Assembly (NCBI RefSeq): GCF_003605755.1
Contig: NZ_RAHJ01000014.1
Coordinates: 186,001 to 250,000, forward strand
Source: Tsuneonella suprasediminis
Lineage (GTDB): Bacteria; Pseudomonadota; Alphaproteobacteria; Sphingomonadales; Sphingomonadaceae
DNA length: 64,000 nucleotides
Reading direction: 5' to 3'
A program made the position numbers and the translations under genes. The notes under the pieces were generated by a model, which was not told where the DNA came from, made no database searches, and saw only the letters and a list, made by a program, of their open reading frames with translations. Of this stretch, positions 1-64,000 are shown in pieces (the stretch's first letter is position 1; each line of letters begins with the position of its first letter).

Positions 1-73
1 GCGCTTGCCACGAGGATAGCGGTTTCGTCAACGCCCAGCTTTCACTCGTTGTCGATTTCAGCCCGGAAATACC
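1..73. other. Window edge, no supported gene
   Basis: The bases before the OmpA-type lipoprotein stop codon hold no recognisable gene. One plus-strand frame stays open through here and runs antisense to the lipoprotein, but it resembles nothing I know. Confidence 0.4.
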
Positions 74-721
74 TCAGCGCGTGGTCGTCAGTTCGTCCAC
101 CAGCGTTTCCGCCGCACCTGACTTGGCTGCTTCCGGAGTTCCAGGCGGGACTGCAATGGTGATATCGACCCGGCGGTTACGGGCGCGCGCGTCTTCATCG
201 GGCGTACCGTCGTCTTTGGCATTGGGTGCGACTGGATTCTGTTCTCCGAATGCGATCACGGTAATGCGCTTTTCCGCGACCCCATGTTCGATCAGCCAGT
301 CGCGAACCGTTTCGGCTCGCTTCCGACTGGCGCGAAGGTTGGCTGCGTCGTTGCCTGCCGAATCGGTGTGCCCGCCCAGAACGATCGCGCCGCCCGCCTT
401 CATTTGCGGCGAATTGAGCACTTCCTGAAGAACCTTTCGAGCCGCGTCGGAAAGCTCGCTGCCGCCGTCGTCGAATCCGATCCGCATGGACAGCGGTGCC
501 ATCGGCTTGGGCTCGCGTGCAATTTCGACATCAGGCCGAAAGATAGAAATTTTTTCGCCCCCTTCGCTCGCTGCATCGGATGGAGTGGGTGCGACATCGG
601 TTGCTGAGCTTGCCGTATCGGTCGCTTCATCGGAAGAGCCGCCGCGATGGCACGCCGACAGGATCAATGCCGTTCCACTGCATATCGCCATTGCTTTCGC
701 CGCTTTGATCAGATCGATCAT
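74..721 (-). CDS. OmpA-family peptidoglycan-binding lipoprotein
   Basis: Outer-membrane lipoprotein of 215 aa with an OmpA-type peptidoglycan-binding domain. The lipoprotein signal ends at LSAC (Cys24), a Ser/Asp/Ala-rich linker covers about residues 25-75, and the OmpA_C fold runs about 78-192, with the GGHTDSAG loop (Asp120) and NRRVDI near 182-187. The start is the ATG preceded by AGGAGAGG; the frame is open 14 codons further upstream but that stretch has no signal character. It lies 16 nt after the antiporter stop, so the two are probably cotranscribed. The family anchors the envelope to peptidoglycan; any link to cation transport is inference. Confidence 0.88.
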   Translation of the reverse strand: MIDLIKAAKAMAICSGTALILSACHRGGSSDEATDTASSATDVAPTPSDAASEGGEKISIFRPDVEIAREPKPMAPLSMRIGFDDGGSELSDAARKVLQEVLNSPQMKAGGAIVLGGHTDSAGNDAANLRASRKRAETVRDWLIEHGVAEKRITVIAFGEQNPVAPNAKDDGTPDEDARARNRRVDITIAVPPGTPEAAKSGAAETLVDELTTTR

Positions 722-737
722 TGTCCTCTCCTGTATC

Positions 738-2585
738 TTATGCCGTCTGTGCCTTGCTGCCACGTTTTGCTGCTTTTTTTGCCGCCACCTCTTCGGGTGT
801 CTTCGGCTGTGGGGGCGAGAATGAGATTATCGTGTCGCCTGCACGCGGTTGCGGTTGCACAGCGTGGCTGAAGAACCGCATTGTCCCATCGGGCCTTAAC
901 AACAATAACATCTGATTTGCTTCGGGCAGCTTCTGCTGTGCATCGTTGAAATCGAACTGATCGGACAGGCGAGTGCGACGGAACACCCAACCTTCCCGCT
1001 TGAGCTGGCCTACATCTTCCACTCCGAAACCGGACTGGAACAGCGCGCGCCCACGCAGGGATTCAGGCAAGGCACGATAATCGTCATTCTCGCTCGCTTC
1101 ACCCAGTTGATAGACCGCATCGCGACCGATCTCGTAGGCAAATTCATTACAGACGAGCGCATTGTACGCTTCATTTTCCGTAGCTGCGACGAGCACCTGA
1201 AACGGTGTGAGGTCGAGATTATGCTCGGTCGCTTCGTTGAGGATTTCGCCATGATAAAAGGGCAAACCCTGTTGCCGCACCGGCGCAAGTCGCTGCCAGC
1301 TGGAATCGACGATCATGACCGGCGTTTTCAGCTCGTTCATCTGTCTTGCCAGAGCAATGGTCCACGGCGTTGCCCCCACGATCAGCAGCCCCGGCCGGGT
1401 AGTGCCCTTCACGCCCAGCAAGCGCGCCACAAGGTTCACCGTGAATCCGCTAGAGACAATTGTTGCCACCACCACAGCGAAGCTCAGGCCAATCAGGATA
1501 TTCCCATCGGCATAACCAAGGTCCGCAAGGCGCAGGGCGAACAACCCGCTGATCGCGACCAGAACGATCCCACGCGGTGCAATCCACGCCAAAAATAGCC
1601 GCTCGCGCCACGGCACAGAACTACCGAGCAGGGCGATCAGAACAGTCGCCGGGCGGATGATGAACAACAGCCCCAGCAGGAACAGACCGATCCGCCATTC
1701 GAGATAGCGCAGCTCTTCGAAATTGAGCGAAGCCGACAGCAGAATGAATATGCCGGACACCAGCAGAACGGCGATATTTTGTTTGAACGGATGGATTGAG
1801 CGCAAAGACTGCACATTCATGTTGGCCAGTGCCACGCCCATGACCGTGACAGATACCAGCCCGGCTTCATGCTCTATAAGATTGGCTGCCACGAATACCG
1901 CGATCACCATTGTCAGCAGCACCGGGACTTTCAGGTATTCAGGCACCATCCCTCTGGGGAACAGGTAAGCAATTACCCATGCCGCCGCATATCCGAGCGC
2001 CGCAGCCAGCACAGCCGCCACGATCATCGGCGGGACGACTTCGAAAAGAGTCGCTCCATTGGCGGACAGGCGGAAGTATTCGTAAGCCGCCACAGCGCAC
2101 AGCGCACCGGCGGGATCGTTGACGATTGCTTCCCATTTCAGGATCGCGGCGGGGCGCGGCTGCACGCTTGCCTGCCGGAGCAGCGGCATAACCACCGTCG
2201 GCCCTGTGACGACCAGAATGCCTGCGAACAGCACAGCGACAGGCCATACCAGCCCCGCAAAGTGCAGCCCCCAGGCGCCGAAAAACCAGCCCAGTGGGAT
2301 GCCGAACAGAAACAGTCGCCAGACCCCGTCGCCCGCATGGCGCAATTCGCGCAAATCGAGGCTCAGACCGCCTTCGAACAGGATCAATGCGACCCCGATC
2401 GAGATCATCGGCCCCAGCATCGGGCCAAACGCAGCCTCCGGATCGAACAGGTTGAGGACCGGACCGGCGAGAAATCCGGCCACCAACATCAGTACGATTG
2501 CGGGCCAGCCAGTCCGCCACGCAATCCATTGCGCGCCAATGCCCAGCACGCCGACAAGCGCGATTACGAGTGCCTGTTGTTCCAT
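738..2585 (-). CDS. CPA1-type cation:proton antiporter with C-terminal nucleotide-binding-like domain
   Basis: Inner-membrane sodium (or potassium)/proton antiporter of 615 aa. About twelve hydrophobic segments fill residues 1-390, with FEGGLSL near 70-76 and a VTGPTVV stretch near 127 in place of the classic TDP motif. From about 400 a Rossmann-like segment (GLLIVGATPWTIALARQ) resembles the TrkA-N/RCK domains that gate such antiporters. The tail is Lys/Ala rich. The ATG is preceded by GGGGGAC. It is followed at 16 nt by the OmpA-type lipoprotein. The exchanged ion cannot be told from sequence. Confidence 0.88.
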   Translation of the reverse strand: MEQQALVIALVGVLGIGAQWIAWRTGWPAIVLMLVAGFLAGPVLNLFDPEAAFGPMLGPMISIGVALILFEGGLSLDLRELRHAGDGVWRLFLFGIPLGWFFGAWGLHFAGLVWPVAVLFAGILVVTGPTVVMPLLRQASVQPRPAAILKWEAIVNDPAGALCAVAAYEYFRLSANGATLFEVVPPMIVAAVLAAALGYAAAWVIAYLFPRGMVPEYLKVPVLLTMVIAVFVAANLIEHEAGLVSVTVMGVALANMNVQSLRSIHPFKQNIAVLLVSGIFILLSASLNFEELRYLEWRIGLFLLGLLFIIRPATVLIALLGSSVPWRERLFLAWIAPRGIVLVAISGLFALRLADLGYADGNILIGLSFAVVVATIVSSGFTVNLVARLLGVKGTTRPGLLIVGATPWTIALARQMNELKTPVMIVDSSWQRLAPVRQQGLPFYHGEILNEATEHNLDLTPFQVLVAATENEAYNALVCNEFAYEIGRDAVYQLGEASENDDYRALPESLRGRALFQSGFGVEDVGQLKREGWVFRRTRLSDQFDFNDAQQKLPEANQMLLLLRPDGTMRFFSHAVQPQPRAGDTIISFSPPQPKTPEEVAAKKAAKRGSKAQTA

Positions 2586-2677
2586 TGTCCCCCGGATGTG
2601 GCGCGAAAATGCGTTTTGCCCGCTATCAATGCACCGGCAATCGATTCGGTTTCTGTTAAAGTAAAGATCGAGGTGAG

Positions 2678-3214
2678 TTAGTCACCCTCGAAGTCGATCA
2701 GAGCATCAACGCGCACGCCCTGCTCTCGCAATTGGGTCGCTCCACCGAGATCAGGCAGATCGATCACGAAATGGGCGGAGCTGACTACTGCCCCTACCTT
2801 TCGCAGTAGTCTGGTCGCGGCCACGGCCGTGCCGCCAGTGGCAATCAGATCGTCGACAATAGAGATACGCTGACCGGGACGGATTGCATCGGGATCGATT
2901 TCAAGCCGATCGGTTCCGTATTCGAGCGCATAATCGATACCAATCGTCGGCACCGGCAGCTTTCCGGGTTTACGCACCGGAATGAAGCCGATTCCCAGCT
3001 CCACCGCCACTGCAGCGCCGAAAATGAATCCCCGCGCCTCCATCCCGGCGATTGCCTCTGCACCACTTTGCTGCGCCGCCTTGGCGAGATGCCCAACAGC
3101 AGCCCGAAAGCCTTCGCCATGAGCGATCAGCGTGGTGATATCGCGAAACTGGATGCCCGGCTCGGGAAAGTCCGGCACTGTGCGGATCAGCCCGCGTAGC
3201 TCTGTCGGGGTCAT
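2678..3214 (-). CDS. apt: Adenine phosphoribosyltransferase
   Basis: Cytoplasmic purine salvage enzyme making AMP from adenine and PRPP. The 178-aa product has PDFPEPGIQFRDIT at the N-terminus, EARGFIFGA, the VRKPGKLP loop and the PRPP-binding VDDLIATGGT, all diagnostic for Apt. The frame is open to 3271, but the upstream 19 codons run through a terminator hairpin. The ATG at 3214 gives normal family length and has GGGAG just before it. It sits directly behind the bc1 terminator, so it depends either on read-through or on a promoter inside petC. Confidence 0.95.
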   Translation of the reverse strand: MTPTELRGLIRTVPDFPEPGIQFRDITTLIAHGEGFRAAVGHLAKAAQQSGAEAIAGMEARGFIFGAAVAVELGIGFIPVRKPGKLPVPTIGIDYALEYGTDRLEIDPDAIRPGQRISIVDDLIATGGTAVAATRLLRKVGAVVSSAHFVIDLPDLGGATQLREQGVRVDALIDFEGD

Positions 3215-3225
3215 TCGCGGCTCCC

Positions 3226-3265
3226 AAAAAGGAAGCGCCCCTCTCATCACCGGATGGAGGGGCGC
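3226..3265 (-). terminator. Rho-independent terminator after petC
   Basis: On the minus strand a 9-bp GC stem (GCGCCCCTC pairing with GAGGGGCGC, 13-nt loop) begins 24 nt after the petC stop and is followed by TTCCTTTTT. The T run ends about 12 nt before the apt ATG, so the terminator directly abuts the apt ribosome-binding site. Confidence 0.8.
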
Positions 3266-3289
3266 GTTCACAAGTTCATCGCAAACCGA

Positions 3290-4168
3290 TCAGGCGGTGT
3301 GCTTTTTCTTCGGCTTGAGCGCCGCCCATACCTGCTTCTTCGCGAGGTAGGCGAGGATCGTAGCAAACAGCAGGAAGCCAAGCACCGGCCAGCCTGTCTG
3401 GGTGCGCTTCACCTTCTTGGGCTCAGCAGTCCATTCGAGGAAGGCAGAGACGTCGGTCGACATCTGCTCTATCGTCGGCTTCGGCTGTCCTTCGGCGTAG
3501 CTAACCTGGCCTTCCGCAGTCAGCGGCGGCGGCATCGCGATTGCCAGACTCGGGAAGTACTTGTTGTAATGCCCCGTGGAAGGAACCTTGAAGTCCGGGA
3601 ACTGCTGTTTCAGCGCTTCCGGTTCCGGGCCATACCCGGTCAGGATCGCATGAATATATGCCGGGCCACCATGCCGGGCCTTCGCCATCAGCGAAAGATC
3701 TGGCGGAACAGCATTGTTGTTTGCAGCCTTCGCCGCTGTTTCGTTGGGATAAGGGGACGGGAAATAATCCGTCGGCATCCCCGGTCGCGTGGTTGCTTCG
3801 CCAGTGTTCGGATCAACTCCGGGCACCTGGAAACCGGCAGCAATCGTCTTCACCTGCCCCTTGTCATAACCAAGTTCTTCCAGATCGCGGAATGCGACGA
3901 ACTTCAGGCTATGGCAGGCAGCACAGACTTCCTTGTAAACCTGGAAGCCGCGCTGGAGTTGGGCGAGATCCCAGGTGCCGAACGGGCCATCGCTTTGCAG
4001 ATGCAGAGCAGGCGGGTGTTTTTCGTGGAACACCTTGTCGGCCATCGGTTCGGTGAACTGGCCATATTCGCCCAGCACCGGCGCAACGGCGATCGCGCCG
4101 CTGATGAAGGCCCACAACACCGAGAGGCTGAAGAACAGGCCGGCGAGGATACCGAAGATGCGGATCAT
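3290..4168 (-). CDS. petC: Cytochrome c1 subunit of the bc1 complex
   Basis: Haem-c subunit that passes electrons from the Rieske protein to soluble cytochrome c (292 aa). An N-terminal hydrophobic signal (about 4-28), the haem site CAACH at 82-86, an AIAMPPPL segment that likely supplies the axial Met, and a C-terminal membrane anchor (GFLLFATILAYLA) followed by a Lys-rich tail are all visible. The frame opens 24 codons earlier, but the ATG at 4168 puts the signal peptide at the N-terminus. Third gene of the petABC operon, 28 nt after petB. Confidence 0.95.
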   Translation of the reverse strand: MIRIFGILAGLFFSLSVLWAFISGAIAVAPVLGEYGQFTEPMADKVFHEKHPPALHLQSDGPFGTWDLAQLQRGFQVYKEVCAACHSLKFVAFRDLEELGYDKGQVKTIAAGFQVPGVDPNTGEATTRPGMPTDYFPSPYPNETAAKAANNNAVPPDLSLMAKARHGGPAYIHAILTGYGPEPEALKQQFPDFKVPSTGHYNKYFPSLAIAMPPPLTAEGQVSYAEGQPKPTIEQMSTDVSAFLEWTAEPKKVKRTQTGWPVLGFLLFATILAYLAKKQVWAALKPKKKHTA

Positions 4169-4196
4169 GACGTGCGCTTTCCCTTGAACCTGTCGC

Positions 4197-5498
4197 TTAC
4201 TTCGCCGTGTCGGCACTATCGCCGAGCTGCGCCGCTTCATCCTTGCCGAGCACCGCTTCGGTGATCGAATAGGGCAGCGGCTCGGGCTTCTCGATCGAAG
4301 AGATGATCGGAAGGATCACGAGGAAGTGGAGGAAGTAATATGCCGTCGCCAACTGGCTGAGCATCACATAAGGCTCTTCCGCCGGGGCGCCGCCACAATA
4401 GAACAGCACCAGCATCGTCGGGATCAGACCGAACCAGAAGAACTTGCGGAACAGCGGGCGATAATGGCCCGACCGCACCGGTCCCTTGTCCAGCCAGGGC
4501 AGGAAGAACCAGCACAGGATCGCGCTGAACATCGCCAGCACACCCATCAGCTTGGCCGGGATAAGGCCGAAGAAGATGTCAGCGGTGAAAGCGCGCAGGA
4601 TCGCGTAGAACGGCCAGAAATACCATTCGGGAACGATGTGCGCCGGGGTCGAGATCGGATTCGCTTCGATGTAGTTATCCGGGTGGCCGAGGTAATTCGG
4701 CAGGAAGAACACCATCGCGAAATAGAGGATCAGGAACACGCCCAGTCCGAAACCATCCTTCGCCGTGTAATACGGGTGGAACGGGATCGTATCGCTTTCG
4801 CTTTTCACTTCAACGCCGGTCGGGTTCGACGAGCCCGGAATGTGCAGCGCCCAGATATGCAGGATAACCACCGCCGCAATCACGAACGGCAGCAGGAAGT
4901 GCAGGCTGAAGAACCGGTTGAGCGCGGCGTTATCGGGCGCATAACCACCCAGCAACCAAATCTGAATCGGCTCACCAACCACAGGGAGCGCACCGAACAG
5001 GCCGGTAATAACCTTTGCGCCCCAGAAGCTCATCTGGCCCCACGGCAGCACGTACCCCATGAAGGCCGTCGCCATCATCAAGAGGAAGATGACCACGCCA
5101 AGCAGCCACACCATTTCACGCGGCGCTTTGTACGAAGAGTAGTAGAAGCCACGGAAAATATGGAGATAAACCACTACGAAGAACGCGCTGGCGCCGTTGG
5201 CGTGCATATAACGCATCATCCAGCCCCAGTTGACGTCGCGCATGATATGTTCGGTGGTGCCGAACGCCACTTGCGTGTTGGCGGCATAATGCATCGCTAG
5301 AACGACACCGGTAACAATCTGCAACATAAGGCAGAATCCGGCGAGAACGCCGAAATTCCACATGTAGTTGAGATTGCGCGGAACGGGATACCCGCTGCCG
5401 ATCGCGTTATAGACGAGACGCGGCATCGGCAGCTTCTCGTCAAGAAAGCGCATCAGTGGATGCTTGGGTTCGTATTGCTTGGCCCAGGGGAAGCTCAT
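4197..5498 (-). CDS. petB: Cytochrome b subunit of the bc1 complex
   Basis: Core ubiquinol oxidase subunit, 433 aa with eight expected membrane helices. Two pairs of haem-ligand histidines with the normal 14-residue spacing are present (His99/His113 and His200/His214). The Qo-site PEWY motif occurs in [11 protein letters not shown]. The C-terminal segment after the last helix is charged. It follows petA by 19 nt in the standard petA-petB-petC order. Confidence 0.97.
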
Positions 5499-5517
5499 CG
5501 TCGTCGCTCTCTTATCC

Positions 5518-6090
5518 TCAGCCGACCTTCACGACCGTATCGGACGTGAACTCGTATTCGGGAACCTCAAGGTTCGTCGGGGCGGGACCCTTGCGGATCC
5601 GCGCGGCGGTATCGTAGGCCGAGCCGTGGCACGGGCAGAAATACCCGCCATACGGCCCGCGATCCTCACCCGGCCCGGCCCCCAGCGGGGTACAGCCAAG
5701 GTGAGTACAAACACCCATTGTAATCAGCCAGTTGGTTTTGCCAGGCTTGGTCCGCTCTTCCAATGTCTGCGGATCGCGCAGCTCGGACATCGGAACCGCA
5801 TCGGCTTCCGCAATTTCCTTCGGCGTCAGGTTACGCACGAACAGCGGCTGACGGCGGAACAGCGCCTTGATCGCCTGTCCCGGTTCGATCTTGGAGATAT
5901 CGACCTCAGTCGTACTCGCGGCCAGAACGTCGGCGCTCGGCGCCATCTGGCTGATCAATGGCAGCAGGGTAACAACCCCACCAGTGCCCGCAGCGGCAAT
6001 TGCCGCAATATTGATGAAATCGCGCCGCCGCACCCCATCTTCGCCGATATCGGCGGTTTCGGGTTGAACGGTCCCAGTCGTGTCAGCCAT
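5518..6090 (-). CDS. petA: Ubiquinol-cytochrome c reductase Rieske iron-sulfur subunit
   Basis: 190-aa Rieske protein carrying the high-potential [2Fe-2S] cluster. The two cluster boxes CTHLGC and CPCHG are intact. The N-terminus has a twin-arginine-like VRRRDFI followed by a hydrophobic helix ([19 protein letters not shown]), as expected for a Tat-exported, uncleaved membrane anchor. First gene of the bc1 operon; the 212-bp gap upstream to pgeF should hold the promoter. Confidence 0.96.
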
Positions 6091-6302
6091 CAGCTGTGCC
6101 TGCCCTCACACGGTGCCCCGCGCGGATGCACGGGAGAAGAATTACGTTTAACCGGATACGATGCGACAAGAGCAGCCCGAAAAACGGCATACCCCTGTTG
6201 CGCGAATTGCCACGAGCAGACGCAATGCCCCCCGCAAGCCCCGGTTAGCGGTGCCGTGTAGCTTCCCTTTAACGGGTTGCCAACCCGGCATTGTGGCGAA
6301 TT

Positions 6303-7073
6303 TTAGACGGTTGTGGGATCGATGCCATTGAGGCCGATCAACGAAAGCTGCCTTCCATAGTCGGCCTCGCCGCGATGCGTGGCCCGTCGGAACGAGTAAA
6401 ATGACGCCTCATCCGTGTAAGTATCGCGACCGATCCATTCGGCCTGAGACACACCGCAAGCCGATAACCGCGAGAGGACATAGCCCGGCAAATCGAACTG
6501 CCAGTGCCCCGCCCGGCCAGCAGCGAACCATTCCGCGTCAGCCTCGGCAAACTGCTTCCGAAATCCATCGTCTACTTCGTAGCTTTGCCGGGCAATGCAC
6601 GGCCCCACAACGGCAACGATACGATTGCGGCCGGCCCCAAGCGATTCCATCGCATTGACTGTGCGTTCAAGCACCCCGTCATGTGCACCGCGCCACCCTG
6701 CGTGCACTGCACCGATCACCCCGGCTTCCCGGTCGGCAAACAATACCGGCGCACAATCGGCGGTCACGATGCCGAGCAGGATGCCGGGTTGCGCCGTAAC
6801 GAATCCATCCGCCTCTGGCCGGTCGTCGTCACTCCACGGGTTATCCACGGTCACAACATCGGGCGAATGCACCTGATAGAGCCCGACCAACCGTGCACCG
6901 GGCATCACAGCATCCGCCGCACGGCGCCGATTCTCCGCCACCGCCGCAGGATCGTCCTCTGCGCCGTATCCGCAGTTCAGGCCCGACACCGTGCCGCGCG
7001 ACACACCGCCCCGCCGGGTCATGAAACCATGCGGAATGCCGATGAGCCGCTTGCTGATAAGTGCCTCAGCCAA
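6303..7073 (-). CDS. pgeF: Peptidoglycan editing factor PgeF (laccase-domain protein)
   Basis: Cu/Zn-binding protein of 256 aa, family DUF152, formerly called polyphenol oxidase. Family members remove misincorporated serine-containing precursors from peptidoglycan or act as purine nucleoside phosphorylases. Metal ligands His69 (QVHSPDVV), Cys107 (ADCAPVLF) and His124 (GAVHAGWRG) are all present. Its start overlaps the pepN stop by 8 nt, so it is probably translated from the pepN transcript. Confidence 0.93.
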   Translation of the reverse strand: MAEALISKRLIGIPHGFMTRRGGVSRGTVSGLNCGYGAEDDPAAVAENRRRAADAVMPGARLVGLYQVHSPDVVTVDNPWSDDDRPEADGFVTAQPGILLGIVTADCAPVLFADREAGVIGAVHAGWRGAHDGVLERTVNAMESLGAGRNRIVAVVGPCIARQSYEVDDGFRKQFAEADAEWFAAGRAGHWQFDLPGYVLSRLSACGVSQAEWIGRDTYTDEASFYSFRRATHRGEADYGRQLSLIGLNGIDPTTV

Positions 7074-9720
7074 GCGAGCGGCTCACTTGTTCATATGTAT
7101 CGCGCGAAAGTCCATCGACGGCTGCTATCCGCTCCAGCTCTGCACGCATCAATGCGGCCCGCTGCGGTTCGATCCGGCGCCACCTCCCCAGCGGCGGAAC
7201 AAATCGGGCTGCTGTCTGCGGATTGATTGGATCAAGCGTGAGAATCAGATCGGCAATCAGGCGATACCCTTCCCCGCTGGCGGCATGGAATGCATGCGGG
7301 TTGCCCGCAAAAGCCATAAAGAGGCTTCGTACCCGATTGGGATTTCGCAAATTGAAATCCGGGTGATTCGCCAATGCTTTCACATGCTCGATCGCATCGG
7401 GATGAAGCGAACTGGCCTGCAACGCGAACCACTTGTCGATCACCAACTCGTTCCCGCGATAACGGTTGTAGAAATCGATCAGCCGGTCGGTACGCGCCAC
7501 TCCCGGCAACCCGGTCAACACCATCAGCGCGCCCTGGCGATCGGTCATCGTCTGCGCCGTATCATATTGTGCAGCGGCAATTTTTGCGGCCTCCTCAGGA
7601 TTGCCTGCCGCCAGATAGACCAGCGCCTGTGACTTCACCTTGCGTGCACCGCGCGCAGCATGATCGAGTGTCGCGGGCAATTTACTGGCCCGTTCGTGGA
7701 GCGTCACCAGCTCGCTTTCCAACGCCTCACCCAGCGCCACCTTCAGGGCTTCGCGCTCGGTATGAATGCGACCCGGATCTGCGATAAGGAACTGTTCTGC
7801 AAGATAAGTCTGGCTGGGCAGCATCATCAGCTCGCCCCGCATCGAATCGTCGAGCCGGTCGTCGGTCAGCACTTTCCGCAGGGCACCGGCGATGGCCGCA
7901 CGCCCTGCCTCCAGCGCGGTGCCGGGCAGCGAATCGCTGCATGCCGCGACGAGGTGGGCGACCACCAGATCCTGCATCGCTTCGTAACGGGCGAATGGAT
8001 CGTCGTCATGCGCGGCAAGGAATACGAGATCTTCGGTCGAAACTTCACGTTCGATCGATACCGGAGCCGAAAAGCCGCGGTTGATCGACAGCACAGGAAG
8101 CTTCGCAAACCCCTCGAAAGAAAGAACCTTTTCAGCTTCCGAGAGAATAACCAGTCGCTCCCCATCATGGCTGCCGCTGTCGCGATCGAACAGCGCGATG
8201 CGGAGCGGGATTGGCATCGGCTTCTTCGCGATTCGGTCGGGCGTGGGCGGTACGGTCTGTTTCAGAGTCAGCATCGCCGTATCGCCCTTATGTGTCAGAG
8301 AAACCTCGACTTTCGGAGTTCCGGCCTGCGAATACCACAGGCGGAATTGCCGCAGGTCCAGCCCGGCGCCATCTTCCATCGCCTTGACGAAATCCTCGCA
8401 GGTCGCGGCCTCGCCATCATGACGTTCGAAATATAAATCAGTGCCTTGCCGGAACGCCACCGATCCCGCCATCGTCCGCATCATACGCAGGACTTCGGCA
8501 CCTTTGTTATAGACTGTAGCAGTGTAGAAGTTGCTGATTTCACGAAAGCTATCAGGCCGGATCGGGTGCGCCAGCGGCCCCGAATCCTCCGGAAACTGGA
8601 CCGAACGCAACACACGAACATCTTCGATTCGCTTGACCGCTTCGCCTTGCATATCCTGTGAAAACAATTGGTCACGCAGGACGGTGAAGCCTTCTTTCAG
8701 GCTGAGCTGGAACCAGTCGCGACAGGTTACGCGATTGCCCGACCAGTTGTGGAAATACTCGTGACCGATCACCCCTTCGATTGCGTCATAGTCGCCATCG
8801 GTTGCGGTATCGGGGTCGGCCAGCACGTATTTCGTATTGAAAACATTGAGACCTTTGTTCTCCATCGCGCCCATGTTGAAATCGCTGACGGCTACGATGT
8901 TGAATACGTCGAGATCGTATTCCCGGCCAAAGGCCTCCTCGTCCCACTTCATTGATTTCTTGAGCGAATTCATCGCATGTTCGGTGCGCGGCAAGTCTTC
9001 CGCGCGGACCCATACCGCCAGATCGACTTCGCGCCCGCTCATGGTGGTGAAACTGTCGGTGCGGGCGACGAGATTGCCGGCGACCAGCGCGAAAAGGTAG
9101 CTCGGCTTGGGCCAGGGGTCGTGCCATTCGGCCCAATGCCGCCCACCTGCGCTTTCCCCGGCTGACACCTTGTTTCCATTGGACAAAAGTACCGGGAACT
9201 GCGCCACCGGTCCTTCCATCTTCACCAGGTATGTTGACAGGATATCGGGCCGGTCCGGGAAGAAGGTAATCCGCCGAAAACCCTCCGCCTCGCACTGGGT
9301 GCAGAGCATCCCGTTTGACGCGTAAAGCCCCATAAGCTGGCTATTTTTTTCCGGCGCAATCTCGTTCACGATCTCGATCTCATGCGCCCCTGCGGACAGG
9401 GGCAAAACGAGGTCCGGGCCGTCCATTTCCCAGTTTTTGACTGGTAAGCCATCCAGTTTGACAGATGACACCTGCAAACCGTCGCCATTGAGCCGAATCA
9501 CGTCATCCGGCGCGGCATCGGGGTTCGGCACGACCTTGAGCGAGGCGGTGACCCGCGTGGTTTCGATCCCCAGATCGAAGTGCAGCCGGGTTTCGGGCAC
9601 CAGCCACGGAAACGGTTTGTAATCGACGCGGCGAATCAGCGGCGGCTGCGCCGGAACGGGGGGCGCATCGGCCATCTGGGGGTTTCCGTCAGCGGTCGAT
9701 GGGGTGCGTGCAATGTCCAT
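7066..9720 (-). CDS. pepN: Aminopeptidase N (M1 family)
   Basis: Zn-dependent broad-specificity aminopeptidase of 884 aa, close to the E. coli PepN length. The exopeptidase motif GAMEN is at 284-288. The zinc site HEYFH (His320, His324, catalytic Glu321) is followed by the third ligand Glu343 in SLKEG. No signal peptide is seen, so it is cytoplasmic. The first ATG gives a proline-rich leader of about 30 residues; a second ATG at codon 16 is possible. It is divergent from the epimerase-like gene with only 63 bp between starts. Confidence 0.95.
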   Translation of the reverse strand: MDIARTPSTADGNPQMADAPPVPAQPPLIRRVDYKPFPWLVPETRLHFDLGIETTRVTASLKVVPNPDAAPDDVIRLNGDGLQVSSVKLDGLPVKNWEMDGPDLVLPLSAGAHEIEIVNEIAPEKNSQLMGLYASNGMLCTQCEAEGFRRITFFPDRPDILSTYLVKMEGPVAQFPVLLSNGNKVSAGESAGGRHWAEWHDPWPKPSYLFALVAGNLVARTDSFTTMSGREVDLAVWVRAEDLPRTEHAMNSLKKSMKWDEEAFGREYDLDVFNIVAVSDFNMGAMENKGLNVFNTKYVLADPDTATDGDYDAIEGVIGHEYFHNWSGNRVTCRDWFQLSLKEGFTVLRDQLFSQDMQGEAVKRIEDVRVLRSVQFPEDSGPLAHPIRPDSFREISNFYTATVYNKGAEVLRMMRTMAGSVAFRQGTDLYFERHDGEAATCEDFVKAMEDGAGLDLRQFRLWYSQAGTPKVEVSLTHKGDTAMLTLKQTVPPTPDRIAKKPMPIPLRIALFDRDSGSHDGERLVILSEAEKVLSFEGFAKLPVLSINRGFSAPVSIEREVSTEDLVFLAAHDDDPFARYEAMQDLVVAHLVAACSDSLPGTALEAGRAAIAGALRKVLTDDRLDDSMRGELMMLPSQTYLAEQFLIADPGRIHTEREALKVALGEALESELVTLHERASKLPATLDHAARGARKVKSQALVYLAAGNPEEAAKIAAAQYDTAQTMTDRQGALMVLTGLPGVARTDRLIDFYNRYRGNELVIDKWFALQASSLHPDAIEHVKALANHPDFNLRNPNRVRSLFMAFAGNPHAFHAASGEGYRLIADLILTLDPINPQTAARFVPPLGRWRRIEPQRAALMRAELERIAAVDGLSRDTYEQVSRSLG

Positions 9721-9783
9721 GTGACTTTATGTAGGCGCTTTGCGGTTGCCGTCCACCGCCCCGATGCGCGAATAGCGTCAGTC

Positions 9784-10590
9784 ATGAGACAGATGGTGAT
9801 TTTCGGGCTGGGCTACACCGCGACGCGAATCGCGGCGCAGTTGCAGGCAGCAGGCTGGCAGGTGAGCGCAACCGGCAGCGCGGGCGACATCGATTTCGAA
9901 GACGACGCGGCAGTCACCGCTGCGCTGGCGGGGGCGAGCCATGTGCTGTCGTCCGTCCCGCCCGCCGATGGGGTGGATCCGGTGCTGGCGCGATATGGCG
10001 ATTCGCTGCACCACGAATGGATCGGCTACTTTTCCTCTACCGGAGTCTATGGCGACACCGGCGGCGCGTGGGTGGACGAAACCGCGGCGGTCGTGGGCCG
10101 GGGCGGCAGCGGTCGGCGGGCCGCGCGCAGCGATGCCGATGCCGCATGGCTGGCGAAGGGGGCGCGGGTGCTGCGCCTGCCAGGGATTTACGGGCCGGGC
10201 CGCAGCGCGTTCGATAAAGTGCGCGACGGCACCGCCCGGCGAATCGATATGCCGGGGCAGGTGTTCAGCCGGGTGCATGTGGACGACATCGCCAGCGGTG
10301 CGTTGGCCGCGCTCAGCGCCCCGCCCGGAGCGTACAATCTGGCAGACGACCTGCCCGCCAGCGGCGCAGCGGTGACGGAGGAAGCCTGCCGCCTGCTGCG
10401 TGTGGTCCCGCCACCGCTGCAATCGATCAGCGAAGCAGGCCTGTCGCCAGCCGCGCGGGGTTTCTATTCGGAAAACCGCCGGGTCGCCAATGGCAAGGCC
10501 CGGCGCGTGCTGGGCTGGCGCCCGCGCTACCGCGATTATACGTCCGGGCTGGCCGCCATCCTTGCGGCAGAGGGGACAGACGGCAACTGA
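9784..10590 (+). CDS. NAD(P)-binding epimerase/SDR-like protein (YeeZ type)
   Basis: Rossmann-fold protein of 268 aa. The N-terminus VIFGLGYTATRIA is the dinucleotide-binding loop, FSSTGVYGDTGG resembles the strand-4 motif of extended SDR epimerases, and LPGIYGPGRSA is typical of the family. I see no clear YxxxK. It matches the YeeZ-like 'SDR family' proteins of unknown substrate. The ATG at 9784 was chosen over the open frame further upstream, which is antisense to pepN. Its last 55 nt overlap the convergent DMT transporter gene. Confidence 0.82.
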   Translation: MRQMVIFGLGYTATRIAAQLQAAGWQVSATGSAGDIDFEDDAAVTAALAGASHVLSSVPPADGVDPVLARYGDSLHHEWIGYFSSTGVYGDTGGAWVDETAAVVGRGGSGRRAARSDADAAWLAKGARVLRLPGIYGPGRSAFDKVRDGTARRIDMPGQVFSRVHVDDIASGALAALSAPPGAYNLADDLPASGAAVTEEACRLLRVVPPPLQSISEAGLSPAARGFYSENRRVANGKARRVLGWRPRYRDYTSGLAAILAAEGTDGN

Positions 10591-11519
10591 TCGCCGCCCG
10601 GCGGCCCCGCCTGTCGCGCGCGGAGAGCGATCACCAGCCCGATCATCGCCAACACCGCGCCGCCGATGGCCAGCCCGGTCCAGCGATAGTCCTCCAGCAA
10701 AGTGGAGATAACCATCGCGATCACCACCACCAGCACCCCATTATACGCCGCCCGTCCGGCCCCAAGCTGGCGCACCAGCGCATAATAGAGCGGGAAGGTC
10801 ACCACCGACCCGGCGAAGGCGAGCCATGCCGTGCCCAGCCAGAAATTCGGATCGCGCGGCAGGACCGGCGCCCCCACCAGCACCAGCGCCAGCAGGATAT
10901 CGATCAATGTGCCATAGAGCATCGACCAGCCAAGCAAGCTGGGCAGAGCCACATCCCTGCCCGCAGGCCCGGCCTGAAGCACATTCGCGAGCGAAGCCGA
11001 CAGCATCGCCACCAGCGCCATAACCGTGCCCAGCATGACATTGCCGCCCAGCGGCGCCACCCGCGCTTCGTTGAACAGCAACAGCGCAATTCCCGCCAGC
11101 GCAATCGCACTGCCCACCACGAACCCGCGCGTAACCGGCTGACCGAGCAGATAGTGGCCCAGCACCGCATTGGGCACCATCATCATCCCGATCAGCAAAG
11201 CGACGATGCCCGATGTCAGATGCAGTTCGGACTGATAGACGAACATGTAATTGCCGCAGAACTGGAACAGCCCCATCGCCAGCGCCAGCAGATGCGCGCG
11301 CGGCGGCATCGCCAGCGATTTCCGCAGGATTATCGCCAGCAGGAACATCGCCGGTGTGGCCATACCGAAACGATAGGCGATGGACCACTGCGCGGGCACA
11401 TCCGCGATCTGGCCGCGAATCACATACCAGGTCGATCCCCAGATAAACGCCACCAGCAAGAATGGCAGCGCGATCCGGGGGCTGAGTATCGAATGCCCGT
11501 GGCCGGAGGTGCCGTTCAC
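10536..11519 (-). CDS. DMT-superfamily (EamA) transporter
   Basis: Inner-membrane protein of 327 aa with two EamA repeats and about ten hydrophobic helices (for example ALPFLLVAFIWGSTWYVI and IALAGIALLLF). Members export amino acids or metabolites; the substrate here is unknown. The start is GTG at 11519, which overlaps the stop of the threonine-aldolase-like gene as GTGA. The longer ATG frame would extend 18 codons into that gene. Coupling suggests a shared transcript, possibly export of a product linked to amino-acid turnover (inference). Confidence 0.87.
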   Translation of the reverse strand: MNGTSGHGHSILSPRIALPFLLVAFIWGSTWYVIRGQIADVPAQWSIAYRFGMATPAMFLLAIILRKSLAMPPRAHLLALAMGLFQFCGNYMFVYQSELHLTSGIVALLIGMMMVPNAVLGHYLLGQPVTRGFVVGSAIALAGIALLLFNEARVAPLGGNVMLGTVMALVAMLSASLANVLQAGPAGRDVALPSLLGWSMLYGTLIDILLALVLVGAPVLPRDPNFWLGTAWLAFAGSVVTFPLYYALVRQLGAGRAAYNGVLVVVIAMVISTLLEDYRWTGLAIGGAVLAMIGLVIALRARQAGPPGGDQLPSVPSAARMAASPDV

Positions 11520-12511
11520 AGTTGGGCGATCGCCTGTGACAAAGCGGAAACGTGGTCCGCGCGGGTATTCCATGCGGTGACCAGCCGGGCGGCATCGTCA
11601 CCCCAATCATAGAAAGAGAAACCCTGTGTCCGCAGAGCTTTGCGCTCTTCGGGGGAGAGTGTGACGAACAGTTCGTTGGCTTCCACCGGGTGCATCAGCC
11701 GATCACCGCACGCCCCGGCAATTTCCGCCGCGGCCGCATTGGCCGCGCGCGCATTGTCCAGCCACAGATTGCCTTCCAGCATCACCAGCAATTGCGCCGC
11801 GAGATAGCGCCCCTTCGATTGCAGATGCCCCGCCCGTTTGCGGCGATATCGCGCAACATCGGCCATTGCGGGATCGAAGAACACAATCGCTTCCGCACTC
11901 ATCCCGCCGTTTTTGATGAATCCGAAGCTGAGCGTATCGGCCCCGCCCACCGCGTCCCGCGGATCGCAGCCAAGCCAAGCCACCGCATTGGCGAACCGCG
12001 CCCCATCGACATGGAAACCCAGCCCGCGCTGTTTCGCCAGCGATCCGATAGCGGCGATTTCTTCGGGTCGATAACAACATCCGTACTCGCTCGCCTGGGT
12101 GACCGAAATCGCGTGAGGCTGCACCTGATGGACATCGTCGCGAACAGGATCGATTACCATTCGCACTGCATCGGGGGTCAGTTTCGCACTTTCTCCCGGC
12201 ACCAGTATTAACTTGGCCCCGTGGAGGAAGAACCCCGGCGCGCCGCCTTCGTCCACTTCGATATGCGCTTCTTCGTGGCACACCACTGCGCCATGCGGCT
12301 GACACAGGCTCGCCAGCGAAAGGCAATTGGCCGCTGTGCCAGTGGCTGCCCACAACACCGCCACCTCTCGCCCGAACAGAGCGGAAAACGCCGCATCGAG
12401 CGCCTGTGACCAGCGGTCGCCATCATAAGGGGCGTCGGCCGCGTCCGCCGCTCGCATCGCCTCCCACACACGTGGGTGGACCGAAGCGGCGTTGTCGGAC
12501 AGAAATTGCAT
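11516..12511 (-). CDS. Low-specificity L-threonine aldolase-like PLP enzyme
   Basis: Fold-type I PLP enzyme of 331 aa that should split threonine or related beta-hydroxy amino acids to glycine and an aldehyde. MQFLSDNAASVHP is the family N-terminus. HVDGARFANA (Asp169) holds the pyridine-nitrogen ligand, and GFIKNGG (Lys200) the Schiff-base lysine. The ATG at 12511 was preferred to the frame opening 20 codons earlier. Followed by an overlapping DMT exporter gene. Confidence 0.88.
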   Translation of the reverse strand: MQFLSDNAASVHPRVWEAMRAADAADAPYDGDRWSQALDAAFSALFGREVAVLWAATGTAANCLSLASLCQPHGAVVCHEEAHIEVDEGGAPGFFLHGAKLILVPGESAKLTPDAVRMVIDPVRDDVHQVQPHAISVTQASEYGCCYRPEEIAAIGSLAKQRGLGFHVDGARFANAVAWLGCDPRDAVGGADTLSFGFIKNGGMSAEAIVFFDPAMADVARYRRKRAGHLQSKGRYLAAQLLVMLEGNLWLDNARAANAAAAEIAGACGDRLMHPVEANELFVTLSPEERKALRTQGFSFYDWGDDAARLVTAWNTRADHVSALSQAIAQL

Positions 12512-12564
12512 AAGGAACGCCACTAGCGCCGCCGACGTTGAACGCAAGAAGGAGACAATACGTA

Positions 12565-12873
12565 ATGGCACTAGACGGACTGGAAATCACCACGCACGGC
12601 AACGACGCTCGCGGCGAATATCACGCGCATGTCCCCGGCAGCGACAAGATCGGCCGCCTGACATGGACATCGCGCGGCAGTGCCCGCATTGCCGAACACA
12701 CCATCGTACCCCCGGAAATCGGCGGGCAAGGCGTGGCCGCGGCACTGGTGCAAAAACTTGTGTCCGATGCCAAAGAACAGGGCTTCACCATCGTGCCGCA
12801 ATGTTCCTATGTCGAGGCGCAATTCCGCCGCCATCCCGAATGGGCAGAGCTGCGGGCGGAAACGCCGGGGTGA
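12565..12873 (+). CDS. YjdJ-type small GCN5-related N-acetyltransferase
   Basis: Compact 102-aa acetyltransferase-like protein. The core IVPPEIGGQGVAAALVQKLVSDA is the acetyl-CoA pyrophosphate loop and helix, and the tail IVPQCSYVEAQFRRHPEW is typical of the YjdJ-type mini-GNAT family. Substrate unknown. The ATG at 12565 has AAGGAG ten bases upstream; a TTG start further upstream is less likely. Confidence 0.85.
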   Translation: MALDGLEITTHGNDARGEYHAHVPGSDKIGRLTWTSRGSARIAEHTIVPPEIGGQGVAAALVQKLVSDAKEQGFTIVPQCSYVEAQFRRHPEWAELRAETPG

Positions 12874-12910
12874 ACTTGATCTGCCCCTGTATTCGATTTA
12901 TATTTGTTCT

Positions 12911-13087
12911 ATGAGCACCGGACGTATCAACTCCACTGAATCGATCATGACAGCAGATAAGCTGCTGGCCGCATTCGATGGTAGTTGGGAACGTCTGCTC
13001 GCCGCTGCCAAACCGGATAAGGATGGTATTCTCGTTATCCATGACAGCGATCTGAGTGATGAACAGCGCAAGGCCATGCGCGACTAG
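12911..13087 (+). CDS. Small hypothetical protein (58 aa)
   Basis: Short acidic reading frame between the mini-GNAT and a membrane protein. The product looks helical (ADKLLAAFDGSWERLLAAA) and ends in a charged DSDLSDEQRKAMRD. No family recognised. There is no strong ribosome-binding site before 12911; the ATG at 12947 is an alternative. The codon pattern is protein-like, but this call rests mainly on position and composition. Confidence 0.5.
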   Translation: MSTGRINSTESIMTADKLLAAFDGSWERLLAAAKPDKDGILVIHDSDLSDEQRKAMRD

Positions 13088-13111
13088 CGCTGCCTGCCGT
13101 CCGCTTCGGTC

Positions 13112-13816
13112 ATGTCGTTCCAGCCCACGCTCCTTGCCATTGTCGCAGGGGCGTTGGTGCTGCCCGGCATATTCGCAGTGTGGGCATTTTATCGGACAGC
13201 CCGAACCGATGAAATCGACCTTCCGCTACCGGGCCTGAAATCGGCCGCGGGGCTCGGCCAGATCGGTGCATTTGCATTGGCATCGCATTTGGTCTTCGCC
13301 GGCCTTCTTCTCGCATTAGTGAATTCGGAATGCGGGGCATGGGTTGCAAGCTTCAATCCATATATCAAAACCGTACCCGACGATCCCGACGAACTGTTGC
13401 GAACGATCGCGGGGGCGCTGTTCGGCCTGATGATATTATCGCTGATTGCGTTGCTGCTCGGCCTGCTAGCAGGCGAAATAGTGTTGAGCCTGGGCAAAGG
13501 CGCCATGTTCTATGGCGCTTTTTCCGAACTGTTCGTGGCGGGGAAAGGCAGTAGCAAATTCATCTACGGCTATATCCTGACCAAGCTGGAAAAGAACGGG
13601 TCGATCATCGGGTATCAGGGCACCGTCACGTCTTTCATCCCCGGAGAAGACCGCTTTCCTGAGAAGATCCAACTCTCCAACGCTTCGATGTTTACGCTCA
13701 ACCTCTACACCGGGAAACGCCGGGAATTCGACACCAAGATCAAGTCGATCGCGCTCCATCGCGATGAATGGAGCAATATCGCCTTCAAGGTCGTCGAATA
13801 CCGCAGAGGGGCATAG
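13112..13816 (+). CDS. Uncharacterised membrane protein
   Basis: 234-aa protein with three hydrophobic segments (about residues 5-26, 50-72 and 92-120) followed by a soluble C-terminal half. The C-terminal half contains a beta-strand-like stretch (GYQGTVTSFIPGEDRF, EKIQLSNASMFTLNLYTG). It may belong to the DUF6338-type membrane proteins, but I cannot confirm this. Base composition is somewhat lower in GC than the metabolic genes that follow. It starts 24 nt after the 58-aa frame and may be cotranscribed with it. Confidence 0.7.
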   Translation: MSFQPTLLAIVAGALVLPGIFAVWAFYRTARTDEIDLPLPGLKSAAGLGQIGAFALASHLVFAGLLLALVNSECGAWVASFNPYIKTVPDDPDELLRTIAGALFGLMILSLIALLLGLLAGEIVLSLGKGAMFYGAFSELFVAGKGSSKFIYGYILTKLEKNGSIIGYQGTVTSFIPGEDRFPEKIQLSNASMFTLNLYTGKRREFDTKIKSIALHRDEWSNIAFKVVEYRRGA

Positions 13817-13874
13817 CGCGCGCCAACAGGCCCGGCGAAAAACCGGGGCCGACAAAATATCTGCGGGAAATCGA

Positions 13875-13949
13875 TGGTGCTGCTGGGGAGGATTGAACTC
13901 CCGGCCTCACCCTTACCAAGGGTGCGCTCTACCACTGAGCTACAGCAGC
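13875..13949 (-). tRNA. tRNA-Thr (GGT)
   Basis: Minus-strand cloverleaf with a 7-bp acceptor stem (GCTGCTG pairing with CAGCAGC), D-loop TAGCTCAGTGGTAGAGC, anticodon loop CTTGGTAA with anticodon GGT, T-loop GTTCAATC, and an encoded 3' CCA at 13875-13877. Confidence 0.97.
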
Positions 13950-14026
13950 ACATCCATCGAGAGCGGCGCGCCTTACAGTGCCCGGCTCCCTTGTCAAGCG
14001 TTCCCAGCCACGGCAAGGACATTGCG

Positions 14027-14197
14027 ATGAGTGGAACCAGCGAAAAACCCACGCGGGAAGAACGCCTCGCCGCCAAATTGCGGGAGAATCTGCGCCGCCG
14101 CAAGGCCCAGTCGCGCGCGATCGGCCCACAGGCCAGCGACGATGTGCCGCAACCGGCGCAAAACGCGCCACTTCCCAACGAGGGCGCAGACCGCTAG
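14027..14197 (+). CDS. Small charged hypothetical protein (56 aa)
   Basis: Very charged, probably helical protein. The N-terminal half is Arg/Lys/Glu rich (TREERLAAKLRENLRRRKAQ) and the tail is acidic and proline-containing. The ATG is preceded by AAGGAC. It lies 48 nt upstream of gpmA and could open the long plus-strand operon. The basic helix could bind nucleic acid, but that is only a guess. No known family. Confidence 0.65.
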   Translation: MSGTSEKPTREERLAAKLRENLRRRKAQSRAIGPQASDDVPQPAQNAPLPNEGADR

Positions 14198-14245
14198 GGG
14201 CGAGCGCTCCCGATTGCCTGCGATTTGCCTGAGAGGAGCGTTCCC

Positions 14246-14932
14246 TTGCCTACCCTGATCCTCGTCCGCCACGGCCAGAGCCAGTGGAACCTGGAAAACC
14301 GCTTCACCGGTTGGTGGGATGTCGACCTGACCGAAAAAGGCGTGGCAGAAGCGACCGCCGCCGGCGAATTGCTGGCGGAAAAGGGGCTGTTGCCGACGCG
14401 CGCGTTCACTTCGCTGCAAACCCGCGCGATCAAGACGCTGCATCTGGCACTGGAAGCATGCCACCGTCTGTGGATTCCAGAGGTCAAGGACTGGCGCCTG
14501 AACGAACGCCACTATGGCGGGCTGACCGGGCTGGACAAACAGGAAACCCGCGACAAGCATGGGGATGAACAGGTGCACATCTGGCGCCGCAGCTTCGACG
14601 TGCCGCCGCCGCCGCTCGACGCGGGCAGCGAATTCGATCTCGCCAGCGATCCGCGCTATGCCGGGATCCCAGTGCCCGCGACCGAAAGCCTCAAGCTGAC
14701 CATCGAACGCGTGCTGCCCTATTGGGAAAGCGAGATTCTGCCCGTGCTGGCAAGCGGCGAAACCGTGATTATTTCCGCCCACGGCAATTCGCTGCGCGCG
14801 CTGGTCAAACACCTGTCGAACATTTCGGACGACGAAATTACCGGGCTGGAAATCCCCACCGGGCAGCCGATCGTCTATCAGTTCGACGACGCGATGGTGC
14901 CCGGCGAACGTTACTATCTCAAGGACAGCTAA
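14246..14932 (+). CDS. gpmA: 2,3-bisphosphoglycerate-dependent phosphoglycerate mutase
   Basis: Glycolytic/gluconeogenic enzyme interconverting 3- and 2-phosphoglycerate (228 aa). The phosphohistidine motif LVRHGQSQWN is at the N-terminus. RFTGWWDVDLTEKG, RLNERHYGGLTGLDK and ISAHGNSLRAL are all characteristic. The start is TTG at 14246, preceded at good spacing by GAGAGGAG; the upstream TTG at 14225 lies before that site. Three nt separate it from purE. Confidence 0.96.
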   Translation: MPTLILVRHGQSQWNLENRFTGWWDVDLTEKGVAEATAAGELLAEKGLLPTRAFTSLQTRAIKTLHLALEACHRLWIPEVKDWRLNERHYGGLTGLDKQETRDKHGDEQVHIWRRSFDVPPPPLDAGSEFDLASDPRYAGIPVPATESLKLTIERVLPYWESEILPVLASGETVIISAHGNSLRALVKHLSNISDDEITGLEIPTGQPIVYQFDDAMVPGERYYLKDS

Positions 14933-14935
14933 GGC

Positions 14936-15415
14936 ATGGCCGACGTTGCAATCGTGATGGGCAGCCAGTCCGACTGGCCGACAATGAAATGCGCCGCCGA
15001 CGTGCTCGGTGAATTGCAGGTAAGCTACGAAGCACGCATCGTTTCCGCCCACCGCACGCCCGACCGGCTGCACGAATTCGGCAAGACCGCGCACGAGCAG
15101 GGTTTCAAAGTCGTGGTCGCCGGGGCTGGCGGCGCGGCACACCTGCCGGGCATGATCGCTGCGCTCACCCACCTGCCGGTGCTGGGCGTGCCGGTGAAAT
15201 CGAAGGCGCTGAACGGGATCGATTCGCTGCTTTCCATCGTGCAAATGCCGGCAGGCGTGCCCACCGGCACACTGGCCATTGGCGAAGCCGGAGCGACCAA
15301 TGCCGGGCTGCTGGCCGCAGCGATTCTGGCCATCGGCGACGATGCACTGGCGCAGCGACTGGTGGCATGGCGCGCGGCGCGCACCGCGGCGGTGAACGAA
15401 ACGCCGCAGGACTGA
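14936..15415 (+). CDS. purE: 5-(carboxyamino)imidazole ribonucleotide mutase
   Basis: Class I PurE of 159 aa, converting N5-CAIR to CAIR in purine synthesis together with Pur[23 protein letters not shown] and [12 protein letters not shown] are the substrate-binding signatures. It follows gpmA by 3 nt and precedes purK by 25 nt. Confidence 0.97.
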
Positions 15416-15440
15416 CCGGGCAAGAGGGGGACGACAAGGG

Positions 15441-16514
15441 GTGAACGGAAACGGGCTGATCGAACCGGGCGCGACAATCGGCATTCTCGGCGGCGGGCAA
15501 CTGGGCCGGATGATCGCCATGTCTGCCGCGCAGCTCGGCTATCGCTGCCACATTTTCACGCCCGAGCGCGAGAGTGTCGCCGCCGAAGTCAGCGCCGAAT
15601 GCACTGTCTCCCCCTTTACCGACAGCGCCGCCCTCGCCCGATTTGCCGCGGCGTGCGACGTGCTGACGTTCGAATTCGAAAATATCCCCACCGCCCCGCT
15701 CGTTGCGCTGGATGGGGCGCTGTTCCCCGGTGTCCGCGCGCTGGAAATCGCGCAGGACCGGATGCGGGAAAAGAACTTCGTCGAAACGCTGGGGGGCCGC
15801 CCCGCCCCGTTCGCGCAAGTCGATACCGAAGACGATCTGGCCTGCGCGGTCGAACGGATCGGCACGCCGGGCATCCTGAAAACCTGTCGTGACGGTTACG
15901 ATGGCAAGGGCCAGTGGCGGATCGACAGCGCGCACGATATCGCCGCGATCCGCCTGCCGGGCGCGCCGTGCGTGTATGAGGGGTTCGTCGAATTTCAGGC
16001 GGAGTTTTCCGTTATCCTCGTCCGGGGCCGCGATGGCGAAGTGCGGTTCTGGGATTCGACCGAGAACCGCCATGTCGATGGTATCCTGTCGCAATCGGTC
16101 TGGCCGCCGTGCGATGCGATTTCGGCACAAGTGGAAGACGCACGCAAACTGGCCCGCGAAGTGGCCGCCGCGCTCGGCTATGTCGGGGTGCTGACGCTGG
16201 AATTCTTCGCCACCGCCAATGGGCCGGTGTTCAACGAAATGGCCCCACGGGTCCACAACTCGGGGCACTGGACCATCGAAGGGGCCGCGACCAGCCAGTT
16301 CGAAAACCATGTCCGCGCGGTCTGCGGCCTGCCACTGGGCGACACAGCGACGATTGCACCGAAAATCGCGATGGACAACCTGATCGGCAAAGACGCGCTG
16401 ACCGCGCATCAATCGCTGGCCGACCCCGCCGCTCACCTGCACCTGTATGGCAAGCGCGATGCCCGCGACGGGCGCAAGATGGGGCATATCACGCGGGTGT
16501 GGCACCGCCCGTGA
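15441..16514 (+). CDS. purK: 5-(carboxyamino)imidazole ribonucleotide synthase
   Basis: ATP-grasp enzyme of 357 aa that carboxylates AIR to N5-CAIR. The glycine loop IGILGGGQLGRM, the ATP-grasp lid around KTCRDGYDGKGQ and the metal-site segment FNEMAPRVHNSGHWT are clear. The start codon is GTG with AAGGG upstream. Its stop overlaps the folA start as GTGA. Confidence 0.96.
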   Translation: MNGNGLIEPGATIGILGGGQLGRMIAMSAAQLGYRCHIFTPERESVAAEVSAECTVSPFTDSAALARFAAACDVLTFEFENIPTAPLVALDGALFPGVRALEIAQDRMREKNFVETLGGRPAPFAQVDTEDDLACAVERIGTPGILKTCRDGYDGKGQWRIDSAHDIAAIRLPGAPCVYEGFVEFQAEFSVILVRGRDGEVRFWDSTENRHVDGILSQSVWPPCDAISAQVEDARKLAREVAAALGYVGVLTLEFFATANGPVFNEMAPRVHNSGHWTIEGAATSQFENHVRAVCGLPLGDTATIAPKIAMDNLIGKDALTAHQSLADPAAHLHLYGKRDARDGRKMGHITRVWHRP

Positions 16515-17038
16515 CTGCGGATCGCCCCCGGCAGATTATCGCTATCCTTGCCCGTGCGGACAACGGCGTGATCGGGCGCGACGGTGCGCTGCCCTGGCAC
16601 CTGCCCGCCGATCTCAGGCGGTTCAAGGCGCTGACGATGGGCCACCCGATGATAATGGGCCGCAAGACATTCGACAGTTTCCTCAAACCGCTGCCGGGCC
16701 GCCGCCATATCGTGCTGACCCGCAACACTGCGTGGCAGGCCGATGGTGCGGAAGTCGCGCATTCGGTGGATGATGCGCTGGCCATCGGACAAGCGCCGGG
16801 GGATTCCGGGGCCGAAGCACAGGCGGGCGACATCTATGTGATCGGTGGCGCGCAGATCTATCGCCTGATGGCCCCGCGCCTGACCCGGATCGAACTGACA
16901 GAAGTGCATTGCGATGCCGTGGGTGACACGCATATGCCTGCATTCGGCAACGAATGGCGCGAAACGGCGCGTAAGGATTTCCCGGCAGAGGGCGAACGCC
17001 CCGCCTATTCGTTCGTGACACTGGAGAGGGGCATATGA
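16511..17038 (+). CDS. folA: Dihydrofolate reductase
   Basis: NADPH-dependent reductase of 175 aa that makes tetrahydrofolate. ADNGVIGRDGALPWHLPADL carries the active site, MGRKTFDSFLKPLPGR the NADPH loop, and IYVIGGAQIYRLM the conserved GG pair. The start is GTG overlapping the purK stop by four nt; the frame stays open far upstream only as a shadow of purK. Its own stop overlaps the dipeptidase ATG (ATGA). Confidence 0.96.
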   Translation: MTADRPRQIIAILARADNGVIGRDGALPWHLPADLRRFKALTMGHPMIMGRKTFDSFLKPLPGRRHIVLTRNTAWQADGAEVAHSVDDALAIGQAPGDSGAEAQAGDIYVIGGAQIYRLMAPRLTRIELTEVHCDAVGDTHMPAFGNEWRETARKDFPAEGERPAYSFVTLERGI

Positions 17039-18204
17039 AACGTAAGATCGGATGGAGCCTGCTGGCGCTGATCGCGATTGCCGCGGTTGGCTTTTTCGGA
17101 TTCGGTCCGGGCTATATCGAAGGCGGCATGAACCGGATCGACGGCAAACCGCTGATCACTGTCTCCCCACAGGCGAAAGCGTTGCACAAGACGCTGACGA
17201 TTGTCGATCTGCATTCGGACACGCTGATGTGGGATCGCAACCTGCTGAAACGCGCCAGCCGCGGGCACGAGGATCTGCCGCGTCTGGAACAGGGCAACGT
17301 CGCGCTGCAGGTATTTTCCAGCGTCACCAAAAGCCCCAAGGGCCAGAATTACGACGCGAACAGCGGCGACACCGACAATATCACCGCGCTGACCGTCGCG
17401 CAGCTTCAGCCGGTGCGTACATGGACTTCGCTCCTGCAACGCTCGCTCTATCATGGCGAGAAGCTGGATCGTGCGGTCGCCGGGTCCGACGGGCGTCTGG
17501 AGAAAGTGACCGACGATGCCAGTCTGGCCCGCCTGCTGGCCAACCGCGCGCAATCGCCCAGGCCGGTCGGTGCCATGCTGAGCGTCGAGGGTTTGCAGGA
17601 TCTGGAGGGCGATCTCAACAATCTCGATGTGCTCTACAAGGCGGGATTCCGCATGGCATCGATGACCCATTTCTTCGACATCGATCTGGCCGGATCGATG
17701 CACGGGATGAAGAAATACGGCCTGACACCCAAGGGCCGCGATGCCGTGCGGCGGATGGAAAAGATGGGCATGATCGTCGACATCGCCCATTGCAGCCATG
17801 CCTGCGTGGCCGATATCCTGAACATAGCCAAGCGCCCGGTCGTCTCCAGCCACGGCGGGGTGCAGGCGACCTGCAAAGTCAACCGCAACCTGACCGACGA
17901 TGAAATTCGCGGCGTCGCGAAAACCGGCGGCGTGGTCGGTATCGGATACTGGGATGCTGCCATCTGCGATACCTCCCCGCGCGCGGCAGCCAAAGCGATG
18001 AAGCACGTGCGCGATCTGGTCGGGATCGATTACGTTGCGCTGGGCAGCGATTATGACGGGGCGACCACGGTGCGGTTCGACACCAGCCAGCTGGAACAGG
18101 TGACGCAGGCGCTGATCGACGAAGGGTTCACCCCCGATGAAATCCGCAAAGTCATGGGGCTGAACGCACTGCGCGTAATCAAGGCGGGGCTGGTCCCGCA
18201 ATGA
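17035..18204 (+). CDS. M19-family membrane dipeptidase
   Basis: Zn-dependent dipeptidase of the renal-dipeptidase family, 389 aa. An uncleaved N-terminal membrane anchor or signal is at residues 7-24. Metal-site motifs are intact: VDLHSDTLMW, the Glu in MLSVEGLQDLEG, DIAHCSH, VVSSHGGV and LGSDYDGA. It probably acts in the periplasm on dipeptides or D-amino-acid peptides. Its position between folA and ribF, with 4-nt overlaps on both sides, is unusual for its role. Confidence 0.92.
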   Translation: MKRKIGWSLLALIAIAAVGFFGFGPGYIEGGMNRIDGKPLITVSPQAKALHKTLTIVDLHSDTLMWDRNLLKRASRGHEDLPRLEQGNVALQVFSSVTKSPKGQNYDANSGDTDNITALTVAQLQPVRTWTSLLQRSLYHGEKLDRAVAGSDGRLEKVTDDASLARLLANRAQSPRPVGAMLSVEGLQDLEGDLNNLDVLYKAGFRMASMTHFFDIDLAGSMHGMKKYGLTPKGRDAVRRMEKMGMIVDIAHCSHACVADILNIAKRPVVSSHGGVQATCKVNRNLTDDEIRGVAKTGGVVGIGYWDAAICDTSPRAAAKAMKHVRDLVGIDYVALGSDYDGATTVRFDTSQLEQVTQALIDEGFTPDEIRKVMGLNALRVIKAGLVPQ

Positions 18205-19127
18205 GATGGCTCGATCATCGCGAACCGATCCCTGCATCGCTGCGCGGCGCGGTGATCGCGCTCGGCAATTTCGACGGATTTCATCAGGGCCATCAGGCGG
18301 TGGCAGGCGAAGCGATCCGCTGGGCGCGGGAAACCGGCCGCCCCAGTATCGTGGCGACATTCGATCCGCATCCGGTGCGGCTGTTCAAACCCGACGTGCC
18401 ACCATTCCGGCTGACGACGCTGGAACAACGGCAGGAACTCTATCTCGCCGCCGGGGCCACCGCGATGCTGGTGTTCCATTTCAATGCCGATCTGGCGGGC
18501 ACGAGCGCAGACGATTTCGTGCGGGTACTGCTCGCTGAACAGCTCGGCGTGGCCGGGGTCGTGACAGGCGAGGATTTCACCTTCGGCAAAGGGCGCGCAG
18601 GCAATCGGCAGATGCTGGCCCAGCTGGGGGCGCAATGCGGGATAGAGGCCCGTGCCGTGCCGCCGGTGATGGACAGCGGCGAACCGGTATCGTCCAGCCG
18701 GATACGCGCCGCTTTGCAGGCGGGGGAACCGGAAACCGCCACTCGCCTGCTGACGCGTCCCTTCGCGATTCGCGGAGTAGTGACTCATGGCGACAAGCGG
18801 GGCCGCGAAATCGGTTATCCCACTGCCAACCTGACGATTGAGAATTATCTGCGCCCCCGCTTCGGCATCTATGCCGTGACAGGCACTGTGCTGGCCACGG
18901 GACAGGAACTGAAGGGGGCGGCCAATATCGGGGTGCGCCCCACTTTCGACCCCCCTAAAGAACTGCTCGAACCCTATTTCTTCGATTTCTCAGGCGACCT
19001 GTATGGGCAGGAAATCGAAGTGGCGTTCCATCACTTCCTGCGGCCGGAGGCGAAGTTCGCTTCGCTCGATGATCTGGTCGCGCAGATGGAGCAGGATTGC
19101 GACCGCGCGCGGGAGTTGCTGGGCTGA
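18201..19127 (+). CDS. ribF: Bifunctional riboflavin kinase/FAD synthetase
   Basis: Makes FMN then FAD from riboflavin (308 aa). The N-terminal nucleotidyltransferase half has IALGNFDGFHQGHQAV and ATFDPHPVRLF; the C-terminal kinase half has THGDKRGREIGYPTANL. It overlaps the dipeptidase gene as ATGA and the next gene as TGATG. No FMN riboswitch is visible upstream. Confidence 0.96.
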   Translation: MRWLDHREPIPASLRGAVIALGNFDGFHQGHQAVAGEAIRWARETGRPSIVATFDPHPVRLFKPDVPPFRLTTLEQRQELYLAAGATAMLVFHFNADLAGTSADDFVRVLLAEQLGVAGVVTGEDFTFGKGRAGNRQMLAQLGAQCGIEARAVPPVMDSGEPVSSSRIRAALQAGEPETATRLLTRPFAIRGVVTHGDKRGREIGYPTANLTIENYLRPRFGIYAVTGTVLATGQELKGAANIGVRPTFDPPKELLEPYFFDFSGDLYGQEIEVAFHHFLRPEAKFASLDDLVAQMEQDCDRARELLG

Positions 19128-20173
19128 TGCGGTTCCTCAAATGGCTCGGCTTCATGCTGGCCGCGACTTTTCTGGTGCTCACTTTCGTCAACGCCAGCTG
19201 GATGGCCGATGCGCCCAAGGGCCGCGCCGGGCTGATCGCATGGGGCGGCGGGGTGCATCAGGAGTTCACCGCGCAGCATACCGGCAGCGATAGCTGCGCG
19301 CCCGCCGAAATCGCGCCGCCGGTCCACCGCTATATTGCCGATACGCTGCCTTCGATCCGCATGGCGCGGCAACTGGGGGCGGCGATGATCGCGGTCGATG
19401 TCCAGCCGACCAGCGACGGGCAGATCGTCGCCTTTCCCGACACCATGCTCGACTGCCGCACAGACGGCAGCGGCAAAGTGCGCGATCATACGCTTGCCGA
19501 ATTGCAACAGCTCGATCACGGCTATCGCCTTACGGCGGACAAGGGGAAGAGCTTCCCGTTGCGCGGCAAGCAGGCCGAACCAATCCCGTCGCTGGCACAG
19601 GTGATCGCCGCCGCGAAGCCCAAGCCGCTGCTTTTTGTCTTCCGCAGCAGCGATCCACGCGATGCCGAGGCGCTGGCCGCCGCGCTCAAGGCACTGGGGC
19701 GCGATCCGGTGGCGGAAGGCGATGCCTTCTATGCTGAAAAGGAAAGCGGCCCGGTGGCGCGCATCCGCGAACTCTATCCGCAAAGCTGGGCATTCAGCGC
19801 GCAAGGCGGCGCTGCTTGCGCCAGCGCATACAAAACGCTGGGCTGGTTTGGCGCGACGCCCAGCGTGTGCACCGATCGCACATTGATCATGCCGCTGTCG
19901 GGCCAGTGGGCCTATGCCGGATGGCCCAACAAGCTGCTCGCCCGGATGAAGGCGGCGGGCAGCCATGTGGTGATAGGGACAACCGATCATGGGTTCGGCG
20001 GACTTGACCTGCCCGAACAGCTCGGCAGCATTCCGCGCGACTTCAACGGCTATATCCGGGTGGACGATATCTGGACGGTGGCCCCGGCGCTGTTCCCCGA
20101 TACCGACCCGCGATCGAATGCCGAACGCGAGCAAGCGGACAAGGCATTGGCCCGCAAGCGCGCATCGCAGTGA
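19127..20173 (+). CDS. GDPD-fold protein lacking catalytic residues
   Basis: 348-aa protein with an N-terminal membrane helix (LGFMLAATFLVLTFV) and recognisable similarity to glycerophosphodiester phosphodiesterases. Clues are LGAAMIAVDVQPTSDG, DTMLDCRTDGSGKV and HTLAELQQLDHG, which match the GDPD core in order. The catalytic positions are changed: family HRG reads WGGG, the Glu of the ExD motif reads Ala (AVD), and the FHD motif reads FPD. It may therefore be an inactive or repurposed member. It overlaps ribF by one nt and is conserved as an intact frame, so decay is unlikely. Confidence 0.72.
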   Translation: MRFLKWLGFMLAATFLVLTFVNASWMADAPKGRAGLIAWGGGVHQEFTAQHTGSDSCAPAEIAPPVHRYIADTLPSIRMARQLGAAMIAVDVQPTSDGQIVAFPDTMLDCRTDGSGKVRDHTLAELQQLDHGYRLTADKGKSFPLRGKQAEPIPSLAQVIAAAKPKPLLFVFRSSDPRDAEALAAALKALGRDPVAEGDAFYAEKESGPVARIRELYPQSWAFSAQGGAACASAYKTLGWFGATPSVCTDRTLIMPLSGQWAYAGWPNKLLARMKAAGSHVVIGTTDHGFGGLDLPEQLGSIPRDFNGYIRVDDIWTVAPALFPDTDPRSNAEREQADKALARKRASQ

Positions 20174-20217
20174 GGACGATTGCGCGCGCCGACGCTCCCC
20201 GCTAAGGCCGCGCCCCT

Positions 20218-23154
20218 ATGAGCGACGATAAAACCCAGCGCGATTACCGGGACACCGTCTTCCTGCCGAAGACCGATTTTCCCATGAAGGCCGGCCTCCC
20301 TCAGAAGGAGCCGGGCATTCTGGCGCGCTGGCAGGATGCGAAGCTATACGAACAGCTTCGCGCCGCGCGCGCGGATCGCGAGAAATTCATCCTCCACGAT
20401 GGCCCGCCTTATGCCAACGGCGATATGCATATCGGCCACGCGCTCAACCATGTGCTGAAAGACATGGTGTGCCGCACGCAGAACCTGCTCGGCAAGAATG
20501 CGCCGTATGTGCCGGGCTGGGATTGCCACGGGCTGCCGATCGAATGGAAGGTTGAAGAACAGTACCGCAAGAAGAAGCGGAACAAGAACGAAGTCCCCCC
20601 GCGCGAATTCCGCGCCGAATGCCGCGCCTATGCCCAGCACTGGGTCGATACCCAGCGCGAACAGCTGAAACGGCTCGGCATCATGGGCGACTGGGACAAT
20701 CCCTACCTGACGATGGATTTCCAGGCGGAAGCGACCATCGTGGCCGAACTGATGAAGTTCGCGGAAAGCGGCAATCTCTATCGCGGATCGAAGCCGGTGA
20801 TGTGGTCCCCGGTCGAAGAAACCGCGCTGGCCGAAGCCGAAGTGGAATACGAGGACATCACCTCGACCCAGATCGACGTGGCGTTCGAGATTGTCGAAAG
20901 CCCGATCCCCGAACTGGTCGGTGCCCATGCGGTGATCTGGACCACGACACCGTGGACGATCCCGGTCAATCAGGCTTTGGCCTATGGGCCGGATGTTGAG
21001 TATGTGGCCCATCATGGTCGGCAGCACCGGCAGATTGACTTCGGAAAGCCGCCAAGTCCCGACAACCTAGAGCTAGTTTGGGAAGGCATTGTCGTTATTG
21101 CGGCAAGGCTATTTGAGGAGTTTCGCGGACGAACAGCGTTTGTTCCGGACGATATCTTTAAACCTCTTTGGTCCGGCAAAGGCTCCGACCTCGCGGGCAC
21201 CGTCGCCCGCCACCCCATGCACCATCTCGGTGGCTTCTATGCCAAACCGCGCCCGTTCCTGCCGGGCGATTTCGTCACCACCGACAGCGGCACGGGCCTG
21301 GTCCACATGGCCCCCGATCATGGGGAGGACGATTTCGATCTCTGCCGCGCCAACGGGATCGAGCCGCAATTCGCGGTGATGGCCGACGGGCGCTATCGCG
21401 ACGACTGGCCGTGGCTGGGCGGCGATGACGACCGGCGGCGCAGTGTCATCAATGCCAACTTCAACGCCCCCGATGGCCCGATCTGCAGCGATCTGCGCGA
21501 AGTGGGCGCGTTGCTGGCGGCCTCTGCCGATTACAAGCACTCCTACCCGCACTCATGGCGTTCGAAAGCCAAGGTAATCTATCGCTGCACCCCGCAATGG
21601 TTCGTGCCGATGGACAAGCCGGGCATGGTCGATCTGCCCGAAACCCCGGCGGAACAACGGTGGGATAACGAAGGCGGCGCGCCCGAACATTCGGGCACTC
21701 TGCGCCAGATCGCCCTGGAATCGATCGCCAAAACCCGCTTCGTGCCCGAAAAAGGCCGCAACCGCATCGGCAGCATGGTGGAAGGGCGGCCCGACTGGGT
21801 GCTCAGCCGCCAGCGCGCATGGGGTGTGCCGATCACGCTGTTCGTCAAGGCGGGCACGGGCGAGTATCTGCAGGATGCCGAAGTCAACGCCCGAGTAATC
21901 GCCGCGGTGCGCGAAGAAGGCGTCGATGCATGGGACGAAGCGCGCAAGGCCGAATTCCTCGGCGCGGATTACAACCCCGACGATTACGAGATGATCACGG
22001 ACATCCTCGATGTCTGGTTCGATTCGGGCTGCACCCATGCATTCGTGCTGGAAAGCGGGCGCTGGCCCGACATGCAGTGGCCCGCCGATCTCTATCTGGA
22101 GGGCAGCGACCAGCATCGTGGCTGGTTCCAGTCGAGCCTGCTCGAATCGAGCGCGACGCGCGGCCGCGCGCCGTACAATGCCGTGCTGACCCACGGGTTC
22201 ACGATGGCGAGCGACGGGCGCAAGATGTCCAAATCGCTCGGCAACACCATCGATCCGCTGAAAGTGATGGAGCAGTACGGCGCGGATATCATCCGTCTGT
22301 GGGCGCTGAGCGTCGATTTCACCGAAGACCACCGGATCGGTGACGAAATCCTGAAAGGGGTGGCGGACCAGTATCGCAAGCTGCGCAATACGTTCCGCTA
22401 TCTGCTGGGCGCGCTCGACGGGTTCGATCACGCCAGCGAAGCGGTCGATCCGGCCGATATGCCCGAACTCGAACGCTATATGCTCGATCGGCTCGTCGCG
22501 CTCGACGGGGTGCTGCGGCGGGCGGTCGACGATTTCGACTTCAACGAATACACCCGCGCGCTGGTCGATTTCACCAACGAAGACCTGTCGGCATTCTTCT
22601 TCGATGTCCGCAAGGACCGGCTCTATTGCGATGCTCCGGGCGGAATCGAGCGGCGCGCTTATCGCACTGTGCTCGACGTGCTGTTTCAGGCGCTGATCCG
22701 CTATGCCGCGCCGGTGCTGGTGTTCACCGCCGAAGAGGTATGGTCCACCCGCTTCCCCGACGGAGGCAGTGTGCATCTGACCGAATGGCACCCGCTGCCC
22801 GCCGAATGGCGCAACGATGCGCTGGCTGCCCGTTTCGCCGCGATGCGCGAACTGCGCGAAGACGTGACCGAGGCGATCGAACCGTTGCGCCGCGACAAAA
22901 CGATCCGTTCCAGTCTGGAAGCGGACGTGACCGTGCCCGCCGCCGCCGTTCCCGAAGGCTTTACCGATTACGATCTGGCAGAGCTGTTCATCACCGCGAC
23001 AGTCGCCCGCGGACAGAGTGATAGCGTGACAGTTTCCCGCACATCCGATCACAAATGCGGCCGTTGCTGGCGCCTCCTGCCCGAAGTGGCGGAAGACGGC
23101 GCGCTATGCGGGCGGTGTGAAGATGTGGTGACCAAATTGGATAGCATGGCATGA
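20218..23154 (+). CDS. ileS: Isoleucyl-tRNA synthetase
   Basis: Class I synthetase of 978 aa. Contains the HIGH-type motif (YANGDMHIGHALNH), the editing-domain WTTTPWTIPVNQ, the KMSKS loop (GRKMSKSLGNT) and C-terminal zinc ligands (CGRCW...CGRC). Residues about 260-322, just after the editing-domain threonine motif, are encoded by a visibly AT-richer stretch with codons rare in the flanks (CTA, TTT, CTT, GTT, AGG). By hand count 58 of 120 bases are G or C at 21061-21180. This part also looks longer than the E. coli counterpart. The rest is standard. Confidence 0.96.
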   Translation: MSDDKTQRDYRDTVFLPKTDFPMKAGLPQKEPGILARWQDAKLYEQLRAARADREKFILHDGPPYANGDMHIGHALNHVLKDMVCRTQNLLGKNAPYVPGWDCHGLPIEWKVEEQYRKKKRNKNEVPPREFRAECRAYAQHWVDTQREQLKRLGIMGDWDNPYLTMDFQAEATIVAELMKFAESGNLYRGSKPVMWSPVEETALAEAEVEYEDITSTQIDVAFEIVESPIPELVGAHAVIWTTTPWTIPVNQALAYGPDVEYVAHHGRQHRQIDFGKPPSPDNLELVWEGIVVIAARLFEEFRGRTAFVPDDIFKPLWSGKGSDLAGTVARHPMHHLGGFYAKPRPFLPGDFVTTDSGTGLVHMAPDHGEDDFDLCRANGIEPQFAVMADGRYRDDWPWLGGDDDRRRSVINANFNAPDGPICSDLREVGALLAASADYKHSYPHSWRSKAKVIYRCTPQWFVPMDKPGMVDLPETPAEQRWDNEGGAPEHSGTLRQIALESIAKTRFVPEKGRNRIGSMVEGRPDWVLSRQRAWGVPITLFVKAGTGEYLQDAEVNARVIAAVREEGVDAWDEARKAEFLGADYNPDDYEMITDILDVWFDSGCTHAFVLESGRWPDMQWPADLYLEGSDQHRGWFQSSLLESSATRGRAPYNAVLTHGFTMASDGRKMSKSLGNTIDPLKVMEQYGADIIRLWALSVDFTEDHRIGDEILKGVADQYRKLRNTFRYLLGALDGFDHASEAVDPADMPELERYMLDRLVALDGVLRRAVDDFDFNEYTRALVDFTNEDLSAFFFDVRKDRLYCDAPGGIERRAYRTVLDVLFQALIRYAAPVLVFTAEEVWSTRFPDGGSVHLTEWHPLPAEWRNDALAARFAAMRELREDVTEAIEPLRRDKTIRSSLEADVTVPAAAVPEGFTDYDLAELFITATVARGQSDSVTVSRTSDHKCGRCWRLLPEVAEDGALCGRCEDVVTKLDSMA

Positions 23155-23672
23155 CCCCGGCGATGCGTAACCGCCTGATCGGGCTGGCCATTGCGCTGGC
23201 GATCTTCGCTGTCGATCAGGCGCTGAAGGGTTATGTGCTCTATGGGCTGGCGATGGAGCTGGGCCAGTCGATCACTTATCTGCCGATCTTCAATTTCACG
23301 CTGACGCACAATTACGGCGTCTCGCTCGGCATGTTCACCGCCCAGTCGGAAGAAATGCGCTGGATTCTGGTGGGTGTGACCGGGCTGATCGCTGCCGGGG
23401 TCACCGTATGGATGCTGCGCGAACGCAAGCTGGCGGACATTATCGGGCTGGCGATGATCCTCGGCGGGGCGCTGGGGAATATCAAGGATCGATACGACTA
23501 TGGCTATGTCGTCGATTTCCTCGATCTGCATTTCGGGGAATGGCGCCCGTTTCTGATCTTCAACATTGCCGACGCCGCGATTACTATCGGTGTCGTGATT
23601 ATCCTTGCCCGATCGCTGCTGACACGCGACAAGGGCGACCATGAACCGGCCAGCGAGGCCGTGGAGAGCTGA
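23151..23672 (+). CDS. lspA: Signal peptidase II (prolipoprotein signal peptidase)
   Basis: Four-helix inner-membrane aspartyl peptidase of 173 aa that cleaves prolipoproteins. Catalytic boxes LGGALGNIKDR and FNIADAAI are present, as is FTLTHNYGVSLGMF. It overlaps ileS as ATGA, the conserved ileS-lspA arrangement, and is followed at 5 nt by a lipoprotein gene, a likely substrate. Confidence 0.95.
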   Translation: MTPAMRNRLIGLAIALAIFAVDQALKGYVLYGLAMELGQSITYLPIFNFTLTHNYGVSLGMFTAQSEEMRWILVGVTGLIAAGVTVWMLRERKLADIIGLAMILGGALGNIKDRYDYGYVVDFLDLHFGEWRPFLIFNIADAAITIGVVIILARSLLTRDKGDHEPASEAVES

Positions 23673-23677
23673 CTATC

Positions 23678-24088
23678 ATGCGCAAGATTGCCACCATCAC
23701 CCTTATCGCCGCAGCCAGCGCCATGCTGGCCGGATGTGGCAGCACCGGCATCATGGGCCGCGACCGGCCCGATGAATTCGCCGTGCAGCGGCAGGCGCCG
23801 CTGGTCGTGCCGCCCGCATTCAACCTCATGCCCCCGTCCGCTGGTGCCCCGCGCCCGGCCGAAGGTACTGCTTCGCAGCAGGCACTGGAAGCTTTGTTCG
23901 GCGGCCCGGCCCCGCGCAGCGCGGTCGAAACCAGCCTGCTCAACCGGGCGGGCAGCGCCGATCCGGGCATCCGCACCGCAGTGGGCGACCCGCAGACCAA
24001 CACCGTGAACAAGGGCCGCCTGACGCAGGATATCGTCGCCGCACCGCAGGGTGACGGGGCCAACGCACAGGCTGTCATTCCCGGCTGA
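23678..24088 (+). CDS. DUF3035-type lipoprotein
   Basis: 136-aa predicted lipoprotein with signal peptide and lipobox LAGC (Cys20). The mature part is Pro/Ala/Gly rich and low in structure, with FAVQRQAPLVVPPAFNLMPP typical of the alphaproteobacterial DUF3035 family that follows lspA. Function unknown. Last gene of the long plus-strand run. Confidence 0.85.
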   Translation: MRKIATITLIAAASAMLAGCGSTGIMGRDRPDEFAVQRQAPLVVPPAFNLMPPSAGAPRPAEGTASQQALEALFGGPAPRSAVETSLLNRAGSADPGIRTAVGDPQTNTVNKGRLTQDIVAAPQGDGANAQAVIPG

Positions 24089-24433
24089 GACGAACCGTAG
24101 GGCCAATCGCCATTGCTTTACGGGCAACGCGCTCGGCTCCAGTACTATCGCCTCTGCAATTGGTAGCTGTCGGCGCTTCCGGCACTCATTCCGGTACTCG
24201 CCTACCGGTTCGTTATGAAGCACGCCGGGGAGCAACTCTGGCGCTTCGGTGGCACCCATTGCATCGGTTGTGATGCGCGGCAAAGGCAGTCCGTGGATTG
24301 CCGCGTCGCTGCGCTCCTCGCAATGACGATGGGCGGGGCAGTCGAGGATGCCTCGTCTCCGCCCGCCTTACCCCTCATACGCCCGTATTACGCCAATGGG
24401 GACAGAGGCCGTCCGCCTTTTGTACCGGGGCGA
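24089..24433. other. Intergenic spacer with a partial repeat
   Basis: 345 bp between the convergent DUF3035 and CorC-like genes. The first part holds no gene or clear hairpin. A right-half fragment of the dispersed 122-bp repeat sits at 24293-24329. Confidence 0.6.
24293..24329 (+). repeat. Partial copy of 122-bp dispersed repeat (right end)
   Basis: Matches only the right end of the element: GGATTGCCGCGTCG, then GCTCCTCGCAATGACGA. The left arm is missing or too diverged to recognise. Confidence 0.7.
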
Positions 24434-25729
24434 TTAACTTTCCTTGGAAACGAGCAGCTTGTCGATCTTGCGCCCATCCATATCGACGACTTCAAAGCGC
24501 CAGCCCTGATCGGTGAACACTTCCCCTTCGTCGGGCAGCTTCTTAAGCACTGACAGAGCATATCCCGCTGTGGTCGCGAATTCGCGGTCATCCCCGAATT
24601 CGATCAGCAGCCGGTCGGCCAGTTGGTCCGCCGGAAGCGCGCCCGATACCAGCAGCGACCCGTCTTCGCGTTCGACAATCGTCGGCGTTTCGCCCAGATC
24701 CTGATCGCTGGCGAAGTTGCCGACGATGGCCGTCAGCAAGTCCACCGGGGTGACGATGCCATCAAGGTGGCCATATTCATCGTGCACCATCGCCATCGCG
24801 ATTTCGCCGTGTTGCAGCACCCGCAGGGCATCCATCGCATCAAGCTGATCGGGAATCACTTCGGCCTTGCGCGCCAGCGCCGCCAGATCGACCGGCTGCC
24901 CGGCGATCAGGCAGGCCAGCACTTCGCGCACCTTGACCACGCCGATGACTTTGTCGACCGATCCTTCCGCCAGCAGCAGCAGCGAATGCGGGCTGGCCTC
25001 GATCCGTTCGCGCATTTCGGCTTCGCTGGCACCGACATCGAGCCAGTCGATTTCCGTGCGCGGCGTCATCAATTCGCGCACCGGGCGTTCGGCCAGCCGC
25101 ACGACCCCGGCCAGAATCTGATGCTGCTGATCCTCAATCACGCCGGAGCGGGTGGCGTCAGCGAAGATCATGTGCAGCTCTTCCGCCGTAACGCTGGCCT
25201 GACCGCCGGGGCGAATGCCCAGCAGGCGGATCAGCAGGCCGGAAGACGTGTCGAGCAACCACACCAGCGGCGCAGCGATGCGGGCCATCAGCGCCATCGG
25301 CCGCGACGCGATCATTGCCACCGGCACCGCCGCCCGCAAGGCAAGCTGCTTGGGCACCAGTTCGCCCACCACCAGGCTGAAATAAGTCGTCAGCGCAATC
25401 ACCAGCGCGAACCCGGCTTCCGCTGAATATCGTTCGGGCACACCCAGCGCCGCCAGCCGTTCGCCCACCGGCCCACCCAGGCTTGCGCCTGAATAAGCAC
25501 CGGCAATGATGCCAACGAGGGTAATGCCGATCTGCACGGTAGAGAGGAACTTGCCCGGATCCGCCGCCAGCGAAATCGCGACACGGGCGGCAGAGCTGCC
25601 CTTATCCGCATAAGCGCGCAGGCGCGTGGTCTTGGCCGAAACGATGGCCAGTTCGGACATAGCGAACAAGCCGTTGAGCACTATGAGCCCGGCGATAATG
25701 AACAGGTCTGGCCAAGGAAAAGGTGTCAC
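24434..25729 (-). CDS. CorC/HlyC-type DUF21-CBS membrane protein
   Basis: Inner-membrane protein of 431 aa in the 'hemolysin family'/CNNM group, whose members are linked to magnesium or other divalent-cation efflux. Order: a DUF21 transmembrane domain (FIIAGLIVLNGLFAMSELA and two or three further helices, to about residue 180), two CBS motifs (about 200-335, with MTPRTEIDWLD and MVHDEYGHLDGIVTPVDLL), and a C-terminal CorC_HlyC domain (TTAGYALSVLKKLPDEGE). The GTG at 25729 places the first helix at the N-terminus. A longer frame to an ATG at 25861 would add a polar leader and is less likely. Confidence 0.9.
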   Translation of the reverse strand: MTPFPWPDLFIIAGLIVLNGLFAMSELAIVSAKTTRLRAYADKGSSAARVAISLAADPGKFLSTVQIGITLVGIIAGAYSGASLGGPVGERLAALGVPERYSAEAGFALVIALTTYFSLVVGELVPKQLALRAAVPVAMIASRPMALMARIAAPLVWLLDTSSGLLIRLLGIRPGGQASVTAEELHMIFADATRSGVIEDQQHQILAGVVRLAERPVRELMTPRTEIDWLDVGASEAEMRERIEASPHSLLLLAEGSVDKVIGVVKVREVLACLIAGQPVDLAALARKAEVIPDQLDAMDALRVLQHGEIAMAMVHDEYGHLDGIVTPVDLLTAIVGNFASDQDLGETPTIVEREDGSLLVSGALPADQLADRLLIEFGDDREFATTAGYALSVLKKLPDEGEVFTDQGWRFEVVDMDGRKIDKLLVSKES

Positions 25730-25904
25730 GACCTCAGCGCTAGCATATTTGTACGGCCTTGCCAGCGGGAACAGGTGGGCGCACACAACGTTTAGGGTCA
25801 CATGATACGTATCGTGCGCGGGTTGGGCGCGCACCGCCCGGTGGATGAAACTGCCGGTCAACGATTGATTGTAAAGAAGAAATCCTAGTCAAAAGGGGAC
25901 AATA

Positions 25905-26597
25905 ATGAAGACTTCCCGCAAGTTTACCGCCGCCCTCGCGGCGCTTTCGCTGGTTGGTGTTTCGGCCTGCGTGACCGACCCCAACACCGGCGAACAGAAG
26001 ATTTCCCGCACTGCCATCGGCGGTGTCGGCGGCGCGGCAGCCGGTGCGCTGCTTGGCGGCCTGATCGGAGGCAAGACCGGGCGCATCATCGGCGCGGTCG
26101 GCGGCGGCGCGATTGGCGGCGTGGTCGGCTACAAGATGGATCAGCAGATCAAGGAACTGAAGGACCAGACCGCCGGTTCGGGCGTCGATGTCACTGAAAC
26201 CGATGGTGGCAACGCCATCCTCGTGAATCTGCCCGATGGCGTCACTTTCGCCACCGGCAGCTATACCATCAGCCCCGGGTTCCAGTCGGTACTTGATCGG
26301 GTTGCGGCGAACTTCGTGCAGTACCCCAACAGCCTGATCGACGTGTATGGTTATACCGACACCGTCGGTTCGTCCGCCACCAATCAGCGCCTGTCGGAAC
26401 AGCGCGCGCAGGCAGTGTCGAACTACCTCATCAGCCGTGGCGTGAACTCGGCTCGTATCCGCTGGATGGGCTTCGGCGAAACCAACCTGAAGGTGCAGAC
26501 CGGCGACGGCGTGAACGAACCGCTGAACCGCCGCGTGGAGATCAAGGTGATCCCCGTAAGCCAGCAGGACATCAACGCCGCGCAACAGGGCTATTGA
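25905..26597 (+). CDS. OmpA-family lipoprotein with glycine-zipper region
   Basis: 230-aa outer-membrane lipoprotein. Lipobox VSAC gives Cys22. A glycine-zipper stretch (about residues 38-76, GGVGGAAAGALLGGLIGG) may insert in or cross a membrane. The C-terminal OmpA domain has the peptidoglycan-binding GYTDTVGSSATNQRLSEQRA and LNRRVEI. The ATG follows AAAGGGGAC. It is divergent from the CorC-like gene and ends in a strong terminator, so it is probably monocistronic and well expressed. Confidence 0.93.
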   Translation: MKTSRKFTAALAALSLVGVSACVTDPNTGEQKISRTAIGGVGGAAAGALLGGLIGGKTGRIIGAVGGGAIGGVVGYKMDQQIKELKDQTAGSGVDVTETDGGNAILVNLPDGVTFATGSYTISPGFQSVLDRVAANFVQYPNSLIDVYGYTDTVGSSATNQRLSEQRAQAVSNYLISRGVNSARIRWMGFGETNLKVQTGDGVNEPLNRRVEIKVIPVSQQDINAAQQGY

Positions 26598-26626
26598 TTC
26601 CCGCGCCACTGGCGCAATCAGCACAG

Positions 26627-26659
26627 AAGGGCCGGTCCTTAGCGGGACCGGCCCTTTTT
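26627..26659 (+). terminator. Rho-independent terminator of the OmpA lipoprotein gene
   Basis: Perfect 10-bp stem GGGCCGGTCC / GGACCGGCCC, extended by two A-T pairs, with a 6-nt loop and a TTTTT run. It begins 29 nt after the stop codon. Confidence 0.93.
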
Positions 26660-26984
26660 CGTGTCTGCTTCCGGGGGAGGCGAGGGCGAGCTTGCTCTGG
26701 CCCTTTGTCATGTCTGCGAGCACCAGACATGGACCGCTCCTTTGAGTTTTGAAATCTGTGACTTTTCGAGAAATATTCAGCAGTATCATATAGTTGATAG
26801 CGCTTGCAGGACGGGCCTGTGTGGACTTGCAAAAATGCGAACACGACACACCATCTGTATCGCGGTCGCGCTGTAAGGATGAAGGCTCACGCATAGCCCG
26901 ATCATGCCCTGCGCGATCGATGTAGGAAAATGCCTGATATCGACCGGAGAGCGCCTCCGCCAGACCATCGCCGGAAAAAGGAGC

Positions 26985-27013
26985 GGGATGCCGGATCAAG
27001 TCCGGCATGACGG
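26985..27013. repeat. Short hairpin repeat (second repeat family, minimal copy)
   Basis: Contains ATGCCGGA, loop TCAAG, then TCCGGCAT, an 8-bp perfect palindrome followed by GACGG. It resembles the GGATCAGGTCCGG part of the larger repeats near 56.0, 56.4, 59.2 and 61.3 kb. Confidence 0.5.
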
Positions 27014-27088
27014 GGTTCGGGAATGGGCGGGCAAAATGGCCGTCGCCGTAACTGACGCACCAGAGTAACGTTGAGCCATCCCCTCCTT

Positions 27089-27209
27089 CGTCATTGCGAA
27101 CCTAGCGAACCAATCCATAGACCAACAGTGGAGACAATCGCGCCCGTTGTTAGGGGCAGCACGACCCGCCGATGGATTGCCGCGTCGTTTTAGCTCCTCG
27201 CAATGACGA
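27089..27209 (+). repeat. 122-bp dispersed repeat, copy 2
   Basis: Begins CGTCATTGCGAA and ends CTCCTCGCAATGACGA, so the ends are inverted copies of each other. The interior AATCCAT and ATGGATTGCC boxes are present. The middle part is more diverged than in the copies after 48 kb. Confidence 0.85.
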
Positions 27210-27268
27210 GTGAGTGAGCGTGGCGATAGGGAACCGGAGACATCCGATTCAGGACCGCACTCCCCTAC

Positions 27269-28093
27269 TCACTTATCGCGCGACACCACGGCCGCGCGAT
27301 CGGCCAGATGGGCCACGGCCTCGACATGGATACCCGGTGCAGTGGCCAGCAACCCAAATGCGCGCGGATCGTGCTTGTTGTAATCGAGCGGATTGCCGAA
27401 CGCGTCAGTCACCGCCGCGCCCGCTTCGCGCGCGATCAGGGCAGCGGCGGCGATGTCCCATTCCCAGCCCCAGCGCAGAGTGGCCACGATGTCGGCCTCG
27501 CCTGCCGCGACCATAGCGACTCGCAATGCGATGGAGTTAGGCTTGTCCACCATCGCCAGCATCCGGTCTTCCTTCGCCAGCGAATCCGCCGGGACGCGGG
27601 ATCCGACGAATTGTTTACGTGGCGATACCGCCAGTTTTTCACCATTGCGCCAGCTTCCCTGCCCGGCCACGCCCAGCCAGCGCTCGCCGCGCGCCGGGGC
27701 ATCGAGCAGGCCAATCAGCGGGCGATGTTCGCTAATCAGCGCGATGGACACCGCCCAACCGGTACGGCCACGAATGAAATCGCGTGTCCCGTCAATAGGA
27801 TCAACCAGCCAAATCAACCCTTTACCGAGGCGTTTCGGCTCGTCAGCGGTCTCTTCGCTCAGCCAGCCAGCCGCGGGAAGCAGTGCGCCAAGTTCGCGTT
27901 TCAGGAACCGGTCCACCGCCATATCCGCCGCGCAGACCGGATTGCCGGGGCTTTTTTCCCACGTATCCACCGCGTGTCCCGCCCCCGGCCACATCGCATA
28001 TGCGATGCGCCCGGCTTCGGCGGCAATTTCGGACAGGCGTTCGCGATCGATCACACAACTGCTGTGGAACGGCCCTGCGCCCTTTTCAAGCAT
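27269..28093 (-). CDS. cysQ: 3'(2'),5'-bisphosphate nucleotidase (inositol-monophosphatase family)
   Basis: Mg-dependent phosphatase of 274 aa that recycles PAP/PAPS in sulfate assimilation, or a closely related IMPase-family enzyme. Metal-site motifs are LVDPIDGTRDFI and WEWDIAAAALIAREAGA, with SEETAD upstream. The ATG at 28093 has no clear ribosome-binding site; a GTG at 28054 would give a more usual length. It is divergent from sucC with a 64-bp gap. Assignment to CysQ rather than a generic IMPase is likely but not certain. Confidence 0.85.
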   Translation of the reverse strand: MLEKGAGPFHSSCVIDRERLSEIAAEAGRIAYAMWPGAGHAVDTWEKSPGNPVCAADMAVDRFLKRELGALLPAAGWLSEETADEPKRLGKGLIWLVDPIDGTRDFIRGRTGWAVSIALISEHRPLIGLLDAPARGERWLGVAGQGSWRNGEKLAVSPRKQFVGSRVPADSLAKEDRMLAMVDKPNSIALRVAMVAAGEADIVATLRWGWEWDIAAAALIAREAGAAVTDAFGNPLDYNKHDPRAFGLLATAPGIHVEAVAHLADRAAVVSRDK

Positions 28094-28157
28094 ACGAATC
28101 CATGCTTAGGCGCGCGAGCACATCCTCTCCCGCCCGAAACGAACGGACAGAACGCTC

Positions 28158-29357
28158 ATGAACATCCACGAATACCAGGCCAAGGAACTGCTCGCGAAGT
28201 ACGGAATCGGCATCCCCGCCGGCTATCCCGCACTGACCGTAGAGGAAGCTGTCGAGGGGGCGAAGAAGCTTCCCGGGCCGCTCTATGTCGTGAAGGCGCA
28301 GATCCACGCCGGTGGCCGCGGCAAGGGCAAGTTCAAGGAACTGGGCGCCGATGCCAAGGGCGGCGTCCGCCTCGCCAAATCGCTCGACGATGTGAAGGCC
28401 GACGCGACCGAAATGCTCGGCAACACGCTCGTCACCGTGCAGACGGGTGACGCGGGCAAGCAGGTCAACCGCCTGTATGTGACCGACGGCGTCGATATCG
28501 CCAAGGAATACTATCTCTCGCTGCTGGTCGATCGTGCATCGGGCCGCGTCGCAATGGTCGTATCGACCGAAGGCGGCATGGATATCGAAGCCGTGGCGCA
28601 CGATACGCCTGAAAAGATCACCACGATCACTATCGACCCGGCGCAGGGCTTCATGCCGCACCACGGGCGCGCGGTGGCCTTCGCGCTGAAACTGTCGGGC
28701 GACCTCAACAAGCAGGCGCAGAAGCTGGCCAAACAGCTTTACACCGCGTTCATGGAACTCGACTGCGCGATGCTGGAAATCAATCCGCTGGTCGAAACCG
28801 AAGATGGCAATCTGCTGGTGCTCGACACCAAGATGAGCTTCGATTCGAACGCGCTCTATCGCCACAAAGACGTGGAAGCGATGCGCGACGAAACCGAGGA
28901 AGACCCGTCCGAAGTCGAAGCGAGCGAATACGATCTCGCTTACATCAAGCTGGACGGTAACATCGGCTGCATGGTCAACGGCGCAGGCCTGGCCATGGCG
29001 ACGATGGACATCATCAAGCTGAACGGCGCATTCCCGGCCAACTTCCTCGACGTGGGCGGCGGCGCCACCACGGAGAAGGTGACCGCGGCATTCAAGATCA
29101 TCCTGAAAGATCCGGCGGTGGAAGGCATCCTCGTCAACATCTTCGGCGGGATCATGAAGTGCGACGTGATCGCCAACGGGATCGTTCAGGCAGCGAAAGA
29201 CGTGAACCTGTCGGTTCCGCTGGTCGTCCGTCTGGAAGGCACCAATGTCGAACAGGGCAAGGATATCCTGAACAACTCTGGCCTGCCGATCGTTTCGGCA
29301 GACGATCTGGGCGATGCTGCCAAGAAGATCGTGGCGGAAGTGAAGAAGGCCGCCTGA
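28158..29357 (+). CDS. sucC: Succinate-CoA ligase [ADP-forming] subunit beta
   Basis: TCA-cycle enzyme subunit, 399 aa, with the ATP-grasp N-terminal domain ([30 protein letters not shown]) and the C-terminal CoA-ligase domain ([22 protein letters not shown]). Unlike the common sucCD arrangement, sucD does not follow; the next genes encode a GFA protein and the electron-transfer flavoprotein. Confidence 0.97.
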
Positions 29358-29375
29358 CACGGCAAAGGAACGCAG

Positions 29376-29819
29376 ATGAGCACGACCGGACAATGCCGTT
29401 GCGGGAAGGTGAAATACGCCTTCGACGGCCCGGTCCTGCTCACTGCCGCCTGCCATTGCCGGGGGTGCCAGCTGATGACCAGTTCGGCATTCTCGCTCTC
29501 GACCCTGACTCCGCTGTCGCAGTTTCGACTGGTGGAAGGGGATACGGTGATCGGCGGCCTGCGGGCCGATATCGAACACCGGTTCTGCGATTTCTGCAAA
29601 ACCTGGCTCTATACCCCGCTGCAATCGCTGGGCGATCTGGTCAATGTCCGCACGGGAACGCTGGACCGGGTGCCCGACGCCCCGCCGTTCATCGAATGCT
29701 GGACTCAGGAAAAGCTGCCCTGGGCCAACACCGGCTCCCCCAACAGCTATGCCACGCAACCCGATCTGCCTGATTTTGGGCAGTTGCTGGAGAATTTCGC
29801 TCGCGCCAACCACAATTGA
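29376..29819 (+). CDS. GFA-family zinc protein
   Basis: 147-aa protein of the glutathione-dependent formaldehyde-activating family. Zinc-ligand pairs are visible: CRCGKV, CHCRGC and CDFC. Most family members have unknown substrates, and formaldehyde chemistry should not be assumed. It is 18 nt after sucC, so probably cotranscribed. Confidence 0.88.
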
Positions 29820-29885
29820 CGCTTACGTAAAGGTGAGATAGAGCGGGGATCAAATCCCCAGCCCTCCGAAGAAGGAAGAGATGCG

Positions 29886-30632
29886 ATGAAAATCCTCGTC
29901 CCCGTCAAACGGGTGATCGATTACAACGTGAAGCCGCGGGTGAAGGCGGATGGCACGGGGGTCGATCTGGCCAACGTGAAGATGAGCATGAACCCGTTCG
30001 ATGAAATCGCCGTGGAAGAAGCGCTGCGAATCAAGGAAGCGGGCAAGGCGGACGAAGTCGTTGCTGTTTCGGTTGGCCCGGCCAAGGCGCAGGAAACGCT
30101 GCGTACCGCGCTGGCGATGGGTGCCGACCGCGCAATTCTGGTGCAGACCGACGACGAAGTCGAACCACTGGCCGTTGCCAAGATCCTGAAAGCCATTGTC
30201 GAGACGGAAACGCCCGGTCTGGTGATTCTGGGCAAGCAGGCGATCGACGACGATTCGAACCAGACCGGTCAGATGCTGGCCGCGCTGCTCGGCCGTCCGC
30301 AGGGCACTTTCGCCAACACGGTAGAGGTCGATGGCGACAGCGTGATCGTGAAGCGCGAAATCGATGGCGGTCTGGAAACCGTGAAGCTGACGATGCCCGC
30401 AATCGTCACCACCGACCTGCGCCTGAACGAACCGCGCTATGCCTCGCTGCCGAACATCATGAAGGCGAAGAGCAAACCGCTCGATACCAAGACCCCGGCC
30501 GATTACGGCGTCGATACCGCGCCGCGGCTCAAGACGCTGAAAGTGGCCGAACCGCCGGTCCGTCAGGCTGGTGTGAAGGTCGCAGATGTCGACGAGCTGG
30601 TCGCAAAGATCAAGGCGCTCGGGATCGCCTGA
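29886..30632 (+). CDS. etfB: Electron transfer flavoprotein subunit beta
   Basis: 248-aa EtfB, which binds AMP and, with EtfA, carries electrons from acyl-CoA and other dehydrogenases to ETF-ubiquinone oxidoreductase. [18 protein letters not shown] and [16 protein letters not shown] are diagnostic. GAAGGAAGAG precedes the ATG. etfA follows after 39 nt. Confidence 0.96.
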
Positions 30633-30671
30633 TCCCGCCACCGCAAGCAACCCCATTCAAGGAAGAACCCC

Positions 30672-31601
30672 ATGAAAACTCTGGTTCTGGTCGAACACGA
30701 CAACGCTTCGGTGAAGGACGCCACGCTCTCCACCGTTACTGCCGCTGCCAAGCTGGGCGAAGTTCACCTGCTCGTCGCAGGTTCGGGCTGCGCCGCTGTG
30801 GCCGATGAAGCCGCGAAAATTGCTGGCGTGGGTAAAGTCCACCTGGCCGACGACGCGGCTTACGAACATCAGCTGGCCGAAAACGTCGCGCCGCTGGTCG
30901 CCTCGCTTATGGAGTCGCACGACGCATTCCTCGCGCCTGCCACCACCACTGGCAAGAATATCGCTCCGCGCGTCGCCGCACAGCTCGACGTGATGCAGAT
31001 TTCCGACATTATCGGGATCGAAGGCGACAAGACCTTCACCCGCCCGATTTACGCCGGTAACGCCATCGCCACCGTCGAATCGAGCGATGCCAAGCTGGTT
31101 ATCACTGTGCGCGGCACCGCGTTCGACAAGGCCGCAGCCGAAGGCGGCAGCGGCACGGTCGAAGCAGTCAGCGGCCCCGGCGATGCCGGCACCAGCAGCT
31201 TCGTCGGCAGCGAAATCGCCAAGAGCGAACGCCCCGAACTGACCAGCGCGAAAGTGATCGTTTCGGGCGGTCGTGCATTGAAAGATGCCGATACGTTCAA
31301 GGAATATATCTTCCCGCTGGCAGACAAGCTGGGCGCGGGTGTCGGCGCATCACGCGCGGCGGTCGATGCGGGCTACGTCCCCAACGATTTCCAGGTCGGC
31401 CAGACCGGCAAAATCGTGGCGCCGGAAGTCTATATCGCCATCGGCATCAGCGGCGCGATCCAGCACCTTGCCGGGATGAAGGATTCCAAGACCATCATCG
31501 CGATCAACAAAGACGAAGACGCGCCGATCTTCCAGGTCGCCGACATCGGTCTGGTGGCTGACTTGTTCAAGGCAGTGCCGGAACTGACCGAAAAACTCTA
31601 G
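30672..31601 (+). CDS. etfA: Electron transfer flavoprotein subunit alpha
   Basis: 309-aa FAD-binding subunit. The C-terminal FAD motif is intact ([51 protein letters not shown]). Start at [10 protein letters not shown] with AAGGAAG upstream. A terminator hairpin lies 21 nt after its stop. Confidence 0.97.
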
Positions 31602-31622
31602 TCAATCGCTGCTCTATATGTG

Positions 31623-31661
31623 AAACCCTCTGTCGGATACTGTCCGGCAGGGGGTTTTTCT
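31623..31661 (+). terminator. Terminator after etfA, overlapping the next gene's ribosome-binding site
   Basis: A 14- to 15-bp stem with two G-T wobbles (AACCCTCTGTCGGA against TCCGGCAGGGGGTT), 5-nt loop TACTG, and a T run. The descending arm carries AGGGGG, which is also the only plausible ribosome-binding site for the ATG at 31663. Confidence 0.85.
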
Positions 31662-31662
31662 T

Positions 31663-32541
31663 ATGCGTTATATTATCGGCATAGTTGCAGCGTTTGCCTG
31701 TACGGCCACCGCACCGGCCCACGCTGCCCCGGCACCGGTGGTGCTGGAGCCGTCATCGCCGTGGAATATCCGATACGATGAGGATAGCTGCCGCCTTGCC
31801 CGCATGTTTGGAGAGGGCAAGACCGAGACGGCATTCTTTGTCGAACGGTATGAGCCATCGACATCGCTGTTCATGGTCGTTGCGGGCCAACCGCTGAAAT
31901 GGGCGTCGCGCTCTGAGAAAATGGACATCGCATTTTCGCCCGCCGGACCCACGAAGGAAATTACCTATACGCTCGGCAATCTGGGGAAGCTGGAACCGGC
32001 GATCATGTCATCCGTACACCCGGATCAGAATGTCAACGGAGAGTCTGCGGTTCGTACATTCACCGATTACGACACGATCGACGAAAAGCAGTTCAGCGAT
32101 GTCGATACGTTAACATTGAACATGCTCGGCAAGCGCGATCTGGTGCTCAAACTGGGCGACATGTCCGCTCCGATGGCGTCACTGCGGAAATGCACGCGCG
32201 AATTGGTGACGCATTGGGGCATCGATGTCGAAAAGCACGATCACCTGACCCGCCGCGTGTCACCGACATCCTCACCCGGCAAATGGATCGATAGCGCCGA
32301 CTATCCCGCAATGGCCCGCTTCGCCGGCAAGCAGGGATTGGTACAATTCCGGCTCAATGTCGACGCGCAAGGGCGGGCGACTGCCTGCCATATTCAAAAA
32401 GCGACCAAGCCTGACGAATTCGCAGACACTGTGTGTCGTGCAATGATGAAAAATGCCCATTTCGAACCCGCGCTTGATGCGAATGGTCAGCCGATCGCAT
32501 CGTATTTCCGCTCCGCCGTGCGATTCAAAATGCCTCGTTGA
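31663..32541 (+). CDS. Exported protein with TonB-like C-terminal domain (paralogue 1)
   Basis: 292-aa secreted or periplasmic protein. Signal peptide at residues 1-21 (MRYIIGIVAAFACTATAPAHA), an uncharacterised region of about 35-190 that ends in LRKCTRELVTHWGIDVE, then a TonB-C-type domain (about 205-292; YPAMARFAGKQGLVQFRLNVDAQG and ACHIQKATKP). No TonB membrane anchor or Pro-rich spacer is present, so it is not a classic TonB. It is followed by a paralogue at 32661. Function unknown. Confidence 0.8.
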   Translation: MRYIIGIVAAFACTATAPAHAAPAPVVLEPSSPWNIRYDEDSCRLARMFGEGKTETAFFVERYEPSTSLFMVVAGQPLKWASRSEKMDIAFSPAGPTKEITYTLGNLGKLEPAIMSSVHPDQNVNGESAVRTFTDYDTIDEKQFSDVDTLTLNMLGKRDLVLKLGDMSAPMASLRKCTRELVTHWGIDVEKHDHLTRRVSPTSSPGKWIDSADYPAMARFAGKQGLVQFRLNVDAQGRATACHIQKATKPDEFADTVCRAMMKNAHFEPALDANGQPIASYFRSAVRFKMPR

Positions 32542-32660
32542 ATGAACAGCAGGGATCCAGATCATATCCGGGGTGACGAACGATAATGTGAATTTCGTTC
32601 CCATGTCACCGGACGATGCTCCATTTGAAAGGGGCACAACGCGCAACAGTTGGGGGCCTT

Positions 32661-33596
32661 ATGAAAATCGTGTTCGCGTCTTTGGGCAAAGGTGTAATCG
32701 CGTGTGCATTGTGTCTGGCACAATTTCACGCGTCACTGGCGAAGGAAAAGGAACCGCTGGTCCTGTCCCCTTCATCGAAGTGGAACCTTAATTATGCCGA
32801 CGATAGCTGCAAACTCGCTCGTTTTTTCGGGACCGGCGATGATAGGGTAGCTGTGATAATATCGCGGTTCGAATCGGGCAATTCATTTCACCTTGCCGTT
32901 GCGGGCAAACCGCTAACCCACTTCTCGGCCGACCATATAACAATGGCTTTCGGGCCTGACGGAGGATCGCTGAATCGCGGTTTCATGGCTGGTTCGCTCG
33001 GTACTTTTAAACCCGCTCTGTTCGGCAGTGCCGCACATCTGCTGAAACGGGACGACAACGACGAGACGGAAGACGACAACTACAATCACGAGGAACATGC
33101 GGCATATACTCTGCGAGACTTACAGGCCCCGCCAGCAGCGGATGAAGAGGCCGCTATTCAGTGGCTGGAAGTCCGCCAGAAAGCACGCGCAACGGTGCAT
33201 ATCGAACTCGGTTCAATGGGACAGCCGATGGCCGCTATGCGTAAATGCACCGATGAATTGATGACTCACTGGGGTATTGATGTGGCCGCTCATCGCCAGC
33301 TTGCCAATCTTCCCATCCCGACTAAATCGCCCGGCAAGTGGCTAACTTCGGCAGATTATCCTTCAGACCTGCAGGCCCGTGGCGCGCAAGGAATCATCCA
33401 GTTCCGGCTCAGCGTCGATGCCGATGGCAAGCCGACCCAGTGCCATATTCAGCAATCAAGCCGACCCGCAGGGTTCGACAGGGCTGTATGCAAGGCGCTG
33501 ATGAAACGCGCGCAATTCGAACCAGCCCACACACGGGACGGTAAAGCCATCGCCTCGTACTGGCGCAGTACAGTTAAATTCGTAGCGGGACGTTAG
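32661..33596 (+). CDS. Exported protein with TonB-like C-terminal domain (paralogue 2)
   Basis: 311-aa tandem paralogue of the preceding gene. Shared landmarks: signal peptide, SPSSKWNLNYADDSCKLARFFG near the N-terminus, MAAMRKCTDELMTHWGID in the middle, and a C-terminal domain with GIIQFRLSVDADGKPTQCHIQ. It carries an extra acidic insert (RDDNDETEDDNYNHEE) absent from paralogue 1. The ATG at 32661 has GGGGG just upstream; an earlier start at 32616 would add polar residues before the signal peptide. GC content is lower than in flanking metabolic genes. Confidence 0.8.
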   Translation: MKIVFASLGKGVIACALCLAQFHASLAKEKEPLVLSPSSKWNLNYADDSCKLARFFGTGDDRVAVIISRFESGNSFHLAVAGKPLTHFSADHITMAFGPDGGSLNRGFMAGSLGTFKPALFGSAAHLLKRDDNDETEDDNYNHEEHAAYTLRDLQAPPAADEEAAIQWLEVRQKARATVHIELGSMGQPMAAMRKCTDELMTHWGIDVAAHRQLANLPIPTKSPGKWLTSADYPSDLQARGAQGIIQFRLSVDADGKPTQCHIQQSSRPAGFDRAVCKALMKRAQFEPAHTRDGKAIASYWRSTVKFVAGR

Positions 33597-33615
33597 GAAT
33601 ACAACCCTAACTGCC

Positions 33616-34635
33616 TCACCAGCGGTTGTGCACCCGTTCTGCAAAACCAGTCAGCCCGCTGATATCGAGCGCGGTGCCATCGTCGAGCACCGCGCGGCCC
33701 GCGTATCGTCCGAACACCTGATGCTGATCGGACAGGATCGGGCCCAGCGCGGCCCGGCTGCTGCGATCGACGACAGGGGCGAATTCCATTTCGAACCGCC
33801 CGTCGGCACTGGTGAAGCGCCAGTTGGCCGCATCCAGCGGGCCATCGGGCAGATGGAAGGTCACTTCGCCCAATTTATGCGCCCGGCCATCGAGGAACAG
33901 CATATTCTCGCTCGCGGCGGAGGTATCACCGAAACCATGCCCGATGTTGAACCCGAACCGCCGCCCTTCGTGCAGGCCGGAGGCTGAGCCCCAATACCAG
34001 GTATTATCCCAGGTCCACACGCCCCGCCCCCAGTCGAGCACGGCAAAGGCGCTGTCGGGCGAAAATGCAATCTGCTCTCCGCCCAGCACCACCTGGCCCG
34101 TCGCGGGCATGCAGTTGATTTTCTGATTGTAATAAAATGCCTTGGGCGCATCGGCAAAAGGGGTGGCAATCACCATGCGATCATCCGCAGGCTGATCCAG
34201 CCAGACCTCTCCCGACAGCCCTTTGCCATCGGCAAATCCGGGCGCGGAAAACGTCAACCGGCGACCGCCCGGTTCGTGGTGGAAAGCGATGCTGATATCG
34301 CCTTGCTGCTGAACGATATCTCCCGCATCGGCGCTGGGCGGCAAACGCATCCGCCCGAATGGAAACGCCCGTACTGCACCGTGGCTTTCCGCTGTTCCTG
34401 CGCGCAAATCCATCCACGACAGCCCGAGAAAACCGAGATAGCCATTATCCGCGACAGTCAGCGCCAGAGCGTGATCGTCGTCTGCAATGCAGTAGTAATC
34501 CCATTCCTTGATCCGCCACCCGCTCGCCGCGATGGCGGAACGGTCGTAGCGGCGCACTTCGGATCGGGCCCAGCCGCGTTCAATCAAGCGCCCGTGGGCA
34601 TCAAGCAGATCCCCGGCTTCCATCTGATGCTGCAT
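33616..34635 (-). CDS. DUF2804 domain-containing protein
   Basis: 339-aa protein of the DUF2804 family, without signal peptide. Motifs such as KEWDYYCIADDDHALALTVADNGY, WDNTWYWGSASGLHEGRRFGFNIGHGFGD and SENMLFLDGRAHKLGEV are typical. Structure-based relatives are lipocalin-like or carotenoid-hydratase-like proteins, but function is unknown. GGGGGAG precedes the ATG. Convergent with the TonB-like pair. Confidence 0.85.
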   Translation of the reverse strand: MQHQMEAGDLLDAHGRLIERGWARSEVRRYDRSAIAASGWRIKEWDYYCIADDDHALALTVADNGYLGFLGLSWMDLRAGTAESHGAVRAFPFGRMRLPPSADAGDIVQQQGDISIAFHHEPGGRRLTFSAPGFADGKGLSGEVWLDQPADDRMVIATPFADAPKAFYYNQKINCMPATGQVVLGGEQIAFSPDSAFAVLDWGRGVWTWDNTWYWGSASGLHEGRRFGFNIGHGFGDTSAASENMLFLDGRAHKLGEVTFHLPDGPLDAANWRFTSADGRFEMEFAPVVDRSSRAALGPILSDQHQVFGRYAGRAVLDDGTALDISGLTGFAERVHNRW

Positions 34636-34694
34636 CGCTCTCCCCCGTACTCACCGTTGTTGTTGTTCTTGCTGTTCGTCCCCGCTGCTGGTGG

Positions 34695-35228
34695 CTATCC
34701 CCCTGTAGCCCGCCGGAACAACTGAACTTGCACCCCATCTGGCAGTTCGGCCAGCCGCGTTTTGGCAAACCCCAGTTTGCCCGCCAGCATCATCGACGGA
34801 TCGTTGCCCGGTTCGATCATGCAGACCACATCGCGTGGCCCGTACACTTCGTCGAACCATGTCAGCGCAGCACGCATCGCTTCGCCCGCGATCCCCTGGC
34901 CGACATATTCGGCGGATAAAATCCACCCGCATTCGGGCATATCGTCGAAATCCTCGCCCAACCCGCGCCACGAATGGAATATTCCGCAATTGCCGATCAC
35001 CTCGGCTTCCCCCCGCAAACGGACCATGAAACTGCCATACCCGTGGAGGAACCAGCTTCCCGCACCACGCTGGAAACGCAGGAAATGATCGGCCCGGCTC
35101 GACATCGGACCGAGGTAGCGGTGCGTACGCGGATCGGAGATGATGGCGAACATCTGCGGCTCGTCTTCCGCGCGCGGCCGCCAGAGTTCCAGACGCTCTG
35201 TAACGAGAAACGGTTCGGTATCGGTCAC
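34695..35228 (-). CDS. RimJ/RimL-type GNAT acetyltransferase
   Basis: 177-aa acetyltransferase with LVTERLELWRPRAEDE at the N-terminus, IGNCGIFHSWRGLG in the core and YVGQGIAGEAMRAALTWFDE as acetyl-CoA loop. Substrate unknown; this subfamily often modifies protein N-termini or small amines. It overlaps the DUF445 stop as ATGA and is the last gene of the efflux operon. Confidence 0.88.
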   Translation of the reverse strand: MTDTEPFLVTERLELWRPRAEDEPQMFAIISDPRTHRYLGPMSSRADHFLRFQRGAGSWFLHGYGSFMVRLRGEAEVIGNCGIFHSWRGLGEDFDDMPECGWILSAEYVGQGIAGEAMRAALTWFDEVYGPRDVVCMIEPGNDPSMMLAGKLGFAKTRLAELPDGVQVQLFRRATGG

Positions 35229-36520
35229 AGCAACATATCCAGGGCATGGATGGTCACCCCGACCAGCCCGCCAACGAGAGTCCCGTTCATGCGGATGAAC
35301 TGCAAGTCACGCCCCACCGCACCTTCGATCCGATCGGTCACTGTGCGGGCATCCCAGCGGCGCACGGTTTCCGACACGAGCTGCACGATTTGCCCGCCAT
35401 ACCGGGTGGCGATGCCCACTGCCGTGCGCCGGGCAAAACGGTTGATCTGCGCTTGCAGACGGGTGTCCTGCTGCAATGTCGCGCCCAGTTCGGCAATGCT
35501 TTGCCCCAGCTGCCCCGACATTGCGCCATTACCGTCGCGCGCAGCGGCAATCAGCGATGCGCGCAGCCGTTCCCACACACCCAGCCACCAGTCTGCCACA
35601 GCGGGGTTATCCAGCAGATCCCGTTTCGCCTGCTCGACTTTGGCGCGCAACTTTTCATCCTGCCGCAGATCGCTGGCGAGCGATACCAGCCCTTCGTCGA
35701 GCTTGGTCCGCAGCGGATGGGCCGGATCGACCAGAACTTCGGCCAGCAATTTATACAGCCCGTCGATCACCGAATTGGCCAGCCGTTCGTCCAGCCCGGT
35801 CCAGCGGACGATGGCGTTGGCGCGTTCGTGGATGATCTGGCGGACCATATCCTCGTTCGCTTCCAGCGTGATGCCGGTCCAGCGGATCGCGGCATCGATC
35901 AGCGGCAGATGCCGGCGATCGGCAATTGCCGCGTCGAGCATCTGGCCCAGCAGCGGAGCGACTTCGACCCGTTCGGCCAAAGCCTTCAGCCCGCCGCGCA
36001 CTTGTGTCCCGAGACGTTCGGGATCGAGCGATTCGAGGAATTCGGCCAGCAGCTCCGCCGCCCCGGCACGAATACGCGAACCACCGCTGGCGCTGTCGGA
36101 TGGTGTAGCCAGATAATCGCCCACCGCGCGCGCCAGATTCATTTCCTGCATCCGGCGGGCCACCACCGTCGGCGTCAGGAAATTGTCGCGCAGAAACTGC
36201 GCCATCGTATCCGCGATACGATCCTTGTTTTCAGGGATGATCGCGGTGTGCGGGATGGGCAGGCCCAACGGGTGGCGGAACAGCGCGGTGACAGCAAACC
36301 AGTCTGCCAGCCCGCCAACCATCGCCGCTTCGGCAAAGGCGCGCACGAAGCCCACCGCCGGGTGCACATGCAGATAGTGGCTGCTGGCGACGAAAATCGC
36401 CGCCATCACCAGCAACATGCCGGTGGCCGTGCGGCGCATAGTCCGCGCCCGGTCGATCACAGGTGCCGTGCCCCCCATGCGCCTGAAACGCACGAGGGGA
36501 GACGGGGTTTCCCCGCTCAC
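35225..36520 (-). CDS. DUF445 family membrane protein
   Basis: 431-aa protein with one or two N-terminal membrane segments (ATGMLLVMAAIFVASSHYL; AMVGGLADWFAVTALF) and a C-terminal hydrophobic segment (NGTLVGGLVGVTIHAL). Between them lies a long helical DUF445/UPF0754 domain. ADWFAVTALFRHPLGLPIPHTAIIP is the family signature. Function unknown. Its ATG overlaps the RND permease stop by 4 nt, tying it to the efflux pump transcript. Confidence 0.9.
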   Translation of the reverse strand: MSGETPSPLVRFRRMGGTAPVIDRARTMRRTATGMLLVMAAIFVASSHYLHVHPAVGFVRAFAEAAMVGGLADWFAVTALFRHPLGLPIPHTAIIPENKDRIADTMAQFLRDNFLTPTVVARRMQEMNLARAVGDYLATPSDSASGGSRIRAGAAELLAEFLESLDPERLGTQVRGGLKALAERVEVAPLLGQMLDAAIADRRHLPLIDAAIRWTGITLEANEDMVRQIIHERANAIVRWTGLDERLANSVIDGLYKLLAEVLVDPAHPLRTKLDEGLVSLASDLRQDEKLRAKVEQAKRDLLDNPAVADWWLGVWERLRASLIAAARDGNGAMSGQLGQSIAELGATLQQDTRLQAQINRFARRTAVGIATRYGGQIVQLVSETVRRWDARTVTDRIEGAVGRDLQFIRMNGTLVGGLVGVTIHALDMLL

Positions 36521-39500
36521 TCCGCCGGATGGCCCGGATGGCCGTGGTGCGGCATGACCACGTTCTCGTCACCCGGCTTGTAAGTGAGGAAACGGGTCCG
36601 CAACCACGGACCGAGACGTTTTTCGAAGCCATCGGCCAGACTGAACCCGGCCGGGATCAGAACCAGCGTCAACATCGTCGACAGCAACAACCCGCCGATC
36701 ACCACCACGCCCATCGGCGCACGCCACGCACCGTCGCCCGACAGCGACAGCGCCGTGGGCACCATGCCCGCTGTCATCGCGACAGTGGTCATCACGATGG
36801 GCTGAGCACGCTTGTGCCCGGCATCGATGATCGCTTCCTTTTTCGGGACGCCTGCGGCCATTTCCTCGATCGCGAAATCGATCAGCAGGATCGAGTTCTT
36901 CGCGACGATGCCTAGCAGCATCAGCAGGCCGATATAAACCGGCATCGAAATCGGCTGACCCGAAATGCCCAGCGCCAGCAACCCGCCCAACGGCGCAAGC
37001 AACAGCGAAGTCATGTTCACCAGCGGCGACACAAAACGGTGATAGAGCAGGACCAGCACAGCGAAGACCAGCAAGACACCGCTGACCACCGCGACAAGGA
37101 AGTTATTGATCATCTCCGCCTGCCACTTGTCCTGCCCGACCGGCTTGTTCGACACGCCCGACGGCAGATCCTTCATCGCAGGCAGAGCGTTGATCTGATC
37201 CATCACCGGGCCTTTGACGGCACCCGGCCCCAGATCGGCACCCACGACCACGCGGCGAGACTGGTTGTACCGCTGAATCTGTGTGGGGCCAGCGCCGAAA
37301 CGGATTTCCGCCACGCGGGACAACGGCACAGAACCGCCACTGGCTGTCGGCACAGGCAGATTGCGGATGGTGGACATATCCTGCCGCGAATTTTCGGGCA
37401 ACAGCACACGAATCGGAACCTGGCGATCACTGAGCGAGAACTTCGCTGCGTTCTGATCGATTTCACCAATGGTTGCGATGCGGATCGTCTGGCTCAGCGC
37501 CGCGGTCGTCACCCCCAGTTGCGCCGCCAGATCGAGGCGAGGCACGATCAACAGTTCGGGGCGCTGTAAATCGGCCGCGATTCGCGGTGCGACCACACCT
37601 TTAACGCCGCGCATCTGTTCGACCAGTTTCTGCGCGGTCTTGTCCAGCACTTCGGGATTGCTGCCCGACAGCATCACCGTGATATCGCGCCCGCTGCCGC
37701 CACCGCCACTGTTCTGCGACTGGAAACTGACCCGCGCGTCGGGAATTTCCTGCAAATCGGGCGCCAGCCGCCGTTCGAATTCGACACTGGTCGCCTTGCG
37801 GTCTGCCGCCGGTTTCAGCGCGATATAGAGGCTGCCGGAACCCTGCCGCGCCACTTCGGTAACGCGTTCGACTTCAGGCTGGCTTTCCACCAGTTTGGTC
37901 ACCCGGTCGGTAACCCGTTCGGTTTCCGCCAGCGTGGTGCCCGGCACCATTTCGATGGAAACCTGGCTGGTGTCCTGATTGATCGATGGCTGGAACTGCT
38001 GTGGCAAACCGGCCAGCAGTGCGATCGTGATGATCAGAGCATAAACGCCCAGCCCGAAGGCATAGAGGCGATGGTCGCTCATCCGCGCCCGCGTCCGCGC
38101 GCCCAGATTACGCATATATTCGCCCAGCGTACCCATCGTGCCGATCAGCAGTGTCAGCACTTTGGCCACGAGAATACCTGCGGCCAGCATCACGAAAGGC
38201 GCGACGATCGCCGTGGGGATCAACGGGAGCCCAGCGCCCATCAGCAGCTGGAAGGTGAGCTGGCCGACGATCACGGTCGCCGCGATAATCGCCACAGCCA
38301 CCAGCGTGACTACGATGTAATACCACCAGCGCGCCGGATGGCGTTCCAGCCCGGCGCGCATCGCCTCGGCCTTGTCGCTGTTCAAAGTCCAGCGCAGGAC
38401 TTTCATATAGGCGTCCATCATGCGGCCTTCGCCGTGCGCCGCGACCCCGTGCGCCTTGAGGAAATAGGCCGCCACCATCGGCGTTATCATACGCGCCACG
38501 GCAAGGCTCATCAGCACCGCGACCACCACGGTCAGGCCGAATGCTTTGAAAAACTGGCCCGAAATGCCCGGCATCATGCCCACCGGCAGGAACACCGCGA
38601 CAATCGAGAATGTCGTAGCCACCACTGCCAGGCCGATTTCGTCGGCAGCGTCGATGGACGCCTGATACGCGCTCTTGCCCATCCGCAAGTGGCGGACGAT
38701 GTTCTCGATCTCCACGATAGCGTCATCGACCAGCACACCCGCCACCAGACTGAGCGCCAGCAGCGAGAGCGAATTGAGCGTAAAGCCCATCAAGTCCATG
38801 AACCAGAACGTCGGGATGGCCGACAGCGGAATAGCGATGGCGCTGATCAGCGTCGCGCGCCAGTCACGCAGGAACAGGAACACCACCACGATAGCCAGCA
38901 GCGCCCCTTCGATCAGGGCCTCCATCGAACTGACATACTGCCCTTCGGTATAGATGACCGGCGTGAACAGTTCAGTGAAGTGTATCGAAGGATTGTCCTG
39001 TTCGATCTGCTTGAGCTTTTCCAGCAGTTCGTCGTGCACAGTTACGTCGGATACGTTGCGCGCGCGCTGAGCGGAGAATGTCACCACCGGGCGGCCGCGT
39101 AGCTTTGCGACACTGGTCTGTTCCGATGTGCCATCGGTGACAGTGGCGATATCCGACAGCTTGACGGTGCGGCCATTGCCAATGTTCACTCGCGTGTCGC
39201 GCAGGTCATAGGCGGTTTTGGCATTGCCAAGCACCCGGACCGACTGGCGCGAACCGGCGATTTCCGCCTGACCGCCCGCCGCATCGATATTCACCTGCCG
39301 CAGCGCCGCGTTGACCGAGCTGGCAGTTACACCCAGCGACTGCATCCGTGCAGGATCGAGCACCACGCGGATTTCGCGATCCGCCCCGCCGTTGCGGCTG
39401 ACAGAGGCCATCCCTTCGATCGACAGCAGGCTTTTCGACACGGTATCGTCGACGAACCAGCTGAGCTGCTCCATCGTCATATCGTCGGCGGACGCGGCAT

Positions 39501-39933
39501 ATACGCCGATGAACCCGCCGCCGTTGATTTCCAGCTTGCGAACCTGCGGTTCCAGAATGCCATCGGGCAGATCGCTGCGGATCTGATCGACGGCATTTTT
39601 CACTTCGTTGGTCGCAGTATCGGGATCGGTCCCGATGCTGAAATTGACGATTGTCTGCGACGAGCCCTCGCTGGCGGTCGAACTGATATCTTCCACACCA
39701 CTGATGGAGCGGATGGCCGATTCGACTTTCTGCGTGATCTGCGTTTCGATTTCGGTCGGGGCAGCACCCGGCTGACTGACGACGACCATCACCGCCGGGA
39801 ACTGAATGTCCGGCATGTCGGTCACGTTCATCCGCATGAACGACAGCATCCCGGCGATCAGCAACCCTGCGAACAGGACGATAGGGATCACCGGGTTGCG
39901 GATCGACCAGGCGGAGATATTGCGCAGGTTCAT
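36517..39933 (-). CDS. RND efflux transporter permease
   Basis: Proton-driven inner-membrane efflux pump of the AcrB/HAE family, 1138 aa. The TM4 aspartate pair is Asp403-Asp404 (VLVDDAIVE). The porter loops lie at about 40-330 and 660-960. It is about 90 residues longer than usual because of an insert at about 535-615, between TM6 and the TM preceding the second porter loop; the insert contains two extra hydrophobic stretches. It starts 12 nt after the adaptor stop. No outer-membrane channel or regulator gene is adjacent, so it probably shares a TolC-type protein encoded elsewhere. Confidence 0.94.
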
Positions 39934-39945
39934 TATCCGCGCCCC

Positions 39946-41115
39946 TTACTTGGCCTTGGCCGGTTTGACCTTGTCGCCGGGATTGAGGAACCCGCCTGCA
40001 CGCAAAACGACCTGCTCTGTTCCGCTGAGACCTTCGGTCACGGCGATCCCCTCGGCAGTGACCAGCCCGGTCTTCACGGGCCGACGCACAACGCGATCTT
40101 CCTTACCGATAACATAGACATAGCTGCCCTTGGCATCGTTCAGAATGGCCGATTCGGGCAACAAGGGAGCAGACACCGTGCCGCTGTTGAGCGTGGCCGA
40201 CGCGAACCCGCCGGGGCGCAGTTCTGGGGCGTAGGCCAGCGCGATACGCGCTTCGCCCTGGCGGCTCTGCTGATCGATGGTGGGTGCGATCTGCCACACC
40301 TGTCCCTGGAAGCTTTTGCTGCTGCTCACCGGGGTAACGGTGGCCATCGCGCCGACATTGACCTTAGCCAGATCTTCTTCCCCGAGCATGGCCTTCAGTT
40401 CCATTTCCCCACCCTTGGCGATTGTAAACAAAGGCGTACCGCCGCCCGTTACACTCTGCCCCGGCTCCACCGCGCGGGTCAGCACCAGCCCGCTTTCCGG
40501 GGCGTAGATGTTGAGCCGGGCGGTGCGTGCCTGCAGTTCGCCCAGCGTCGCGCGGGCAACCTGCACGCGGGCGCGGGCGGCATCGCGGGTCGAGGTGAGG
40601 CGATCGACGTCGGCCTTCGAGATAAAGCCGCGGTCGACCAGCTTCAGCGCGCGGTCGAGATTGGCCTGTGCCAGATTGAGATCTGCTTGTGCCACACCGA
40701 CTTGCGCGCGGGCACCTTCGATCTGCTGGACCTGAACCGAACGGTCGATGACAACGAGCACCTGCCCTTTGCGGACCCAGTCGCCTTCGTCGACCGGCAC
40801 AGATACGACACGGCCGCCTTCGCCCACCGATCCGACCGGTATTTCGCGGCGCGGAGCCAGCGTTCCGGTGGCCTCTATCTTGCCTTCTACCGTTGTATTT
40901 CCGGGGGTTACGACAGTGACGCGGGGAATTTGCCCGGCCTGTTCGCTGGCCAGTGCATCGGCATCTTCGCCCGATCCGTGCATGAAATAATACAGCGCCC
41001 CGATCAGCACGACGGCGGCGATCGCACCGATGATCGCAAGGCGGCGCGGGCGCGCGGTTACGCCTTCCGTTTCAACGGCTTGCGGTTCGGATTCTACGGT
41101 CGATTCGTAATTCAT
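39946..41115 (-). CDS. RND efflux periplasmic adaptor subunit
   Basis: Membrane-fusion protein of 389 aa. N-terminal anchor helix at about 26-46, barrel-sandwich half-motifs (VGEGGRVVSVPVDEGDWVRKGQVL and APESGLVLTRAVEPGQSV), a coiled-coil hairpin (about 125-200), then beta-barrel and membrane-proximal domains. First gene of the operon adaptor-permease-DUF445-GNAT. The promoter should lie in the 551-bp gap before tRNA-Leu. Confidence 0.93.
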   Translation of the reverse strand: MNYESTVESEPQAVETEGVTARPRRLAIIGAIAAVVLIGALYYFMHGSGEDADALASEQAGQIPRVTVVTPGNTTVEGKIEATGTLAPRREIPVGSVGEGGRVVSVPVDEGDWVRKGQVLVVIDRSVQVQQIEGARAQVGVAQADLNLAQANLDRALKLVDRGFISKADVDRLTSTRDAARARVQVARATLGELQARTARLNIYAPESGLVLTRAVEPGQSVTGGGTPLFTIAKGGEMELKAMLGEEDLAKVNVGAMATVTPVSSSKSFQGQVWQIAPTIDQQSRQGEARIALAYAPELRPGGFASATLNSGTVSAPLLPESAILNDAKGSYVYVIGKEDRVVRRPVKTGLVTAEGIAVTEGLSGTEQVVLRAGGFLNPGDKVKPAKAK

Positions 41116-41666
41116 TGGTTGCGCGATGCCGCCCCCGGATCATGTGTTCGCTGCAATAGCCCCCCGGGCACAGAGCCCGATAGTGCGCTTTGCAATAGAC
41201 GGGGTCCGTTTTCAGAGCAATCGCGCGTTCGACCGGCGACATTATCGCCCGACGAGTGTCGCATACCCTTGATTGTCCAGATGAAAACCCGCGCCCCACT
41301 GCCACATCGCCGCCCGCCCGTGGCGACGGGACAATCGCGAAGACGCCGGAGTTATACACCCCCTTCACCTCTATATGGAAGGAACAACCAACAGAAAACA
41401 AATGCAATTTTGGCAGTCAGCCCATCAAAGGGCGACAATTTCACGAATAGCCGCACGCACTGGCCCGACAAAGCATCGCTTTCGCCGGACACACGTCGTC
41501 AGAGACATGATTCCCGCCAAAATCGTGGCTTCGACCCCAAAATCGCAAACGAAGCGGGTCGAATCGGCCAGCTCCATCCAATCACCGGCCGGCATTTCCC
41601 GATCCCGCGACCGGCACATAATTCGACGCAAAGCCAGTTGCGGCCATGGCGCGGCACATTGCAGCA
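41116..41666. other. Intergenic region upstream of the efflux operon
   Basis: 551 bp between the adaptor start and tRNA-Leu, more mixed in base composition than coding DNA nearby (for example around 41380-41420). Several open frames of 80-110 codons cross it, but none has a family match, biased codon use or ribosome-binding site that I can defend. It should contain the efflux operon promoter. Confidence 0.5.
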
Positions 41667-41751
41667 TGGTGCGGGTGGCGGGACTCGAACCCGCACGAGC
41701 AAAGCTCAGGGGATTTTAAGTCCCCGGCGTCTACCATTCCGCCACACCCGC
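41667..41751 (-). tRNA. tRNA-Leu (TAA)
   Basis: Minus-strand class II tRNA. Acceptor GCGGGTG pairs with CACCCGC, D-loop TGGCGGAATGGTAGACGC, anticodon loop ACTTAAAA with anticodon TAA, a long variable arm (TGAGCTTTGCTCG), T-loop GTTCGAGTC and encoded CCA at 41667-41669. Confidence 0.97.
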
Positions 41752-42060
41752 GCCGCGCCCGCCCTTTATCGCGGGCAGAGCGAGCCGCACAAGACCTGTC
41801 GGCCAACGATCCCCTGTCGCTGCATATTAGGCTCAGGAGCCATTTTGCCTCAAACCTCAATGGCGCCAGTAATGGTAGCCCGGCCAGCCCGCAACGCATC
41901 AACCCACGCCCCGCATCGCGCCGGAAACGGGCGTGGCGGTTCGTGGATTACCGGATAGCCGGAGATGCATCGCGACGGTGCGCCCGGCAGATTCCCTGCC
42001 CGGGCCGCAGGCGGCCATACCGCCCACACACACACGCCCGCGATCACATAGGTTTCCCGA
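41752..42060. other. Intergenic spacer between tRNA-Leu and ihfB
   Basis: 309 bp with no supported gene. A small GC palindrome (GCCCGC / GCGGGC, 8-nt loop) occurs at about 41757-41776, without a T run. Nothing else recognised. Confidence 0.5.
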
Positions 42061-42342
42061 TCACGCGTCGTTGATAAGCTGACGCATGTCCTTGCCGGGT
42101 TTGAAATAAGGGACTTTTTTGGCCGGAACTTCCACCGCATCGCCGGTGCGGGGATTGCGGCCCTTGCGCGCGCCCCGTTCACGCGTCGAAAACGCGCCGA
42201 ACCCGCGCAGTTCGACCCGGCCGCCTTCGGCCAGTCGCTGAGCAATTTCGTCGAAGAAGATATCGACGACCTGTTCTACCTCTTCGGCACGCAGCTCCGG
42301 ATTATCCTTGGCCAATGCCTGAAGCAGTTCGGATCTGATCAT
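42061..42342 (-). CDS. ihfB: Integration host factor subunit beta
   Basis: 93-aa DNA-bending protein of the HU/IHF family. [17 protein letters not shown], the beta-arm [28 protein letters not shown] and the C-terminal [12 protein letters not shown] are IHF-beta-like rather than HU-like. The ATG at 42342 gives standard length; the frame is open 11 codons further. Standalone gene. Confidence 0.93.
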
Positions 42343-42526
42343 TTTTTCCAATACTCCCGACCGCCACCATCCCACATAGCGATCAGCCCCGTCATGGGCA
42401 GTTAAGCGACCCTGCGAAACTTCCCGTCAACGGGCCTGAACCCGCCGACAGCGCCCGATTTGCCAGACGTAACACGATTACGCAACACCGATCTTCACCC
42501 GAAAGCGCGGCGAATAAGTCTTAGAA

Positions 42527-42874
42527 TCAATGCTCTGTTAACCCGAGAAGTTCGGCCGGATCGATCCCCAGCCGGCGGATGCGCGCGTGGATTTCGGGCC
42601 ATTCGCGGTCGATGAAACGGGCCCGTTCCACCCGGCGCAATTTGTCCGCCGCACCGGGCACCACCCGCATGCCGACGCCGCGCTGCACTTCGACCAGTCC
42701 ATCGATCTGGAATTGCTGATATGCCTTGGCCACCGTCAGCGGATTGGCCCCCTGTTCGGCGGCGAAGGCGCGCACCGAAGGCAGCATGCCCCCTTCGCCA
42801 TAGCGCCCTTCGATAATGGCGGCGGCGATCATATCGCGCAGCTTGAGGTAAACAGGGCGGCTGCTCTGGCTCAT
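42527..42874 (-). CDS. GntR-family transcriptional regulator (YtrA subfamily)
   Basis: 115-aa repressor-type protein consisting of a winged helix (about 8-72; PVYLKLRDMIAAAIIEGRYGEG, LPSVRAFAAEQGANPLTVAKAY) and a short helical dimerisation tail, as in the YtrA subgroup, which has no ligand-binding domain of normal size. It is divergent from the POT transporter with a 235-bp gap that holds GTGT...ACAC palindromes. These are probable operators for itself and perhaps for the transporter. Confidence 0.9.
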   Translation of the reverse strand: MSQSSRPVYLKLRDMIAAAIIEGRYGEGGMLPSVRAFAAEQGANPLTVAKAYQQFQIDGLVEVQRGVGMRVVPGAADKLRRVERARFIDREWPEIHARIRRLGIDPAELLGLTEH

Positions 42875-42893
42875 GCAAATATTCCCTTCGAAG

Positions 42894-42915
42894 GTGCATC
42901 AGTGCCATAATACAC
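42894..42915. promoter_or_regulatory. Candidate GntR operator 1
   Basis: Imperfect inverted repeat GTGCAT-N10-ATACAC (one mismatch), 20 bp upstream of the gntR ATG. It has the same 22-bp length and GTG/CAC ends as the palindrome at 42992. Confidence 0.45.
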
Positions 42916-42991
42916 CGTGTCGCGTCAAGCTTACGAAGACGACGCATCATCGTCATATAAACGGGGATACAGGCCGCAATCAGGCAGTTGC

Positions 42992-43013
42992 GTGTGAAAC
43001 TAGCGCTTCACAC
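42992..43013. promoter_or_regulatory. Candidate GntR operator 2
   Basis: Perfect inverted repeat GTGTGAA-N8-TTCACAC, 22 bp, between the divergent gntR and POT genes. A weaker GTGT-N13-ACAC lies at 43031-43051. Confidence 0.5.
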
Positions 43014-43109
43014 ACGCGATTGATCCGTTAGTGTGCGCGGTTTCGCGACACATGGCCTCTCGATGGGGGGAGGGCGTTGCAGACACATTTTCATGGGGTT
43101 GCATCACGC

Positions 43110-44690
43110 ATGACAACACAAACACTGCCCGACGGGGATTCAGCAGGTACATTCCTCGGCCATCCAAAAGGGCTGTTCGTCCTGTTCTTCGCGGAGATGT
43201 GGGAACGCTTTTCGTATTACGGAATGCGCGCACTGCTGATCCTTTATCTGACCAAGCACTGGCTGTTTTCCGATAGCGAAGCCGGGGTTATCTACGGCGC
43301 CTATACCGCGCTGGTCTATATCACCCCGGTGCTGGGCGGATATCTGGCCGACAAATATCTGGGCCAGCGAAAGGCCGTACTATACGGCGCTGTATTGCTG
43401 ACCTTCGGCCATTTCCTGATGGGTTTCGAAGGGGATGGCGGGCAAGGCGGCGCGGCGCTCAACATCTTCTGGCTGGCGCTGGCCTTCATCATCGTCGGTT
43501 CCGGCTTCCTGAAAGCGAATATCTCGGTGATCGTGGGGCAACTCTATCCCCGCACCGATACGCGACGCGATCCGGCCTACACCATCTTCTACATGGGGAT
43601 TAACCTCGGCGCATTCCTCGGCTCTTTGCTGTGCGGCTATATCGGGGAAACCTATGGCTGGTCTTACGGCTTCGGTCTGGCCGGTTTCGGCATGTTGCTG
43701 GGTCTGGTCGTATTCGGGCTGGGCAAGAACCTGCTGCTGGGCCGGGGGGAACCGCCCAAACCACTCAGCAAAATGGCCGAACTGGGCCTGTATGTTGTTG
43801 GCCTGTTCACAGTGGTTCTGTGCTGGTGGATGGTCCAGAATCAGAGCGTGGTCGGCGTATTCCTCGGCGTATTCGGCGGCCTGCTGGTCGCGTATGTCAT
43901 CGGCACCGCAGTGATCAAACTGCCTGCCGAAGACCGGGATCGCATCTTTGCCGCGATGTTCCTGATTTTGGTGTCGATCGTGTTCTGGGCGCTGTTCGAA
44001 CAGGCAGGCAATTCGCTGAGCCTGTTCACCGACCGGCAGGTCGATCGTAACTTCTTCGGCTGGGAAATGCCCGCTTCGATGTTCCAGTCGCTGAACGCGG
44101 CCTACATCTTCCTGCTGGCCCCCGTGTTCGCGTTTTTGTGGACCGCTCTGGGCCGGAAAGGCATGGAACCGTCGGCTCCGTTCAAATTCGGACTGGGCGT
44201 GATTCAGGTCGGCCTCGGCTTCCTCGTGCTGGTATGGGGCGCACAGTCCGCCGGGATGGATGCCGCAGTGCCGGTGATCTTCATCTTCCTGATCTATCTG
44301 CTGCACACCACTGGCGAGCTGTGCCTTAGCCCGGTTGGCCTTTCAGCGATGAACCGTCTGGCACCGGCGCACATGGCATCGCTGATCATGGGCGTGTGGT
44401 TCTTCGCATCGGCCACCGGCAACTTCGCTGCCGGCCTGATTTCGTCCGCTGCAGGCGGCGAAGGGCTGGAAGGGGCAGAGGCCGGCAAGGAACTGGTGCT
44501 CAGCGTTTATACCACCGTTGGCTGGTATGCGATGGGCATCGGCGTTCTGGTGCTGCTCGTCAGCCCGCTGATCAAGAAGCTGATGCACCTCAACACGCTG
44601 ACCGATGGCGATCCGGCAGACGATTTGCTGGGCCAGAACGAAGTCGGTGAACCGCAAGGTCCGGGCGCGCATCCGGCGACACGCCACTGA
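43110..44690 (+). CDS. POT-family proton-coupled peptide transporter
   Basis: 526-aa MFS/PTR2 transporter with about 14 hydrophobic segments that imports di- and tripeptides with protons. The signature FAEMWERFSYYGMRALL (ExxERFxYYG) is near the N-terminus, and FYMGINLGAFLGSLLCGYIGE is the second PTR2 signature. The ATG at 43110 was preferred to a TTG 11 codons upstream; a G-rich stretch precedes it at loose spacing. Divergent from the GntR regulator. Confidence 0.93.
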   Translation: MTTQTLPDGDSAGTFLGHPKGLFVLFFAEMWERFSYYGMRALLILYLTKHWLFSDSEAGVIYGAYTALVYITPVLGGYLADKYLGQRKAVLYGAVLLTFGHFLMGFEGDGGQGGAALNIFWLALAFIIVGSGFLKANISVIVGQLYPRTDTRRDPAYTIFYMGINLGAFLGSLLCGYIGETYGWSYGFGLAGFGMLLGLVVFGLGKNLLLGRGEPPKPLSKMAELGLYVVGLFTVVLCWWMVQNQSVVGVFLGVFGGLLVAYVIGTAVIKLPAEDRDRIFAAMFLILVSIVFWALFEQAGNSLSLFTDRQVDRNFFGWEMPASMFQSLNAAYIFLLAPVFAFLWTALGRKGMEPSAPFKFGLGVIQVGLGFLVLVWGAQSAGMDAAVPVIFIFLIYLLHTTGELCLSPVGLSAMNRLAPAHMASLIMGVWFFASATGNFAAGLISSAAGGEGLEGAEAGKELVLSVYTTVGWYAMGIGVLVLLVSPLIKKLMHLNTLTDGDPADDLLGQNEVGEPQGPGAHPATRH

Positions 44691-44705
44691 TACCAGACTG
44701 AAAAC

Positions 44706-44735
44706 GAAGGGCGCGGCCAGCCGGTCGCGCCCTTC
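44706..44735 (+). terminator. Inverted repeat after the POT transporter gene
   Basis: 10-bp perfect stem GAAGGGCGCG / CGCGCCCTTC with a 10-nt loop, starting 16 nt after the stop. No T run follows, so intrinsic termination is uncertain. It may protect the mRNA end or act with Rho. Confidence 0.55.
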
Positions 44736-44763
44736 CCATAACGGGGCCCATTCGGGGGAAAAG

Positions 44764-46137
44764 ATGAAACTTACGGGATCGTTCATGACAGCGGCGGGCG
44801 CACTGGCGCTGGCCGCATGCAGCACCACCGCGGACAGCGGCGAAACACGCAGCGCCAGCGCCGCCACACCGAAATCGGCCAGCGGCGATGCGGCCTATCC
44901 GTCGACCTATAAACCCTATCCCGGCGCGCCCACCGCGCTGGTCGGGGCGACGGTGTTCGATGGCACCGGCAAGGAAATCGACAACGCCGTCGTGCTGCTG
45001 CGCGATGGCAAGGTGCAGGCAGTGGGCACCGGACTGGACACCGCCGGGTACACCGTGATTGATGGCACCGGCAAATATGTGACCCCCGGCATCATCGATA
45101 TTCACAGCCATCTGGGCGATTACCCCAGCCCCAGCGTTTCCGCCCATTCGGACGGCAACGAAGCGACCAGCCCGACAACGCCCGAAGTGTGGGCGGAACA
45201 TTCGGTGTGGCCGCAAGACCCCGGCTTTACCCGCGCGCTGGCCAATGGCGGGGTCACTACGCTGCAAGTGCTGCCCGGTTCGGCCAACCTGATCGGCGGG
45301 CGTTCGGCCACGCTGAAAAACGTGCCCAGCCGCACGGTGCAGGGGATGAAATTCCCCGGCGCGCCCTATGGCCTGAAAATGGCCTGCGGCGAAAATCCCA
45401 AGCGGGTTTATGGCGGCAAGGGGCGGATGCCCTCCACCCGGATGGGCAATTTCGCGGTCGATCGCCAGACATGGATCGACGCGCAAGGGTATGATGGCAA
45501 GAAACGCAATCTGGCCAAGGAATCGCTGAAGGGCGTGCTCGACGGCAAGATACTGGTCCACAACCACTGCTATCGCGCCGACGAAATGGCGCTGGTGATC
45601 GATATGGCCAAGGAAATGGGCTATAAAGTCACTGCCTTCCACCATGCGGTGGAAGCATACAAGATCGGCGATCTGCTGAAAGAAAACGACGTGTGTTCCG
45701 CTGTGTGGGCCGACTGGTACGGCTTCAAGATGGAAAGCTACGACGGGATTCCCGAAAACGCGGCCCTGTTGCAGAATGCCGGGGCCTGCGTGGTGATCCA
45801 TTCGGACGATGAGAACGGCATCCAGCGGCTCAATCAGGAAGCGGCCAAGGCGCAGGCAGCGGGCAAGCGGATGGGGATCGACATTCCTGACGCGCAAGTG
45901 GTCCGCTGGCTCACGCTTAACGCGGCAAAGGCGATGGGCATCGATGCGATGACCGGCAGCCTCGAAAACGGCAAGATGGCCGATGTCGTGCTGTGGAACG
46001 GCAACCCGCTCAGCGTCTATTCCCGGCCAGAAAAAGTGTGGATCGACGGTGCGCTGCTGTTCGATGCCGATAACCCCAAAATGCGCCCGGTCAGCGATTT
46101 CGAACTGGGACAGCCCGGCATGGGAGACGTGAAATGA
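44764..46137 (+). CDS. Metal-dependent amidohydrolase, lipoprotein
   Basis: 457-aa amidohydrolase-superfamily protein with a lipoprotein-type signal (lipobox ALAAC, Cys19). Metal-site residues look complete: HSH in IIDIHSHLGDY, His in ILVHNHCYR, His in TAFHHAVEA and Asp in VVIHSDDEN. It probably acts in the periplasm as an imidazolonepropionase- or prolidase-like hydrolase; substrate unknown. Its stop overlaps the next amidohydrolase start as ATGA. The frame is open far upstream into the POT gene; the ATG at 44764 was chosen for its signal peptide. Confidence 0.9.
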   Translation: MKLTGSFMTAAGALALAACSTTADSGETRSASAATPKSASGDAAYPSTYKPYPGAPTALVGATVFDGTGKEIDNAVVLLRDGKVQAVGTGLDTAGYTVIDGTGKYVTPGIIDIHSHLGDYPSPSVSAHSDGNEATSPTTPEVWAEHSVWPQDPGFTRALANGGVTTLQVLPGSANLIGGRSATLKNVPSRTVQGMKFPGAPYGLKMACGENPKRVYGGKGRMPSTRMGNFAVDRQTWIDAQGYDGKKRNLAKESLKGVLDGKILVHNHCYRADEMALVIDMAKEMGYKVTAFHHAVEAYKIGDLLKENDVCSAVWADWYGFKMESYDGIPENAALLQNAGACVVIHSDDENGIQRLNQEAAKAQAAGKRMGIDIPDAQVVRWLTLNAAKAMGIDAMTGSLENGKMADVVLWNGNPLSVYSRPEKVWIDGALLFDADNPKMRPVSDFELGQPGMGDVK

Positions 46138-47438
46138 ACCTGCGCCGCGTAACAGGCTTCGCCATTGCCGCCGCCGCTGCCGCTGTCTCCGCTCCGCTCG
46201 CGGCACAGAACGTCGCCATCACCAACGCCACGCTGGCGACTGGCGATGGCAGCGAACCGGTCGAAAACGCCACCGTGGTGGTGCAGAACGGCAAGATCGT
46301 CGCCGCCGGGCCGGGCGTGGCCGCGCCCGCCGGGATGGCGGTGATCGATGGCACCGGCAAATGGGTCACCCCCGGCCTGTTCGCCGCGATGACGCAGCTC
46401 GGCCTCTACGATGTCGATGGCGTGCCCAACAGCAACGACAGTTCGGGCGGGCGTTCGATCTTCAGCGCCGCGCTGGATGTGACGACCGCGCTCAACCCCG
46501 CCTCGCAGCACGTGTCGGTGACACGCGGCGGCGGGATCACGCGGGCCAGCGTGTTCGTAGGCCCCTCGTCCGCGATTTTCGGCGGGCAGGGCGCAGTGGT
46601 CGATCTGGGCGCGGACCCGAACATGGTGATGCGCCCGCGCGCGTTTCAGGTGGTGACGCTGGGCGAATCCGGCGGGCGGATCGCCGGTGGCACGCGGCTT
46701 GCCGCGCAGGCCGCCTTCCGCAACGCCTTGCAGGAAGCGCAGACCGCGGTGGGCAAGACCGACCGTCCGGCCGACGCGCTGCTCAACCGCCCCGACGCGC
46801 TGGCTCTGGTGCCGGTGGTGCGGGGGGAACAGCCGCTCTATGTCGCGGTGGAGCGGGCGGCGGATATCCGCTCTGTGCTGGCGCTGCGGAACGATTTTCC
46901 CAAACTCGATCTGGTGATCGTCGGCGCGAGCGAAGGGTGGATGGTCGCCAGCGAACTGGCCGCCGCCAAAGTTCCGGTGATCGCCCACGCGCTCGACGAT
47001 CTGCCGACCAGCTTCGAAGATCTGGCCGCGACGCAGAGCAACGTGGGCCGGATGGTCCGGGCCGGGGTGAAGGTCGCAGTGGGCGGCCTGACTGGCGGCA
47101 CCGGCGATCAGGCGCGCAATTCCAAGCAATTCGCGGGCAACCTCGTCGCGCTGAACAAGCTGCCCGGTGCCACAGGCCTGACATGGGGTCAGGCGCTGGC
47201 GACGATCAGCTCTGTCCCGGCGGAAATCGCCGGGTTCGGCGGCAAGGCAGGCGTGCTCAAACCCGGCGCGGTGGGCGACGTAGTGCTGTGGGACGGCGAT
47301 CCGCTGGAACTCGCCTCTGCCCCGGTGAAGGTGTTTATCGACGGGGTCGAACAGCCGACCGACAACCATCAGACCAAGCTGCGCGAACGCTATCGCGATC
47401 TCGACACCAGCCAGCTTCCCAAAGCATATGAGTGGTAA
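46134..47438 (+). CDS. Amidohydrolase-like protein without metal-binding HxH
   Basis: 434-aa exported paralogue of the preceding gene (signal peptide to about residue 23, ending SAPLAAQ). The N-terminal sandwich domain and C-terminal LKPGAVGDVVLWDGDPLEL fit the superfamily. The strand-1 motif expected as HxH after VTPG reads VTPGLFAAMTQLG, so both histidines are gone, and no clear equivalent of the catalytic Asp is seen. Likely a non-catalytic partner of its neighbour, with which it is translationally coupled. Confidence 0.85.
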   Translation: MNLRRVTGFAIAAAAAAVSAPLAAQNVAITNATLATGDGSEPVENATVVVQNGKIVAAGPGVAAPAGMAVIDGTGKWVTPGLFAAMTQLGLYDVDGVPNSNDSSGGRSIFSAALDVTTALNPASQHVSVTRGGGITRASVFVGPSSAIFGGQGAVVDLGADPNMVMRPRAFQVVTLGESGGRIAGGTRLAAQAAFRNALQEAQTAVGKTDRPADALLNRPDALALVPVVRGEQPLYVAVERAADIRSVLALRNDFPKLDLVIVGASEGWMVASELAAAKVPVIAHALDDLPTSFEDLAATQSNVGRMVRAGVKVAVGGLTGGTGDQARNSKQFAGNLVALNKLPGATGLTWGQALATISSVPAEIAGFGGKAGVLKPGAVGDVVLWDGDPLELASAPVKVFIDGVEQPTDNHQTKLRERYRDLDTSQLPKAYEW

Positions 47439-47943
47439 GCCGCCGATGATCGACAAGACCGCTTTGATGGCAGTGGGCGCCGCGATTATCGCCTGCGTCG
47501 GCTATGTCGCGTTGCGCGCGGCGGAACCCGCACAGTCGCAGGATCCGGCGTGGCTCAACAAACAACAACTCGCGCTGGCCGAACGCGCGGCGCAACCCGG
47601 CTGGCAGTCGCTGCCCGGCGGGCTGCTGTGGAAACGGGTGGCGGGCGACGGTTCGGGACAGCACCCGACGGTGGAGGACATCGTCTCGGTCGAATACACC
47701 GCGAAGCTGAGCGACGGCACTGTGATCGACACATCGGAAGGCGGCCCGCCTGCGACTTTCCCGCTCGGCAAGCTGGTGCCCGCATGGCAACGGGCAATCC
47801 CGCAGATGGGCGTGGGCGACACGATCGAAATCGCCTCCCCGTCAGACCTCGCCTATGGCCCGAAGGGCAAAGGGCCGGTGCCCGGCGGGGCGACATTGCT
47901 GTTCACCGTGAAGCTGGTCGGTATCGGCGGCGGCGCGGAGTAA
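47428..47943 (+). CDS. FKBP-type peptidyl-prolyl isomerase
   Basis: 171-aa membrane-anchored FKBP. An N-terminal helix (TALMAVGAAIIACVGYVAL) precedes a catalytic domain at about 70-168 with VSVEYTAKLSDGTVIDTS, PLGKLVPAWQRAIPQMGVGD and LAYGPKGKGPVPGGATLLF. It probably helps fold envelope proteins. It overlaps the end of the amidohydrolase-like gene by 11 nt; a second ATG at 47446 is an alternative. Confidence 0.92.
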   Translation: MSGKPPMIDKTALMAVGAAIIACVGYVALRAAEPAQSQDPAWLNKQQLALAERAAQPGWQSLPGGLLWKRVAGDGSGQHPTVEDIVSVEYTAKLSDGTVIDTSEGGPPATFPLGKLVPAWQRAIPQMGVGDTIEIASPSDLAYGPKGKGPVPGGATLLFTVKLVGIGGGAE

Positions 47944-48003
47944 CCGGGAGGGTCGGTTACCGCCCGATCCCTTCGACGATGAAGCCGCCGCTTTGCCTCG
48001 TCT

Positions 48004-48126
48004 CGTCATTGCGAACACAGTGAAGCAATCCATTGTGCGACGGTCCCGCCCATCGCGCCGGTTGTGAGGAGGGCTGACGGCGGGCCATGGATTGCCACGT
48101 CGCCTGACGGCTCCTCGCAATGACGA
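48004..48126 (+). repeat. 122-bp dispersed repeat, copy 3
   Basis: CGTCATTGCGAA at the left, then AGCAATCCATTG, a CCCGCCCATCGCGCCGG middle, CCATGGATTGCCACGTCG and CTCCTCGCAATGACGA at the right. Confidence 0.92.
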
Positions 48127-48237
48127 GGGGTGGGGATATGCGCGATAGTATGGGCCAGCCATCGGCAGGGTGCCTCCCCTCCTCCCGAACCAAACCCACT
48201 TAGTGCCTTCGCGCCTTCGTGTGACAAGCTTTCACCC

Positions 48238-48325
48238 GACGGTCCCGCCCATCGCGCCGGTTGTGGGGGAAGCGTACGGCGGGCCATGGATTGCCACGTC
48301 GCCTGACGGCTCCTCGCAATGACGA
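48238..48325 (+). repeat. 122-bp dispersed repeat, copy 4 (left-truncated)
   Basis: Nearly identical to copy 3 from CGACGGTCCCGCCCATCG onward, but lacks the first ~37 bp that form the left arm. The junction lies beside a CTTTCACC sequence. Confidence 0.88.
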
Positions 48326-48573
48326 TGGCGGGGGCGACGTGGGTGCTTGGGGCTGGCTGGTTCACTCCCCCCAACCACAATCAGCGCAATCGCGCCCGGT
48401 GCGACGATTATTACGGTGAACTGCGCCTTCACTACGTTAGGGCCAATTGACATCAAGCCTTAACGGCTTGCAAATAAAGGCCTGTTTCGCTGCCGCCACG
48501 CTATTATCCGAATGGTGCATCGGCCGCGCATGACCGCCCCGCACCGGGACACAGAAGGAGACGCGATGCAACG

Positions 48574-49314
48574 GTGGCAATCGACCCGCTGCCCGGTTCG
48601 GCAGCCGTGGCGCTTCTTATCGATAACGGGGCACGGCTGTTGAGCCCCGCGCTTACCCAACTGCTGTTCGCCGCGATTGCCTTTGTCGGCACGCATTTCG
48701 CCCTGTCGCACCCGTTGCGCGCACCGATTGCCGGGCGGGTGGGCGAAGCGGCGTTTCTGGGCATCTACTCGCTCGTCGCTTTCGTGACGCTGGGCTGGAT
48801 GGTGGTGGCATTCCGCGCTGCGCCTGCCGCCGATCTGGGGGGCAGCGGCGACATGGGATGGGCCGTGGCCAGCGTGCTGACCGTGCCCGCGCTTGTGCTG
48901 TTCCTCGGCTCTTTATCGAAGAATCCCGCGTTGCCCAATCCCAGGACACAGGCCGCCGTCAACCGCGCGCCCACCGGGGTATTCGCGGTGACGCGCCACC
49001 CGATGATGTGGGGCTTCGCATTGTGGGGGATCGCCCATATCGTGCTGTGGTTCGATATCCGCACGCTGATCGTGGCCGGGGCGGTGACGTTCCTCGCGCT
49101 GGTCGGCGCGCATATGCAGGATCGCAAGAAACGCGGCCTGCTGGGCAATGGCTGGGCGAGCTGGCAATCGCGCACATCGTTCTGGCCGCGCTGGCACAAG
49201 CTGTTTTCCGCCGGGTGGCTGCTGTGGCTTGGCGCGCTGGTGCTGTGGCTGGCGCTGACTTTCGCGCATATGCCCGGCGCGGGGGTTCCGGCGGGGATAT
49301 GGCGCTGGCTATAG
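48574..49314 (+). CDS. NnrU family membrane protein
   Basis: 246-aa polytopic membrane protein of the NnrU/DUF1295-like group; members are associated with nitrogen-oxide metabolism or methyltransfer to lipids. Six or so hydrophobic helices are visible, plus VTRHPMMWGFALWGIAHI and GRVGEAAFLGIYSL. The start is doubtful. The best ribosome-binding site (AAGGAG, 48555-48560) serves an out-of-frame ATG at 48566 that opens a 25-codon frame. The NnrU frame has GTG at 48574 or TTG at 48640; the latter overlaps the small frame's stop as TTGA and gives the usual family N-terminus. Confidence 0.85.
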   Translation: MAIDPLPGSAAVALLIDNGARLLSPALTQLLFAAIAFVGTHFALSHPLRAPIAGRVGEAAFLGIYSLVAFVTLGWMVVAFRAAPAADLGGSGDMGWAVASVLTVPALVLFLGSLSKNPALPNPRTQAAVNRAPTGVFAVTRHPMMWGFALWGIAHIVLWFDIRTLIVAGAVTFLALVGAHMQDRKKRGLLGNGWASWQSRTSFWPRWHKLFSAGWLLWLGALVLWLALTFAHMPGAGVPAGIWRWL

Positions 49315-49335
49315 GTCGCAGGCTATAGGGCGCGG

Positions 49336-49887
49336 ATGGCCCGCCTGATCCTGTTCAACAAACCATACGACGTTCTCTCGCAGTTCACCGACCGGGGCAG
49401 CGAGACGAAGCGGCGCACGCTGTCCGATTTCGTCGCGGTGCCCGGCGTCTATCCCGCCGGGCGGCTCGACCGCGACAGCGAAGGGTTGCTGCTGCTGTGC
49501 GACGATGGCCGCTGGCAGGCGCGCATTGCCGATCCGCGCTTCAAACTGCCCAAGACATATCTGGTGCAGGTGGAGGGGGAGCCGGACAACGCCGCGCTGG
49601 CCGCGCTGCGCCGCGGGGTCACCCTGAAAGACGGGCCGACCCGTCCGGCAGAGGCGGAGCGTATCGCCGCGCCCGACCTGTGGCCACGCGATCCGCCAAT
49701 CCGCGTCCGCAAGACCGTGCCCGACACATGGCTGCGCCTGACCATCCGCGAAGGGCGCAACCGGCAGGTTCGCCGGATGACCGCCGCCGTGGGACACCCG
49801 ACCTTGCGACTGGTGCGCTGGTCGGTGGGCGAATGGACGCTGGACGGCATTGCCCCCGGCGAATGGGTGGAGCGCGATCTGCGTTGA
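49336..49887 (+). CDS. 23S rRNA pseudouridine synthase (RluE-like)
   Basis: 183-aa RsuA/RluB/RluE-family enzyme without the N-terminal S4 domain, as in RluE, which modifies U2457. The catalytic Asp is in [24 protein letters not shown] and [24 protein letters not shown] are the other family motifs. It starts 21 nt after NnrU and is convergent with the RoxA-like gene. Confidence 0.92.
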
Positions 49888-49921
49888 ACCTCGATCCTTC
49901 CCGAAACGGCGAGGGGAGGTT

Positions 49922-51085
49922 TCATATGTCTTCGAAGGCGAGTGCGCCGGTGTTGAGCAGGTCGCGGATCAGATCGTGCGCCGCGCTGTCCACCGCGCCT
50001 GCCGGGACCGTTGGCGCGGCGCATAGTGTTTCGGCAAAGGCCGCAAGCGCGCCGCTGCACGGATAAGCTTCGCCATCGACGAACAGCGTCACACCATCGG
50101 CCTCTCGCACGAAAGCAAACCGGCTGGCCGGGTTGCGGATCAGCGCGCACCCTTGCGCCAGCGCATCGGCCACATCCTGCGCGCTCTGCGGTTCTTCCGG
50201 CCGCCAGTCGATCTCCGGGTTCTTGGGCGCAGTGGCATAACCGCCGAACCAGCGCGCGAACCCGGCGCTGTCGCGCAACCCTTCGGTCGCCAGAGCGTGC
50301 AGCCGGGCCAGCGCCGCCGCCGGGATTTCCCCCGGATTGGCTGCCGGGTCGAGCACTGTGTCGGTATAGCGATCGTCGTCGTCGATCTCGTCCAGCATAT
50401 TGTCGGACCAGCCCGCGATCAGTTCGCAACGCGACGGTGCGCGGAAGCCGACCGAATACGTCATGCAATCGTCGCTCAGCGCCACGCCCTTGTGCGCCAC
50501 GCGCGGGGGGACATAGAGAATATCGCCCGGTTCCAGCACCCAGTCTTCCACCGGATCGAATTCCGCCAGCAGGCGCAAACCGTCATGCGCCAGCAACGGC
50601 GTATCACCATCGCACAGTTCGCCCAGTTGCCAGCGGCGCGTGCCAAGGCCCTGAATCAGAAACACGTCGTACTGATCGAAATGCGCGCCGACCCCGCCGC
50701 CCGCCACGGCATAGCTGACCATCACGTCATCGATCCGCCAGTTGGGGATGAAGCGGAACGGTTCGACCAGCGCGGCCACTTCGGGCACGTAATGGTCGAC
50801 CGCCTGCACCAGCAAAGTCCACGGCGCGCGCCCCAGCCGGGCAAAGCGATCTTCGGGCAATGGCCCGTTTTCGAGATTCCAGTCTTCGGATTCCAGCGTG
50901 ATGAGGCGCGATTCGACATGCGGTTCGCAGGCCAGCCCGGCCAGCTCGTCCGGCTCCAGCGGATTGTGCCACTCGCCCCACGGGTTGCGGATCAGCAGCG
51001 GCTTGCGCTGCCAGTGATCGCGCAGGAAGGCATCGACATCGAAACCGGGCAGCCGGGCCAGCGTCGCAAGTGTTGCAGGCATCAT
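49922..51085 (-). CDS. RoxA/YcfD-like ribosomal protein arginine hydroxylase (JmjC cupin)
   Basis: 387-aa 2-oxoglutarate/Fe(II) oxygenase. In E. coli the homologue YcfD hydroxylates an arginine of ribosomal protein L16. Iron ligands His135, Asp137 and His198 are clear (GAHFDQYDVFLIQGLGTRRW; PPRVAHKG), and GDILYVPPRV matches the family. The C-terminal ~180 residues form the dimerisation/winged-helix region. Its ATG overlaps the stop of the upstream 88-aa gene (ATGA). Confidence 0.92.
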   Translation of the reverse strand: MMPATLATLARLPGFDVDAFLRDHWQRKPLLIRNPWGEWHNPLEPDELAGLACEPHVESRLITLESEDWNLENGPLPEDRFARLGRAPWTLLVQAVDHYVPEVAALVEPFRFIPNWRIDDVMVSYAVAGGGVGAHFDQYDVFLIQGLGTRRWQLGELCDGDTPLLAHDGLRLLAEFDPVEDWVLEPGDILYVPPRVAHKGVALSDDCMTYSVGFRAPSRCELIAGWSDNMLDEIDDDDRYTDTVLDPAANPGEIPAAALARLHALATEGLRDSAGFARWFGGYATAPKNPEIDWRPEEPQSAQDVADALAQGCALIRNPASRFAFVREADGVTLFVDGEAYPCSGALAAFAETLCAAPTVPAGAVDSAAHDLIRDLLNTGALAFEDI

Positions 51086-51348
51086 TCGCTGTCCGGCATT
51101 TGCGCGGCCATCAGATCCATCAGATTGCGCGCCGCTTCACGGTCGGCCTCGTCCGTGAACGCCACGTCCAGATCGGGCGCGGCGTCGAGCATGTACAGCA
51201 GGCTCCACAACGCGAATCGTTTGCCGCGATCTTTCTCCAGCCCGAAATCGACCTGCATCTGGTCGATCCCTGCTGGCAGGGCAGTTGGCGCGACCGCGCT
51301 CAGATCGAGGGTGCCGAAATAGCGCAGCATCAGGTCGTTCATATCCAT
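51082..51348 (-). CDS. Small protein upstream of the RoxA-like gene (88 aa)
   Basis: 88-aa cytosolic protein, mostly helical (GKRFALWSLLYMLDAAPDLDVAF, ADREAARNLMDLMAAQM) and acidic. No family recognised. Start is ATG at 51348 or 51342; both give the same core. Its stop overlaps the RoxA-like start by 4 nt, so the two are coupled and may function together. It is divergent from the ABC-F gene. Confidence 0.75.
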   Translation of the reverse strand: MDMNDLMLRYFGTLDLSAVAPTALPAGIDQMQVDFGLEKDRGKRFALWSLLYMLDAAPDLDVAFTDEADREAARNLMDLMAAQMPDSE

Positions 51349-51427
51349 CCGCTGTCGGTAGGCGCGTTGGCGGGAGATGCAAAGCACCCCATTGGGCCGG
51401 ACGCAGAGTGCTGCTATGGGCCGCGCC

Positions 51428-53299
51428 ATGCTGACGATTGACGGCCTTACCGTCCGGCTTGGCGGCCGGCCTATCCTCGAACGCGCCAGTGCGGCGATCC
51501 CGCATGGCGCGCGCGTCGGGCTGATCGGCCGCAACGGCGCGGGCAAGTCCACACTGATGAAGGCCCTGATCGGAGAGATCGAGCCCGACGATGGCACAAT
51601 CGGCAAGCCGAGCAAGGCCCGCCTCGGCTATATCGCGCAGGAAGCGCCCAGCGGCGATGTCACCCCGGAAGAGGTCGTGCTGGCCGCCGACACCGAACGG
51701 GCGGCTTTGCTGGAAGAGGCGGAGACCTGCACCGATCCGCACCGGCTGGGCGATGTCCACGAACGGCTGCTGGCCATCGATGCCTACAGCGCTCCGGCGC
51801 GCGCGGCCAAGATTCTCAGCGGGCTGGGCTTCGACGAAGCGATGCAGCGCCAGCCGCTCGACAGTTTTTCGGGTGGGTGGAAAATGCGCGTCGCGCTGGG
51901 CGCGCTGCTGTTTTCGCAACCGGATATTCTGCTGCTCGACGAACCGTCGAACCACCTCGATCTGGAAGCGACGCTGTGGCTGGAGAATTTCCTCAAGTCT
52001 TACCCGGCGACATTGCTGGTGATCAGCCACGAACGCGACCTGCTGAACAAAGTGGTCGATCACATCCTGCACCTGCAGGGCGGGCAACTGACGCTGTATA
52101 GCGGTGGATACGACGCGTTCGAGAAACAACGCGCCGAACGCGCCGCGCAACTGGCCGCGGCCAAGGCCAATCAGGATGCCCAGCGTGCCCGGCTGGCCGA
52201 TTACGTCGCCCGCAACAGCGCCCGCGCCTCGACCGCGAAACAGGCGCAGTCGCGGGCCAAGATGCTGGCGAAGATGCAGCCGATCGCTGCATTGATGGAA
52301 GATCCCTCGCTCAGCTTCGATTTCCCGTCGCCCGAAGAACTGCGCTCACCGATGATCACGCTCGACAGCGCAGCGGTCGGTTATGCCGAAGACAAGCCGG
52401 TGCTGCGGCGGCTGGGGCTGCGGATCGATGCGGACGACCGGATCGCGCTGCTCGGCCGCAACGGCAATGGCAAGACCACGCTGGCCCGCCTGATCGCCGG
52501 GCAACTGGCGCCGCAGGAAGGGGCGATGAACGCCTCGGGCAAGCTCAAGGTCGGTTATTTCACGCAGTATCAGGTGGAAGAACTGTCGAGCGATGCCACG
52601 CCGCTGGAACTGATGACCCGCGCGATGGAGGGCAAGCCGCCCGCTGCGGTGCGCGGGCAACTGGGGCGGTTCGGCTTTTCCGGCAACCGGGCGACCGCGC
52701 TGGTCGAAACGCTGTCGGGCGGCGAACGCGCGCGGCTGGCGCTGGCGCTGATTACCCGCGACGCGCCGCACCTGCTGATTCTGGACGAACCGACCAACCA
52801 CCTCGATGTCGACGCACGCGAAGCGCTGATTCAGGCGCTGAATGCCTATGCCGGGGCGGTGATCCTCATCAGCCACGACCGGCATATGGTCGAACTGACG
52901 GCAGACCGGCTGGTGCTGGTCGATGGCGGCACGGCAAAGCCATACGATGGCAGCATGGAAGACTATATCGACTTCGTGCTGGGCCGGAACCAGCCGAAGA
53001 GCGATGCCGCCGCCAAGCCCGCGAAGGCCGCCAATGCCAACAGCGCCAAATCCCGCGCACAGGCCCGCTTCCTCCGCTCCGAACTGGCGAAGGCGGAAAA
53101 GGTGATGGCCAAATTGCAGGCCGAATGCACCGAAATCGACCGCGCGATGTACGAACCGGCCAACGCCGTCCGCCATCTGGCGGACATGGCGATGAGCGAC
53201 CTGCTGGTGCAACGCGCCAAAGTGGCGGACAAGCTGGCCGCAGCCGAAGCGGCATGGCTCGATCTGGGCGAGCAGCTCGAAACGACCGAGGCGGGATAA
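51428..53299 (+). CDS. ABC-F family ATPase
   Basis: Soluble duplicated ATP-binding protein, 623 aa, of the Uup/EttA/YheS group that acts on ribosomes. Walker A motifs are GRNGAGKST and GRNGNGKTT. Signature motifs are FSGGWKMR and LSGGERARLAL, each followed by a Walker B (LLLDEPSNHLDLE; LILDEPTNHLDVD). The P-site linker is rich in Arg/Ala, and a coiled-coil C-terminal extension (about 555-620) is present. The ATG at 51428 places the first ATPase domain at the N-terminus. Confidence 0.94.
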   Translation: MLTIDGLTVRLGGRPILERASAAIPHGARVGLIGRNGAGKSTLMKALIGEIEPDDGTIGKPSKARLGYIAQEAPSGDVTPEEVVLAADTERAALLEEAETCTDPHRLGDVHERLLAIDAYSAPARAAKILSGLGFDEAMQRQPLDSFSGGWKMRVALGALLFSQPDILLLDEPSNHLDLEATLWLENFLKSYPATLLVISHERDLLNKVVDHILHLQGGQLTLYSGGYDAFEKQRAERAAQLAAAKANQDAQRARLADYVARNSARASTAKQAQSRAKMLAKMQPIAALMEDPSLSFDFPSPEELRSPMITLDSAAVGYAEDKPVLRRLGLRIDADDRIALLGRNGNGKTTLARLIAGQLAPQEGAMNASGKLKVGYFTQYQVEELSSDATPLELMTRAMEGKPPAAVRGQLGRFGFSGNRATALVETLSGGERARLALALITRDAPHLLILDEPTNHLDVDAREALIQALNAYAGAVILISHDRHMVELTADRLVLVDGGTAKPYDGSMEDYIDFVLGRNQPKSDAAAKPAKAANANSAKSRAQARFLRSELAKAEKVMAKLQAECTEIDRAMYEPANAVRHLADMAMSDLLVQRAKVADKLAAAEAAWLDLGEQLETTEAG

Positions 53300-53423
53300 G
53301 CGCGCGCATATCGGCGCGGGCGCTTGTCCGGGAGGGCATACTGGTGCGGGACGCCGGACGGCGGCCTCCAATCCCGCCATCCCGGCCCGACCGACTCCGG
53401 CCGTCTGTCAAACTCGCCCCCCT

Positions 53424-53545
53424 CGTCATTGCGGACGAAGCGAAGCACTCCATGACCTGACGGTTCTGCCCACCGCAGCGGTCGTGGCCGGGATGAGGTG
53501 CGGTCCATGGATTGCCACGTCGCCTGCGGCTCCTCGCAATGACGA
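53424..53545 (+). repeat. 122-bp dispersed repeat, copy 5
   Basis: Starts CGTCATTGCGGACG, has AGCACTCCATGACC, a TTCTGCCCACCGCAGCGG middle, and ends CTCCTCGCAATGACGA. It shares its middle block with copy 6 only. Confidence 0.92.
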
Positions 53546-53637
53546 GGGGAGGGGGCGGCGGAGGTGGTTTGGGCCCTCCTCCACGCTACTCCACCATCCA
53601 GCCTCCTACGGCCTGCCAACCTCGCAAGCCCCACCCT

Positions 53638-53760
53638 CGTCATTGCGAGCGAAGCGAAGCAATCCATGACCTGACGGTTCTGCCCACCGCAGCGGTCGTG
53701 GCCGGGATGAGGTGCGATCCATGGATTGCCACGTCGCCTGACGGCTCCTCGCAATGACGA
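53638..53760 (+). repeat. 122-bp dispersed repeat, copy 6
   Basis: Almost identical to copy 5 (same TTCTGCCCACCGCAGCGG middle), same orientation, 92 bp downstream. Suggests local duplication or gene conversion. Confidence 0.93.
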
Positions 53761-53913
53761 TGGGTGGGGGCGGCGGAGGTGGCGCTGCCATCCGTATCCC
53801 GGCCCGGATCGTTGCAGCACCCTCTGGCCCTTCGTCGCACCGCCCGCTATAGGGCGCCAGCTTTCGTGGGCGATCCGGGATCGTCGCACGCGATCGCGTG
53901 GGAACCTTTGCCT

Positions 53914-54921
53914 GTGCCGATCAGCGTGTTGCATCCGAAACCCGGACGCGCAGAATCCATCGATTCCGCGCGCTCCATTCCACTTAGCTGGATCGTGGCC
54001 GCGCTGATTGCCAGCGCGGTCGCCACTGCAGCACTGATGGCTTGCGCCCGCCTGTCTATCGCCCCGCTGGCCCCCGGCACGCTGATATTCGTGCTGGTAT
54101 TCGGCACGCTGGGCGCGTTCCACTGGGCGTGTCAGCGCCCGCGCACCCGGCTGGGGCAGGCGGTGCGCGATGGCACCGCCTACTATGGGCTGTTCATGGC
54201 ATTTTCCCTCACCGGGGCGGTAGCGAGCTATCCCGTCGCCGCGCTCAGCAGCGGATATGCCGATCCTGCATTGCACCGGATCGATCTGGCGATGCAGTTC
54301 GACTGGCTGGCATGGTATCGCACCGTGGCCGAACACCGCTGGCTGCAAATCGCCGGTCGCGTGGCTTACGAGACGATCTATCTCTCGCCCGCGATCCTGC
54401 TGGGATACTGCGCGATTGCCGGCAAGCGGCGGACCGCGCACGATTTCATCGTCGCGACATGGCTGGCCGCCCTGCTCACGCTGATCGCGTTTTACTTCAT
54501 CCCGGCGATCGGCCCGCTCGGCTATCTGATGTGGCGCGATCCGGTGGCGTATCTGCCGATCAGCGATCTGTGGCAGCCGACTCTGATCCCCTTGCTGCGC
54601 GCCCATGCCATTGGCCAGATCGACCTCGGCCATCTGGTCGGGCTGGTTTCCGCACCCAGTTTCCATACCGCCGCCGGAGTGCTGATGATCGCCTATGGCC
54701 TGAACCTGCCGCCGGTGCGTGTGCCGCTGCTGATACTCAACACCGCGATGTTGCTGGCGACCCCGGTGGAAGGGACGCATTACCTGATCGATCTGATTCT
54801 GGGCGCTCTGGTGGCGCTGGCCGCGATGGCGCTGGTCGCGGCGGGGCGCGTGGTGGTGATCGCCATCGTTCACGGAAAGACACGCCGCAATCATCCACTT
54901 GCGCGCGGGTGTATTACATAG
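53914..54921 (+). CDS. PAP2-type phosphatase/inositolphosphotransferase-like membrane protein
   Basis: About 335-aa polytopic membrane protein of the PAP2_3 group (Aur1/Ipt1-like), with six or more helices. Active-site motifs are SAPSFHTAAGVL and the downstream GTHYLIDLILG, giving the His-His-Asp set of the superfamily. It could dephosphorylate a lipid or transfer a phospho-headgroup. The start is uncertain: no ATG lies in frame before the first helices, so a GTG at 53914 (GGGA upstream) is proposed. The open frame extends back to 53764, at the edge of a repeat. Confidence 0.75.
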   Translation: MPISVLHPKPGRAESIDSARSIPLSWIVAALIASAVATAALMACARLSIAPLAPGTLIFVLVFGTLGAFHWACQRPRTRLGQAVRDGTAYYGLFMAFSLTGAVASYPVAALSSGYADPALHRIDLAMQFDWLAWYRTVAEHRWLQIAGRVAYETIYLSPAILLGYCAIAGKRRTAHDFIVATWLAALLTLIAFYFIPAIGPLGYLMWRDPVAYLPISDLWQPTLIPLLRAHAIGQIDLGHLVGLVSAPSFHTAAGVLMIAYGLNLPPVRVPLLILNTAMLLATPVEGTHYLIDLILGALVALAAMALVAAGRVVVIAIVHGKTRRNHPLARGCIT

Positions 54922-54954
54922 CATACACACCCTCCAGTTTCATAGAGTGGGCCG

Positions 54955-55950
54955 TTGGTATTGATTCCTGCCTTGATCGCCGCCAGCATCGCGGCACAGC
55001 CCGCTCCCCCCACTGAACCGCCCCCGGCCCCCACCACGGATGCCGTCGATCCGCTGACCGCGCGCATCGATGACAGCGCCGCGCAGCGGTTCGCGCAGCT
55101 GTGGCGCGATACCGATGGCAAGCCGACCGCCGACCAGATCGGAGAACGTTATCTGCGCGACGGCGGGCGCGGGGTGGAAGTGTTCACCCCCTATCGCATC
55201 CGGAACGCCGAACACCTCGCCGCCACTGTCGCGAAGAACCCCGATCTTTATCGCAACGCGGTCGAACGCTGCCTGCCGTGGGTGGCCGATACCAATGCCG
55301 AACTGCGCGCCAGCTATCTGGCGCTGCGCGGCCTGCTGCCCGACCGGCCCCTGCCGCAAATCGCGGTAGTGATCGGGCCGGGCAACAGCGGGGGAACCGC
55401 CGACACCGGAATACAGGTGATCGGGCTGGAGGTGCTGTGCCGCCTGTCACCCACCCGCGAATCGTTCAACGGCAAGATGCGCCAGTTCTTCGCCCACGAA
55501 ACGGTGCACACGTTTCAGCCCCGGGCATCGGCGGAAGCCCGCAAAAATCCCCTGCTCGCCTCCGCTCTGGTGGAAGGGGTGGCCGATTACATCACCGATG
55601 TCGCCACCGCCCGCATACCCGATGCCGAGCGCGACACATGGGCGCGGGCACGAGAGGCGCAAGTGTGGCGCGATTTCCAGCACGATGCCGCCATAGTGCA
55701 GGCCGGGATGGGATCCGATGGAAACGCCACTCCCGAAGCGGAGGCCGCCTATGGCCGCTGGTTCGGCAATGCCGGCTCCCCGCCAGAAGGATGGCCGGGC
55801 GAGCTGGGATACTGGGTCGGGATGCGGATCGCGCAAAGCTATGTCGCGCAGGCGCAAGACCCGCACAAGGCAATCGACACACTGATCGACGCCGCCGATC
55901 CCGCGGCGATTCTGGCCGACAGCGGTTACGGCCACGATTTCGAACGATAG
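54955..55950 (+). CDS. Putative exported zinc protease with HETVH motif
   Basis: 331-aa protein with a short signal-like N-terminus (VLIPALIAASIAAQPA) and a Pro-rich stretch. A zinc-peptidase motif HETVH (His181, Glu182, His185) is followed 22 residues later by Glu207 in LVEGVADYI, the layout of gluzincins and of DUF2268-type putative proteases. Substrate unknown. The frame offers TTG starts at 54955 and 54961 only. It lies 33 nt after the PAP2-like gene, so probably cotranscribed. Confidence 0.72.
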   Translation: MVLIPALIAASIAAQPAPPTEPPPAPTTDAVDPLTARIDDSAAQRFAQLWRDTDGKPTADQIGERYLRDGGRGVEVFTPYRIRNAEHLAATVAKNPDLYRNAVERCLPWVADTNAELRASYLALRGLLPDRPLPQIAVVIGPGNSGGTADTGIQVIGLEVLCRLSPTRESFNGKMRQFFAHETVHTFQPRASAEARKNPLLASALVEGVADYITDVATARIPDAERDTWARAREAQVWRDFQHDAAIVQAGMGSDGNATPEAEAAYGRWFGNAGSPPEGWPGELGYWVGMRIAQSYVAQAQDPHKAIDTLIDAADPAAILADSGYGHDFER

Positions 55951-56020
55951 CGCGGTTTTGCGGGTCTGCAGCCGCCGCCCGAGTGCGAGCGGCAGGCGCA
56001 GGGACACTCCCACGCACCAA

Positions 56021-56108
56021 CGTCGCCCCGGACCTGATCCGGGGCCCCGCTTTTCTTCGGGCGCAGCGCTGGAGGAAGCTGGACCCCGGCTCGGAGGCCG
56101 GGGTGACG
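56021..56108 (+). repeat. 88-bp second-family repeat, copy 1
   Basis: CGTCGCCCCGGACCTGATCC, then GGGGCCCCGCTTTTCTTCGG, GGAGGAAGCTGGACCCCGGC and GGCCGGGGTGACG. The ends contain short palindromes. Translated, it gives the LIRGPAF peptide often seen in spurious proteins. Confidence 0.88.
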
Positions 56109-56151
56109 ATGGGTGAGGGACGGCTCCCCAGTTCCTCAGCGCCCCGCCCCT

Positions 56152-56271
56152 CGTCATTGCGAGGAGCCGCAGGCGACGTGGCAATCCATGGGCCGCCCTC
56201 CCCCCAGCCACCACCGCCCCGATGGGCGGAACCGTCACACCATGGATTGCTTCACTACGTTCGCAATGACA
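56152..56271 (-). repeat. 122-bp dispersed repeat, copy 7 (reverse)
   Basis: Reverse orientation relative to copies 1-6: begins CGTCATTGCGAGGAGC and ends TTCGCAATGAC. Its right tip has drifted (ACAAG for ACGAG). Confidence 0.9.
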
Positions 56272-56384
56272 AGCGGGGGCGAGTTTGGCAGACGGTCGGA
56301 GCCGGGCGTGCGGGATGGGAAGCCGCCGTCCAGCGCCCCGCATCAGTCTGCCCTCCCGTACAAGCGCCCGTGCTCTCGCACCAA

Positions 56385-56472
56385 CGTCGCCCCGTACCTG
56401 ATCCGGGGCCCCGCTTTTCTTCGGGTGCAGCGCTGGAGGAAGCTGGACCCCGGCTCAGGGGCCGGGGTGACG
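56385..56472 (+). repeat. 88-bp second-family repeat, copy 2
   Basis: Nearly identical to the copy at 56021; differs at a few positions (CCCGTACCTG, GGGTGCAGCG, TCAGGGGCCG). Confidence 0.9.
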
Positions 56473-56522
56473 ATGGGTGGGGACGATCCCTCAGTTCCTC
56501 AGAGCCCGACCCCCACCCCCTT

Positions 56523-56643
56523 CGTCATTGCGAGGAGCCGCAGGCGACGTGGCAATCCATGGGCCACCCTCTCCCCAGCCACCACCGCTGCGATGGGTTG
56601 AACCGTCAGGCCATGGATTGCTTCACTGCGTTCGCAATGACGA
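56523..56643 (-). repeat. 122-bp dispersed repeat, copy 8 (reverse)
   Basis: Begins CGTCATTGCGAGGAGC, ends TTCGCAATGACGA, in reverse orientation as for copy 7. Together with copy 7 it forms the right-hand bracket of the PAP2/protease island. Confidence 0.92.
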
Positions 56644-56723
56644 GTGGAGAGCGGCGTAGATGAAGGCCACCAATAGAGCGCGCGCCGGGCACACCGGAAC
56701 CCGCCATCACCGCCCCGCGCCGC

Positions 56724-58646
56724 TCAGGCCCTTGCTTCTTCCACGCCCGCGCTGTTGTGGCGCAGGGCCTTCAGCACGGTATCGACGATCTGCGGCGCGT
56801 TGAGACCCGCTTCGTCGTACTGCTTTTCAGGCGCGTCGTGATCCTGAAACATATCGGGCAGGCGCATCGTGCGGATTTTCAGGCCGGTATCGGTCAGCCC
56901 TTCATCGCTGGCATGGGTCAGCACGTGTGCGCCGAGGCCGCCGATGGCGCCTTCTTCCACGGTCACCAGCACTTCGTGCGTCCGCATCAGTTTATCGATC
57001 AGCGCGGTGTCGAGCGGTTTGGCAAAGCGCAAGTCCGCCACTGTGGTCGACAGGCCCTTCGCCTCCAGCGCATCGGCGGCTTTCAGCGCTTCGGCCAGGC
57101 GGGTGCCGAGGCTGAGCAGCGCGATCTTGCTGCCTTCGCGCACCACGCGCCCTTTGCCGATTTCGAGCAGTTCGGGCGTCTCCGGCAGAGCCACGCCCGT
57201 GCCCGCGCCGCGCGGATAGCGGAAGGCAATCGGCCCGCTGTCATGCTGCGCCGCGGTGTAGGTCATGTGGACCAGCTCGGCTTCGTCCGCAGCGGCCATC
57301 ACCACCATATTGGGCAGTGTCGCCAGATAGGTAATGTCGAAGCTGCCCGCATGGGTCGCGCCGTCCGCTCCGACCAGCCCGGCGCGGTCAATAGCGAAAC
57401 GGACCGGCAGATTCTGGATGCAGACATCGTGCACCACCTGATCGAACGCGCGTTGCAGGAACGTCGAATAGATCGCGCAGAACGGGCGCATCCCCTGCGC
57501 CGCCAGCCCGGCGGCGAATGTCACCGCATGTTGTTCGGCAATGCCGACATCGAATGCGCGGTCGGGGTGCGCCTGGGCGAATTTATCCACTCCGGTGCCG
57601 CTGGGCATCGCCGCGGTGATAGCGCAGATGCGCGGATCGCTGTCCGCCAGTGTGCTGAGCGTTTCACCGAACACGTTCTGGTAATTGGGCGGGCCACCCG
57701 CGCTTTTCTTCTGTTCGCCGGTGACGACATCGAATTTGGCCACGCCATGATATTTGTCGGCGCTGTTTTCCGCCGGAGCATAGCCCTTGCCCTTCTGCGT
57801 CACGACATGGACCAGAATCGGCCCCTGTTCGCTGTCGCGCACGTTTTCCAGCACGGGGATCAGGTGATCGAGATTATGCCCGTCGATCGGGCCGACGTAG
57901 TAGAACCCCAGTTCTTCGAACAAAGTCCCGCCGGTCGCCATGCCGCGCGCGTATTCTTCCGCCTTTTCAAGCCCCGAGTGGACCCGCCGGCTGAGCTTGC
58001 GCGCAAATTTGGAGGCAAGGCTACGCAGGCCGAGATATTCGCTGCTCGACACCATCCGCGCGAGATAGGCCGACAGCCCGCCCACCGGCGGGGCAATCGA
58101 CATATCGTTATCGTTCAGGATCACCACCAGCCGGTTGCCTGCCTGTTCGGCATTGTTCATCGCTTCGTAGGCCATGCCCGCGCTCATCGCGCCGTCACCG
58201 ATCACGGCAATCGCCTTGCCCGGTGCATCCTTCAGCTTGTTGGCCACGGCAAAGCCCAGCGCGGCGCTGATCGACGTGCTCGAATGGGCCGCGCCGAAGG
58301 GATCGTATTCGCTTTCGCTGCGCTTGGTGAACCCGCTCAGCCCGCCGCCCTGCCGCAAAGTGCGGATGCGATCACGCCGTCCGGTCAGGATCTTGTGGGG
58401 GTAGGCCTGATGGCCGACATCCCAGATCAGCCGGTCGGTCGGGGTATTGAACACGTAATGGATCGCAGTGGTCAGCTCGACCACGCCCAGCCCCGAACCG
58501 AGGTGGCCGCCGGTGCTGCCGACCGCGCTGATCATTTCAGCGCGCAATTCATCTGCCAACTGGCGCAATTGTTCCGGCGCAAGCTTGCGGAGGTCTTCTG
58601 GCGTGGCAACTGTATCGAGAAGCGGAGTTTCTGGGCGTTCAACCAT
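56724..58646 (-). CDS. dxs: 1-deoxy-D-xylulose-5-phosphate synthase
   Basis: TPP-dependent first enzyme of the MEP isoprenoid pathway, 640 aa. The TPP/Mg motif is [28 protein letters not shown] and [15 protein letters not shown] are in the N-terminal domain; [17 protein letters not shown] and [15 protein letters not shown] are in the central domain; the C-terminal transketolase domain follows. In this group it supplies carotenoid and quinone precursors. Divergent from the GNAT gene with a 65-bp gap. Confidence 0.97.
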
Positions 58647-58711
58647 TTGTTGCGCTTAGCCGAACAATAAATCCGTGTCGATTCGCATAGGTTGAATGTT
58701 AGGTGGCGCGG

Positions 58712-59230
58712 ATGAACACCCCTGTTATGCGTGTCGCGACCGAAAGCGACCTGCCCGCACTCGACGCTCTGATGGATCGCGCGATCACCCATTTGCAGCA
58801 GGGCTTCCTCGATCCCGCGCAAATCGAAGCGAGTCGACAAGTCATGGGGCTGGACCGGCAACTGGTGAAAGACCGCACTTACTGGATCGCGGAACTCGAC
58901 GGCAAAGTCGCCGGATGCGGCGGGTGGAGCAAGCGCGCCACGCTCTATGGCGGCGACCACAGCACCCATCTGCGCGAACCGCGCCTGCTCGACCCTGCCA
59001 GCGAAGCCGCCCGCATCCGGGCGATGTACACCGACCCCGCCTTCGCCCGCCGCGGCGTGGGTAAGGCGGTGCTGACGCAATGCGAGGACGAAGCGCGGCG
59101 CGCCGGTTTCACGCGGGTGGAACTGATGGCCACACTATCGGGCGAACCGCTGTACCGCGTGGCGGGATACGAACCGATCGAACGGGTGGAAGACCGCGTC
59201 CCGCTGATCCGTATGGGCAAGCCGCTGTAA
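58712..59230 (+). CDS. GNAT-family acetyltransferase
   Basis: 172-aa acetyltransferase. MRVATESDLPALDALMDRAI opens the fold, WIAELDGKVAGCGGWSKR is the central strand, and YTDPAFARRGVGKAVLTQCE is the acetyl-CoA loop. Substrate unknown. Start at ATG 58712; a GTG 9 nt earlier is possible. Confidence 0.9.
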   Translation: MNTPVMRVATESDLPALDALMDRAITHLQQGFLDPAQIEASRQVMGLDRQLVKDRTYWIAELDGKVAGCGGWSKRATLYGGDHSTHLREPRLLDPASEAARIRAMYTDPAFARRGVGKAVLTQCEDEARRAGFTRVELMATLSGEPLYRVAGYEPIERVEDRVPLIRMGKPL

Positions 59231-59242
59231 ACTGAGGCTTGT

Positions 59243-59290
59243 GGAGGCTGGCCCGAAGAAGCTGGGCCCCGGATCAGGTCCGGGGCGACG
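59243..59290 (-). repeat. Fragment of second-family repeat, copy 3
   Basis: GGCCCGAAGAAGCTGGGCCC then GGATCAGGTCCGGGGCGACG, in reverse orientation and shorter than the copies at 56.0-56.5 kb. Confidence 0.75.
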
Positions 59291-59371
59291 TAGATGTGCA
59301 AAACTGGCGGTAGCGCGACGGCGGTGCAGGCCGCCGATGGCGCTCTCTCCGGCATAACCCGCCCCTCCCTT

Positions 59372-59495
59372 CGTCATTGCGAACGTAGTGAAGCAATCCA
59401 TGGCCTGACGCTTCCGCCCGTCGCAACCGATGTGATGGGCGGCTAGGTTCGCACGATGGATTTCCGCGTCGCCTGACGGCTCCTCGCAATGACGA
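59372..59495 (+). repeat. 122-bp dispersed repeat, copy 9
   Basis: CGTCATTGCGAACG, GAAGCAATCCATGGCC, a diverged middle, then GCGTCGCCTGACGG and CTCCTCGCAATGACGA. Confidence 0.92.
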
Positions 59496-59541
59496 GGGGA
59501 GGAGGAGGCGGAGCCTCGCTCTCACCCCAAACCCGCGCAAC

Positions 59542-60018
59542 TTATCCTTTGGGCCGACACGCCGCGCAAAGTCCGCGGATTTCGATCACCGGGCGGTCGG
59601 GCTGGAAATCCGCCACTTCGGCCAGAGCGCGCACGGTGCGGCTGACGGCGTCGTCGTCGATATGGGTCGCTTCCCCGCATTCGTCGCACACCAGAAAGAT
59701 GCAGTCGTGCAGGCAACCAGGGTGCGGATTGGCGAGATAAGCGTTGCTGCTTTCCACCCGCATGGCCAGATTGCGCGCCACAAACAGATCGAGAATGCGA
59801 TAGACCGAATTGGGCGCGATCCGCTTGCCGCGCCGGGCCGACACGCCATCGGCAATATCATAGGCCGATGCGGGGGAGGCATAATGCGCCAGTTCACCGA
59901 ACACTTCGGCGCGCAAGTCGGTCCATTGTTCCCCCGATGCGACCAGCGCATCGCGCGCCGCATCGACCAGATCGACGCCGCTGTGTTCTTCGTGCGAATG
60001 GTGTTTGTGGCCTGCCAT
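59542..60018 (-). CDS. Fur-family regulator (Zur/PerR-like)
   Basis: 158-aa metal-responsive repressor. A His-rich N-terminus (GHKHHSHEEHSG) precedes the winged helix (about 15-95) and a dimerisation domain with two structural zinc pairs, CDEC and CAAC. The C-terminal cysteines suit Zur or PerR more than iron Fur; the sensed metal cannot be fixed from sequence. It lies 68 nt downstream of msrA in the same direction. Confidence 0.87.
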   Translation of the reverse strand: MAGHKHHSHEEHSGVDLVDAARDALVASGEQWTDLRAEVFGELAHYASPASAYDIADGVSARRGKRIAPNSVYRILDLFVARNLAMRVESSNAYLANPHPGCLHDCIFLVCDECGEATHIDDDAVSRTVRALAEVADFQPDRPVIEIRGLCAACRPKG

Positions 60019-60038
60019 AACCCCTTATCTAGTGCGCC

Positions 60039-60087
60039 ACGGGCCGGAGCGCCAGATAGCAGCGCACGGTCGCCCTGCCCGGCCCGT
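60039..60087 (-). terminator. Long-loop inverted repeat between msrA and the Fur-family gene
   Basis: Perfect 9-bp inverted repeat ACGGGCCGG / CCGGCCCGT with a 31-nt loop, overlapping the first base of the msrA stop. No T run, so termination is uncertain. Confidence 0.35.
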
Positions 60088-60764
60088 CAGTTACGGGTAA
60101 AACCCGTCTGGTAGAGCGCGGGATAGCGTGCCTTCAACGCGGCGACTTTGGGGGCATCCCATGCGCGGATATACCCGTTGTCGGGGTTTCGCAGCGCGAA
60201 ATCCTGATGATAGCTTTCCGCCGGGTAGAATGCCTTGTACCCTTCGATCCGCGCAACGATGGGCCGTTTCCATACGCCCGATGCGCCCATCTGCTTGAGA
60301 TAGGCGGCGGCAACCGCCCGCTGTTCGGCATTCAGCGGCACCAGCGCGGCGCGGTACTGAGTGCCCGCATCGGGGCCTTGCCGGTTTTTCAGCGTCGGGT
60401 CGGCCACAACAGAGAAAAACACCCGCAGCAATTGATCGTACCGCACACGGGCAGGGTCATATGTCACCCGCACCGCTTCGGCATGGCCTGTGGTGCCACG
60501 GCTCACCCTGGCATAGACCGCGTCCGCCTTGCTGCCCCCGTGATAGCCGGAGACAGCGCTGGTCACACCTTTCATATGGCTGAAAACCGCCTCCACACCC
60601 CAGAAGCAGCCACCGGCGAACACCGCGGTTTTCAGGCCCGGCTTTTCATGGGCAACCCGTTGAGCGGCGGGGGCATCAAAAGTCGCTTCTCCGGCGACGG
60701 CAGGTTGCTGACACGATGTCAGCGCGAAGCTGGCGATTACTACGAGAAGCGCAGGCCGGATCAC
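60087..60764 (-). CDS. msrA: Peptide-methionine (S)-S-oxide reductase, lipoprotein form
   Basis: MsrA of 225 aa that repairs oxidised methionines in proteins. Catalytic motif GGCFWG (Cys53) and GYHGGSKADAVYARVSRGTTGHAEAV are standard. The GTG start at 60764 creates a lipoprotein signal with lipobox LTSC (Cys18), so it should act on the periplasmic face of a membrane. The only other cysteine is the lipidated one, so no resolving Cys is seen. The GTG overlaps the stop of the upstream 51-aa gene (GTGA). A longer ATG frame reads through that gene and is rejected. Confidence 0.92.
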   Translation of the reverse strand: MIRPALLVVIASFALTSCQQPAVAGEATFDAPAAQRVAHEKPGLKTAVFAGGCFWGVEAVFSHMKGVTSAVSGYHGGSKADAVYARVSRGTTGHAEAVRVTYDPARVRYDQLLRVFFSVVADPTLKNRQGPDAGTQYRAALVPLNAEQRAVAAAYLKQMGASGVWKRPIVARIEGYKAFYPAESYHQDFALRNPDNGYIRAWDAPKVAALKARYPALYQTGFTRN

Positions 60765-60916
60765 TCCGCCGCAGCAGTCACCGCAACCGGCTCTGCATGA
60801 GCTTGCGGCACAGCGCTGTTCCACGGGTCCGCACCTGCATTCACCGCCACGATCACAGCGCCAATCGCGAAACCGATGGCGAAATTGCGATAAAGGTCGG
60901 ACTTGAACAGGCGCAT
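60761..60916 (-). CDS. Small single-pass membrane protein upstream of msrA (51 aa)
   Basis: 51-aa frame reading MRLFKSDLYRNFAIGFAIG at the start, with one hydrophobic helix (about 12-26) and a polar Ala/Val/Glu tail ending VTAAAE. Its stop overlaps the msrA GTG by four nt, strong evidence that it is translated and coupled. Topology suggests an N-in, C-out membrane peptide. No family recognised; such small proteins are easily missed by length cut-offs. Confidence 0.7.
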   Translation of the reverse strand: MRLFKSDLYRNFAIGFAIGAVIVAVNAGADPWNSAVPQAHAEPVAVTAAAE

Positions 60917-61060
60917 GGGGAATTCACTTCTTTCGTATGGAGTGCCCAGATAGGTACACCCGATCTGCTTGCAAGATGCTTAATGCACAGGTTGTGCGGG
61001 GTTCAGGTGAGGTGGCGGCTGAATTGTTGCCCGACCCGTTCTCACGCTCACCCCCCCTCT

Positions 61061-61182
61061 CGTCATTGCGAACACTGTGAAGCAATCCATTGCCTGAGGG
61101 TTCCGCCCATCGCGTCTGCCGTGGTGGAGACGAGGTCCGCGCTATGGATTGCCACGTCGCCTGCGGCTCCTCGCAATGACGA
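61061..61182 (+). repeat. 122-bp dispersed repeat, copy 10
   Basis: CGTCATTGCGAACA, GAAGCAATCCATTGCC, middle GTTCCGCCCATCGCGTCTGC, then CTATGGATTGCCACGTCG and CTCCTCGCAATGACGA. Confidence 0.93.
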
Positions 61183-61234
61183 GGGGTGGGCGCCGAGGAG
61201 GAGGTTTGGGCCTACCACCCCGCTACCCCGACCC

Positions 61235-61301
61235 CGTCACCCCGGCCACCGAGCCGGGGGCCAGCTTCCTCCAGCGCCGCGCCCGAAAAGCGTCGCCCCG
61301 G
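61235..61301 (-). repeat. Second-family repeat, copy 4 (reverse)
   Basis: CGTCACCCCGGCC, GAGCCGGGGGCCAGCTTCCT, CCAGCGC, GAAAAGCGTCGCCCCGG: the reverse complement of the 56.0-kb copies, with an internal deletion. Confidence 0.78.
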
Positions 61302-61319
61302 TTCACACCACCCTCCACT

Positions 61320-61441
61320 CGTCATTGCGAACGCAGTGAAGCAATCCATTGCCTGACGGTTCCGCCCATCGCGTCTGCCGTGGTGGAGGCAAGGTCCGCG
61401 CTATGGATTGCCATGTCGCCTGCGACTCCCCGCAGTCACGA
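61320..61441 (+). repeat. 122-bp dispersed repeat, copy 11
   Basis: Nearly identical to copy 10 through the middle block (GTTCCGCCCATCGCGTCTGC). Its right tip is degraded (CCCCGCAGTCACGA instead of CCTCGCAATGACGA), which weakens the terminal palindrome. Confidence 0.9.
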
Positions 61442-61485
61442 GGGGCGGGGCGACCAATTATGCGGTGAACGTCACACCCACGACT

Positions 61486-63075
61486 CTAGTGCCGGAAATG
61501 GCGCATCCCGGTGAAGACCATCGCCAGACCGGCTTCGTTCGCGGCGGCGATCACTTCTTCGTCGCGGATCGAACCGCCCGGCTGGATCACTGCGGTCGCC
61601 CCGGCTTCGGCAGCGGCCAGCAGACCATCGGCAAACGGGAAAAACGCATCGGATGCGACGGCACTGCCCACTGTACGCGGCGAGGCCCAGCCGTATTTCT
61701 CCGCCGCCTCAGCCGCTTTCATCGCGGCGATGCGCGACGAATCGCGGCGGTTCATCTGGCCCGCGCCGATCCCGGCAGTGGCACCATCCTTAGCATAGAC
61801 AATCGCGTTCGATTTCACGTGGCGCGCCACGGTCCATGCGAACAGGCAATCTTTCAGTTCCTGCTCGGTCGGTGCGCGGTCGGTCACGACTTTCAGATCG
61901 TCTGCCGTGATCGCGCCGTTGTCGCGATCCTGCACCAGAATGCCCCCAGCGATGATCGCCAGCGTCTGCCCCGCTCGGCGCGGATCGGGCAGACCATCGG
62001 TCAGCAACAGGCGCAGGTTCTTCTTGCGCGCAAAAGCAGCCTTCGCGGCATCGTCCGCCCCCGGCGCGACGACGACTTCGGTGAAGATTTCGCAGATCGC
62101 CTCTGCCGTCGGGCCATCGAGCGGGACATTTGTGGCGACGATCCCGCCGAATGCCGAAACGCTGTCGCACGCCAGCGCATCGTTCCACGCCTCCAGCAAA
62201 GTGCCGCGCTGCGCCACGCCGCACGGATTGGCGTGCTTCACGATCACCACCGCCGGTTCCTGCCCACCGAATTCGGCAGCCAGTTCGAACGCTGCGTTGG
62301 CATCGTTGTAATTGTTATAGCTCAGTTCCTTGCCCTGCACCTGTTGCGCTTGCGGCAGACCGTTGGTGTGCGGGCCGCGCGGCAGGTACAGCGCCGCATC
62401 CTGATGCGGATTTTCGCCGTAACGCAGCGTGCCCGACAGCACCCGCGTCATACTGACCTGCGGGGGGAATTTCTGCTGCTGATCGGCATAGGCGAACCAC
62501 TGGCTGATCGCTGCGTCATAAGCGGCAGTGGCGGCAAATGCCTTCGCCGCCATACGCTTGCGGAATTCCAGCGTAGTCGCGCCGTTGTTGTTCGCCAGTT
62601 CTTCCAGCAGTTCGGGATAGTCGGCCGGATCGGTGATGATAGTGACATAGCGATGGTTCTTCGCCGCCGAACGCACCATGCTCGGCCCGCCGATGTCGAT
62701 ATTTTCGATCACGGTGTCGCGATCCGCGCCGCGCGCGACCGTGCTTTCGAACGGATAAAGGTTGACCACCACCAGATCGATCGCGCCGATCCCGTGGGTT
62801 TCCATCGCCGCCGCGTGATCGGCATCGTCGCGCACCGCCAGCAGGCCGCCGTGGACCATCGGGTGCAGGGTTTTCACCCGGCCATCCATCATTTCGGGAA
62901 AACCGGTGACATCGGACACATCGCGCACGTCCAGCCCGCCATCGCGCAGGGCCTTCGCCGTGCCGCCGGTGGACACCAGATCGACCCCGGCCTTCGCCAG
63001 CTTCGCGCCCAGATCGTCCAATCCGGCTTTGTCGGACACCGACAACAGTGCCCGCTTGATCGTTACGTCAGTCAC
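61486..63075 (-). CDS. purH: Bifunctional AICAR transformylase/IMP cyclohydrolase
   Basis: Final two steps of IMP synthesis, 529 aa. The N-terminal MGS-like cyclohydrolase ([33 protein letters not shown]) is followed by the transformylase half ([25 protein letters not shown]). It complements purE/purK near 15 kb but is unlinked to them. It starts 7 nt after the heparinase-family gene and is probably cotranscribed with it. Confidence 0.97.
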
Positions 63076-63082
63076 CTGAATT

Positions 63083-64000
63083 TCATCCCATTTTTTTGAG
63101 CAGCCAGGAGAACGATCCCCCGCCGCGAGAAGTCAGCCCTTGCAATACGAGTTGCTGGATCGGTTGCGGGCGGCCCAGGCCATCGACCCACAGACTTTCC
63201 TCGATCGCCAGTTTCGCGTCGTCCGCTACCTGACCGAGCCGGAACTGCCAATAGCTGCCATCGCGCAAAGCCAGCCCGGCGCCCTTACCATCTTCGCTCA
63301 GCGCCAGTTCGATGCCCGGCCCGATGTGGAACCGGATGGCATAGCCGATCTTGCCGCGCTTGCCCTTCTTGCCCACCGGCAACAGCAGGTCTTCCCCGCG
63401 CAATTCGTTGCCATCGTCGCGCATGATCAGAATGCGGCGATGATCCAGCCCGAAACGCGCGGCATAGCCATTGTGGCTCGCTTCGACGCGGGTGGCCTTG
63501 CCATTGTCCAGCGTCAGCTGGCGGCGGTCCACCTCCACTTCCGCGACGCCCGAACCGACTTTGCCGTTCAGCAGGACCGCGGTGGAATTCGCATCGTCGA
63601 GCGTCAGTGTCGAATGCGCGGCAGTGGCACGCAGCCCCTGTTCGATCCGCACCGGCACCTGCCCGCCCGCAAACGCCGCACCGCCGCAGTTGACCACGAT
63701 CCGTTGGCCGTTGGCGGAAAATTCGAATGCCAGCGTCGACGCGCAACCCGTGCGCGCATGGCGGGCAAGCGGGGGCGGTGCAGCGTCGTAGATCAGCACC
63801 GACTTGCCACCGGCAACCCGCTGATAGCCCCATTGCCGCACGTTCTTCAGCGGGCGGGTTCGCACGCGACTGGCCAGAATCAGCGCGGAAATCCGCTCCG
63901 CCGAAACCGCGCCGCTGCCCTGCCACGATCCCAGCCCGCCATCCGAATGGGTCAGCCCCAGCAAAGGCGGCACCAGCAGCGCCAGCATCGCTTCCAGCGC
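63083..64000 (-). CDS. Heparinase II/III family protein (5' end outside window)
   Basis: C-terminal ~305 residues of a larger protein; the frame stays open to the window edge, so the start is missing. The beta-sandwich part of heparinase II/III-like proteins is recognisable ([79 protein letters not shown]). The family cleaves or binds acidic polysaccharides; in sphingomonads this gene usually precedes purH. Function remains inferred. Confidence 0.82.

Follow-up and report, generated by a model that had tools for sequence, protein, structure and literature searches.

In the amidohydrolase superfamily, a set of six ligands (the two histidines of an HxH motif on strand 1, a lysine, two later histidines and an aspartate) binds two metals that are bridged by the lysine in carboxylated form. 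Live/dead paralogue pairs such as TldD/TldE are already known. The accessible part of the report on TldD/TldE describes a live and a dead homologue that heterodimerise and act on peptide substrates, the dead one being without metal ligands (PMC5810440). As far as that part of the report describes it, TldD/TldE differs in fold and in its HExxxH motif from the amidohydrolase pair studied here, and it includes no second dead domain or set of fusions, unlike the N, A and B proteins described below. A second precedent is the ATCase-pDHO complex of Pseudomonas; in the sections of the paper available, the pseudo-dihydroorotase is inactive, yet the ATCase is inactive without it, and the pseudo-dihydroorotase of a relative is reported to be without zinc ligands (PMC7053772). 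There the partner of the dead subunit is an unrelated transcarbamoylase, whereas here it is the live homologue itself. The dihydroorotase type of pDHO belongs to the same superfamily as A and B.

The literature that we searched, largely without subscription papers, contained no family that combines a single live amidohydrolase barrel with one or two dead sisters in several fusion orders. We describe such a family starting from a gene pair in the window, by which we mean the whole 64,000-nucleotide stretch of Tsuneonella suprasediminis DNA that was analysed. We consider it probable that A is an exported hydrolase and that B, an old paralogue without the metal site, is made with A as the pseudo-subunit of one heteromeric complex.

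The gene pair and its metal site

The two genes and the signals that they carry are as follows.

44764..46137, + strand: gene A, predicted live amidohydrolase with a lipoprotein-type N-terminus (457 aa; profile, structure matches, six ligands)
44764..44820, + strand: signal peptide of A, ending at the lipobox Cys19 (LAAC), read from the translation
46134..46137, + strand: ATGA overlap of 4 bp between the stop of A and the start of B
46134..47438, + strand: gene B, putative amidohydrolase-fold pseudo-subunit (434 aa; profile, structure match, fold model)
46134..46205, + strand: Sec-type signal peptide of B, approximately residues 1-24, read from the translation

The adjacency and the ATGA overlap given in the first-pass annotation, which was made from the letters of the DNA, are exact. 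With start codons chosen by script, 16 of 18 relatives show the 4-bp overlap, and in the other two it is 1 bp long. Export of the pair, also proposed at that stage, is borne out by simple patterns: 15 of 18 A proteins have a lipobox and 14 of 18 B proteins a signal-cleavage site, those of the window included.

Both proteins pass the PF01979 cut-off of 25 bits (A, 54.7; B, 28.4), and the top solved structure is the same for both, 3ooq, with E-values of 1.6e-61 for A and 5.3e-22 for B. This structural genomics entry, an amidohydrolase of Thermotoga maritima, carries the ligand set of A; the match starts at chain residue 11, so that, unlike in A, a long exported N-terminus is not seen in the construct. 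The HExxxH motif is absent from A and B, which matched amidohydrolase profiles instead. The model of A is weak (mean pLDDT 60.4), so we compared folds with the model of B alone. This AlphaFold2 model (mean pLDDT 73.6, pTM 0.78) aligns with 3ooq over 346 residues at 3.3 A with a Z-score of 36.8, the next entry having a Z-score of 23.6. Directly past the place of HxH, residues 89-106 have a pLDDT below 50, and the model therefore does not give the geometry of the lost site.

Aligning the two proteins places the ligands of A, and the residues of B that stand in their places, at these positions.

45103..45111, + strand: HSH of A (His114, His116), strand-1 metal ligands, in 111/111 live domains
45376..45378, + strand: Lys205 of A, the presumed bridging lysine, its carboxylation taken from the superfamily, in 111/111 live domains
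45565..45567, + strand: His268 of A, from the ligand alignment
45643..45645, + strand: His294 of A, from the ligand alignment
45805..45807, + strand: Asp348 of A, from the ligand alignment
46389..46397, + strand: Met86-Thr87-Gln88 of B at the place of HxH, by alignment; HxH in 0/154 partners
46650..46652, + strand: Val173 of B at the place of the lysine ligand (K205 in A), by alignment
46845..46847, + strand: Ala238 of B at the place of the strand-5 histidine (H268 in A), by alignment
46923..46925, + strand: Gly264 of B at the place of the strand-6 histidine (H294 in A); Gly in 78% of 80 B domains
47088..47090, + strand: Leu319 of B at the place of the strand-8 aspartate (D348 in A), by alignment

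Within the window, all six ligands of a two-metal amidohydrolase are present in A and none in B; in the region of the motif, A reads IDIHSHLG and B reads FAAMTQLG. The first-pass annotation had noted that A keeps HSH, later histidines and an aspartate, which is correct, and Lys205 is kept as well. Its reading of AAMTQLG where HxH should be in B also holds, although it understated the loss: the lysine, both later histidines and the aspartate are gone too. Gene A is thus a catalytic-type member of the superfamily by its profile and full ligand set, with hydrolase activity predicted, and gene B is a member by fold that has none of the six catalytic ligands.

The residues that A and B have in common are largely glycines and other residues of the fold, along with some charged residues (R226/R188, R271/R241 and E297/E267 in A/B numbering); those conserved in A only are the ligands and a few residues close by. 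The shared charged residues of B (R188, R241, E267) and its own conserved residues, such as R131, D244 and P291, are what B would show if it were an enzyme in its own right, with an active site that works without metal or has been rebuilt, and four partner domains in the survey below retain three of the six ligands. We find this reading improbable: across B domains the places of the lost ligands have no common polar residue, Gly264 alone being well kept and the rest mixed, and HxH is missing near the motif throughout the partner domains.

Pairing, site loss and selection across genomes

A and B travel together. In a sample of 249 Pseudomonadota genomes, A is present in 24 and B in 24, in identical genomes, and at all 25 places where the pair occurs the two are adjacent by coordinates; conservation of the pair in relatives, which had been suggested as a check on the initial reading, is thus found. 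Among the matches listed for 196 genomes of the window's order, scored by presence and not by position, A occurs in 160 and B in 159, with 158 genomes having both. The three genomes with one member (A only in G439 and G474, B only in G418, again among the matches listed) are all fragmented drafts.

We then surveyed 111 loci, comprising the window, 17 from contigs of named genomes, 20 from a phylum-wide sample and 73 from Acidobacteriota. Several loci may share one genome, and the Acidobacteriota loci were found through A-type matches, a route that misses partners lacking A. One live domain with one partner makes up 67 loci and one live domain with two partners 41; one locus has three of each, and in two a contig end truncates the live domain, which is unscored. 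In these loci from Pseudomonadota and Acidobacteriota, all 111 live domains have all six ligands, the truncated A fragments of L131 and L159 being unscored. HxH was found in 111 of 111 live and in 0 of 154 partner domains when we scanned from -10 to +25 residues around the Pro-Gly that precedes the motif (4 of the 154 have gaps at the HxH columns). The scan also disposes of chance, a local misalignment or a shift of the ligands in B. The absence of the histidines is therefore conserved, as the first-pass annotation had proposed to check, and among the 154 partners no relative retains HxH in the second gene, the case that it had named as refuting its reading. Because the live and partner labels in Acidobacteriota were assigned by the presence of HxH, the tests that remain independent there are the pattern of one live domain per set, the four ligands outside HxH and a tree from which the ligand columns were excluded.

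Of the six ligands, 82 partners retain none, 55 one, 13 two and 4 three. Partners with two or three ligands left (in L098, L099, L100, L125-L127 and L131) look like stages in the decay of the site. In genome G131 there is a second, diverged A-B pair (L060) whose B has one His of HxH, and in G258 three live/dead sets stand in tandem (L104).

Outside the count of 111 are L017, L023 and L024, all truncated at contig ends, together with four of the 25 places where the pair occurs in Pseudomonadota (G024, the first pair of G131, G214 and G075). They agree with the survey, with five complete A domains having six ligands and seven partners without HxH; in the A fragment of L024, Asp is the only ligand visible. 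The Acidobacteriota places G269:C208, G287:C118 and G274:C62 were left out. L029, a weak match, lies outside this family.

The tree computed without ligand columns included 102 partner domains. In it, 96 of the 102 cluster together to the exclusion of all live domains (support 0.984), and B proteins of the window's type group with two Acidobacteriota partners, L096 and L097 (support 1.0). The other six partners are placed without support: a group of 100 has 0.009, and it leaves out two, which come from L104 and L133. Six live domains adjoin the partners with a support of 0.711; given this and the weak placement of the six partners, a single loss of the site is not proved. Judged from the alignments and the tree, the loss of ligands in B is general and old.

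A lost metal site might also be expected if B were a decaying, functionless duplicate, and B does diverge faster than A, with a mean p-distance over 108 pairs of 0.66 vs 0.57. In four close pairs of genomes, however, dN/dS is 0.081, 0.091, 0.046 and 0.062 for B and 0.064, 0.038, 0.036 and 0.118 for A. More distant comparisons, which are near saturation, give 0.291 and 0.259 for B vs 0.115 and 0.189 for A. Purifying selection acts on B, which is not decaying, and with values of 0.046-0.091 in the close pairs we rejected it as a pseudogene. Its frames are open in two phyla, the 24 of 249 genomes that have it are those that have A, and it shares frames with A; decay has next to no chance of being the explanation. 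The distances of A and B correlate over the 108 pairs (r 0.85), but linked genes should do so anyway, and we give the correlation little weight. The proposal, made from the sequence of the window, that B is a pseudoenzyme fits all of this: 0 of 6 ligands in the window, HxH in 0 of 154 partners, and purifying selection.

A second dead domain and shared frames

Many Acidobacteriota loci and four Pseudomonadota loci have a further ligand-less domain, N, upstream of A. The three parts are joined in several ways, where fused means a common stop-free frame read from sequence. A and its partner are in separate frames at 63 of the 111 loci, and N, A and B are all separate at 14. N and A share one frame with B separate at 15, including the four in Pseudomonadota (L068-L071); N is separate with A and B in one frame at 10, and A and B alone share a frame at 3. 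Single loci have N, A and B in one frame of 1419 residues (L121), fused A and B with a dead domain after them (L124), three tandem sets of which one is an A-B fusion (L104), and an N-A fusion at a contig end (L147); two loci are truncated in this count. In all, A is in one frame with a partner domain at 32 of 111 loci.

Reshuffled fusions of this sort, here of N, A and B, are a classic kind of indirect evidence that the parts would sit in one complex; a shared frame could also reflect co-expression alone. The shared frames bear as well on the idea that B is a separate binding protein, one that collects or delivers substrate and associates with A at most briefly. In favour of this, B is exported, and a ligand could sit uncut in the cleft that was once its active site. 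On the other hand, A and a partner lie in one stop-free frame at those 32 loci, implying that physical proximity is the normal state there, and we regard a free binding protein as unlikely. Taken together, the pairing, the selection on B, the loss of ligands everywhere and the shared frames lend strong, if indirect, support to a complex that A and B would form. The C-terminus of B carries an LRxRY-type tail motif (47379-47393) that is present in 32 of 154 partner domains vs 0 of 111 live domains; this tail is a possible interface element.

In the complex that we favour, A would be the catalyst, an exported and probably membrane-anchored two-metal amidohydrolase. B would be a paralogue that split off long ago and retained the barrel but not the metal site, co-produced with A through translational coupling. 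A would bind B, which may have taken over the position of one subunit in an ancestral oligomer. B would contribute to assembly or stability and to the shaping of the substrate cleft, with no catalysis of its own. In this, B might be to A what, in the portions of the two reports available, the pseudo-dihydroorotase is to ATCase and TldE is to TldD (PMC7053772, PMC5810440). By analogy the pair may resemble the TldD/TldE heterodimer in its mode of working, a likeness that we draw here from the shared frames and the gene overlap.

Lone A-type enzymes with the full ligand set turned up in a search of a plasmid collection (L170-L173), in Cytobacillus, Acetoanaerobium, Monoglobus and Nonomuraea. Within 4 kb of these four Gram-positive enzymes we detected no partner domain, and by eye we saw no signal peptide at the starts of the Cytobacillus, Acetoanaerobium and Monoglobus frames. 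The lone enzymes indicate that this type of catalysis needs no B in principle. From these few sequences, the enzyme may have started out alone, with export belonging to the paired form. More tentatively, and with doubts that outweigh our confidence, the family could represent a widespread exported multi-barrel machine, its live barrel obligately flanked by one or two dead sisters (N, B) that form a substrate channel or gate; a lone, probably cytosolic Gram-positive enzyme would then be ancestral, and export in diderms would have come with the recruitment of dead copies.

Neighbours, substrate and annotation

The pair in the window lies between two other genes.

43077-44690, + strand: POT/DtpA-like dipeptide/tripeptide (oligopeptide:H+) symporter, directly upstream of the pair, by profile matches
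47428-47943, downstream: FKBP-type isomerase, its frame overlapping the end of B

With these flanks, the pair does not show the combination of a dead dihydroorotase with an aspartate transcarbamoylase that characterises ATCase-pDHO. Neighbours at other loci were clustered and left unnamed.

The first-pass annotation had suggested that the isomerase may aid folding. As a functional third partner folding A or B, it would fit the overlap of its frame with the end of B in the window; an FKBP gene stands beside the pair at only 5 of 80 loci, however (flanks are short in some), and the pair persists without it. The suggestion did not hold up: we rejected FKBP as a core part and give a role as third partner very little chance.

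A gene related to the symporter is found beside the pair at 10 of 80 loci, and every named one of these comes from a sphingomonad or an erythrobacter. In the window's relatives, A may thus work beside the upstream dipeptide/tripeptide symporter, a link that is limited to some of them. The top NCBIfam profile of A is NF051886, the Caulobacter Xaa-Pro dipeptidase, at 55.1 bits; this is far under the cut-off of 500, and we rejected that identity for A. The nearest folds of the B model include isoaspartyl dipeptidase, prolidase and Xaa-Pro dipeptidase (2qs8, 3mtw, 3n2c, 1onw). These folds, the NF051886 match and the symporter hint that the substrate of A may be small peptides or similar amides.

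The system offers many natural experiments on how pseudoenzymes are retained: sets have two or three parts, fusions differ in their order, some partners have lost the site only in part, and some relatives stand alone. In A and B the use of a dead subunit to a live one becomes directly testable. It also shows that the common name amidohydrolase can hide catalytically dead subunits, which are unfit for assay or modelling on their own. Indeed, in two named annotated records with the paired set, live and dead proteins alike are called amidohydrolase. The A-B pair is present on Novosphingobium pSA1, and a Hymenobacter volaticus plasmid (L169) carries a set of N, A and B with frames that are broken in the record as deposited, where they are annotated as a number of smaller proteins. 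Apart from A and B, the genome of the window has eight further places with PF01979 matches, for which G000:C13:89281-90327 is listed; one of the eight is a frame of 1104 residues.
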